From assembly GCA_030535425.1 (NCBI GenBank), contig JAUNHQ010000032.1, positions 1-34,943 of the forward strand: a DNA stretch of 34,943 bases, read 5' to 3'. A model generated the notes under the pieces. The model was given only the letters and a program-made list of their open reading frames with translations. It did no database searches and was not told the DNA's origin. This document shows positions 1 to 34,943 of this stretch, piece after piece; position 1 is the first letter of the stretch, and the number at the start of each line of letters is the position of its first letter. Source of the stretch: Pseudomonadota bacterium (GTDB taxonomy: Bacteria > Pseudomonadota > Gammaproteobacteria > Burkholderiales > Burkholderiaceae_C). A program made the position numbers and the translations under genes.

Positions 1-519
1 AGGGCCGTCAGCAATAGCGGCGGCATCTTTACTGGCAAGCGCTGCGGTGCTGGCTGTATCGCCCTTGCTGGCTTCACCCAGGTTTTCCACGTAGATGAAG
101 CGGTCGCAAGCCTGGCGAAACGCCTCGGGGGTTGTGGCGCGACCAAAACCATAAACCACCAGGCCAGAGGCGCGGATGCGCGAGGCCAGGGGGGTGAAGT
201 CGCTGTCGCTGGAAACTAAGCAAAAGCCGCCGAAGTTGCCGCTGTAGAGCAAATCCATGGCATCGATGATCAACCCCATGTCAGTCGCATCTTTGCCCTT
301 GGTGTAGGCAAATTGCTGCACGGGTGTGAGGGCGTGCTTGAGCAAGATCTCGCGCCAGCCACCCAGCAGGTGGCTGCTCCAGTCGCCATAGATGCGCTTG
401 ACGCTGGCGGTGCCGTATTTGGCGATTTCTTCAAACAAAGCCTGCGCAGTGGCGGCCGAGGTGTTGTCCGCGTCGATGAGGACGGCCAGCTTGTCTTGCT
501 TGAGATCGGTCAGGGGCAT
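1..519 (-). CDS. NYN-domain (PIN-like nuclease fold) protein, 3' end outside window
   Basis: The first 173 codons are present and the frame is still open at the window edge. The product starts MPLTDLKQDKLAVLIDADN and then shows the acidic NYN/LabA-like pattern: IDADN near residue 16, KGKDATDMGL near 82, and SSDSDFTPLASRIR near 108. Those aspartates are the presumed metal-binding nuclease residues of the family. A C-terminal OST-HTH/LOTUS domain is common in such proteins, but it would lie beyond position 1 and cannot be seen. The ATG sits 15 bp downstream of the gcvP stop on the same strand, so co-transcription with gcvP is plausible. The RNA substrate is unknown. Confidence 0.85.
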   Translation of the reverse strand, partial: MPLTDLKQDKLAVLIDADNTSAATAQALFEEIAKYGTASVKRIYGDWSSHLLGGWREILLKHALTPVQQFAYTKGKDATDMGLIIDAMDLLYSGNFGGFCLVSSDSDFTPLASRIRASGLVVYGFGRATTPEAFRQACDRFIYVENLGEASKGDTASTAALASKDAAAIADGP

Positions 520-534
520 GGGGTGGGTTGGGTC

Positions 535-3510
535 TTAGTCGGTCAGCTCCCCCACCGGCACACAGCTGCAAAACAGGTGCCGGTCGCCGTGCACGTTGTC
601 TACGCGGCCGATGGGGGGCCAGTATTTGCGGCCCAGTTGCGCTGGGGGCAGGGCGGCGGCGACTTCGCGGGTGTAGGGGTGGGGCCAGTCGGCGCGCAGC
701 AGGCTGGCGGCGGTGTGGGGGGCGTTTTTCAGGGGGTTGTCCTCGCGTGGCCATTCGCCGCTTTCCACGCGGGCGATTTCGGCGCGGATGGCGATCATGG
801 CGTCGATGAAGCGGTCCAGCTCGGCCAGGGGTTCGCTTTCGGTGGGCTCGACCATGAGCGTGTTGGGCACGGGAAAGGACAGGGTGGGGGCGTGAAAGCC
901 ATAGTCGGCCAGGCGCTTGGCCACGTCTTCGGCCATGACGCCGCAGCTGTCTTTGAAGTGGCGCAAGTCCAGGATGCATTCGTGCGCGACGTGGCCGCTG
1001 GCGCTGGCGTAGAGGGTGGGGTAGTGGTCTTTGAGGCGCTGGCTGATGTAGTTGGCGCTGAGGATGGCCGCTTGCGTGGCGTGGGTCAGGCCCGCCGCGC
1101 CCATCATGCGGATGTACATCCATGAAATAGGCAGGACGCTGGCGTTGCCGTAGGGGGCCGCGCTGATGGCCCCCACGCTCCCCGCTGCGCGTGGTTCGCT
1201 GCCCCCCGAGGGGGCTGATCCGCCTTGGGACGGCCCTGCGGCGGATCGCGCTGCGCTTGCGGCCCCCACGCTCCCTGCCTCGCGCGCATCACCCCCCGTG
1301 GCGTGGCCGGGCAGGTAGGGCACGAGGTCTTGGGCCACGCAGACGGGGCCGACGCCGGGGCCGCCGCCGCCGTGGGGGATGCAGAAGGTTTTGTGCAGGT
1401 TCAGGTGGCTGACGTCGCCGCCGAACTGGCCGGGCGCGGCCAGGCCGACCAGGGCGTTCATGTTGGCGCCGTCCACGTACACGCGGCCGCCGTGCTGGTG
1501 CACCAGGGCGCACAGGTCTTTGACTTGCGCTTCAAACACGCCGTGGGTGCTGGGGTAGGTGATCATGACGCAGGCGAGCTGCTCGCTGTATTGCTCGCAT
1601 TTGGCTTGCAGGTCGGCCATGTCCACGTTGCCTTGCGCGTCGGTGGCGGTGACGACGACTTTCAGCCCCGCCATGTGCGCGCTGGCGGGGTTGGTGCCGT
1701 GGGCGCTGGCGGGGATGAGGCAGACGTCGCGCTGGCCCTGGCCGCGCGCTTGCTGCCAGGCGCGGATGGCCAGCAGGCCGGCGTATTCGCCTTGGCTTCC
1801 GGCGTTGGGTTGCAGGCTGACGCCGGCGTAGCCGGTGATGCTGGCCAGCCAGGCGCACAGCTGCTGGTTCAGCTCGGCGTAGCCGGCCAACTGATCGGCG
1901 GGGGCGAAGGGGTGGACGTGGGCAAACTCGGGCCAGGTGATGGGGATCATCTCGCTGGTGGCGTTGAGCTTCATGGTGCAGCTGCCCAAGGGGATCATGC
2001 TGCGGTCCAGCGCCAGGTCTTTGTCGCTCAAGCTGCGGATGTAGCGCAGCATGGCGGTTTCGCTGTGGTGGGTGTTGAACACCGGGTGCGTCAGATAGGC
2101 GCTGGTGCGGCGCAGTTCAGACGGCAACAGCGCCGGGGCCGTGGCCTCAAGCGCGGCAAAGTCGGGCAGCGGCTGGCCATTGGCAAAGATGGACCAGAGC
2201 AGCTCGACGTCGTCACGGCCGTGGGTTTCGTCAAACGACACGCACAGGTAATCTTTCCAGGCTTTTCGCAGGTTGGCGCCCGCCTGAACTGCGCGAGCAG
2301 CTATGGAATCGGTAGCGGCGTCGGTTTTGAAGCTGACGGTGTCAAAACCCGATTCATGGTGCATGGCGTTAAAGCCCAGCTGTTTCATGCCCTGCGTGAA
2401 GATGCTGGCCAGGCGGCTCACGCGCTCGGCGATGGCTTTCAAGCCCTGCGGCCCGTGGTAGACGGCGTACATGCTGGCCACCACGGCGGGCAGCACCTGC
2501 GCGGTGCAGATGTTGCTGGTGGCTTTTTCGCGGCGGATGTGCTGCTCGCGCGTTTGCAGCGCCAGGCGCAGGGCGGGGTTGCCGTGCGCGTCCACGCTCA
2601 CGCCCACCAGGCGGCCGGGCAGGCTGCGCTTGAAGGCGTCTTTGCAGGCCATGTAGGCGGCGTGCGGGCCGCCCGCGCCCATGGGCATGCCCAGGCGCTG
2701 GGTGCTGCCCACCACGATGTCGGCGCCCATTTCGCCCGGGGTTTTGAGCAGGGTGAGGGCCAGCAGGTCGGCCGCAAAAATCACTGCTGCGCCTTTGGCG
2801 TGGGCGATCTCGCTGGCCGTTGACCAGTCGGCCAGCCAGCCGCTGCTGGCAGGGTATTGGATGAGGATGGCGAAGTAGTCGTCGGCGGCCAGCGCCGCAT
2901 CCCACTCGGCCTGGTCGTTGGCGATCTTGAGGTTGAGGCCCAGCGGCGCGGCGCGGGTTTGCATGACCTCGATGGTTTGCGGGTGCGCGTCGCCAAACAC
3001 CACGATGGTCTGGCCCTTGGCCTTGACGCTGCGCTTGGCCAGCGTCATGGCTTCGGCGGCGGCGGTGGCTTCATCGAGCATGGAGGCGTTGGCAATGTCC
3101 ATGCCCGTGAGGTCGCACACCATGGTCTGAAAGTTCAGCAGCGCCTCCATGCGGCCCTGGCTGATTTCGGCCTGGTACGGCGTGTAGGCGGTGTACCAGG
3201 CGGGGTTTTCCAGAATGTTGCGCAGAATGACCCCCGGCGTGTGGCAGCCGTAGTAGCCCTGGCCGATAAAGCTTTTCATCTGCCAGGCGTTGCGGCTGGC
3301 GATGGCTTTGAGCTCGGCCAGCGCGGCGGCTTCGTCCACGGCGGCAGGCAGGGGCATGGGTTCGGTGCGGGCAATGCTGCGCGGCACGATGGCATCGACC
3401 AGTGCCTGGCGCGAGGCCATGCCCAGCACACTGAGCATGTGGCGCTCGTCATCCGGGGTCAGGCCAATGTGGCGGGCGGCAAAGGCGGCAGAGGTATCCA
3501 GTGCGGTCAT
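535..3510 (-). CDS. gcvP: Glycine dehydrogenase (decarboxylating), P protein of the glycine cleavage system
   Basis: This is a 991-residue PLP enzyme that decarboxylates glycine and passes the aminomethyl group to lipoyl-GcvH in the cytoplasm. The N-terminus ([17 protein letters not shown]), [11 protein letters not shown] and [18 protein letters not shown] are diagnostic; the PLP lysine is K707 (codon 1390-1392). The ATG at 3510 was chosen because FAARHIG then falls at the usual distance; an upstream in-frame start at 3573 would add 21 low-complexity residues. About 31 extra residues (around 751-781) lie between LPGHATGG and GAISAAPYG and coincide with an in-frame DNA repeat (separate entry). 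gcvT and gcvH are not in the window, so gcvP is separated from them here or they lie elsewhere. Confidence 0.96.
1168..1275 (-). repeat. In-frame palindromic repeat insertion inside gcvP
   Basis: A 15-bp direct repeat, GGCCCCCACGCTCCC, occurs at 1168-1182 and again at 1261-1275, giving a 93-bp (31-codon) unit. Inside it are an inverted repeat GATCCGCC (1217-1224) / GGCGGATC (1240-1247) and a C5-GA-G5 hairpin (1203-1214). In the protein it produces a partial duplication (GSVGAASAA then GSVGAISAA) around a Gly/Ser/Pro-rich stretch. The motif resembles a short dispersed element I recall from Comamonadaceae intergenic regions; that recollection is unverified. Confidence 0.75.
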
Positions 3511-3658
3511 GGCGGGCGGGGCAAATGGTGGGAAGGGGTTGGGGAAAAGGGCAGAGCCGCGTGGCAGCGGCATGCCGGAAGTCTGCGCGATGGCATGCCG
3601 GATTGCAAATGCCGCAGGTGACGCGGTGCGGGCCGCATGGCCAGGCGGGAAGAGGTAA
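3511..3658 (-). promoter_or_regulatory. gcvP upstream region with paired GGCATGCC palindromes
   Basis: An 11-bp direct repeat GGCATGCCGGA lies at 3569-3579 and 3592-3602. Each copy contains the 8-bp palindrome GGCATGCC, and the copies are spaced 23 bp apart, about two helical turns, some 60-90 bp upstream of the gcvP ATG. This geometry suits a regulator binding two sites. I see no tandem glycine-riboswitch aptamers and no strong promoter hexamers. The ribosome binding site before 3510 is weak. Confidence 0.35.
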
Positions 3659-3719
3659 TTTGCTATTTTTAATATAGCTAAAAACCCTTATGGGATGCGC
3701 GCAATTGGCATATTTTTTA
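3659..3719 (+). repeat. AT-rich dispersed repeat, copy A
   Basis: Starts with the inverted repeat GCTAT...ATAGC, then AAAAACCCTTATG, GCGCGC and a T-run. It matches copies at 27766-27820 and 32371-32430 and, on the other strand, at 18313-18372 and 20264-20316. Here it lies between the 3' end of the lysR gene and the gcvP leader. Confidence 0.65.
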
Positions 3720-3741
3720 TGGCGGCTCCCGTGCGGCCAAC

Positions 3742-4698
3742 CTAGGTGCCGTGCGCCTGCGCCAGACAGCGCGCAAAGGCCAGTGCCGCGCGGGGCGGCT
3801 GGGGAGAGCGGCGCAGCGCGCTGACGAAATCGCAATGGTAGTGAAACAGTGACGGGCGCACGCGCTGCATGTGCCGCTGCTGCTCGAAGCCGTGGGCGTA
3901 GTGGTCGGGCAAAAAGCCCAGGTACTGGCCCGAGAGGATGAGCGTGGCAATGGCCTCCTGGTCAAAGCCCGTGGCCTTGCGTGGCAGGCGCTCGCGGTGG
4001 CTCAGCGCCATGTTGGGCGAGTGATAGCCCAGCCCCGCAAACGGCCAGCGGCGCAGCGCGGCCCAGTCCAGCTGCGCGTGGTCTTGCCCGAACAGCGGGT
4101 GGTGCGCGCCGCAGTACAGGTACATGTGCTCGCCAAACAGCCGCGTGTACAGCAGGCTGGGCGACTCGCGGTGCGCGGGGATGATGCCTACGTGCAGGCT
4201 GCCGTCCATCAGCCCGCGCTCGATGGTGGTGATGCTGGCCACGTGCAGATGCAGCTGCACGTCGGGCGCCTCGCGGGTGAACAGGGCGATGGCCTGGCCC
4301 ACATGCGCGGCCGGGTTGCTGGCGGTCTTGTCAAACAGCGCCACCTCCAGCTGCCCGCCCATGCGCTGGTGAATGTCGTCGATGCCGCTGCGAAACCCCT
4401 CCACTGCCGCCAGCAGCCGCAGCGTTTCTTCATACACGCGCTGGCCCTCGGCCGTCAGTGCAAAGCCCGCGCGCCCGCGGCGGCACAGCGTCAGGCCCAG
4501 GCGGGTTTCCAGATCCTTCAGGTGGCGGCTGACGGTGCTGGTGCCAATGTTCAGCTCCAGTTCGGCCGCCGACAGCCCGCCGCAGTCAGCCACGGCCTTG
4601 AACACTTGCAGCAGGCGCAAGTCCATGTCGCTCAGCTGCCCCAGCACCGCACGGGCACGCGGGGCGGTAGGGGGAAAAGGGGTTTTTCTTGCTTGCAT
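3742..4698 (-). CDS. LysR-family transcriptional regulator
   Basis: A 318-residue regulator. An N-terminal winged helix-turn-helix spans residues ~25-85 (MDLRLLQVFKAVADCGGLSAA, then STVSRHLKDLETRLG), followed by a periplasmic-binding-protein-like effector domain. The ATG at 4698 is used; ATG 4626 (MDLRLLQ) would give 294 residues and is a fair alternative, as neither has a strong ribosome binding site. It is divergent from the aminotransferase gene across 105 bp, the classical arrangement for a LysR protein controlling its neighbour. I infer that it regulates beta-alanine (omega-amino acid) catabolism; its effector is unknown. The stop lies just past repeat copy A. Confidence 0.9.
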   Translation of the reverse strand: MQARKTPFPPTAPRARAVLGQLSDMDLRLLQVFKAVADCGGLSAAELELNIGTSTVSRHLKDLETRLGLTLCRRGRAGFALTAEGQRVYEETLRLLAAVEGFRSGIDDIHQRMGGQLEVALFDKTASNPAAHVGQAIALFTREAPDVQLHLHVASITTIERGLMDGSLHVGIIPAHRESPSLLYTRLFGEHMYLYCGAHHPLFGQDHAQLDWAALRRWPFAGLGYHSPNMALSHRERLPRKATGFDQEAIATLILSGQYLGFLPDHYAHGFEQQRHMQRVRPSLFHYHCDFVSALRRSPQPPRAALAFARCLAQAHGT

Positions 4699-4803
4699 GG
4701 AAAGGCAAATGAACTTGGATATTTGCGTATTTAACCCATTAAGCTGCCGCCTCACAATGGCAGCCGGTTTTTTGCCGCACCCCTTGCCCCTAGGAGATAA
4801 GCC
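4699..4803. promoter_or_regulatory. Divergent promoter region, lysR / bauA
   Basis: 105 bp shared by two divergent genes, with an AT-rich core at 4711-4742 standing out from the GC-rich surroundings. A TTGGAT (4715-4720) with ATTAAG 17 bp later (4738-4743) is only a weak sigma70 match. A clear AGGAG (4792-4796) lies 7 nt before the bauA ATG. I could not define a convincing T-N11-A LysR box. Confidence 0.4.
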
Positions 4804-6165
4804 ATGAGCGTGAGCACTGCCACCCAGCCCAACGCCAGCACCACCGACCGCCGCGACGCCGCCTGGCTGGACGCGCACTGGATGCCCTTTACCGCCAACC
4901 GCCAGTTCAAGCGCGACCCGCGCATGATCGTGGCCGCGCAAGGCGCCTACTACACCGACGCCGATGGCCGCCAGGTGTTTGACGGCCTCTCGGGCCTGTG
5001 GTGCAGCGGCTTGGGCCACGGCCGGCGCGAGATTGCCGAAGCCGTGGGCAAGCAGGCCGCGCAGCTGGACTACGCGCCCGCGTTCCAGTTCGGCCACCCC
5101 CTGTCGTTTGAGCTGGCCAACCGCATCAAGGCTCTGACACCCGATGGGCTGGATTACGTGTTCTTTACCGCCAGCGGATCAGAAGCGGCCGACACCGCGC
5201 TGAAAATGGCCCGCGCCTACTGGCGCGCCAAGGGCCAGGCGGGCAAAACGCGCTTGATCGGGCGCGAAAAGGGCTACCACGGCGTCAACTTCGGCGGCAT
5301 CTCCGTGGGCGGCATCGTGGGCAACCGCAAGCTGTTTGGCCAGGGCATTGAGTGCGACCACCTGCCCCACACCCAGCCGCCGGCCGGCACCTTTGCCAAG
5401 GGCCAGCCCGCCGATGGCGGCAAAGCCCTGGCCGACCGCCTGCTGGACCTGATTGCCCTGCACGACGCCAGCAACATCGCCGCCGTCATCGTGGAGCCTT
5501 TCAGCGGCTCGGCCGGCGTGGTCATTCCGCCTGTGGGCTACTTGCAGCGCCTGCGCGAGATTTGCACCCAGCACGACATCCTGCTGATCTTTGACGAGGT
5601 CATCACCGGCTTTGGCCGCTGCGGCGCCATGACCGGCGCGCAAGCCTTTGGCGTGACGCCCGACATCATGACCTTTGCCAAACAGGTCACCAACGGCGTG
5701 CAGCCCCTGGGCGGCGTGGTGGCCAGCAAGGCCATTTACGACACCTTCATGGCCGCTGGCGGGCCCGATTACATGCTGGAGTTTGCCCACGGCTACACCT
5801 ACAGCGCCCACCCCATCGCCTGCGCCGCCGGGCTGGCCGCGCTGGACTTGCTGGAGCGCGAAGACGGCGTGGGCCGCGTCAAGGCGCTCAGCGCCCACTT
5901 TGAGGCCGCCGTGCACGGCCTGAAAACCGCCAAGCACGTGGCCGACATCCGCAACTTTGGCCTGGCCGCCGGCATCACCGTGGCCCCCGTGCCGGGCGAG
6001 CCGGCCAAGCGCCCGTATGAAGTGGCCATGCACTGCTGGAAAAACGGCTTTTACGTGCGCTACGGCGGCGACACCATTCAGCTGGCCCCGCCCTTCATCA
6101 GCACCCCGGCAGAGCTGGACCGGCTGGTCAATGCCGTGGGCGAGGCGCTGAACGCCACGGCCTGA
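4804..6165 (+). CDS. bauA: Beta-alanine (omega-amino acid):pyruvate aminotransferase
   Basis: A class III PLP aminotransferase of 453 residues, about the usual length. It is expected to move the amino group of beta-alanine (or 3-aminoisobutyrate) to pyruvate, giving malonate semialdehyde (or methylmalonate semialdehyde) and L-alanine. WLDAHWMPFTANRQFKRDPR near the N-terminus is typical of the omega-amino acid:pyruvate subgroup. GSEAAD lies at 125-130, IFDEV with D264 contacts the PLP ring, and K293 in FAKQVTNG forms the Schiff base. The start is fixed by AGGAG 7 nt upstream. With the mmsA downstream and the pyrimidine genes at 11.2-18.2 kb it supplies the lower half of uracil and thymine breakdown. 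Exact amine specificity cannot be read from the sequence. Confidence 0.93.
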   Translation: MSVSTATQPNASTTDRRDAAWLDAHWMPFTANRQFKRDPRMIVAAQGAYYTDADGRQVFDGLSGLWCSGLGHGRREIAEAVGKQAAQLDYAPAFQFGHPLSFELANRIKALTPDGLDYVFFTASGSEAADTALKMARAYWRAKGQAGKTRLIGREKGYHGVNFGGISVGGIVGNRKLFGQGIECDHLPHTQPPAGTFAKGQPADGGKALADRLLDLIALHDASNIAAVIVEPFSGSAGVVIPPVGYLQRLREICTQHDILLIFDEVITGFGRCGAMTGAQAFGVTPDIMTFAKQVTNGVQPLGGVVASKAIYDTFMAAGGPDYMLEFAHGYTYSAHPIACAAGLAALDLLEREDGVGRVKALSAHFEAAVHGLKTAKHVADIRNFGLAAGITVAPVPGEPAKRPYEVAMHCWKNGFYVRYGGDTIQLAPPFISTPAELDRLVNAVGEALNATA

Positions 6166-6178
6166 AGCGCCCGGCCAA

Positions 6179-6225
6179 CACCCTGAAACCCTGAAGGCCG
6201 GGCTGGCTGCGCGGCGTTCAGGGTG
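6179..6225 (+). terminator. Inverted repeat after bauA with two alternative 5' arms
   Basis: CACCCTGAA (6179-6187) is perfectly complementary to TTCAGGGTG (6217-6225). ACCCTGAA is repeated in tandem at 6188-6195 and can pair with the same 3' arm. No T-run follows directly; the nearest is in the repeat at 6238. It could be a weak terminator, an attenuator or an mRNA processing hairpin. Confidence 0.4.
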
Positions 6226-6233
6226 CCTGAAAA

Positions 6234-6292
6234 CTCCTTTTTTGATAGCTGCTTGCACGCGCCAGAAGCGCGCAAACAGCCTTTTTAGGTCT
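6234..6292 (+). repeat. AT-rich dispersed repeat, copy F (divergent member)
   Basis: TTTTTTGATAGCTGCTTGC, then GCGCCAGAAGCGCGC, then CAAACAGCCTTTTT. It shares ATAGCT, the GCGCGC block and the GCC-T-run ending with the other copies but is the most divergent. It lies between bauA and mmsA, close to the mmsA start. Confidence 0.5.
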
Positions 6293-6313
6293 TTTTTTCA
6301 TCACACCGCCCCT

Positions 6314-7825
6314 ATGAGCCAAGCAATCCCTGCCACCATCGGCCACCTGATCGACGGCCAAGTGATCTCAGACAGCGCCCGCACGCAGCCCGTGTACAAC
6401 CCCGCCACCGGCCAGGTCAGCGCCCAGGTGGCGCTGGCCAGCCAGGCCACGGTGCAGCAGGCCATTGCCAGCGCCGAAAAAGCCTACCCCGCCTGGCGCG
6501 ACACCCCGCCGCTCAAGCGCGCGCGGGTCATGGGCAAGCTGAAAACCCTGCTGGAAGAAAACGCCGACAAGATCGTCGCCATGATCACCGCCGAGCACGG
6601 CAAGGTGCTGCCCGATGCGCATGGCGAGCTGCAACGCGGCATCGAAAACGTGGAATACGCCAGCTACGCGCCCGAGCTGCTCAAGGGCGAACACAGCCGC
6701 CAAGTCGGCCCCGGCATCGACTCGTGGAGCGAATTCCAGGCCCTGGGCGTGTGCGCCGGCATCACCCCCTTCAACTTCCCCGCCATGGTGCCGCTGTGGA
6801 TGTGGCCCATGGCCTTAGTCTGCGGCAACACCTTCGTGCTCAAACCCTCTGAGCGCGACCCCAGCAGCGCCCTGTTCATCGCCCAGCTTGCGCTGCAAGC
6901 GGGCCTGCCGCCCGGCGTGCTCAACGTCGTCAACGGCGACAAGGAAGCCGTGGACGCGCTGCTGCACGACGAGCGCGTGAAAGCCGTCAGCTTTGTCGGC
7001 TCCACCCCCATTGCCGAATACATCTACGCCGAAGGCTGCAAGAGAGGCAAGCGCGTGCAAGCCCTGGGCGGGGCCAAGAACCACGCCGTGGTCATGCCCG
7101 ATGCCGACATCGCCAACGCCGTCAGCGCCATGATGGGCGCGGCCTACGGCTCTTGCGGCGAACGCTGCATGGCCGTGCCCCTGATCGTGTGCGTGGGCGA
7201 CGCGGTGGCCGACGCCATGATCGCCGGGCTGAAAACCGAGATTGCCAAAATGAAAGTCGGCCCCGGCACCGACGCGGGCAACGACATGGGCCCGCTCATC
7301 ACGCAAGCGCACTACGAAAAAGTAAAAGGCTACGTGGACCAGGGCGTGAAAGAAGGCGCCACGCTGCTGGTGGACGGGCGCGGGCTGAAAGTGCCTGGGC
7401 ACGAAGGCGGCTATTTTCTAGGCCCCTGCCTGTTCGACCACGTCAAGCCCGGCATGGTGATTTACCAGGAAGAAATCTTCGGCCCCGTGCTGGGCATCGT
7501 TCGCGTGAACACGCTGGCCGAGGCCATGCAGCTCATCAACGCGCACGAATACGGCAACGGCACCTGCATCTTCACCCGCGACGGCGAGGCCGCGCGCCAC
7601 TTCAGCGACCACATCCTGGTCGGCATGGTGGGTGTGAACGTGCCCCTGCCCGTACCCGTGGCGTACCACAGCTTCGGCGGCTGGAAGCGCAGCCTGTTTG
7701 GCGATTTGCACGCCTATGGGCCAGACGCCGTGCGCTTTTACACCAAGCGCAAAACCATCACCCAGCGCTGGCCCAGCGCGGGCGTGCGCGAAGGGGCGGT
7801 GTTCAGCTTTCCGTCTAACCGCTGA
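6314..7825 (+). CDS. mmsA: CoA-acylating (methyl)malonate-semialdehyde dehydrogenase
   Basis: A 503-residue aldehyde dehydrogenase of the MmsA/BauC type that converts malonate semialdehyde or methylmalonate semialdehyde, NAD+ and CoA to acetyl-CoA or propionyl-CoA plus CO2. Diagnostic stretches are FNFPAMVPLWMWPMA (153-167), SFVGSTPIAEYIY (226-238), and SCGERCMA with catalytic C285. The ATG at 6314 gives MSQAIPATIGHLIDGQ, matching the family's usual N-terminus; the longer frame from 6242 would read through repeat copy F and is rejected. It follows bauA by 148 bp holding a hairpin and a repeat, so it may have its own transcript control. Confidence 0.95.
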   Translation: MSQAIPATIGHLIDGQVISDSARTQPVYNPATGQVSAQVALASQATVQQAIASAEKAYPAWRDTPPLKRARVMGKLKTLLEENADKIVAMITAEHGKVLPDAHGELQRGIENVEYASYAPELLKGEHSRQVGPGIDSWSEFQALGVCAGITPFNFPAMVPLWMWPMALVCGNTFVLKPSERDPSSALFIAQLALQAGLPPGVLNVVNGDKEAVDALLHDERVKAVSFVGSTPIAEYIYAEGCKRGKRVQALGGAKNHAVVMPDADIANAVSAMMGAAYGSCGERCMAVPLIVCVGDAVADAMIAGLKTEIAKMKVGPGTDAGNDMGPLITQAHYEKVKGYVDQGVKEGATLLVDGRGLKVPGHEGGYFLGPCLFDHVKPGMVIYQEEIFGPVLGIVRVNTLAEAMQLINAHEYGNGTCIFTRDGEAARHFSDHILVGMVGVNVPLPVPVAYHSFGGWKRSLFGDLHAYGPDAVRFYTKRKTITQRWPSAGVREGAVFSFPSNR

Positions 7826-7859
7826 GCTGGGGCATCGGCACGGGGTGCTTTAAACCCAC

Positions 7860-7933
7860 GCCCGCGCTTTCAGCAGCAAAAAAGCCCCGCCTTCGGCCGA
7901 AGGGGGGGCTTTTTTGCTGCTGAAAGCGCGGGC
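7860..7933. terminator. 74-bp near-perfect palindrome, bidirectional terminator
   Basis: Arms 7860-7888 and 7905-7933 are perfectly complementary over 29 bp and contain A6 and T6 runs next to GCCCC/GGGGC. The central CCTTCGGCCGAAGG (7890-7903) is itself a perfect palindrome with the same centre, so 36 of 37 pairs match; only G7889/G7904 fails. It lies between the convergent mmsA and first immunity gene and can terminate both. It is much longer than an ordinary intrinsic terminator. Confidence 0.85.
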
Positions 7934-7943
7934 AAAGGCGCTC

Positions 7944-8357
7944 TTACCAAACGTCTTTGTTGTACTGGTCAAAGATGACCACGCCCGGATAGTTTTCACG
8001 CACGAACTCACCGATGTTGATGACTTCGTCGGTAAACCGGCGATCTGGATCGTCGCCAAAACCGATGGCCAGCTCCTTGTTGTAAGACAGGAAGTTCTCG
8101 GGCAAGGTGGTCTTCTTTTTTAGAATTTTTTGCAGCTCGCTCAGGCTGAGCGTCATGTCTTCTTGCTCCCTGATGTTGAAGCGCACTCGCCAGCCTTCCC
8201 TTTCCAAGATAACTCGCGTGATGGCCGGGAATTCCAGCGTCTCCGTAGACACGGTGTATTCCTTGATCCACGGAAACTTCTGGCTTAGATCGCGAATCAG
8301 CGACTCGTTGTCGATGCTATTTGATGGATCATGCAAAAGAGCAAAAAGGGTAAACAT
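7944..8357 (-). CDS. Putative immunity protein 1 of the toxin locus
   Basis: A 137-residue acidic cytoplasmic protein (MFTLFALLHDPSNSIDN...), no signal peptide or membrane segment; I do not recognise its family. It follows the toxin gene by 9 bp, and its GAAGG ribosome binding site overlaps the toxin stop codon (TGAAGG), which suggests translational coupling. A paralogue at 9833-10246 matches at 113 of 137 residues by my count, with differences concentrated at about residues 42-60. Small size, position directly after a toxin gene and a diversified duplicate nearby are the hallmarks of polymorphic-toxin immunity genes; the role is inferred from these. Base composition is lower in GC than the flanks. 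Confidence 0.72.
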   Translation of the reverse strand: MFTLFALLHDPSNSIDNESLIRDLSQKFPWIKEYTVSTETLEFPAITRVILEREGWRVRFNIREQEDMTLSLSELQKILKKKTTLPENFLSYNKELAIGFGDDPDRRFTDEVINIGEFVRENYPGVVIFDQYNKDVW

Positions 8358-8366
8358 GATATGCCT

Positions 8367-9554
8367 TCAAAGCTCCAGCCGCTGGCCGGATGTGATTGGA
8401 ATAGCTACCAGTTTACCATCTTTCATTTGCTTCACGGAGCCACCAGTTTCCAGAATTTTTTCAATCAACGGCGCAGACACAGTTTTTGTGTTCGGGCCAA
8501 TCACGATACTAAATTCTAGGTTATTTTCCTTGGCATATTTGTAAAAAGCATCCAGCTGTGGACTGGCGGTCAGGTTCTGGACATTTTTCACATCTGTGAC
8601 TCCCCATTTCTTGCCCACAGGAAAGTCGGGAAGGTATCCATCAATGGCAACAGGTTTGGAGCCTGGTCCCATAGGCAGTTCCAAGGCCTCACGTACTGTG
8701 CTCTCAAACGAGTTGCCAGCCCGGTTGTTGGCCCAAATGGTTTCTGCCTTTTTCATCCAGGCATCCGGGGGCAAAGGCTCTTTGCCTTCTGCGGCCACCC
8801 TGTTCAAGTAGCGTTCGTAGCGTGCATGGTGCTGCGATGGAATGTTGCCGAAATCAATGCCCTTGCCGATTGTCCCAAACTCATCGACCTGGCTCTTAAT
8901 GTCCTGCAAGGGCTTGCGCATGGACTCTGGAAGCTTGTCAAGGGGCAATTTGTCCAGCGTTGCTTGAAGGGTATCCATGGCCGGGCGGAGCTGTGCCCAT
9001 ACAGCGGGATTGGACTTCGCGGCATCTATAGATTTGGCCACGGTTTCTGCCCATTTGCCCAATTTGCCGAGTTTTGCGGCGTCCCCCACATAAGGCACGG
9101 TACTGAGCGCACTCAGCCCAGCGCCCAGCAAGTCTCCCCGGAACAAAGAAATCAGGGCGTTGGTGCCGTCGGAAATGGGGGTTGGGTCAAAAATACCCGT
9201 CAAATCCAAACCCATCTGAGTCAGATCGGCAATCAGTTCGCCATCAATGCCGTCCTTTTTGCCGGCTTGGGCGGCCATGTCTTCATCCAAAGGGGCGGGT
9301 TTGCCCATTTTTTGCAGGCCCGCGCTAACGTCTGCCGCCTGATGGCTCTCCAAGGCAGGGGCTATTTCGTTGAGCAAAGCCGTCCGCTTGTCAGGGTCGG
9401 CAATCTTGGCCAGCTCCTGCGTCAAGTAATGCGTATTGGGGACACCCAGATGACTGGCCGTGTCAAGCAGATCCTGGGCTTCGTCCGAAAGCCCGGCAGC
9501 GGCTTGCAATGCGTTATCTGCGCCGCGAGTGACATGAGAAATGGAAGGTGGCAT
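8367..9554 (-). CDS. Polymorphic toxin: pre-toxin domain plus REase-fold nuclease-like C-terminus
   Basis: 395 residues. The first ~105 are helical with no recognisable delivery domain. Residues ~108-168 (DLTGIFDPTPISDGTNALISL, then GAGLSALSTVPYVGDAAKLGK) match the pre-toxin segment seen just before toxin domains in many secreted polymorphic toxins. The C-terminal ~155 residues look like a restriction-endonuclease-fold toxin of the Tox-REase-7 kind: E284 in NSFESTV, D310 in YLPDF, D321-x-K323 in TDVKNV, then Q333 and YAKENN. DNA is the likely target (inference). No PAAR, RHS, VgrG or signal peptide is present, so it may be a cargo effector or a toxin that lost its N-terminus. The ATG at 9554 is preceded by AAAGG; upstream in-frame starts add residues unlike the family. 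GC is low (40% counted at 8401-8460). Confidence 0.8.
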   Translation of the reverse strand: MPPSISHVTRGADNALQAAAGLSDEAQDLLDTASHLGVPNTHYLTQELAKIADPDKRTALLNEIAPALESHQAADVSAGLQKMGKPAPLDEDMAAQAGKKDGIDGELIADLTQMGLDLTGIFDPTPISDGTNALISLFRGDLLGAGLSALSTVPYVGDAAKLGKLGKWAETVAKSIDAAKSNPAVWAQLRPAMDTLQATLDKLPLDKLPESMRKPLQDIKSQVDEFGTIGKGIDFGNIPSQHHARYERYLNRVAAEGKEPLPPDAWMKKAETIWANNRAGNSFESTVREALELPMGPGSKPVAIDGYLPDFPVGKKWGVTDVKNVQNLTASPQLDAFYKYAKENNLEFSIVIGPNTKTVSAPLIEKILETGGSVKQMKDGKLVAIPITSGQRLEL

Positions 9555-9832
9555 GACCCAATACCTTTTGAAGTTGAGCGAGCGGCACGCGAAACCCATG
9601 CGGCTACTGTGCCAAGCCATTGGATCAAAATAAGAACGCCATGCACATCCGTAGGATTGCCAGCTGGTATGACTACCAATTGGTGAAACTACCTACCTGC
9701 CCCAAGCCGGGTGCTTCAGACGAACTGCTTCGTCGTCAAGCGCGTCGCCCCAAACAAGAGCCCGCCTTGGGCAGAAGGCGGGCTTTTGTTACTGGTACGG
9801 AAGGCGTGCGCCCCTCAGCACAGGGCGCGCCG
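9555..9832. other. Intergenic stretch between toxin start and second immunity gene
   Basis: 278 bp without a supported gene. It must hold the toxin promoter if the toxin is not read from upstream, but I see no strong -35/-10 pair. Two hairpins lie near its upper end: 9760-9783 (separate entry) and an imperfect GGCGTGCGCCC (9803-9813) / GGGCGCGCC (9823-9831) directly after the second immunity gene's stop codon. Composition stays lower in GC up to about 9700. Confidence 0.6.
9760..9783. terminator. Hairpin terminator after second immunity gene
   Basis: GCCCGCCTT (9760-9768), 6-nt loop, AAGGCGGGC (9775-9783). On the plus strand it is followed by TTTTGTT; on the minus strand, the direction of the immunity gene, by TCTTGTTT. 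It should separate that gene's transcript from the toxin gene. Confidence 0.65.
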
Positions 9833-10246
9833 TTACCAAACGTCTTCGTTGTACTGGTCGTAAATCACCACCCCCGGATAGCTCTCTCGCACGAATTCAC
9901 CGATGTTGATGATTTCGTCGGTAAACCGGCGATCTGGATCGTCGCCAAAACCGATGGCCAGCTCCTTGTTGTAAGACAGGAAGTTCTCGGGCAAGGTGGT
10001 TTTCTTTTTTAGAATTTTTTGCAGCTCGGTCAGGCTGATCGTCATGTCTTCTTGCTCGCGTATCTCAAACTCAATCTTCCAGTTCTCTTTTTCCATCACA
10101 ACCAGCGTCGCCAAGGGAAATGTCAGAGTTTCGGTGGAAATGGTGTATTCCCTTATCCAAGGAAATTTTTGTCTCAGGTCACGAATGAGCGAATCGTTGT
10201 CAACGCTGTTCGAGGGGTCGTGCAAAAGAGCGAAGAGGATGAACAT
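9833..10246 (-). CDS. Putative immunity protein 2, paralogue of the 7944-8357 gene
   Basis: 137 residues, about 82% identical to the first copy. The two genes share an uninterrupted 87-bp identical DNA block (8025-8111 and 9914-10000, coding LPENFLSYNKELAIGFGDDP and neighbours), while residues ~42-60 differ strongly (FPAITRVILEREGW against FPLATLVVMEKENW). This mosaic suggests recombination keeps the scaffold alike while a toxin-contact region diverges. The leader keeps the same GAAGG site overlapping a TGA as in copy 1, although no intact toxin gene precedes it. It may be an orphan immunity gene against a lost or foreign toxin variant; function is inferred. Confidence 0.7.
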   Translation of the reverse strand: MFILFALLHDPSNSVDNDSLIRDLRQKFPWIREYTISTETLTFPLATLVVMEKENWKIEFEIREQEDMTISLTELQKILKKKTTLPENFLSYNKELAIGFGDDPDRRFTDEIINIGEFVRESYPGVVIYDQYNEDVW

Positions 10247-10255
10247 GATGCGCCT

Positions 10256-10330
10256 TCAAAAATTCAGCCAGACACCGCCAGATGCCGGATTTGAACCACT
10301 TTGGCCTGAAAGTCTTTTGTAGAGCGTGGC
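10256..10330 (-). pseudogene. Possible remnant of a toxin 3' end before immunity gene 2
   Basis: Read on the minus strand, the frame ending at TGA 10256-10258 gives LYKRLSGQSGSNPASGG then VWLNF and stop. The stop is 9 bp before the immunity start, exactly as for the intact toxin, and the linkers match at 7 of 9 positions (8358-8366 versus 10247-10255). There is no start codon; the frame closes at the tetR stop region. About 24 open codons can occur by chance, so this is tentative. Confidence 0.35.
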
Positions 10331-10335
10331 AACAG

Positions 10336-10974
10336 CTATTTATCCAATAGCAAGCCATCGCACACCAGCTGCGTGATCAGCTCAGCCGCTTGCTCGTAGT
10401 CGCGCGCGGACAGGCGGGGTTTGCCCAGCAGCAGGGCAAACTGGGCTTGCTGCTCGGCATAGGCCTGGGTGACGGACCACAGCACGAACATCAGGTGCCG
10501 GAAGTCCACGCGGCGGATGAGGCCTTCGTCGGCCCAGCGTTGCAGCGTGTGCACTTGCGCGCGCAGCATGGGGCCGACGCGCGCCCGGATGGTGCGCCCA
10601 TAGCGCGGCGCACCGGCAATGATCTCCTTGGCAAACACTTTTGCACCATCGGGGTGCTCGCGCGAAGAGCGCAGCTTGGCCTGGATGTAGGTGTGCAGGG
10701 CCTGGCGTGGCGAGTCGCTGTGGGTGAGCGTGTCCATGCCTTGCAGCCAGTGGTCCAGCACCTCGTCCAGCACGCGCAGGTACAGCGCCTCTTTGCTGGG
10801 AAAGTAATACAGCAGGTTGTGGCGGCTTAAGCCCGCGTCGCTGGCAATGGCTTCGAGCGAGGCGCCTTCAAAACCAAATTGCGCGAACTGCTTTTCAGCC
10901 GCTTGCACGATGCGCTGCTCTTTTTGCAAGCGGGCGGCGGTGGGCTGGCGGGGTGGGGGCAAATCTTGGGGCAT
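10336..10974 (-). CDS. rutR: TetR-family regulator, RutR-like (pyrimidine catabolism)
   Basis: 212 residues. The N-terminal helix-turn-helix (IVQAAEKQFAQFGFEGASLEAIASDAGLSRHNLLYYFPSKEALY, given here as one domain at ~22-66) and the C-terminal part (EIIAGAPRYG, HLMFVLWSVTQAYA) resemble E. coli RutR, the uracil/thymine-responsive regulator, especially NLLYYFPSKEALY and HLIFMIWASTQHYA. ATG 10974 is used; a GTG at 10986 is the alternative. It is divergent from preT, which opens the pyrimidine operon, with a palindrome in between. I infer uracil- or dihydropyrimidine-responsive control of preT onward. Orthology to RutR is likely, not proven. Confidence 0.8.
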   Translation of the reverse strand: MPQDLPPPRQPTAARLQKEQRIVQAAEKQFAQFGFEGASLEAIASDAGLSRHNLLYYFPSKEALYLRVLDEVLDHWLQGMDTLTHSDSPRQALHTYIQAKLRSSREHPDGAKVFAKEIIAGAPRYGRTIRARVGPMLRAQVHTLQRWADEGLIRRVDFRHLMFVLWSVTQAYAEQQAQFALLLGKPRLSARDYEQAAELITQLVCDGLLLDK

Positions 10975-11238
10975 GACGGTGGTCACTGTAGCGGCTGCAA
11001 GCTGGCATGTGGCTTGCTCTCAGGGAATTCACGGATGGGTGATTTTTTTACCAACCAGTAAATTGACCACTATTGAATGAAGGCAAGGCCCACGAGCTTT
11101 GCCCGCGCGAAGACCCACGATGAAGCGTCTTTCGCGTCCATGCAGTAGCCAGTTTCTGACGTTTCACCCCATGTGCCAGGCCGCCCCTGGGGGCTGTGGT
11201 GCTTTGTTCGCTGTGCAACCTACGATGGAGACGAGAAG
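10975..11238. promoter_or_regulatory. Divergent regulatory region rutR / preT
   Basis: 264 bp. An AT-rich core at 11041-11080 contains the palindrome TTTAC-N6-GTAAA (11047-11062) abutting TTGACCA (11063-11069), a perfect half-site of the E. coli RutR operator as I recall it. A hairpin GCGAAGAC (11107-11114) / GTCTTTCGC (11127-11135, one bulge) lies in the preT leader. GGAG at 11227-11230 serves preT. No second gene is supported here. Confidence 0.55.
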
Positions 11239-12615
11239 ATGGACGCTTTCGCCACGGGCGCCGACGGCCTGGCCGCCGGGCGCCGCGATGCCGCTGGCTA
11301 CGCCGCGCAGTTTGCCGACGCGCACCCGCCGCTGACGCAGGCGCAGGCCCTGATTGAAGCCGAGCGCTGCTACTACTGCTACGACGCCCCCTGCACCAAC
11401 GCCTGCCCCACGGGCATTGACGTGCCCAGCTTCATTGCCCGCATTGCGCAGGGCAACACGCGCGGCGCGGCACAGGCCATCTTGCAGGCCAACCCGCTGG
11501 GCGGCATGTGCGCGCGCGTGTGCCCGACCGAAGAGCTGTGCGAGCAAGCTTGCGTGCGCAACACCAACGAGGACAAGCCGGTGGAAATCGGCCTGTTGCA
11601 GCGCCATGCCACGGATGCGTTTTTTGCGCATGGGGGGCAGCCGCTGTTTACCCGTGCGGCGCCCACGGGCAAGCGCGTGGCCGTGGTGGGCGCGGGGCCG
11701 GCGGGGCTGGCGTGCGCGCACGGGCTGGCCGTGCGCGGGCATGAGGTGAGCCTGTACGACGCCAAGCCCAAGCTGGGCGGGCTGAACGAATACGGCCTGG
11801 CCACGTACAAGACCACGGGCGGCTTTGCCCAGCAGGAGGTGGACTGGCTGCTGTCGGTGGGCGGCATCACGCCGCACTGCAACCAGCAGCTGGGGCGCGA
11901 CATCACGCTCGATGGCCTGCTGGCCAGCCATGACGCGGTGTTTCTGGGCCTGGGCCTGGCGGGGGTGAATGCGCTGGGCGTGGCCGAGCCCAAGGCCGAG
12001 GGCCTGCGCGATGCGGTGGCCTTCATTGCCGAGCTGCGCGAGGCGGCCGCCACGGGCGCGTTTGACCGCGTGCCCGTGGGCCGGCGCGTGCTGGTCATTG
12101 GCGGCGGCATGACGGCGGTGGATGCCGCCGTGCAGGCGCGCAAGCTGGGGGCCGAGCAGGTGAGCATCGTGTACCGGCGCGGGCAAGAGAGCATGCCCGC
12201 GTCCCATGTTGAGCAAGCCTGGGCGCAGACCAATGGTGTGAGCTTGCGCACCTGGGCCGCGCCGCGCGAAGTGCTGTGCGAGGGCGGCCGTGTGCGCGGC
12301 ATGCGCTTTGCCACCACGGCCCTGCAAGGCGGCAAGCTGGTGGAAACGGGCGAAACCTTTGAGCTGGATGCGGACATGGTGCTCAAGGCCATTGGCCAGA
12401 GCTACCAGCTCGAGCCGGCGGGTGCGGCCATCCGGCTGGAAGGCGGGCGCATCGCCATTGACGCCGAAGGCCACACCAGCGTGCCCCGCGTGTGGGCCGG
12501 GGGCGACTGCTGCGCGGGCCGGCGCGATTTGACGGTGGAAGCCGTTGAAGGCGGCAAGCTCGCGGCGGCTTCCATACATGCCGCGCTGTCCACCCCAGCG
12601 GCGCACACCGCTTGA
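11239..12615 (+). CDS. preT: NAD-dependent dihydropyrimidine dehydrogenase, PreT subunit
   Basis: 458 residues. The FAD/NAD(P)H and Fe-S subunit that passes electrons between NADH and the PreA subunit in reduction of uracil and thymine. The N-terminal domain has two cysteine clusters, C44/C47/C52/C56 (CYYCYDAPCTNAC) and C91/C95/C101/C105 (CARVCPTEELCEQAC). FAD-binding GAGPAG is at 151-156, a second Rossmann motif VIGGGMTAVDAA near 288, and AGGDC near the C-terminus. This is the GltD/DPYD-alpha layout. ATG 11239 has GGAG 8 nt upstream; a longer frame from 11173 adds an unlike leader. First gene of a five-gene plus-strand operon, 30 bp before preA. Confidence 0.94.
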   Translation: MDAFATGADGLAAGRRDAAGYAAQFADAHPPLTQAQALIEAERCYYCYDAPCTNACPTGIDVPSFIARIAQGNTRGAAQAILQANPLGGMCARVCPTEELCEQACVRNTNEDKPVEIGLLQRHATDAFFAHGGQPLFTRAAPTGKRVAVVGAGPAGLACAHGLAVRGHEVSLYDAKPKLGGLNEYGLATYKTTGGFAQQEVDWLLSVGGITPHCNQQLGRDITLDGLLASHDAVFLGLGLAGVNALGVAEPKAEGLRDAVAFIAELREAAATGAFDRVPVGRRVLVIGGGMTAVDAAVQARKLGAEQVSIVYRRGQESMPASHVEQAWAQTNGVSLRTWAAPREVLCEGGRVRGMRFATTALQGGKLVETGETFELDADMVLKAIGQSYQLEPAGAAIRLEGGRIAIDAEGHTSVPRVWAGGDCCAGRRDLTVEAVEGGKLAAASIHAALSTPAAHTA

Positions 12616-12645
12616 TCAGCCCCGCCAAGCGAAGGAGAACACGAC

Positions 12646-13953
12646 ATGGCAGACATTCGCAGCAACTTCCTGGGCATTCGCAGCCCCAACCCGTTCTGGC
12701 TGGCATCGGCCCCGCCCACGGACAAGGAGATCAACGTCACCCGCGCGTTTGAAGCGGGCTGGGGCGGCGTGGTGTGGAAGACCCTGGGCGAAGACCCGCA
12801 CGTGGTCAACGTCAGCGGCCCGCGCTACAGCACCTTGCTGTCGCAGGACCGGCGCGTGATCGGGCTGAACAACATCGAGCTGATTACCGACCGCCCCCTG
12901 GCCACGAACCTGGAGGAGATTCGCCGCGTCAAGCGCGCCTGGCCCGACCGGGCCATGATCGTCTCGCTCATGGTGCCCTGCGTGGAAGAGAGCTGGAAGC
13001 GCATCCTGCCCATGGTGGAAGACACCGGCGCCGACGCGGTGGAGCTGAACTTTGGCTGCCCCCACGGCATGAGCGAGCGCGGCATGGGCGCGGCCGTGGG
13101 CCAGGTGCCTGAATACATCCAGATGGTCACCGCCTGGTGCAAGCACTATTCGCGCCTGCCGGTCATCGTCAAGCTCACGCCCAACATCACCGACGTGCGC
13201 TTTCCCGCGCGCGCGGCCAAGGCGGGCGGGGCCGATGCGGTCAGCCTCATCAACACCATCAACTCCGTCATGGGGGTGGATCTGGAGGCCATGGCCATGT
13301 CGCCCCACACCGACGGCTGGGGCTCGCACGGCGGCTACTGCGGCCCGGCCGTCAAGCCCATTGCGCTGAACATGGTGGCCGAAATCGCGCGCGACGCGGA
13401 AACGGCGGGCCTGCCCATCAGCGGCATTGGCGGCGTCACCACCTGGCGCGACGCGGCCGAGTTCATTGCCCTGGGCTGCGGCACGGTGCAGGTGTGCACG
13501 GCGGCCATGGTGTACGGCTTCAAGATCGTGCAGGACATGTGCGACGGCCTGTCCAACTTCATGGACGCGCACGGCTACGCCACGCTGGACGACTTCCGTG
13601 GCCGCGCCGTGCCCACGGTGAAAGACTGGAAGCAGCTCAACCTCAACCACACGGTCAAGGCCGTCATCCACCAGGAAGCCTGCATCCAGTGCGGCCGCTG
13701 CCACGTGGTGTGCGAAGACACCTCGCACCAGGCCATCTTCTACCACCACGACAACGGGCAGCGCCGCTTTGAGGTGAACGAGGCCGAGTGCGTGGGCTGC
13801 AACCTGTGCGTGTCCATCTGCCCCGTGCCCGAGTGCATCACCCTGCGCACCCTGGCGCCGGGCGAGGTGGATAAGCGCACGGGCCAGCCCGTCAGCGGCG
13901 AATACGCCAACTGGACCACGCACCCCAACAACCCGCAGCGCGTGACGGCCTGA
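12646..13953 (+). CDS. preA: NAD-dependent dihydropyrimidine dehydrogenase, PreA subunit
   Basis: 435 residues. The catalytic FMN subunit that reduces uracil/thymine to the 5,6-dihydro form. The TIM-barrel part shows NPFWLASAPPTDKEIN, ELNFGCPHGMSERGMG and PISGIGGVTTWRDAAEF. A C-terminal ferredoxin domain carries two 4Fe-4S motifs: C346/C349/C352/C356 and C382/C385/C388/C392 (the latter followed by PVPEC). AAGGAG lies ~9 nt before the ATG. Together with PreT this makes the split bacterial counterpart of mammalian DPYD. The 90 bp to the permease gene hold a small CGCTTA-AC-TAAGCG hairpin (13967-13980). Confidence 0.95.
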   Translation: MADIRSNFLGIRSPNPFWLASAPPTDKEINVTRAFEAGWGGVVWKTLGEDPHVVNVSGPRYSTLLSQDRRVIGLNNIELITDRPLATNLEEIRRVKRAWPDRAMIVSLMVPCVEESWKRILPMVEDTGADAVELNFGCPHGMSERGMGAAVGQVPEYIQMVTAWCKHYSRLPVIVKLTPNITDVRFPARAAKAGGADAVSLINTINSVMGVDLEAMAMSPHTDGWGSHGGYCGPAVKPIALNMVAEIARDAETAGLPISGIGGVTTWRDAAEFIALGCGTVQVCTAAMVYGFKIVQDMCDGLSNFMDAHGYATLDDFRGRAVPTVKDWKQLNLNHTVKAVIHQEACIQCGRCHVVCEDTSHQAIFYHHDNGQRRFEVNEAECVGCNLCVSICPVPECITLRTLAPGEVDKRTGQPVSGEYANWTTHPNNPQRVTA

Positions 13954-14043
13954 AAGCGCCCCGCGCCGCTTAACTAAGCGTGGGCGCGCGGCCCGATGGC
14001 TGCGCCGCCCCGCGCGCCCAAGCCAGCCCCTCTGGAGATTTTC

Positions 14044-15474
14044 ATGAGCACTTACCGCAGCAGCCACCACCACGGCTCGCTGGCCAACGAAGACCTGCTG
14101 CCCACGCCGCAGATCGCGCGGCACTGGAACTGGCGCGACTACACCGCGCTGTGGATCGGCATGGTGGTGTGCGTGCCCACCTACACCATGGCCAGCTCCA
14201 TGCTCGACCAGGGCTTTACCTGGCGCATGGCGGTGTGGCTGGTGCTTCTGGCCAACTGCATCGTGCTGGTGCCCATGGTGCTGATCGGGCGCGTGGGGCC
14301 CAAGTACGGCATTCCGTTTCCGGTGCTGGCGCGCGCGTCATTCGGCGTGCTGGGCGCCAACCTGCCCGCCGTGCTGCGCGGGCTGGTGGGCTGCGGCTGG
14401 TTTTCCATCAACTGCTACTTTGGTGCGCTGGCGCTGCACGGTTTTCTCAACATCATCGGCTTCAACCTGGCCGGCCCGGCCGACGGGCAAACCATCAGCA
14501 CCTCGCAGTTCATGTGCTTTCTGGCTTTCTGGGCCGTGCACATCTGGTTCATCTGGCACGGGCCCGAATCCATCCGCAAGCTGGAAGTGGTGGCCGCGCC
14601 GCTGATGATTGGCGCCAGCGTGGTGCTGGTGGCGTACCTGCTGATGAAGGTGCCGCCCGCGCAACTGTTTGACTTGCCCGCCAAGGTGGTCGAAGGCGGC
14701 CCCAAGACCTGGGCCGCGCTGACCGGGCTGGTGGGCTTTTGGGCCACGCTGGCGCTGAACATTCCGGACTTCACGCGCTTTGCCCGTTCGCAAAAAGACC
14801 AGATGCTGGGCCAGGCCATTGGCCTGCCCATTCCCATGGCCTTGTTCTCCATGGTGGGGGTGATTGGCTTTTCCGCCTCGGCCATCCTGTATGGCAAGGC
14901 ACAGCTGTTTCCTGACGGGCTGCTCACGCAAATGGGCAGCGTGGCCTCTGGCGTGGGCCTGCTGGTCATCTTGCTGGCCAACCTCACCACCAACGTGGCG
15001 GCCAACCTGGTGTCGCCCTCGTACGACTTCAGCCAGGTCGCGCCCTCGAAGATCAGCTTTCGCATGGGCGGGCTGATTGCCGCGCTGATTGGCCTGCTGT
15101 TCATGCCCTGGAAGCTGCTGGCCACCTCGGGCAATTACCTGTTCATCTGGCTGGGCGGCTATGGCACCTTGCTGGGCGGCATTGCCGGGGTGCTGCTGAC
15201 CGACTACTACCTGCTGCGCCGCGGCCAGCTGGTGGTGGATGACCTGTACCGCCGCGGCGGCGCGTACGAATACGCCAGCGGCTGGAACCCGCACGCGCTC
15301 ATTGGCTGCGCCCTGGGCGTGCTGCCCTGCCTGCCGGGCTACCTGGTGGTGGCGGGCCTGGTGGCCAAAGACAGCGTGCCGCCCGCGCTGGTGCAGTTGT
15401 TTGACTTTGGCTGGTTCTTCAGCCTGGCCGTGGCCGGCACCTATTACTTCATCGTCATGTCGCGCCGGCGTTGA
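14044..15474 (+). CDS. NCS1-family nucleobase:cation symporter
   Basis: 476 residues with about 12 hydrophobic membrane segments. The N-terminal region (RHWNWRDYTALWIGMVVCVPTY, given as a family signature at ~22-43) and PVLARASFGVLGANLPA are typical of the NCS1 family of uracil, allantoin, hydantoin and cytosine permeases. Position between preA and the dihydropyrimidinase gene makes uracil, thymine, dihydropyrimidine or hydantoin the likely substrate. GGAG at 14034-14037 fixes the ATG at 14044; the frame is open further upstream without a good start. The dihydropyrimidinase gene starts 30 bp later. Confidence 0.92.
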   Translation: MSTYRSSHHHGSLANEDLLPTPQIARHWNWRDYTALWIGMVVCVPTYTMASSMLDQGFTWRMAVWLVLLANCIVLVPMVLIGRVGPKYGIPFPVLARASFGVLGANLPAVLRGLVGCGWFSINCYFGALALHGFLNIIGFNLAGPADGQTISTSQFMCFLAFWAVHIWFIWHGPESIRKLEVVAAPLMIGASVVLVAYLLMKVPPAQLFDLPAKVVEGGPKTWAALTGLVGFWATLALNIPDFTRFARSQKDQMLGQAIGLPIPMALFSMVGVIGFSASAILYGKAQLFPDGLLTQMGSVASGVGLLVILLANLTTNVAANLVSPSYDFSQVAPSKISFRMGGLIAALIGLLFMPWKLLATSGNYLFIWLGGYGTLLGGIAGVLLTDYYLLRRGQLVVDDLYRRGGAYEYASGWNPHALIGCALGVLPCLPGYLVVAGLVAKDSVPPALVQLFDFGWFFSLAVAGTYYFIVMSRRR

Positions 15475-16959
<1,485 letters not shown>

Positions 16960-16981
16960 TCCCCATTTCAGGAGAAACACC

Positions 16982-18229
16982 ATGACCTCACCGACCGACA
17001 CCCTGCGCATCAACGGCCAGCGCCTGTGGGATTCGCTGATGGAGCTGGCCCAGATTGGCGCCACCCCCAAAGGCGGCGTGTGCCGCCTCACCCTGACCGA
17101 TCTGGACAAGCAAGGGCGCGATCTGGTCACCCGCTGGGCGCGCGAAGCGGGCATGAGCGTGACCATCGACAAAATCGGCAACGGCTTCATGCGCCGCCCC
17201 GGGCGCAACAACAGCCTGCCGCCCATCATGACCGGCAGCCACATCGACACCCAGCCCACCGGCGGCAAGTTTGACGGCAACTACGGCGTGCTGGCCGGGC
17301 TGGAAGTGGTGCGCACCCTCAACGACCACGGCATCGAAACCGAAGCGCCCATTGAAGTGGCCTTCTGGACCAACGAAGAAGGCTCGCGCTTCGTGCCCGT
17401 CATGATGGGCTCAGGCGTGTTTGCCAAAGCCTTCACGCTGGAACACGCCTACGCCGCCACCGACACCGAGGGCAAGACCGTCAAGGGCGAGTTGGAGCGC
17501 ATCGGCTACGTGGGCGATGAAGAGCCGGGCGATCACCCCATCGGCGCGTACTTTGAGGCCCACATCGAACAAGGCCCCGTGCTGGAAGACAACGGCAAAA
17601 CCATTGGCGTGGTCAGCGGCGTGCTGGGCATCCGCTGGTACGACTGCACCGTCACCGGCATGGAAGCGCACGCCGGCCCCACCCCCATGGCCCTGCGCAA
17701 AGACGCGCTGCAAGTGGCCACCCGGCTGATGCAGGAAGTGGTGGCCTGCGCCCACCGCCACCCCCCGCACGGGCGCGGCACCGTGGGCATGGTGCAGGTG
17801 CACCCCAACAGCCGCAACGTCATCCCCGGCCAGGTCAAGTTCAGCATCGACCTGCGCAACGCCAGCGATGCCGAATGCGATGCCATGGACGCCGACATCC
17901 GCGCCGTGGCCCAGCGCATCAGCGCAGAAACCGGCCTGCCCATTCAGATCGAGCTGGTCAGCAGCTACCCCGCCCAGCCCTTTCATGCCGAATGCGTGCA
18001 GGCCGTGCAGCGCGCTGCCGAGCAACTGGGCTACAGCCACATGCCCGCCGTGTCTGGCGCTGGGCACGACGCCGTGTACATGGCCCGCCTGGCCCCTTCA
18101 GGCATGGTCTTCATTCCGTGCAAAGACGGCATCAGCCACAACGAAATCGAAGACGCCACCCCCGCCGACATCGAAGCCGGCTGCAACGTGCTGCTGCACG
18201 CCATGCTGGAGCGGGCCAAGGTGGTGTGA
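16982..18229 (+). CDS. Zn-dependent N-carbamoyl-beta-alanine amidohydrolase (M20/HyuC family)
   Basis: 415 residues, last gene of the pyrimidine operon. It should hydrolyse N-carbamoyl-beta-alanine to beta-alanine, CO2 and ammonia. This is the M20 peptidase-like carbamoylase type, not the nitrilase-like beta-ureidopropionase. Metal and catalytic residues: H87 and D98 (GSHIDTQPTGGKFDGN), E132/E133 (NEEGSRF), H194 (HIEQGPVLE) and H362 (GAGHDAVYMA). AGGAG precedes ATG 16982. Allantoate amidohydrolase and L-carbamoylase are close relatives, so substrate is assigned from context. It ends in a tandem heptad repeat and a strong terminator. Confidence 0.9.
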   Translation: MTSPTDTLRINGQRLWDSLMELAQIGATPKGGVCRLTLTDLDKQGRDLVTRWAREAGMSVTIDKIGNGFMRRPGRNNSLPPIMTGSHIDTQPTGGKFDGNYGVLAGLEVVRTLNDHGIETEAPIEVAFWTNEEGSRFVPVMMGSGVFAKAFTLEHAYAATDTEGKTVKGELERIGYVGDEEPGDHPIGAYFEAHIEQGPVLEDNGKTIGVVSGVLGIRWYDCTVTGMEAHAGPTPMALRKDALQVATRLMQEVVACAHRHPPHGRGTVGMVQVHPNSRNVIPGQVKFSIDLRNASDAECDAMDADIRAVAQRISAETGLPIQIELVSSYPAQPFHAECVQAVQRAAEQLGYSHMPAVSGAGHDAVYMARLAPSGMVFIPCKDGISHNEIEDATPADIEAGCNVLLHAMLERAKVV

Positions 18230-18245
18230 GTCCAGGCGGTGCAAG

Positions 18246-18273
18246 CCAATAACCAATAGCCAGTAGCCAATAG
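18246..18273 (+). repeat. Four tandem 7-bp repeats (CCAATAG)
   Basis: CCAATAA, CCAATAG, CCAGTAG, CCAATAG in direct succession, 16 bp after the amidohydrolase stop codon and just before the terminator. Not coding. Confidence 0.85.
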
Positions 18274-18278
18274 GCTTG

Positions 18279-18305
18279 AAAAACGGGGCGCTTGGCCCCG
18301 TTTTT
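18279..18305. terminator. Bidirectional intrinsic terminator of the pyrimidine operon
   Basis: AAAAACGGGGC (18279-18289), loop GCTTG, GCCCCGTTTTT (18295-18305), perfect 11-bp arms with A and T runs on the two sides. It ends the plus-strand operon. On the minus strand it ends dadA, whose TAA stop (18305-18307) overlaps its T-run. Confidence 0.92.
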
Positions 18306-19621
18306 TATGTGGCTGAAAGAGGCCGTTCGCGCGCGTTTGATAAGCCTTTATAGCTATCTTTATAGTAGCGATCAAGCCCCAGCCCCTCGGTGCGGATATC
18401 GGGCTGGCGGCCCAAGGCGAGGTCGGCCACCAGCTTGCCCGAGCCGGCGGCCATGGTCCAGCCCAGGGTGCCGTGGCCGGTGTTGATGAGCAGGTTGTCC
18501 CAGCCCGGCGCGCGGCCCAGCACGGGGGTGCCGTCCGGCGTCATGGGGCGCAGGCCGGTCCAGAAGCTGGCGGCGGGCAAATCGGCCGCGCCGGCAAACA
18601 GCCCTTGCGTGACCATCTCCAGCGTGTCGCGGCGGCGCGGGTTCAGGTGCAGATCAAAGCCGGCCAGCTCGGCCATGCCGCCTACGCGGATGCGGCTGCC
18701 CAGCCGGGTGACGGCGACTTTGTAGGTTTCGTCCATCACCGTGGACACGGGCGCGCGGGCTTCGTCCACGATGGGGGCGGTGAGCGAATAGCCCTTGACG
18801 GGATACACGGGCAGCGACAGCCCCAGGGGGGCAAGCAGGGCGCGCGAGTAGCTGCCCAGGGCCAGCACGCAGGCATCAGTGTGCAGGGTTTCGCGCGCAG
18901 CGCCGGCCAGGCGCACGCCGCTGATGCGGCTGCCCTGGCACAGCAGCTCGGCCACCTGCACGCCCAGGCGCAGGCGCACGCCCAGGGCCTGGGCACGCTC
19001 GGCCAAGGCGGTGGTAAAGCGCTGGCAGTCGCCGGTTTCGTCGCCCGGCAGGTGCAGGCCGCCGACCAGGCCACGGGTGTGGGCCAAGGCGGGTTCCAGC
19101 TCGGGCAGCTCGGCCGCGCGCAGCAGGCGGTAGGGCACGCCGCAGGCTTGCAGCACGGCCACGTCGCGCTGGGCGGCGGCCAGCTGGGCCGGGGTGCGAA
19201 ACACTTGCAGGGTGCCCAGGCTGCGCTGGTCGTAGTCGATGCCCGTGTCCGCCCGCAGCTGGCGCAGGCAGTCGCGGCTGTATTCGGCCACGCGGGTCAT
19301 GCGCTCTTTGTTGATGGCGTAGCGGGCGTTGGTGCACTGGCGCAGCATGGCGGCCAGCCAGCGCAGCTGAAAGGCGCTGCCGTCGGGCCGCAAGGCCAGC
19401 GGCGCGTGGCGCTGAAACAGCCATTTGAGGGCTTTGAGCGGAATGCCGGGCGCGGCCCAGGGGGTGGAGTAGCCGGGCGAGACCTGGCCCGCATTGGCAA
19501 AGCTGGTTTCCAGCGCCACGCCGTCCTGGCGCTCCAGCAGGGTGACGTCGGCCCCGGCGCGTGCCAGGTAATACGCGGTGCTCACGCCAATGACACCGCC
19601 GCCCAAAACCAGCACTTTCAT
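18305..19621 (-). CDS. dadA: D-amino acid dehydrogenase, small-subunit type
   Basis: 438 residues. A FAD flavoprotein that oxidises D-alanine and other D-amino acids to 2-oxo acids and passes electrons to the membrane quinone pool. The N-terminus is the FAD Rossmann motif [18 protein letters not shown] followed by [19 protein letters not shown], and the C-terminal part has [15 protein letters not shown] and [11 protein letters not shown]; these are DadA signatures. AAGGAG precedes the ATG. The last ~21 residues (from RYYKDSYKG on) are encoded by an AT-rich dispersed repeat and look unlike the family, and the stop codon lies in the adjoining terminator. It is divergent from an Lrp-type regulator. 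Confidence 0.93.
18313..18372 (-). repeat. AT-rich dispersed repeat, copy E, inside the dadA 3' end
   Basis: On the minus strand it reads GCTACTATAAAGATAGC, TATAAAGGCTTAT, CGCGCGCGAACGGCC, TCTTT, matching the other copies in order and spacing. It supplies the last dadA codons. Confidence 0.6.
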
Positions 19622-19742
19622 GACCCGCTCCTTGGCCTTGCCCCGTGAATGAATGTGTGGCCTTGACTGTAGGGGCGAAGGCGGCGCAGGTTTTGCTGAA
19701 ATGCATGGTTTTGGGCATCATGCGCAGCAAAAATCACTGTAA
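19622..19742. promoter_or_regulatory. Divergent dadA / lrp-type control region
   Basis: 121 bp. TTTTGCTG (19691-19698) and CAGCAAAA (19725-19732) form 8-bp inverted arms with centres 34 bp apart, near three helical turns. GCATCATGC (19715-19723) lies between them. This spacing would suit a multimeric Lrp/AsnC-type regulator wrapping DNA. The dadA ribosome site AAGGAG lies at the left end. Promoter hexamers are not convincing. Confidence 0.4.
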
Positions 19743-20237
19743 ATGAAAAAATTGGCGGTGAAAATGACTGAGCTTGACCGGACGGACAGGAAGATACTGG
19801 ATGAGTTGCAGCGCGACGGGCGGCTGACGATGACGGAGCTGGCCGCGCGCATCGGGCTGTCCACCTCGCCCTGCGCCGAGCGGGTGCGGCGGCTGGAGCG
19901 GGCGGGGGTGATTCTGGGCTACCACGCGCGGGTGAACCCCGAGGCGCTGGGGCGGCCGCTGCTGGTGTTTGTGGAGCTGACGCTATCGTCCAAATCGGCC
20001 GACGTGTTCGAGAAGATGCGCTGCGAGCTGCTGGCCGAGCCGCGCGTGCTGGAGTGCCACCTGGTGTCGGGGCCGTTTGACTACCTGGTCAAGGCGCGCC
20101 TGTCGGCCATGCGCGAATACCGCGACTTGCTGGGGCAGATTCTGCGCAAGGTGCCGGTGCCCGCGCAAAGCAACAGCTACGTGGTGATGGAGGAGATCAA
20201 GGAGGGGCTGGCGCTGCCCATTGGCCATGTCCCCTGA
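19743..20237 (+). CDS. Lrp/AsnC-family transcriptional regulator
   Basis: 164 residues. The N-terminal helix-turn-helix (LDRTDRKILDELQRDGR, then MTELAARIGLSTSPCAERVRRLE) is followed by the RAM ligand domain (VFVELTLSSKSADVFEKM, SGPFDYLVKARL). ATG 19743 is used; ATG 19764 (MTELDRTD) has a better GGCGGTG site and gives 157 residues. It is divergent from dadA, as regulators of D-alanine catabolism often are, so L- or D-alanine sensing is the natural inference. The final residues are ordinary for the family. Confidence 0.92.
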   Translation: MKKLAVKMTELDRTDRKILDELQRDGRLTMTELAARIGLSTSPCAERVRRLERAGVILGYHARVNPEALGRPLLVFVELTLSSKSADVFEKMRCELLAEPRVLECHLVSGPFDYLVKARLSAMREYRDLLGQILRKVPVPAQSNSYVVMEEIKEGLALPIGHVP

Positions 20238-20263
20238 GGGTGACCCATCAGGGGGGGATGAAA

Positions 20264-20316
20264 AAGGAAGTTTCCGCTTTATTGACGGGGGTTTTTAGCT
20301 ATATAAAATATAGCAA
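20264..20316 (-). repeat. AT-rich dispersed repeat, copy D
   Basis: On the minus strand: GCTATATTTTATATAGC, TAAAAACCCCCG, then GCGGAAACTTCC and TTTTT. It sits between two convergent genes, just past the stop of each. Confidence 0.6.
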
Positions 20317-20340
20317 ACAAATCTATCGGGCAATGCGCGG

Positions 20341-20670
20341 TCAGCTTTTCTTGCGCAGTTGGGCGTCTGGCAGCAGGCCGCGAAACAGCGGGGCCAGGTC
20401 GGCCACGCGGCGGGAGGCCTCGCGCTGGCCAAAGCGCTCGGACACGGCCTGGTAAACCTCGCTGCGCAACATCCACAGCTGCAGTGCCGTGGTGGCGCCT
20501 TCCATTTGCACGCGTACGCGACGCACGGTTTTGGTGTCGCAGTCGAGCATGTGCTCCAGCATGGCCGAGCGGATGCGCGTCAGATCGCTTGCAGAGGCCT
20601 CGCGGATGCCTGCCATTTTCCGGCGCAAAGCATGCACGGCCTTGGACAGGGGTTTGAGGGCTTGAATCAT
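20341..20670 (-). CDS. Small hypothetical protein, predicted helical
   Basis: 109 residues from ATG 20670 (MIQALKPLSKAVHALRRKM...), rich in Arg, Ala and Leu, with no signal peptide, membrane segment or recognised motif. Lengths of heptad-like spacing (LTRIRSAMLEHMLDCDTKTV) suggest helices. The frame is open upstream to 20796, and ATG 20718 is another start, but neither has a good ribosome site. It ends RKKS. It is transcribed toward lrp, with repeat copy D between them. I do not recognise the family; codon use agrees with a real gene. Confidence 0.6.
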   Translation of the reverse strand: MIQALKPLSKAVHALRRKMAGIREASASDLTRIRSAMLEHMLDCDTKTVRRVRVQMEGATTALQLWMLRSEVYQAVSERFGQREASRRVADLAPLFRGLLPDAQLRKKS

Positions 20671-20930
20671 GGAGCAGGGCGGATAAGGCTGGGGTGCAAA
20701 CAAGGAAAGGCATGCCATGCCCTGTGGCGCCTGGTGCATGCGCCTGGGGTTGCCGCTTGTGCCGTGCGCACTTTGGCGGCGAGGATGGCAAGCCATGACT
20801 CATCCGTTAAGTGTAACGATTGATTTCGGTTGTGTCAGCGCCTTGGTTGCGCATGCGCGTCATTTCTTCTGCGGCGCTGGTGCAGGCACGTGAAGAAAAC
20901 CGCGCACGCCCAAGCGTGTTCAAAGCGCGC
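20671..20930. other. Intergenic stretch without a supported gene
   Basis: 260 bp between the hypothetical gene and the trmL stop, both minus strand. A lower-GC patch at about 20796-20830 could hold the hypothetical gene's promoter. I find no repeat copy, RNA gene or clear hairpin here. Confidence 0.5.
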
Positions 20931-21401
20931 TCAAAGACTGCCGCCAAAGCCGTTTTGCCGCCAGGCCTCGAACACGGTCACGGCCACGGCGTTGGACAGG
21001 TTCAGGCTGCGCTGGCCCGCGCGCATGGGCAGGCGCAGCTGCTGTGCGGGGGCGATGGCAGCGCGCACCGCATCGGGCAGGCCGCGCGTTTCGGCGCCAA
21101 ACACCAGCCAGTCCCCAGGTTGAAAAGCCACCTCATGCACCCGGCGCGTGGCACGTGTGGTCAGCGCAAACAGGCGCGTGGCATGGGGTGTGCACGCGGC
21201 CACGAATGCGGCCCAGCCTGCGTGGCGGCGGACGGTGGCGTATTCGTGGTAATCCAGCCCGGCACGGCGCATGTGCTTGTCGTCCATGGAAAAGCCCAGC
21301 GGTTCGATCAGGTGCAGCGTGCAGCCGGTGTTGGCTGCCAGGCGGATCACGTTGCCGGTGTTGGGGGGGATTTCGGGCTCGACAAGGACGATGTGGAACA
21401 T
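20931..21401 (-). CDS. trmL: tRNA (cytidine(34)-2'-O)-methyltransferase
   Basis: 156 residues, the usual TrmL length. A SPOUT-fold SAM enzyme that methylates the ribose of the wobble base in leucine tRNAs. [17 protein letters not shown] at the start, FGAETRGLP (motif 2) and [19 protein letters not shown] (motif 3, forming the trefoil-knot SAM site) are diagnostic. The gene starts inside the 3' end of comF, overlapping it by 55 bp in another frame, so the two are surely co-transcribed and probably translationally coupled. Confidence 0.95.
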
Positions 21402-22117
21402 GGGAGCGATTGTGACGGCGCAGGCATGCCAGCGGGCTCAGCCCGTGCCAGAACGATGCCTGTCACCTGGGCGGCCCCAGCGGCCAGCAAGGGCAGGGCA
21501 GCGGCATGCAGCGTGGCGCCGGTGGTCATCACGTCATCTATCAGCACCACGCGGCGATGGTGCAGCAGGGCAGCGGCCGACGGGGCAAGGGCAAAGGCGT
21601 CGCGCACATTTTTCAGGCGCTGCGCACGCGGCAGATCGTGCTGGGGCAGGGTGTGGCGCGTGCGTTGCAGCACGCCTATGCGCAGCTTGCCAGGGGCCAG
21701 TGCCCGCGCCAGCCATTGCGCGGGGTTGTAGCCGCGCTCGGCCAGGCGCTGTGCAGACAGGGGCACGGGCAGCACGAGATCGGTGCTGGCCACGGCGTGA
21801 GCCACACCAGGCGCGGCGGCCAGCAACTGGCCCAGCGGCGCGGCCAGCCCAGGTGTTTGCGTGAATTTCCATTGCGCAATGAGTGATGTCCAGGGCCATG
21901 CATAGGACACAGCGGCCAGGCAGGCGTGCAGCGGCGGCGGTTGGCGCAGGCAGGCGCCGCAGCGCGTCACGCCTTCGGGCACAGGCAAGGCACAGGTCTG
22001 GCAGCGAGGCACGGCAGCGGCAAACCGCTGCACACAGGCGGCGCACAGCGCGCTGGCAGGCCATGCCTGACACACCAGGCACTGGCCAGGCAGGGCAGAA
22101 AGCAGGCGGGTGAACAT
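21347..22117 (-). CDS. comF: ComF-family phosphoribosyltransferase-like protein
   Basis: 256 residues. N-terminal zinc-ribbon cysteines C13/C16 and C25/C28 (CLVC, CAAC) and a second set (CQTC, CGAC) are followed by a type I phosphoribosyltransferase fold with the PRPP loop [16 protein letters not shown]. ComF proteins take part in DNA uptake during natural transformation; the biochemical role is not settled. The family normally ends near VTGIVLARA. Here about 30 further residues ([13 protein letters not shown]...PTPAT) are read through the trmL start region in a different frame. Divergent from the methyltransferase gene. Confidence 0.93.
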
Positions 22118-22195
22118 TGGCGCAGCGGGGCAGGTGGCGGGTCAATATACTGCGCGCCACCGCGTTGCCAGCCCATTGCCGCCTTGTCCACTACC

Positions 22196-23107
22196 GTGTC
22201 ATCTGCTGCCATCGACCTCGCTGCTGCGCGCCGCTGGCTGGCGCGCACGCCTGCCCAAGCGCCCTGGCTGCACGAGGAGGTGGCGCGGCGCATGGCTGAG
22301 CGCCTGGACATCATCCGCTTGCCCGTGCGTCAATGGGCACATTGGGCCCCCGCCCACAGTGGCCTGCAAGGGCAAGCACGGGTGGCGGCGCATTACCCCC
22401 ATGCCAAGTGCCTGGCCGTTTGCGCGCAGGCCGGGCCCATGCCGCAAGCGCCCGCTGAGCCCGCAGGCTGGGCACAGCGGTGGGCGCGCCTGCTGCCCGG
22501 TGGGCGCCAGCCGGCCATGGCGGCAGCACCGCCCGCAGGCGCGGTGCAGCTGGTGTGGGCCAACATGCTGGCGCACCATGTGCCGCAGCCAGCGGATTTG
22601 CTGGCGGCGTGGCACCGCGCGCTGGCGGTGGATGGTTTTGTCATGTTCTCCTGCCTGGGGCCGGACACGCTCAAGGAACTGCGTGCCCTGTATGCCCGCC
22701 TGGGCTGGCCGCCGCCTGCGCACGCGCTGACCGACATGCACGACTGGGGCGACTGGCTGGTGGCGGCTGGTTTTGCCGAGCCGGTGATGGACATGGAGAC
22801 CCTCGTGCTGACCTTCGAAACGCCAGAGCGCCTGCTGGCCGAGCTGCGCGAGCTGGGGCGCAACCTGCATCCGCTGCGCTTTGCCGGCCTGCGCACACCT
22901 GCCTGGCGCCGGCGTTTGCTGGCGGCAATGAACGAGAGCATGCGCGAGCCGCCAGGCACGGGGCCGCTGCGGCTGAGCTTCGAGATCATCTACGGCCATG
23001 CGCTCAAGCCGGCACCGCGCCATGCCGTGACAGGCGAAACCGCGATTTCTCTGGCCGACATGCGCACTTCATTGAAAAAAGGCATTAGGAATTTCCCGCC
23101 TGTTTGA
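22196..23107 (+). CDS. BioC/NDUFAF5-like methyltransferase homologue with degenerate SAM motif
   Basis: 303 residues from GTG 22196; TTG 22184 is an alternative and no ATG fits, so the start is uncertain. The second half clearly resembles BioC-type malonyl-ACP methyltransferases: VQLVWANMLAHHVPQPADLL, VMFSCLGPDTLKELRALY, DMHDWGDWLVAAGFAEPVMD. The glycine-rich SAM-binding motif I (DLGCGTG in BioC), expected around residues 50-70, is not recognisable; the region reads WAPAHSGLQGQARVAAHYP instead. Catalysis is therefore doubtful. Divergent from comF, 86 bp before coxB. Confidence 0.75.
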   Translation: MSSAAIDLAAARRWLARTPAQAPWLHEEVARRMAERLDIIRLPVRQWAHWAPAHSGLQGQARVAAHYPHAKCLAVCAQAGPMPQAPAEPAGWAQRWARLLPGGRQPAMAAAPPAGAVQLVWANMLAHHVPQPADLLAAWHRALAVDGFVMFSCLGPDTLKELRALYARLGWPPPAHALTDMHDWGDWLVAAGFAEPVMDMETLVLTFETPERLLAELRELGRNLHPLRFAGLRTPAWRRRLLAAMNESMREPPGTGPLRLSFEIIYGHALKPAPRHAVTGETAISLADMRTSLKKGIRNFPPV

Positions 23108-23193
23108 GGTGTATCAAACATCCGCGTTGCTGGTTAAACTGCCATGAACTCGTTGGCCGCAAAGCTTGGCGTGCGGCAGTCGTGGTGGAGGCA

Positions 23194-24078
23194 ATGGGAA
23201 ACGTGGATAAGACGAAGAACATCGCATCGACATCGTGGACGACCTGGGCGCGGCATGCGCTGTGTTGGCTGGGCGCGTCAGCAGCCACCGCGGCGGCGCA
23301 GGTGAACGACTTGCCGGGCGGGCCAGCGGTGCGCCAGCTCAACCTGCACCCACCCGTCACCAAGATCGCCGAGGCGCAGCACTGGCTGCACTGGATGATG
23401 CTCATCATCTGCACGCTCATCTTCATCGGCGTGTTCTCGGTGATGTTCTATTCCATCTGGAAGCACCGCAAGTCCCAAGGAGCCAAGCCGGCGGCTTTCC
23501 ATGAATCCGTGGGGGTGGAAGTGGCCTGGACTGTGGTGCCTTTCATCATCGTCATCCTCATGGCCCTGCCCGCCACCAAAGTGGTGGTGGCGCAAAAAGA
23601 CACCACCAACGCCGACCTGACCATCAAAGTCACGGGCTACCAATGGAAATGGGGCTACGACTACCTGCAAGGCGAAGGCGCAGGCATTGGCTTTTTGTCC
23701 ACGCTGGACGCCTCGCAGCGCGCGCTGTCGGATGCGGGCACCCCTGAAGGCGACGACTACCTGCTGCGCGTGGACAACCCCCTGGTGGTGCCCGTGGGCA
23801 AGAAGATCCGCATCATCACCACGGCCAATGACGTCATTCACGCCTGGATGGTGCCGGCCTTTGGCGTCAAGCAAGACGCCATTCCCGGCTTTGTGCGCGA
23901 CACCTGGTTTCTCGCCGAGAAAACCGGCGACTTCTATGGCCAGTGCGCCGAGCTGTGCGGCAAGGAGCACGCCTACATGCCCATTCACGTGAAGGTGCTG
24001 CCGCCCAACGAATACAGTGCCTGGGTCAAGCAAACCCAAGAGCGCATGGCTGCGGCGGCCGCTGGCAAGCCGGGCTGA
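23194..24078 (+). CDS. coxB: Cytochrome c oxidase subunit II
   Basis: 294 residues. The CuA subunit that accepts electrons from cytochrome c. A cleavable-looking leader (to about residue 35, AATAAAQ), two membrane helices (~65-87 and ~108-127), then the cupredoxin domain. CuA ligands are H216, C251, E253 (carbonyl), C255, H259 and M262 (CAELCGKEHAYM). It ends soon after this domain, so there is no fused cytochrome c. ATG 23194 has GGAGG close upstream; the frame is open further up but the extra residues are unlike the family. First gene of the cox locus. Confidence 0.95.
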   Translation: MGNVDKTKNIASTSWTTWARHALCWLGASAATAAAQVNDLPGGPAVRQLNLHPPVTKIAEAQHWLHWMMLIICTLIFIGVFSVMFYSIWKHRKSQGAKPAAFHESVGVEVAWTVVPFIIVILMALPATKVVVAQKDTTNADLTIKVTGYQWKWGYDYLQGEGAGIGFLSTLDASQRALSDAGTPEGDDYLLRVDNPLVVPVGKKIRIITTANDVIHAWMVPAFGVKQDAIPGFVRDTWFLAEKTGDFYGQCAELCGKEHAYMPIHVKVLPPNEYSAWVKQTQERMAAAAAGKPG

Positions 24079-24136
24079 AAAGCCGCACGCGGATAGTTGC
24101 TGTTGTCTTTGAAAAACCGACTCCAGAAGGCCCCGT

Positions 24137-25768
24137 ATGAGCGCCGTTTTGCCCCACCCCCACGCTGCTGACCCGCACGCCCACGGCGAGCACCACCACG
24201 CCGTGCCCACCGGCTGGCGCCGCTGGGTATTTGCCACCAACCACAAGGACATCGGCACGCTGTACCTGCTGTTTTCCTTTGCCATGCTCATGGTCGGCGG
24301 GGTGCTGGCGCTGCTGATTCGCGCTGAGCTGTTTCAGCCCGGTCTGCAAGTGGTCAACCCCGAACTGTTCAACCAGCTCACCACCATGCACGGGCTGATC
24401 ATGGTGTTTGGCGCCATCATGCCGGCCTTTGTGGGCTTTGCGAACTGGATGCTGCCGCTGCAAATCGGCGCCAGCGATATGGCGTTCGCGCGCATGAACA
24501 ACTTCAGCTTCTGGCTGCTGATTCCCTCCGGCATCATGCTGGTGGGCTCGTTTCTCATGCCTGGCGGCGCCCCCGCAGCGGGCTGGACGCTGTACGCACC
24601 GCTGACGCTACAAATGGGCCCCAGCATGGACATGGCCATCTTTGCCATGCACATCATGGGCGCCAGCTCCATCATGGGCGCCATCAACTTCATCACCACC
24701 ATCCTGAACATGCGCGCGCCGGGCATGACGCTGATGAAAATGCCCATGTTCTGCTGGACCTGGCTCATCACCGCCTATTTGCTGATCGCCGTCATGCCCG
24801 TGCTGGCCGGCGCCATCACCATGACGCTGACCGACCGACACTTTGGCACCAGCTTCTTCAACCCTGCGGGCGGGGGCGACCCCATCATGTACCAGCACAT
24901 CTTCTGGTTCTTTGGCCACCCCGAGGTCTACATCATGATCTTGCCGGCCTTCGGCATCATCAGCCAGGTGGTGCCGGCCTTTGCGCGCAAGAAGCTGTTT
25001 GGCTACGCCTCCATGGTGTATGCGGTGGCGGCCATTGCCATTCTCAGCTTCATCGTCTGGGCGCACCACATGTTCACCACCGGCATGCCGGTGACCGGGC
25101 AGCTGTTTTTCATGTACGCCACCATGCTGATTGCCGTGCCCACGGCGGTGAAGATCTTCAACTGGATCGCCACCATGTGGCGCGGCTCCATGACGTTTGA
25201 AACGCCCATGCTGTTTGCTGTGGGCTTCATCTTCGTGTTCACCATTGGCGGCTTCACCGGCCTGATGCCTGCCGTGGCGCCCATCGACACGCAGCTGCAA
25301 GACACCTACTACATCGTGGCCCACTTCCATTACGTGTTGGTGGCCGGTTCGCTGTTTGCGCTGTTTGCGGGCTTTTATTACTGGGCGCCCAAGTGGTGCG
25401 GCGTGATGTACAGCGAGCGGCGCGGGCAGATCCACTTTTGGTGGTCCATCATCTCCTTCAACGTCACGTTCTTTCCCATGCATTTTCTGGGGCTGGCAGG
25501 CATGCCGCGCCGCTATGCCGACTACCCCATGCAGTTTGCCGACTTCAACATGGTGTCTTCCATCGGCGCGTTCTTCTTTGGCTTTGCGCAGGTGTATTTC
25601 TTCCTCTTCATCGTGCTGCCCGCCATGCGCGGCCAGGGCGAAAAGGCGCCGCAAAAACCCTGGGAAGGGGCCGAGGGGCTGGAATGGGAAGTGCCTTCGC
25701 CCGCGCCGTTTCACACCTTTGAAACCCCGCCCAAGCTCGACGCCACGGCCACGCGGGTGGTGGGCTGA
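24137..25768 (+). CDS. ctaD: Cytochrome c oxidase subunit I (aa3 type)
   Basis: 543 residues with 12 membrane helices. The proton-pumping heme-copper core. Heme a ligands H85 and H398; CuB ligands H261, H310, H311; heme a3 ligand H396; Y265 in HPEVY is the CuB-linked tyrosine, E263 in the same motif; K339 (VKIFNW) matches the K channel. This is a type A1 oxidase. The cytosolic N-terminus is histidine-rich (seven His in residues 7-21). Follows coxB by 58 bp. Confidence 0.97.
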
Positions 25769-25798
25769 GCACGGCAGCACCAAGGAAAGCACCACCAC

Positions 25799-25912
25799 AT
25801 GATCACTGACGAGCAACGCAAGCGCAACGTGCGGCTGGGGCTGATCCTGGCCACCGTGGCGGCCATGTTTCTGGCGGGCTTTGTCGTGCGCCTGATGGTG
25901 CTGGGCGGCTGA
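25799..25912 (+). CDS. Cytochrome oxidase small assembly protein, 37 aa
   Basis: A very short ORF: MITDEQRKRNVRLGL, then one hydrophobic helix ending in RLMVLGG. AAGGA lies ~11 nt before the ATG. Burkholderiales cox loci often carry such a single-helix protein between ctaD and ctaG, annotated as a small assembly protein; its precise role is unknown to me. Position and composition support it as a real gene. Confidence 0.8.
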   Translation: MITDEQRKRNVRLGLILATVAAMFLAGFVVRLMVLGG

Positions 25913-25951
25913 TGGGGCAGGCGGGCGCACAGGTGACCAGCGGGGAAGACC

Positions 25952-26563
25952 ATGGTGATGCGGGCGGAAAATCTCAAGATGGTGGGCAAGCTGCTGGTGG
26001 TGGCCGCAGGCATGTTTGCCTTTGGCTATGCGCTCATTCCCATTTACCGCGCCATTTGCGATGCCACGGGCATCAACATTCTTTCGCTGAGCCAGGCGCA
26101 GGTGCCCGGTGGCAGCAAGGCGGGCAAGGCCGCGCGGGTGCTGCTCAACAGCCAGGTGGACGAAAGCCGCACCATCACCGTGGAGTTCGACACCAACGTG
26201 CGCGGCCCATGGCACTTCAAGCCCGAGCGCCGCACCATGCAGGTGCACCCGGGCGAGTTGGCTACGGTGATGTACGAGTTTGAAAACGTGCAGAGCCGCC
26301 GCATGGCTGCGCAGGCCATTCCCAGCTATGCGCCGCGACAGGCCACGGCGCACTTCAACAAGCTGGAATGCTTTTGCTTTACCCAGTACACGCTGGAGCC
26401 GGGCGAGAAAAAAAGCTGGCCCGTGGCTTTCGTGATCGATCCGCGCATTCCCAAGGACGTGACCACCATCACCTTGTCCTACACCTTCTTCGAGGTGGGC
26501 GGCCAAATCCCGCCCGCGCCCCAGGCGGCCGCCCAGGCTGTCGCGGCAGGAGAGCAGGCATGA
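25952..26563 (+). CDS. ctaG: Cytochrome c oxidase assembly protein CtaG/Cox11
   Basis: 203 residues. A membrane-anchored copper chaperone that delivers Cu(I) to the CuB site of subunit I. One N-terminal helix (~12-30), then the conserved IYRAICDATG with C36, and a periplasmic domain with the copper-binding CFCF motif at 140-143 (LECFCFTQYTLEPGE). All three key cysteines are present. It overlaps the next gene by 4 bp (ATGA). Confidence 0.96.
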   Translation: MVMRAENLKMVGKLLVVAAGMFAFGYALIPIYRAICDATGINILSLSQAQVPGGSKAGKAARVLLNSQVDESRTITVEFDTNVRGPWHFKPERRTMQVHPGELATVMYEFENVQSRRMAAQAIPSYAPRQATAHFNKLECFCFTQYTLEPGEKKSWPVAFVIDPRIPKDVTTITLSYTFFEVGGQIPPAPQAAAQAVAAGEQA

Positions 26564-26796
26564 GCGCGCCGCATCATCCGGCAGATGCCCCGCCGTCACC
26601 TGAAAGGCCGGCGTCGTTCTGGCGGTCGGTGCGGATGGTGGCCTGGGGTTTTCTGGGCGTGCGCAGAAAAAGCGATTACCAGCAGGATTTGGCGCAGGTC
26701 AATCCGTTTCATGTCATCGTGGCGGGCCTTCTGGGCGCACTCGCGCTGGTGCTGCTGCTGCTAGGCATCGTCCATTGGGTCGCTGGCAGCGGGTGA
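26560..26796 (+). CDS. DUF2970 membrane protein
   Basis: 78 residues: a polar, proline-rich N-terminus, then RSVRMVAWGFLGVRRKSDYQQD and one C-terminal membrane helix (~53-75). This is the DUF2970 pattern, regularly found between ctaG and coxC in betaproteobacteria. Its ATG overlaps the ctaG stop, so coupling is likely. Function unknown; association with oxidase assembly is inferred from location. Confidence 0.85.
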   Translation: MSAPHHPADAPPSPERPASFWRSVRMVAWGFLGVRRKSDYQQDLAQVNPFHVIVAGLLGALALVLLLLGIVHWVAGSG

Positions 26797-26880
26797 GTGC
26801 GCCGGGCCTGGTAATGCAACGATGACTTTGAATTTGCCCTGAGACACATCCAGAACCACGATCGCAGGAGTACACCGAGC

Positions 26881-27765
26881 ATGAGCACAGCCACGACATC
26901 CGGCCAGGCGCCGTATTACTACGTTCCGGCCGAATCACGCCACCCGGTCATGGCCTCCATTGGCTTGTTCCTCGTCATTCTGGGAGCGGGACAGTGGGTC
27001 AACGGTGCCAGTTGGGCGCCCTGGGTATTTGGCCTGGGGCTGCTGTGGTGGCTGGTGGTGCTGTACCAGTGGTTTGCCGATGCGGTGCGTGAAAGCGAAG
27101 GCGGCCTGTATGGCCGCAAGATCGACTTGTCCTACCGCTGGAGCATGAGCTGGTTCATCTTCTCCGAGGTGATGTTCTTCGGTGCCTTCTTTACCGCCCT
27201 GTGGTGGGCGCGCGCACATGCTGTGCCCGCCCTGGGCAGTCTGGACAACGCGCTGCTGTGGCCTGATTTCAAGGCCGTGTGGCCCAGTGCTGCGGCCGGT
27301 GCCACGGCCTCGCCCGCAGGCACCGTGGAGCCATTTCAGACCATGGGGCCTTTCTGGCTGCCCACGATTAACACCGCGCTGCTGCTGACGTCTGGCGTCA
27401 CCTTGACCATTGCGCACCATGCGCTGCAAGCGGGCCAGCGCGCGCGCGCCATCACTTTCATGTGGGCCACCGTGCTGCTGGGGGGCATCTTTCTGTGCGT
27501 GCAGGGCTATGAGTACTACCACGCCTATACCGACCTGAACCTCAAGCTCAGCTCCGGCATCTTTGGCTCCACCTTTTTCATGCTCACCGGCTTTCATGGC
27601 CTGCACGTGTTCGTGGGCATGCTCATGCTGCTGTTCATTACCCTGCGGCTGATGCGCGGGCATTTCACGCCCGAGCGGCATTTCGGCTTCGAGGGCGCCG
27701 CTTGGTACTGGCACTTCGTGGACGTGGTGTGGCTGGGGCTGTATATCCTGGTGTACTGGATGTAA
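26881..27765 (+). CDS. coxC: Cytochrome c oxidase subunit III
   Basis: 294 residues with seven membrane helices. It stabilises the oxidase core and lies near the D-channel entrance. SWFIFSEVMFFGAFFTALWW carries the conserved glutamate, and GFHGLHVFVGML and WHFVDVVWLGLYILVYWM are typical of the C-terminal helices. GGAG precedes the ATG. A loop near 135-150 (AAAGATASPAGTVEPF) matches the extended loop of proteobacterial subunit III. The stop is followed at once by repeat copy B. Confidence 0.96.
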   Translation: MSTATTSGQAPYYYVPAESRHPVMASIGLFLVILGAGQWVNGASWAPWVFGLGLLWWLVVLYQWFADAVRESEGGLYGRKIDLSYRWSMSWFIFSEVMFFGAFFTALWWARAHAVPALGSLDNALLWPDFKAVWPSAAAGATASPAGTVEPFQTMGPFWLPTINTALLLTSGVTLTIAHHALQAGQRARAITFMWATVLLGGIFLCVQGYEYYHAYTDLNLKLSSGIFGSTFFMLTGFHGLHVFVGMLMLLFITLRLMRGHFTPERHFGFEGAAWYWHFVDVVWLGLYILVYWM

Positions 27766-27820
27766 GCTATAATATATATAGCTAAGAATCCTTTTAGGTA
27801 AAGCGCAAATGGCCTTTTTT
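27766..27820 (+). repeat. AT-rich dispersed repeat, copy B
   Basis: GCTATAATATATATAGC, TAAGAATCCTTTTAGG, AAAGCGCAAATGGCC and T6. Very close to copies A and C. It lies between the convergent coxC and DUF2909 genes and could act as a terminator. Confidence 0.65.
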
Positions 27821-27851
27821 ACCACTCATCTTGGTTGGGGTCTTGAGCTGC

Positions 27852-28094
27852 TCAGGGCTTGAGAGGGATTCCCGAGGGCTGGATCCACCCCAGCTTCCAG
27901 GCCAGCAGGATGCAGATGAACAGCAGTACCGACAGCCCCACGCGAAGCGCCAGTGCCCGGGCCATGCGGTTTGCGCGGCGCGCGGGGTCTTCACCCGGTG
28001 CGTTGCGCCGCATCATGAAGACCAGAGCAGACACCAGACTGCCGATGATGCCCGCGAAGGCCAGTGCCACGAGAACTTGCTTCATGCCTCGCAT
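27852..28094 (-). CDS. DUF2909 / twin transmembrane protein
   Basis: 80 residues from ATG 28094 (77 from ATG 28085). Two membrane helices (VLVALAFAGIIGSLVSALVF and LRVGLSVLLFICILLAWKLG) flank a basic loop (RRNAPGEDPARRANRMA), the twin-transmembrane pattern of DUF2909. It lies on the opposite strand inside the cox locus, so surf1 onward cannot simply be an extension of the coxC transcript without antisense overlap. Only 39 bp separate it from surf1. Function unknown. Confidence 0.85.
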   Translation of the reverse strand: MRGMKQVLVALAFAGIIGSLVSALVFMMRRNAPGEDPARRANRMARALALRVGLSVLLFICILLAWKLGWIQPSGIPLKP

Positions 28095-28133
28095 TATTGA
28101 CACGCACTCAGCGGCTGCAAAGGCCGCGCGGCG

Positions 28134-28928
28134 ATGAGCCCAACCGCAGCAGTTTCCGCCTCTGTCCCTGCCGATGTGCCCATGGGGCGCTGGACAGCGG
28201 GCTGGCGTCGCGCGCTCGTCATCGTGCTGGCTCTGGCGGGCATGGCCCTGACGTTTTCCCTGGGGCGCTGGCAGTTGGCGCGCGCGGAACAAAAGCAGGC
28301 CATGCAGGCTGCACAGGCGCAGCGCCAGCGCCTGCCCGCACTGAACGCTGGCGCACTGGCGCCGCCTGTGCAGCCAGGCGACGCGCGCATACACCGCCAT
28401 GTCCAGTTGCAAGGCCAGTGGCTGCCCGCGTACACCGTATTTCTGGACAACCGGCCCATGCAGGGACACAGCGGTTTCATCGTGCTCACCCCGCTCAGGC
28501 TGGCGCATGCCAACGCCAGCGATGCAGACGTGGTGCTGGTGCAGCGCGGCTGGGCGCCGCGCAACTTTGCCCAGCGCGATGCGCTGCCGCCCGTGCAGAC
28601 CCCTGCTGGCCTGGTACACGTCACCGGCCGCTTGGCAGAGCGCCCGCCTGCCGTGTACGCGCTGGGCCAGGAAGGCAGCGGGCAGATTCGGCAGAATCTC
28701 GATATCGCAGGTTTTCAGCGCGAAACCGGCTTGCCGCTGGCGGCGCTGATCGTGGTGCAAACCGGCGCGTCTTCCGACGGGCTGCGCCGCGACTGGCCCG
28801 AGCCTGCCACCGGCGTGCACAAGCACCACGGCTATGCCTTTCAGTGGTTTGGCCTGTGCGCCCTCATCGGCTTGCTTTTCATGTGGTTCCAAGTTGTCCG
28901 CCCTCTCCAACAAACCTTCCGCCACTGA
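28134..28928 (+). CDS. surf1: SURF1-family oxidase assembly protein
   Basis: 264 residues. Two membrane helices, one N-terminal (~26-45) and one C-terminal (~238-258), enclose a periplasmic domain. LGRWQLARAEQK after the first helix, YTVFLDNRPMQGHSGFIVLTPL and VLVQRGWAPRNF are SURF1 signatures. SURF1 assists heme a insertion into subunit I. A TTGACA at 28097-28102 upstream could be a -35 box but lacks a matching -10. Confidence 0.93.
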   Translation: MSPTAAVSASVPADVPMGRWTAGWRRALVIVLALAGMALTFSLGRWQLARAEQKQAMQAAQAQRQRLPALNAGALAPPVQPGDARIHRHVQLQGQWLPAYTVFLDNRPMQGHSGFIVLTPLRLAHANASDADVVLVQRGWAPRNFAQRDALPPVQTPAGLVHVTGRLAERPPAVYALGQEGSGQIRQNLDIAGFQRETGLPLAALIVVQTGASSDGLRRDWPEPATGVHKHHGYAFQWFGLCALIGLLFMWFQVVRPLQQTFRH

Positions 28929-29001
28929 CGGCGCCGCCCCAGGGTATCGGCGGGACGAACCGCTGGGCCTGACCGTGCACAGCCTGCCTGCGCCCGAAGC
29001 C

Positions 29002-29619
29002 ATGGACGTGCATGCGCGCCGCACGCGTGCGGGCCGCTGGAAGATGCTGGGCCTGGCCCTGGTGTGCGCTGCGCCAGTGCTGGCTTCGTATTTCAGCTAT
29101 TACGTGCTGCGCCCTGAAGGGCGCACCGCCTATGGCACCCTTATCGAGCCGCAGCGCCCCATTCCCGAGGGCGCCTCGGGCGCCGACCTGAACGGCCAGC
29201 CCTTTGCCCTGGCATCACTCAAAGGCCAGTGGCTGCTGGTCAGCGTGGGCGGCGGCGCCTGCGACGCGCGCTGCGAAAGCAATCTGTACCTGCAACGCCA
29301 GTTGCGCGAAAGCCTGGGCAGAGACAAAGACCGCATGGACAGGGTCTGGCTGGTCAGCGACGGCGTCCGCGTGCCCGAGGCGCTGCGCCCTGCGCTGAGC
29401 CAGGCCACTGTGGTGCGTGTGCCTCTTGACGTGCTCAACACCTGGTTGAAAGCGCAAGATGGCCACGCCCTGAGCGATCACCTGTACGTCGTGGATCCGC
29501 AAGGGCACTGGATGATGCGTTTTCCCCCCGCGCTGGACACTGCAGGCGCAGCCAAAGCCAAGCGCGATTTGACACGCCTGATGCGCGCCTCGGCCAGCTG
29601 GGACAAGGCTGGGCGCTGA
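29002..29619 (+). CDS. SCO-like membrane-anchored thioredoxin-fold protein
   Basis: 205 residues from ATG 29002; a TTG at 28894 inside surf1 would add 36 residues and cannot be excluded. One N-terminal helix (~15-35) then a thioredoxin-like domain with C87-x3-C91 (ACDARCESN) and a later H160 (SDHLYVVDPQGHW), the same cysteine spacing and downstream His as SCO copper chaperones. It lies between surf1 and ctaA, where betaproteobacteria carry a related protein that is often misnamed. Likely role: copper delivery or thiol reduction at the CuA site. Confidence 0.75.
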   Translation: MDVHARRTRAGRWKMLGLALVCAAPVLASYFSYYVLRPEGRTAYGTLIEPQRPIPEGASGADLNGQPFALASLKGQWLLVSVGGGACDARCESNLYLQRQLRESLGRDKDRMDRVWLVSDGVRVPEALRPALSQATVVRVPLDVLNTWLKAQDGHALSDHLYVVDPQGHWMMRFPPALDTAGAAKAKRDLTRLMRASASWDKAGR

Positions 29620-29620
29620 C

Positions 29621-30820
29621 ATGGACGCGACGCCCCTGTACGACCTCAACCCGCTGGCGCGCCTGATGGGCATGGGGCTGCTGCTGGCTGGCGTGCCCCT
29701 GGCCTGGCTGTGGCTGCGCCACCGCCAGCGCACGCCGGCGCAGCGCCTGCACGCGCTCACGCTGCTGACGCTGTTTCTCACCTTCGATCTGGTGCTGTTT
29801 GGCGCCTTCACGCGCCTGACCGACTCGGGTCTGGGCTGCCCCGACTGGCCCGGCTGCTACGGCCAGGCCAGCCCCGTGGGCGCGCGCGAGCACATTGCCG
29901 CTGCCCAGGCGGCCCAGCCCAGCGGCCCCGTCACGCACCGCAAGGCTTGGATCGAGATGATCCACCGCTACCTGGCCACCAGTGTGGGCGTGCTCATTCT
30001 CGTGCTGGCGGCCCGCACCTGGTGGCACTGGCGGCGCGGGCCGGGGCAGGGCGCTTGGCCTGGCCCGGCTTCGGCCGTGCTGCACCCCGGCTGGCCTTTG
30101 CTGACGCTGCTGTGGGTGTGCGTGCAAGGCGCTTTTGGCGCGCTCACGGTGACGATGAAGCTGTTTCCCGCCATCGTCACCTTGCACCTGCTGGGCGGCG
30201 TGGGCCTGCTGGTGCTGCTGGCGGTGCAGGCCGGGCGCTATGCCCAGGCCGCTGGCGCCGTGCCCGAGCCGCTGCCGCCCCGGCTGCGCGCGCTGCTGTG
30301 GGCCACGGCGCTGGCTGCCGGCGTGCAAGTGGCGCTGGGCGGCTGGGTCAGCACCAACTACGCCGTGCTGGTGTGCGACAGCTTTCCTACCTGCCAGGGC
30401 CGCTGGTGGCCTGCCATGGACTTTGCGCGCGGCTTTGAGCTGTGGCGCCCCCTGGGCCATGCGGGCGATGGCACGCTGCTGACGCTGCCCGCGCTCACCG
30501 CCATTCACTACACCCACCGCCTGTTTGCCTATGCCGTGCTGGCGCTGCTGGCGCTGCTGGTCTGGCGCCTGCGCTGCGCCCGGCGCCTGGCGGTGCAGCG
30601 GCGCTGGCTGCTGGGTTTGGGGGCGTTGCAGCTGCTCACGGGCTTGTCCAACGTGGTGCTGGGCTGGCCGCTGCTGGCCGCACTGCTGCACACCGGCGGC
30701 GCAGCGGCGTTGATGACGACGCTGGCCTGGGCCCTGTGCGCCAGCCGGGCGCAGCCCGCTGACCAGGCCACACCCGCCGCTTGGGCACGGCCCAGGCTGC
30801 GACAGGAGCAAGGGGCATGA
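29621..30820 (+). CDS. ctaA: Heme A synthase (COX15/CtaA)
   Basis: 399 residues with eight membrane helices. It oxidises the C8 methyl of heme O to the formyl group of heme [35 protein letters not shown] and [11 protein letters not shown] carry the conserved cysteines and heme-binding histidines. It starts one base after the stop of the SCO-like gene and overlaps ctaB by 4 bp (ATGA), so translation is probably coupled on both sides. Confidence 0.95.
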
Positions 30821-31737
30821 GCAAAACGCCGCAACCCGCGCCCGCCGCCGGCCTGCCCGACATGCCGCTGTGGCGGCAGTACTACGTGCTGACCAAGCCG
30901 CGTGTGGTGCAGCTGATCGTGTTTTGCGCTTTCATCGGCATGGTGCTGGCCGTGCCGGGCTTGCCGGACGCGGCCGCGCTGGGCCGCATGGCCGTGGCCT
31001 GCGCGGGCATTTGGCTGGTGGCGGGCGCGGCGGCGGCTTTCAATTGCCTGATCGAAAAAAGCATCGACGCCAAGATGAAACGCACCGCCTGGCGCCCCAC
31101 CGCGCGCGGGCAGCTCAGCGATGCGCAGGCGCTGGCGTTTTCGGGCCTGCTGTGTGCGGGCGGCTCGGCCCTGCTGTATGCGGCGGTCAACCCGCTGACC
31201 ATGTGGCTGACCCTGGGCACCTTTGTGGGCTATGCGGTCATTTACACCCTCATCCTCAAGCCGTTGACGCCGCAAAACATCGTCATTGGCGGCGCCAGCG
31301 GCGCCATGCCCCCCGTGCTGGGCTGGGCCGCCATGACCGGGCGCGTGGACCCGGAGGCGATGATGCTGTTTCTCATCATCTTTCTGTGGACGCCGCCGCA
31401 CTTCTGGGCGCTGGCGCTGTACCGGGTGGAGGACTACCGCAAAAGCGGCCTGCCCATGCTGCCGGTGACGCACGGCAACGAATTCACACGTCTGCAAGTG
31501 CTGCTGTACACCATCATCTTGTTGGCCGCCTGCCTGCTGCCCTTTATCTACCGCATGAGCGGCTGGCTGTATTTGCTGGCGGCGCTGGCGCTGAACGCCG
31601 GTTTCATTGGTCATGCGTTCAGTCTCTGGCGCCGGTATTCCGACACGCTGGCGCGCAAGACCTTCCGCTTTTCATTGATCCACCTGTCCCTGCTGTTCGC
31701 GGCGCTGCTGGTGGATCATTACCTGCCGTTTCGATAG
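30817..31737 (+). CDS. ctaB: Protoheme IX farnesyltransferase (heme O synthase)
   Basis: 306 residues, a UbiA-family prenyltransferase with about nine helices that attaches farnesyl diphosphate to protoheme to make heme O, the substrate of Cta[16 protein letters not shown] begins the catalytic part; [20 protein letters not shown] holds the aspartate-rich prenyl-diphosphate site. AGGAG precedes the ATG within ctaA. The sco gene follows after 5 bp. Confidence 0.96.
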
Positions 31738-31742
31738 ATGCC

Positions 31743-32351
31743 ATGAAAAGACGAGTTGCTATTCAAGCAATAGCCTGCAGCGCCCTGGTGACGGGCATTT
31801 TTGCCTTGCCCGCTTGCACGCCCAACGAGCCGAAGTTTCATGCACTGGACATCACCGGCGCCGATTACGCCAAGGACTTTCAGTTGACCGACTTTCATGG
31901 CCAACCCCGGCAGCTGGCTGATTTCGCGGGCAAGGCCGTGATCGTGTTTTTCGGTTTCACGCAATGCCCCGACGTGTGCCCCACCACCATGGGCGAGATG
32001 GTGCAGCTCAAACAGGCCCTGGACGCAGACGGCGACAGGCTGCAAGTGCTGTTCATCAGCATCGACCCCGAGCGCGATACGCCCGAGGTACTGCGTGAGT
32101 ACATGGCCGCGTTTGATCCGTCTTTCCTGGGGCTGTACGCTGGCTCGGCCGATGCGCTGGCCGCCCTGGCCAAGCAGTTCAAGGTCTATTACAAGAAAGT
32201 GCCGGGCAGCACGCCCGATACCTACAGCATGGACCACACCGCCGCCAGCTACGTGTATGACCCGCAGGGGCGCCTGCGCCTGTACGTGCGCCCCGGCACC
32301 CCCACCGACCATCTGCGCAGCGATGTGCAGCAGCTGCTCAAAGGCGGATAA
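31743..32351 (+). CDS. SCO1/SenC-family copper chaperone lipoprotein
   Basis: 202 residues. It delivers copper to the CuA site of subunit II. The N-terminus is a lipoprotein signal with lipobox LPAC (C25). C75-x3-C79 in QCPDVCP and H165 in SMDHTAASYVY are the copper ligands, and FISIDPERDTP is typical. Last gene of the cox assembly cluster, 5 bp after ctaB. Its first ~20 codons resemble the AT-rich dispersed repeat at DNA level (see findings). Confidence 0.95.
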   Translation: MKRRVAIQAIACSALVTGIFALPACTPNEPKFHALDITGADYAKDFQLTDFHGQPRQLADFAGKAVIVFFGFTQCPDVCPTTMGEMVQLKQALDADGDRLQVLFISIDPERDTPEVLREYMAAFDPSFLGLYAGSADALAALAKQFKVYYKKVPGSTPDTYSMDHTAASYVYDPQGRLRLYVRPGTPTDHLRSDVQQLLKGG

Positions 32352-32370
32352 GGCGCGCACAGTGGTTTTG

Positions 32371-32430
32371 AGTGCTACTAAATAAGTAGCTAAAAACCGT
32401 TATGTAGTGCGCGCAAATGGCCTTTTTTAT
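32371..32430 (+). repeat. AT-rich dispersed repeat, copy C
   Basis: GCTACTAAATAAGTAGC, TAAAAACCGTTATG, GTGCGCGCAAATGGCC and T6. It separates convergent sco and the Bug-type gene, and its T-run supplies the latter's TAA stop (32427-32429). Confidence 0.65.
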
Positions 32431-33434
32431 TCAGTCCGAATACCCTGCGTACGGATCACCTCGCCCAGCGTCTGCGTTTCGCTGCGGATGCGGTTGGCCA
32501 GCGCCTCGGGCGATGAGCCCACGGCTTGCCAGCCTTGCCTGAACAGGCGCTGGCGCATCTCGGGCGTGCGCACAATGGTGCTGATGGCTTCGGCCAGTTT
32601 GTCAATGTGCGCACGGGGCATGTGCGCGGGCGCAGCCACGGCGTTCCAGACCTGCAAGTCCATCCCTTGCACCCCCGCGTCGGCCAGGCTAGGCAGGTTG
32701 GGCGCCAGGGGGCTGCGCCCGCTGGCCGTGATGCCCAGGCCGCGCAGCTTGCCGGCCTGGATTTGGGCGTTGGCCAGCGCAGGCGGCAGCATGGACAGGT
32801 GCAAATCGCCCGCCACCAGCGCATTGAACACCTGCGGGTAGCCGGGGTAGGGCACGTGCACCGGGGCGATACCCGTGCGTTTTTTCAAAAGCTCCATGCC
32901 CAAATGGCCCATGGTGCCTACGCCGGGGCTGCCATAGCTCCACTTGTCGCCCGCCGCGCGCGCTGCGGCCAAAAAGGCGCGCACGTCGGCTCCCGGGGCT
33001 TGTGCGGGCGCTACCAGCACCAGCGGCGCCAAGCCGATCAGGCTGACCGGGGCCAGGTCTTTCAGCGGGTCAAAGCGCGTGGCCGGGTTGATGAGCTTGG
33101 CGATGGTCAGGTTGACGTTGATCATCAGCCCGATGGTGTGGCCGTCGGTGGCCTTGGCCACCGCATCGGCACCGATGTTGCCGCTGGCGCCAGGTTTGTT
33201 GTCCACCACCACGGGCTGGCCCAGCGCCTTTTCCAGCGGCTCGGCCAGTGCGCGCGCGGTCAGATCGGGCGATGAACCGGCAGGAAAGCCCACCACCAGG
33301 TGCAGCGGCCGCGTGGGCCAGGTGGCGGTGTGGGAAGAAGCCGCGGTGGTCGGTGCTTGCGCCAGCGCGGCGGCAGGCCAGGCCGCGGCGGCGGTCAGCA
33401 CGCGGCGGCGCGAGAGAAAAAGCGGTGCGGTCAT
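32427..33434 (-). CDS. Tripartite tricarboxylate transporter (Bug family) substrate-binding protein
   Basis: 335 residues. A signal peptide with a twin-arginine-like LSRRRVLTAAAA motif and cleavage near ALAQA suggests periplasmic export. The mature part follows the Bug/TctC pattern: RPLHLVVGFPAGSSPDLTARALAEPL, VVVDNKPGASGNIGADAVAKA, WSYGSPGVGTMGHLGMELLK. No membrane components (TctA/TctB) are next to it, so it is an orphan binding protein, as is common in Burkholderiales. The ligand is unknown. ATG 33434 chosen because it starts the signal peptide. Its stop is in repeat copy C. Confidence 0.93.
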   Translation of the reverse strand: MTAPLFLSRRRVLTAAAAWPAAALAQAPTTAASSHTATWPTRPLHLVVGFPAGSSPDLTARALAEPLEKALGQPVVVDNKPGASGNIGADAVAKATDGHTIGLMINVNLTIAKLINPATRFDPLKDLAPVSLIGLAPLVLVAPAQAPGADVRAFLAAARAAGDKWSYGSPGVGTMGHLGMELLKKRTGIAPVHVPYPGYPQVFNALVAGDLHLSMLPPALANAQIQAGKLRGLGITASGRSPLAPNLPSLADAGVQGMDLQVWNAVAAPAHMPRAHIDKLAEAISTIVRTPEMRQRLFRQGWQAVGSSPEALANRIRSETQTLGEVIRTQGIRTE

Positions 33435-33461
33435 GGCAAAAAACCCGTGAGATGAAAAAAA

Positions 33462-33483
33462 GCCCCAGGCCGGCGCCTGGGGC
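33462..33483 (-). terminator. rpoH intrinsic terminator
   Basis: On the minus strand: GCCCCAGGC, loop GCCG, GCCTGGGGC, then seven T. It lies 65 bp past the rpoH stop and just upstream of the Bug-type gene, so those two genes are transcribed separately. Confidence 0.88.
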
Positions 33484-33547
33484 ATGGGAGCAGTGGTGTG
33501 GGCGTTGGGTGAGGATGGGCCTGGTGGGCTTGTGTGGTGTTGCGCCT

Positions 33548-34489
33548 TCAGGCATAGGCCGCCAGGGCGGCTTTCATCTTCTTCATGGCGGCCACTTCGA
33601 TCTGGCGGATGCGCTCGGCGCTCACGCCGTATTCGGCGGCCAGCTCGTGCAGCGTCATGCCGCCAGAGCCGTCGTCATGAACGTTCAGCCAGCGCTCGGT
33701 GACGATGCGGCGGCTGCGCTCGTCCAGGCTTTGCAGGGCCGTGGCAATGCCTTCGGTAGCTAGCACGTCGCGCTGGGCCGATTCGATCATGGCCGTGGGT
33801 TCGTGCCGCTCGTCCGACAGATAGGCAATGGGGCCAAAGGCCTGCTCGCCGTCGTCGGCCGGGGCCGGATCCAGCAGCACGTCGCCACCGGACAGGCGCG
33901 TTTCCATCTCGCGCACTTCCTCGGGCTTGACACCCAGCTCGCGTGCCACGGTGCCCACTTGCGCGTCGGTCAGCGCGTGGCGGTGGGTGATGTCGGCTTC
34001 GGCGTCTTCGGCCTTGAAGCCCTGCTTCATCGAGCGTAGGTTGAAAAACAGCTTGCGCTGCGCCTTGGTGGTGGCCACTTTCACCAGGCGCCAGTTTTTC
34101 AGGATGTATTCGTGAATCTCAGCCTTGATCCAGTGCAGCGCGTAGCTGACCAGGCGCACGCCCTGATCGGGGTCAAAGCGCTTGACGGCCTTCATCAGCC
34201 CCACGTTGCCTTCCTGAATCAGGTCGGCCTGCGGCAGGCCATAGCCCAGGTACTGGCGCGAGGTGGCCACCACCAGACGCAGGTGCGACAGCACCAGCCG
34301 GCCAGCGGCTTCCAGGCTGCCGTTGTCGCGCAGGTCGCGGGCAAAGCGCTGCTCTTCTTCCTGCGTGAGCATGGGCATGCGGTTGACGGCGGTGATGTAG
34401 GCGTCCAGATTGCCCAGCGGCGGCACGACAGCCCACGGATTGGCCAGGGCCACGGCCGTGCTGGAGGTGCGGGGTGCCGGTTGGGTCAT
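33548..34489 (-). CDS. rpoH: RNA polymerase sigma-32 (heat-shock sigma factor)
   Basis: 313 residues. Region 2 has LVLSHLRLVVATSRQYLGYGL, DLIQEGNVGLMKAVKRFDP and RLVSYALHWIKAEIHEYI; the RpoH box QRKLFFNLR is intact; region 4 has MTLHELAAEYGVSAERIRQIE. ATG 34489 (MTQPAPRTSS) has AAAGGA upstream; ATG 34507 adds six residues and has no visible site. The gene directs the cytoplasmic heat-shock regulon. Its promoter is covered by a perfect CIRCE operator. Confidence 0.97.
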   Translation of the reverse strand: MTQPAPRTSSTAVALANPWAVVPPLGNLDAYITAVNRMPMLTQEEEQRFARDLRDNGSLEAAGRLVLSHLRLVVATSRQYLGYGLPQADLIQEGNVGLMKAVKRFDPDQGVRLVSYALHWIKAEIHEYILKNWRLVKVATTKAQRKLFFNLRSMKQGFKAEDAEADITHRHALTDAQVGTVARELGVKPEEVREMETRLSGGDVLLDPAPADDGEQAFGPIAYLSDERHEPTAMIESAQRDVLATEGIATALQSLDERSRRIVTERWLNVHDDGSGGMTLHELAAEYGVSAERIRQIEVAAMKKMKAALAAYA

Positions 34490-34518
34490 GGGTGAATGTC
34501 CTTTCATGTCAGTCGGGT

Positions 34519-34548
34519 ATTTTAGCACTCTCTTGGAATGAGTGCTAA
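34519..34548 (-). promoter_or_regulatory. Probable vegetative promoter of rpoH
   Basis: Read on the minus strand, TTAGCA (34543-34548) as -35 and TAAAAT (34519-34524) as -10 are separated by 18 bp. The CIRCE element occupies the whole interval, so bound HrcA would block RNA polymerase. Confidence 0.55.
34522..34548 (-). promoter_or_regulatory. CIRCE operator (HrcA binding site) at rpoH
   Basis: TTAGCACTC (34522-34530), 9 bp, GAGTGCTAA (34540-34548): both arms match the CIRCE consensus exactly, with the canonical spacer. It is the binding site of the heat-shock repressor HrcA. Confidence 0.96.
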
Positions 34549-34681
34549 GGACAAAGTTCCCCCTGCCGGTTCTTGCCAATCGCCCGTCCGGCAGATCTGC
34601 GCTGCCGAGGCCGCATACCCATATCGTTTACCCTGCATGGCTTGCCCGCGCGCAGCGGGCGTTGACCGTGCGCAAGAACCG
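34549..34681. other. Upstream region between rpoH promoter and uvrB
   Basis: 133 bp between divergent genes. I searched for a CTGT-N8-ACAG LexA box expected for an SOS-controlled uvrB and did not find one. No clear hexamer pair for uvrB. Confidence 0.4.
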
Positions 34682-34943
34682 ATGCCTTCCACCCTTTCAA
34701 CCACCGCTGCAGATGCCCAGGCCGCCGCTGCGGGCCAGTTCGTCAGTTTTCCTGGCTCGCCTTTTCAGCTCTATCAGCCGTACCCGCCCGCAGGCGACCA
34801 GCCCACGGCCATTGCCGAGCTGGTGGAAGGCGTGCAAGACGGCGAGGTGTTTCAGACCCTGCTGGGCGTGACCGGCTCGGGCAAGACCTTCACCATGGCC
34901 AACGTGATTGCCCGCCTGGGCCGCCCGGCCATTGTGTTTGCGC
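34682..34943 (+). CDS. uvrB: Excinuclease ABC subunit B, 5' part
   Basis: The first 87 codons are present. UvrB is the damage-verification helicase of nucleotide excision repair. [20 protein letters not shown] (start of domain 1a) and the Walker A loop [16 protein letters not shown] identify it. The first ~20 residues are a variable Ala-rich lead-in; ATG 34682 is the first good start in frame. The rest lies outside the window. Confidence 0.93.

Follow-up and report, generated by a model that had tools for sequence, protein, structure and literature searches.

A short palindromic element lying in frame within gcvP and other genes of Betaproteobacteria

The best-known palindromes that form part of protein-coding genes are those of Rickettsia, and there they could be put down to genome reduction and relaxed selection. 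As described in the relevant passages of two reviews, Rickettsia palindromic elements are dispersed palindromes found in frame in unrelated genes, with a conserved peptide for each family (PMC10969869, PMC2229807); those passages give a length near 150 bp (PMC10969869) and 12-bp terminal inverted repeats (PMC2229807). In-frame fusions are also reported, in a passage of one of these papers, for some of the bacterial MITEs ERIC, Correia/NEMIS and YPAL (PMC2229807). The main text of a REP survey (PMC3733652) makes no mention of Acidovorax, Comamonas, Delftia or Variovorax, and the relevant content of PMC2755013 concerns CRISPR only. No description of the repeat analyzed here was found among the papers listed by searches of the openly available literature.

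The element within gcvP

The window, that is, the whole stretch of DNA that was analyzed (34,943 nucleotides), includes gcvP with an element inserted in it. The features are the following:

535..3573, minus strand: gcvP, glycine dehydrogenase (P-protein), 1012 aa as ORF, matching the solved GcvP 9uz6, 4lgl and 6i33
1160..1169, plus strand: sequence GCGCTGATGG, adjoining the left end of the element at the place of the target motif
1170..1241, plus strand: palindromic element, 72-nt core (CCCCCACGC ... GGCCCTGCGG), 99% identity to the 72-nt query
1173..1194, plus strand: inverted repeat H1, arms CCACGC (1173-1178) and GCGTGG (1189-1194), from the sequence
1201..1215, plus strand: hairpin H2, GCCCCC-CGA-GGGGGC, whose minus-strand reading is APSGGS in GcvP
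1217..1247, plus strand: hairpin H3, copy-specific arms GATCCGCC (1217-1224) and GGCGGATC (1240-1247), from sequence and fold
1248..1262, plus strand: spacer between the full element and the putative truncated second unit
1263 to about 1281, plus strand: putative truncated second unit (CCCCCACGCTCCCTGCCTC), holding most of the right-hand 15-bp repeat
1390..1392, minus strand: codon of K728 in HLNLHKTF, coordinates by arithmetic from the residue number

A palindromic repeat lying in frame in gcvP had been proposed in the initial annotation. This is borne out by an ORF translation that runs uninterrupted from end to end, insert included, and by three further full copies in the assembly; the true start of the gene may be codon 22 of the ORF. 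The unit is made up of CCCCCACGC at its start followed by three short hairpins, H1, H2 and H3, where two inverted repeats had been counted. H3 has a GCC-TTGGGRCGGCCCGGC-GGC core with variable outer arms, and once the right arm of this terminal hairpin is counted the window element reaches 1247 (1170-1247). The 15-bp sequence GGCCCCCACGCTCCC is indeed present at 1168 and again at 1261, 93 nt apart, as had been described, but it is element sequence. A plain target-site duplication was considered for these repeats and rejected, as they correspond to the start of the element and to the start of the putative truncated second unit. In the empty relative G028, the site of the second unit already reads GATGG-CCCCCACGCC.

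At the protein level, the stretch of GcvP between HGGGGPG and ISW is 34 residues longer here than in the common 51-residue form. A gain of about 31 residues had been estimated, a value that fits genome G014, the other filled genome of the genus, with its insert at the same place, rather than the window. Among the 21 genomes of the genus in which the stretch was read, 19 lack the insert, and hence the added residues are not a shared property of close relatives; gcvP of G018, outside these 21, is also empty by flank spacing. The native length in empty alleles ranges from 40 to 58 residues, and the corresponding gap in solved GcvP is of about 10 residues (4lgl 757-768, 9uz6 739-750); the initial annotation gave about 12 residues for E. 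coli. The insert stands about 40-75 residues after K728, the lysine of HLNLHKTF, which we take to be the PLP lysine. As judged from the translated sequence, the segment behind this lysine is lengthened by the element.

The fold of the window copy as DNA contains H2 and H3, with H1 missing, and that of another copy (L066) includes H1. Fold z values of four copies (-1.5, -0.5, -2.1 and +0.3) are unremarkable and, with a value of only -1.5 for the window copy, folding energy alone is not significant. The arms of H3 differ among copies, yet they tend to remain complementary. This was counted on 51 unique arm pairs with 27 different left arms, each arm being of 6 nt and the core between the arms an exact match. 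From the innermost position to the outermost, 46, 44, 38, 38, 43 and 4 Watson-Crick pairs were formed, their total of 213 comparing with a mean of 128 and a maximum of 154 in 2000 shuffles; the mean stem over 161 copies was 5.74 vs 3.61. No inverted pair of at least 12 nt spans the element when positions 900-1600 of the window are searched. Rfam covariance models, run at seven element loci with E up to 1, gave no family matching the element, the sole matches at these loci being two glycine riboswitch aptamers upstream of gcvT.

Units are also frequently in tandem in relatives, with a period of 81-87 nt in 18 arrays and spacers of 9-14 nt; two of the steps, of 83 and 85 nt, are not multiples of three. 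One in-frame case is in Acidovorax sp. Leaf160 (L219, 514-1006), where six tandem units lie in frame in an RND permease-like gene and amount to about 164 residues. In another array (L053, 1331-1573; genome G010), whose three units lack clear coding sequence around them, the H3 arms are A/T-rich (GTTTTTCATC / GATGAAAAC), those of most other copies being GC-rich. In mpl of genome G190 (L063, 1501-1653), the sequence between units repeats exactly 14 nt of the left host flank (GGCAAGGCTCGGAG), which may be a vestige of the process that creates tandem units.

Elsewhere in the window (7946-10255), a 440-aa ORF (8369-9692, minus strand) matches Pfam Tox-REase-7 close to its C-terminus. On either side of it lies an ORF of 139 aa; these two resemble each other, have no Pfam match and may be duplicated immunity genes.

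Distribution of the element and the genes that hold it

The assembly from which the window derives (3.31 Mb, 144 contigs, 88.6% complete) contains four full copies, namely that of gcvP and three more with E values of 1.6e-20 to 5.4e-14; the next-best of the 34 matches listed is of 21 nt (E 0.014). With this copy number, a chance likeness to a repeat is excluded. Three of the copies lie in frame inside genes: gcvP, glnE (L002) and gcvT (L003), the last identified by an NCBIfam equivalog match. The fourth (L004) is located at the 5′ end of truB, after the stop of the preceding gene; an ORF that may extend beyond the actual start of the gene runs through it, with its Pfam TruB domain from residue 59 onward. 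The glycine cleavage pathway thus holds two of the four copies (gcvP and gcvT). On contig C58, the two glycine riboswitch aptamers (861-1088 of L003) lie upstream of the element-bearing gcvT (1166-2374).

Within the genus, 24 of 29 genomes carry the element, that of the window included, with up to 66 matches in one genome, and the single-contig genome G004 has 33. In a sample of the family, the carriers were 251 of 399 genomes, spread over 111 of 141 genera; scoring took in two candidates for each genome of this sample, and copy numbers there are lower bounds. A sample of the order gave matches in 21 of 399 genomes, of which ten belong to the same family and the remaining 11 to six further families. 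Among the matches listed, the named carriers are Acidovorax, Paracidovorax, Variovorax, Hydrogenophaga, Xenophilus, Polaromonas and Simplicispira, together with Ottowia, Ramlibacter, Giesbergeria, Limnohabitans, Rhodoferax, Curvibacter and Pseudorhodoferax. From these names the carrier family appears to be Comamonadaceae-like, and the carriers are mostly environmental bacteria. Two contigs from metagenome bins, titled Desulfovibrionaceae and Gammaproteobacteria, matched as well; these bins may be misassigned. Five of 72,556 plasmid records match the element, and no match was obtained in the phage sequences searched. On a plasmid of Rhodoferax antarcticus, a RefSeq CDS for a Fic protein is annotated straight through a copy.

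To locate copies relative to genes, coding potential was scored over 240 bp on each side of an element cluster, leaving out the element itself, with a codon model trained on 12 pieces of known genes (12,306 nt). Excluding 10 clusters near contig ends and removing 21 duplicates left 139 non-redundant clusters, a set biased to query-like copies, as its loci were best matches or exact pattern matches. In this set, 83 clusters were in frame inside genes; the remainder comprised 37 with a one-sided coding signal, 10 with signals on the same strand in different phase, five without signal, three in the same phase with a stop and one with signals on opposite strands. A held-out set gave 32 of 62 clusters in frame. 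By the strict rule, the clusters of G004 were in frame in 16 of 23 cases (four one-sided, two shifted, one without signal), and in G014 the figure was 15 of 26 clusters, for 30 of 49 matches examined.

The same rule called 1356 of 3000 random points in-gene (45%; 400 kb of one relative), which indicates that the element does not avoid genes; as the held-out value is barely above this, gene enrichment is not claimed. With 37 one-sided and five signal-less clusters, a good part of the 139 may sit at gene ends or be intergenic. These counts modify the initial annotation in several respects. The resemblance that had been seen to an intergenic element of Comamonadaceae stands insofar as copies are present in many genera of this family, but by the rule used they are not mainly intergenic. 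Insertion in coding sequence, there noted as not known for this family, is the commonest state in both sets and not an exception, and further copies entering ORFs in frame are found in glnE and gcvT of the same genome and in clusters elsewhere. With three more full copies in the assembly and others across many Comamonadaceae genera, the repeat is not confined to gcvP.

For the naming of hosts, 30 in-frame host ORFs were chosen for NCBIfam, and 29 matched, some under the curated cut-off or as fragments; one host (L041) is FemAB-like by Pfam. The best names include GcvT, TopB, GlyQ, MoeA, Mpl, MetX, PurL, RecQ, guanine deaminase, HrpA, error-prone DNA polymerase, acetoacetyl-CoA ligase, a P-type ATPase, ValS, biotin carboxylases, AmgK, TrpE, IcmF, threonine synthase, UvrA, an RND permease and a sensor kinase, among others. 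ValS of G004 has two insertions in a single protein (L071, 1501-2147), and L317 is occupied at the same two sites. Some of these enzymes, such as those encoded by valS and glyQ, are essential, which suggests that the lengthened proteins probably work.

Reading frames, target motif and movement

The frame of insertion was scored by reading H2 in the host frame. The 83 in-frame clusters gave 46 APSGGS, 33 LPPEG, two PLGGQ, one PPRGA and one unreadable peptide; the frames CPPRG and AAPRGG were never used. LPPEG or APSGGS is therefore read in 79 of 82 readable insertions, and in 31 of 31 in the held-out set, which shares some host sites with the first. Openness was counted on 222 full-length matches, with overlapping loci uncollapsed and three lacking a readable H2: of 219 copies, 217 are open in APSGGS, 215 in LPPEG, 216 in PLGGQ, 205 in PPRGA, 219 in CPPRG and 188 in AAPRGG. 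The GC-rich element is nearly stop-free in six frames, and many insertions in genes consequently stay open. When the data are reduced to 46 host regions, the two frames account for 43 of 46 readable region-frame entries (p 1.4e-17 vs 2/6, with the choice of these frames based on the data under test). MetX is the one region with both frames; the element lies there at nearly one position but points either way, depending on the genome. The two accepted peptides, one frame per strand, have a high content of Gly, Ser, Pro and Ala and a low charge; consensus translations of the avoided frames contain more Arg, Cys or Trp. The bias would thus reflect selection that acts on the protein when the element inserts. 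Selection at a later stage was tested by codon position, and the pattern was the same in both frame groups, without a signal.

The left flank of the element has an A-rich motif at positions -10 to -1, approximately RAGAATRTGG, in 141 copies without another copy upstream, with G at -1 in 86% and A at -6 in 50% of the flanks. The motif holds when each host region is given one vote (summed information of 2.44 at -10..-2 vs 0.55-1.00 elsewhere). In gcvP, GCGCTGATGG occupies this place, and its presence in empty alleles identifies it as host DNA. Conserved codons, for instance those for HWKN, RNLM and GHDCG, contain the motif, a possible reason for the occupation of the same protein sites in different genera.

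Comparison of alleles points to mobility. The filled alleles are not sisters in a tree built from gcvP of 21 genomes and need two changes, the sister of G014, G005, being empty (100/100 support); a single gain followed by several losses would also fit the tree. Between the window genome (G000) and G014, the 92-nt insert has two differences, whereas the genes are 81.7% identical; this would result from two hits of the same site by closely similar copies or from exchange of a single short tract. In glnE, the genus has filled, doubled and scar-like (MVPPR..) alleles, the scars presumably being decayed copies; G017 is filled and G025 has no full copy, their flanks being about 97% identical. Target-site duplication does not appear to be regular. 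There is a small excess of words shared between flanks (mean of 3.71 vs 3.41 in shuffles, maximum of 200 shuffles 3.66; 89 single copies) and a duplicated stretch at gcvP of G014. Copying of the host flank into the H3 arm was considered as well: the words that the right arm has in common with the left flank are slightly longer than in shuffles (3.60 vs 3.27, maximum of 200 shuffles 3.55), but in two filled/empty pairs read by eye (L072/L038 and L082/L061) the H3 arm is part of the insert.

Taken together, these data very probably describe a small non-autonomous mobile element whose genic copies are kept in two frames encoding mild peptides. The element would insert beside the A-rich motif of the host (about RAGAATRTGG), starting at the CCCCCACGC that follows and without avoiding genes, and would be moved by an enzyme acting on hairpin DNA. 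Insertions in genes would then be kept almost only in the two Gly/Ser/Pro/Ala-rich, low-charge frames, and copies might afterwards multiply into tandem arrays or degenerate to scars that keep the frame, as in glnE. The added stretches would be translated and tolerated. The best reading is that of a selfish element, neutral or slightly harmful, with a filter that lets coding copies persist when their peptides are mild; a host function is possible, and nothing here requires one. Going further, we consider it conceivable, though on balance doubtful, that the element is adapted to life in proteins, with two translation-friendly frames, one per strand, and a motif steering it to A-rich conserved codons; it would then spread selfishly through coding DNA, and essential enzymes would have been lengthened many times independently.

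Other explanations have to be weighed against this one. The variation of the HGGGGPG..ISW stretch between 40 and 58 residues in empty alleles would suit a native lengthening of the GcvP linker, or an assembly error, with a likeness to a repeat arising by chance. Copies of high identity are, however, present in unrelated genes, in G004 with its single contig and in named isolates, and RefSeq annotates the Fic CDS of the Rhodoferax antarcticus plasmid through a copy, all of which leaves this next to no probability. The frame bias, in turn, could be set by the codon phase of the target motif instead of by selection on the peptide, since a motif lying in the conserved codons for HWKN, RNLM or GHDCG would fix the phase there. 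We think this rather unlikely: copies that start as APTLP or as PPRSP, in different phase, both arrive at LPPEG, which argues for peptide filtering, both orientations are used, and 46 different host regions agree. It might also be that the stretch has been domesticated and gives GcvP, GcvT and other hosts a selected regulatory or interaction property, an idea that gains from the presence of two of the four copies of the genome in one pathway and from the occupation of the same sites in several genera. However, the named hosts have no function in common, the gcvP insert is missing in 19 of the 21 genomes read, the target motif can account for the recurrence, and no codon-position constraint is seen; we consider domestication very improbable.

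The nature of the mover bears on a further alternative, in which the element is of REP type and is moved by a RAYT (Y1) transposase, its genic copies being incidental. The covarying arms of H3 are what would be expected of a substrate recognized as single-stranded DNA, and matches to the Y1 transposase family (PF01797) occur in 20 of the 29 genomes of the genus. Nevertheless, no convincing element was detected beside PF01797 in 30 loci examined of the 46 matches listed, which covered about 1.5 kb on each side where the contig allowed it; the best stray hits were of 12-23 nt. Moreover, G006, G008, G012, G016, G022 and G024 carry the element without a PF01797 match, G012 and G024 being element-rich, whereas two of the five element-free genomes (G023 and G026) do have such a match. 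REPs are also extragenic by name, and the element is mostly genic. This origin is therefore unlikely, although it keeps a small share of the probability. Genome G027 has eighteen matches to the Y1 family, several with identical score and some split in two pieces.

Relation to described palindromic elements

The presence of the element in essential genes such as valS and glyQ of mostly environmental bacteria indicates that relaxed selection does not seem to be required for palindromes to enter coding sequence. Filled and empty alleles across many genomes make the tolerance of repeated insertions of 25-35 residues, their frames and sites, and the movement of the DNA open to testing. For annotation and structural work they are a warning that such stretches are mobile DNA and not conserved function.

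With the bacterial MITEs ERIC, Correia/NEMIS and YPAL the element shares its small size, its non-autonomous character and its many copies. It departs from them in that the in-gene state is the commonest, and it may also do so in its ends, no inverted pair of at least 12 nt spanning it, and in target-site duplication, which does not look regular. Palindromic units, tandem clusters and hairpins are also features of REP/BIME and RAYT-linked palindromes, but the present element is not mainly extragenic and was not found beside Y1 genes in the 30 loci examined.

Compared with Rickettsia palindromic elements, the unit is shorter (81-87 bp vs about 150 bp) and no inverted pair of at least 12 nt spans it; instead, it has three short local hairpins, tandem arrays and an A-rich target motif. 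Each strand has one preferred frame, a single genome can have as many as 66 matches, and the carriers named are Betaproteobacteria, mostly environmental, and not Rickettsiales. By length, ends and host, as set against published descriptions, it is not a Rickettsia palindromic element. The likeness initially drawn to that group holds as a way of working: in both, a palindrome lies in frame in unrelated genes and gives them common peptides, here in two frames.
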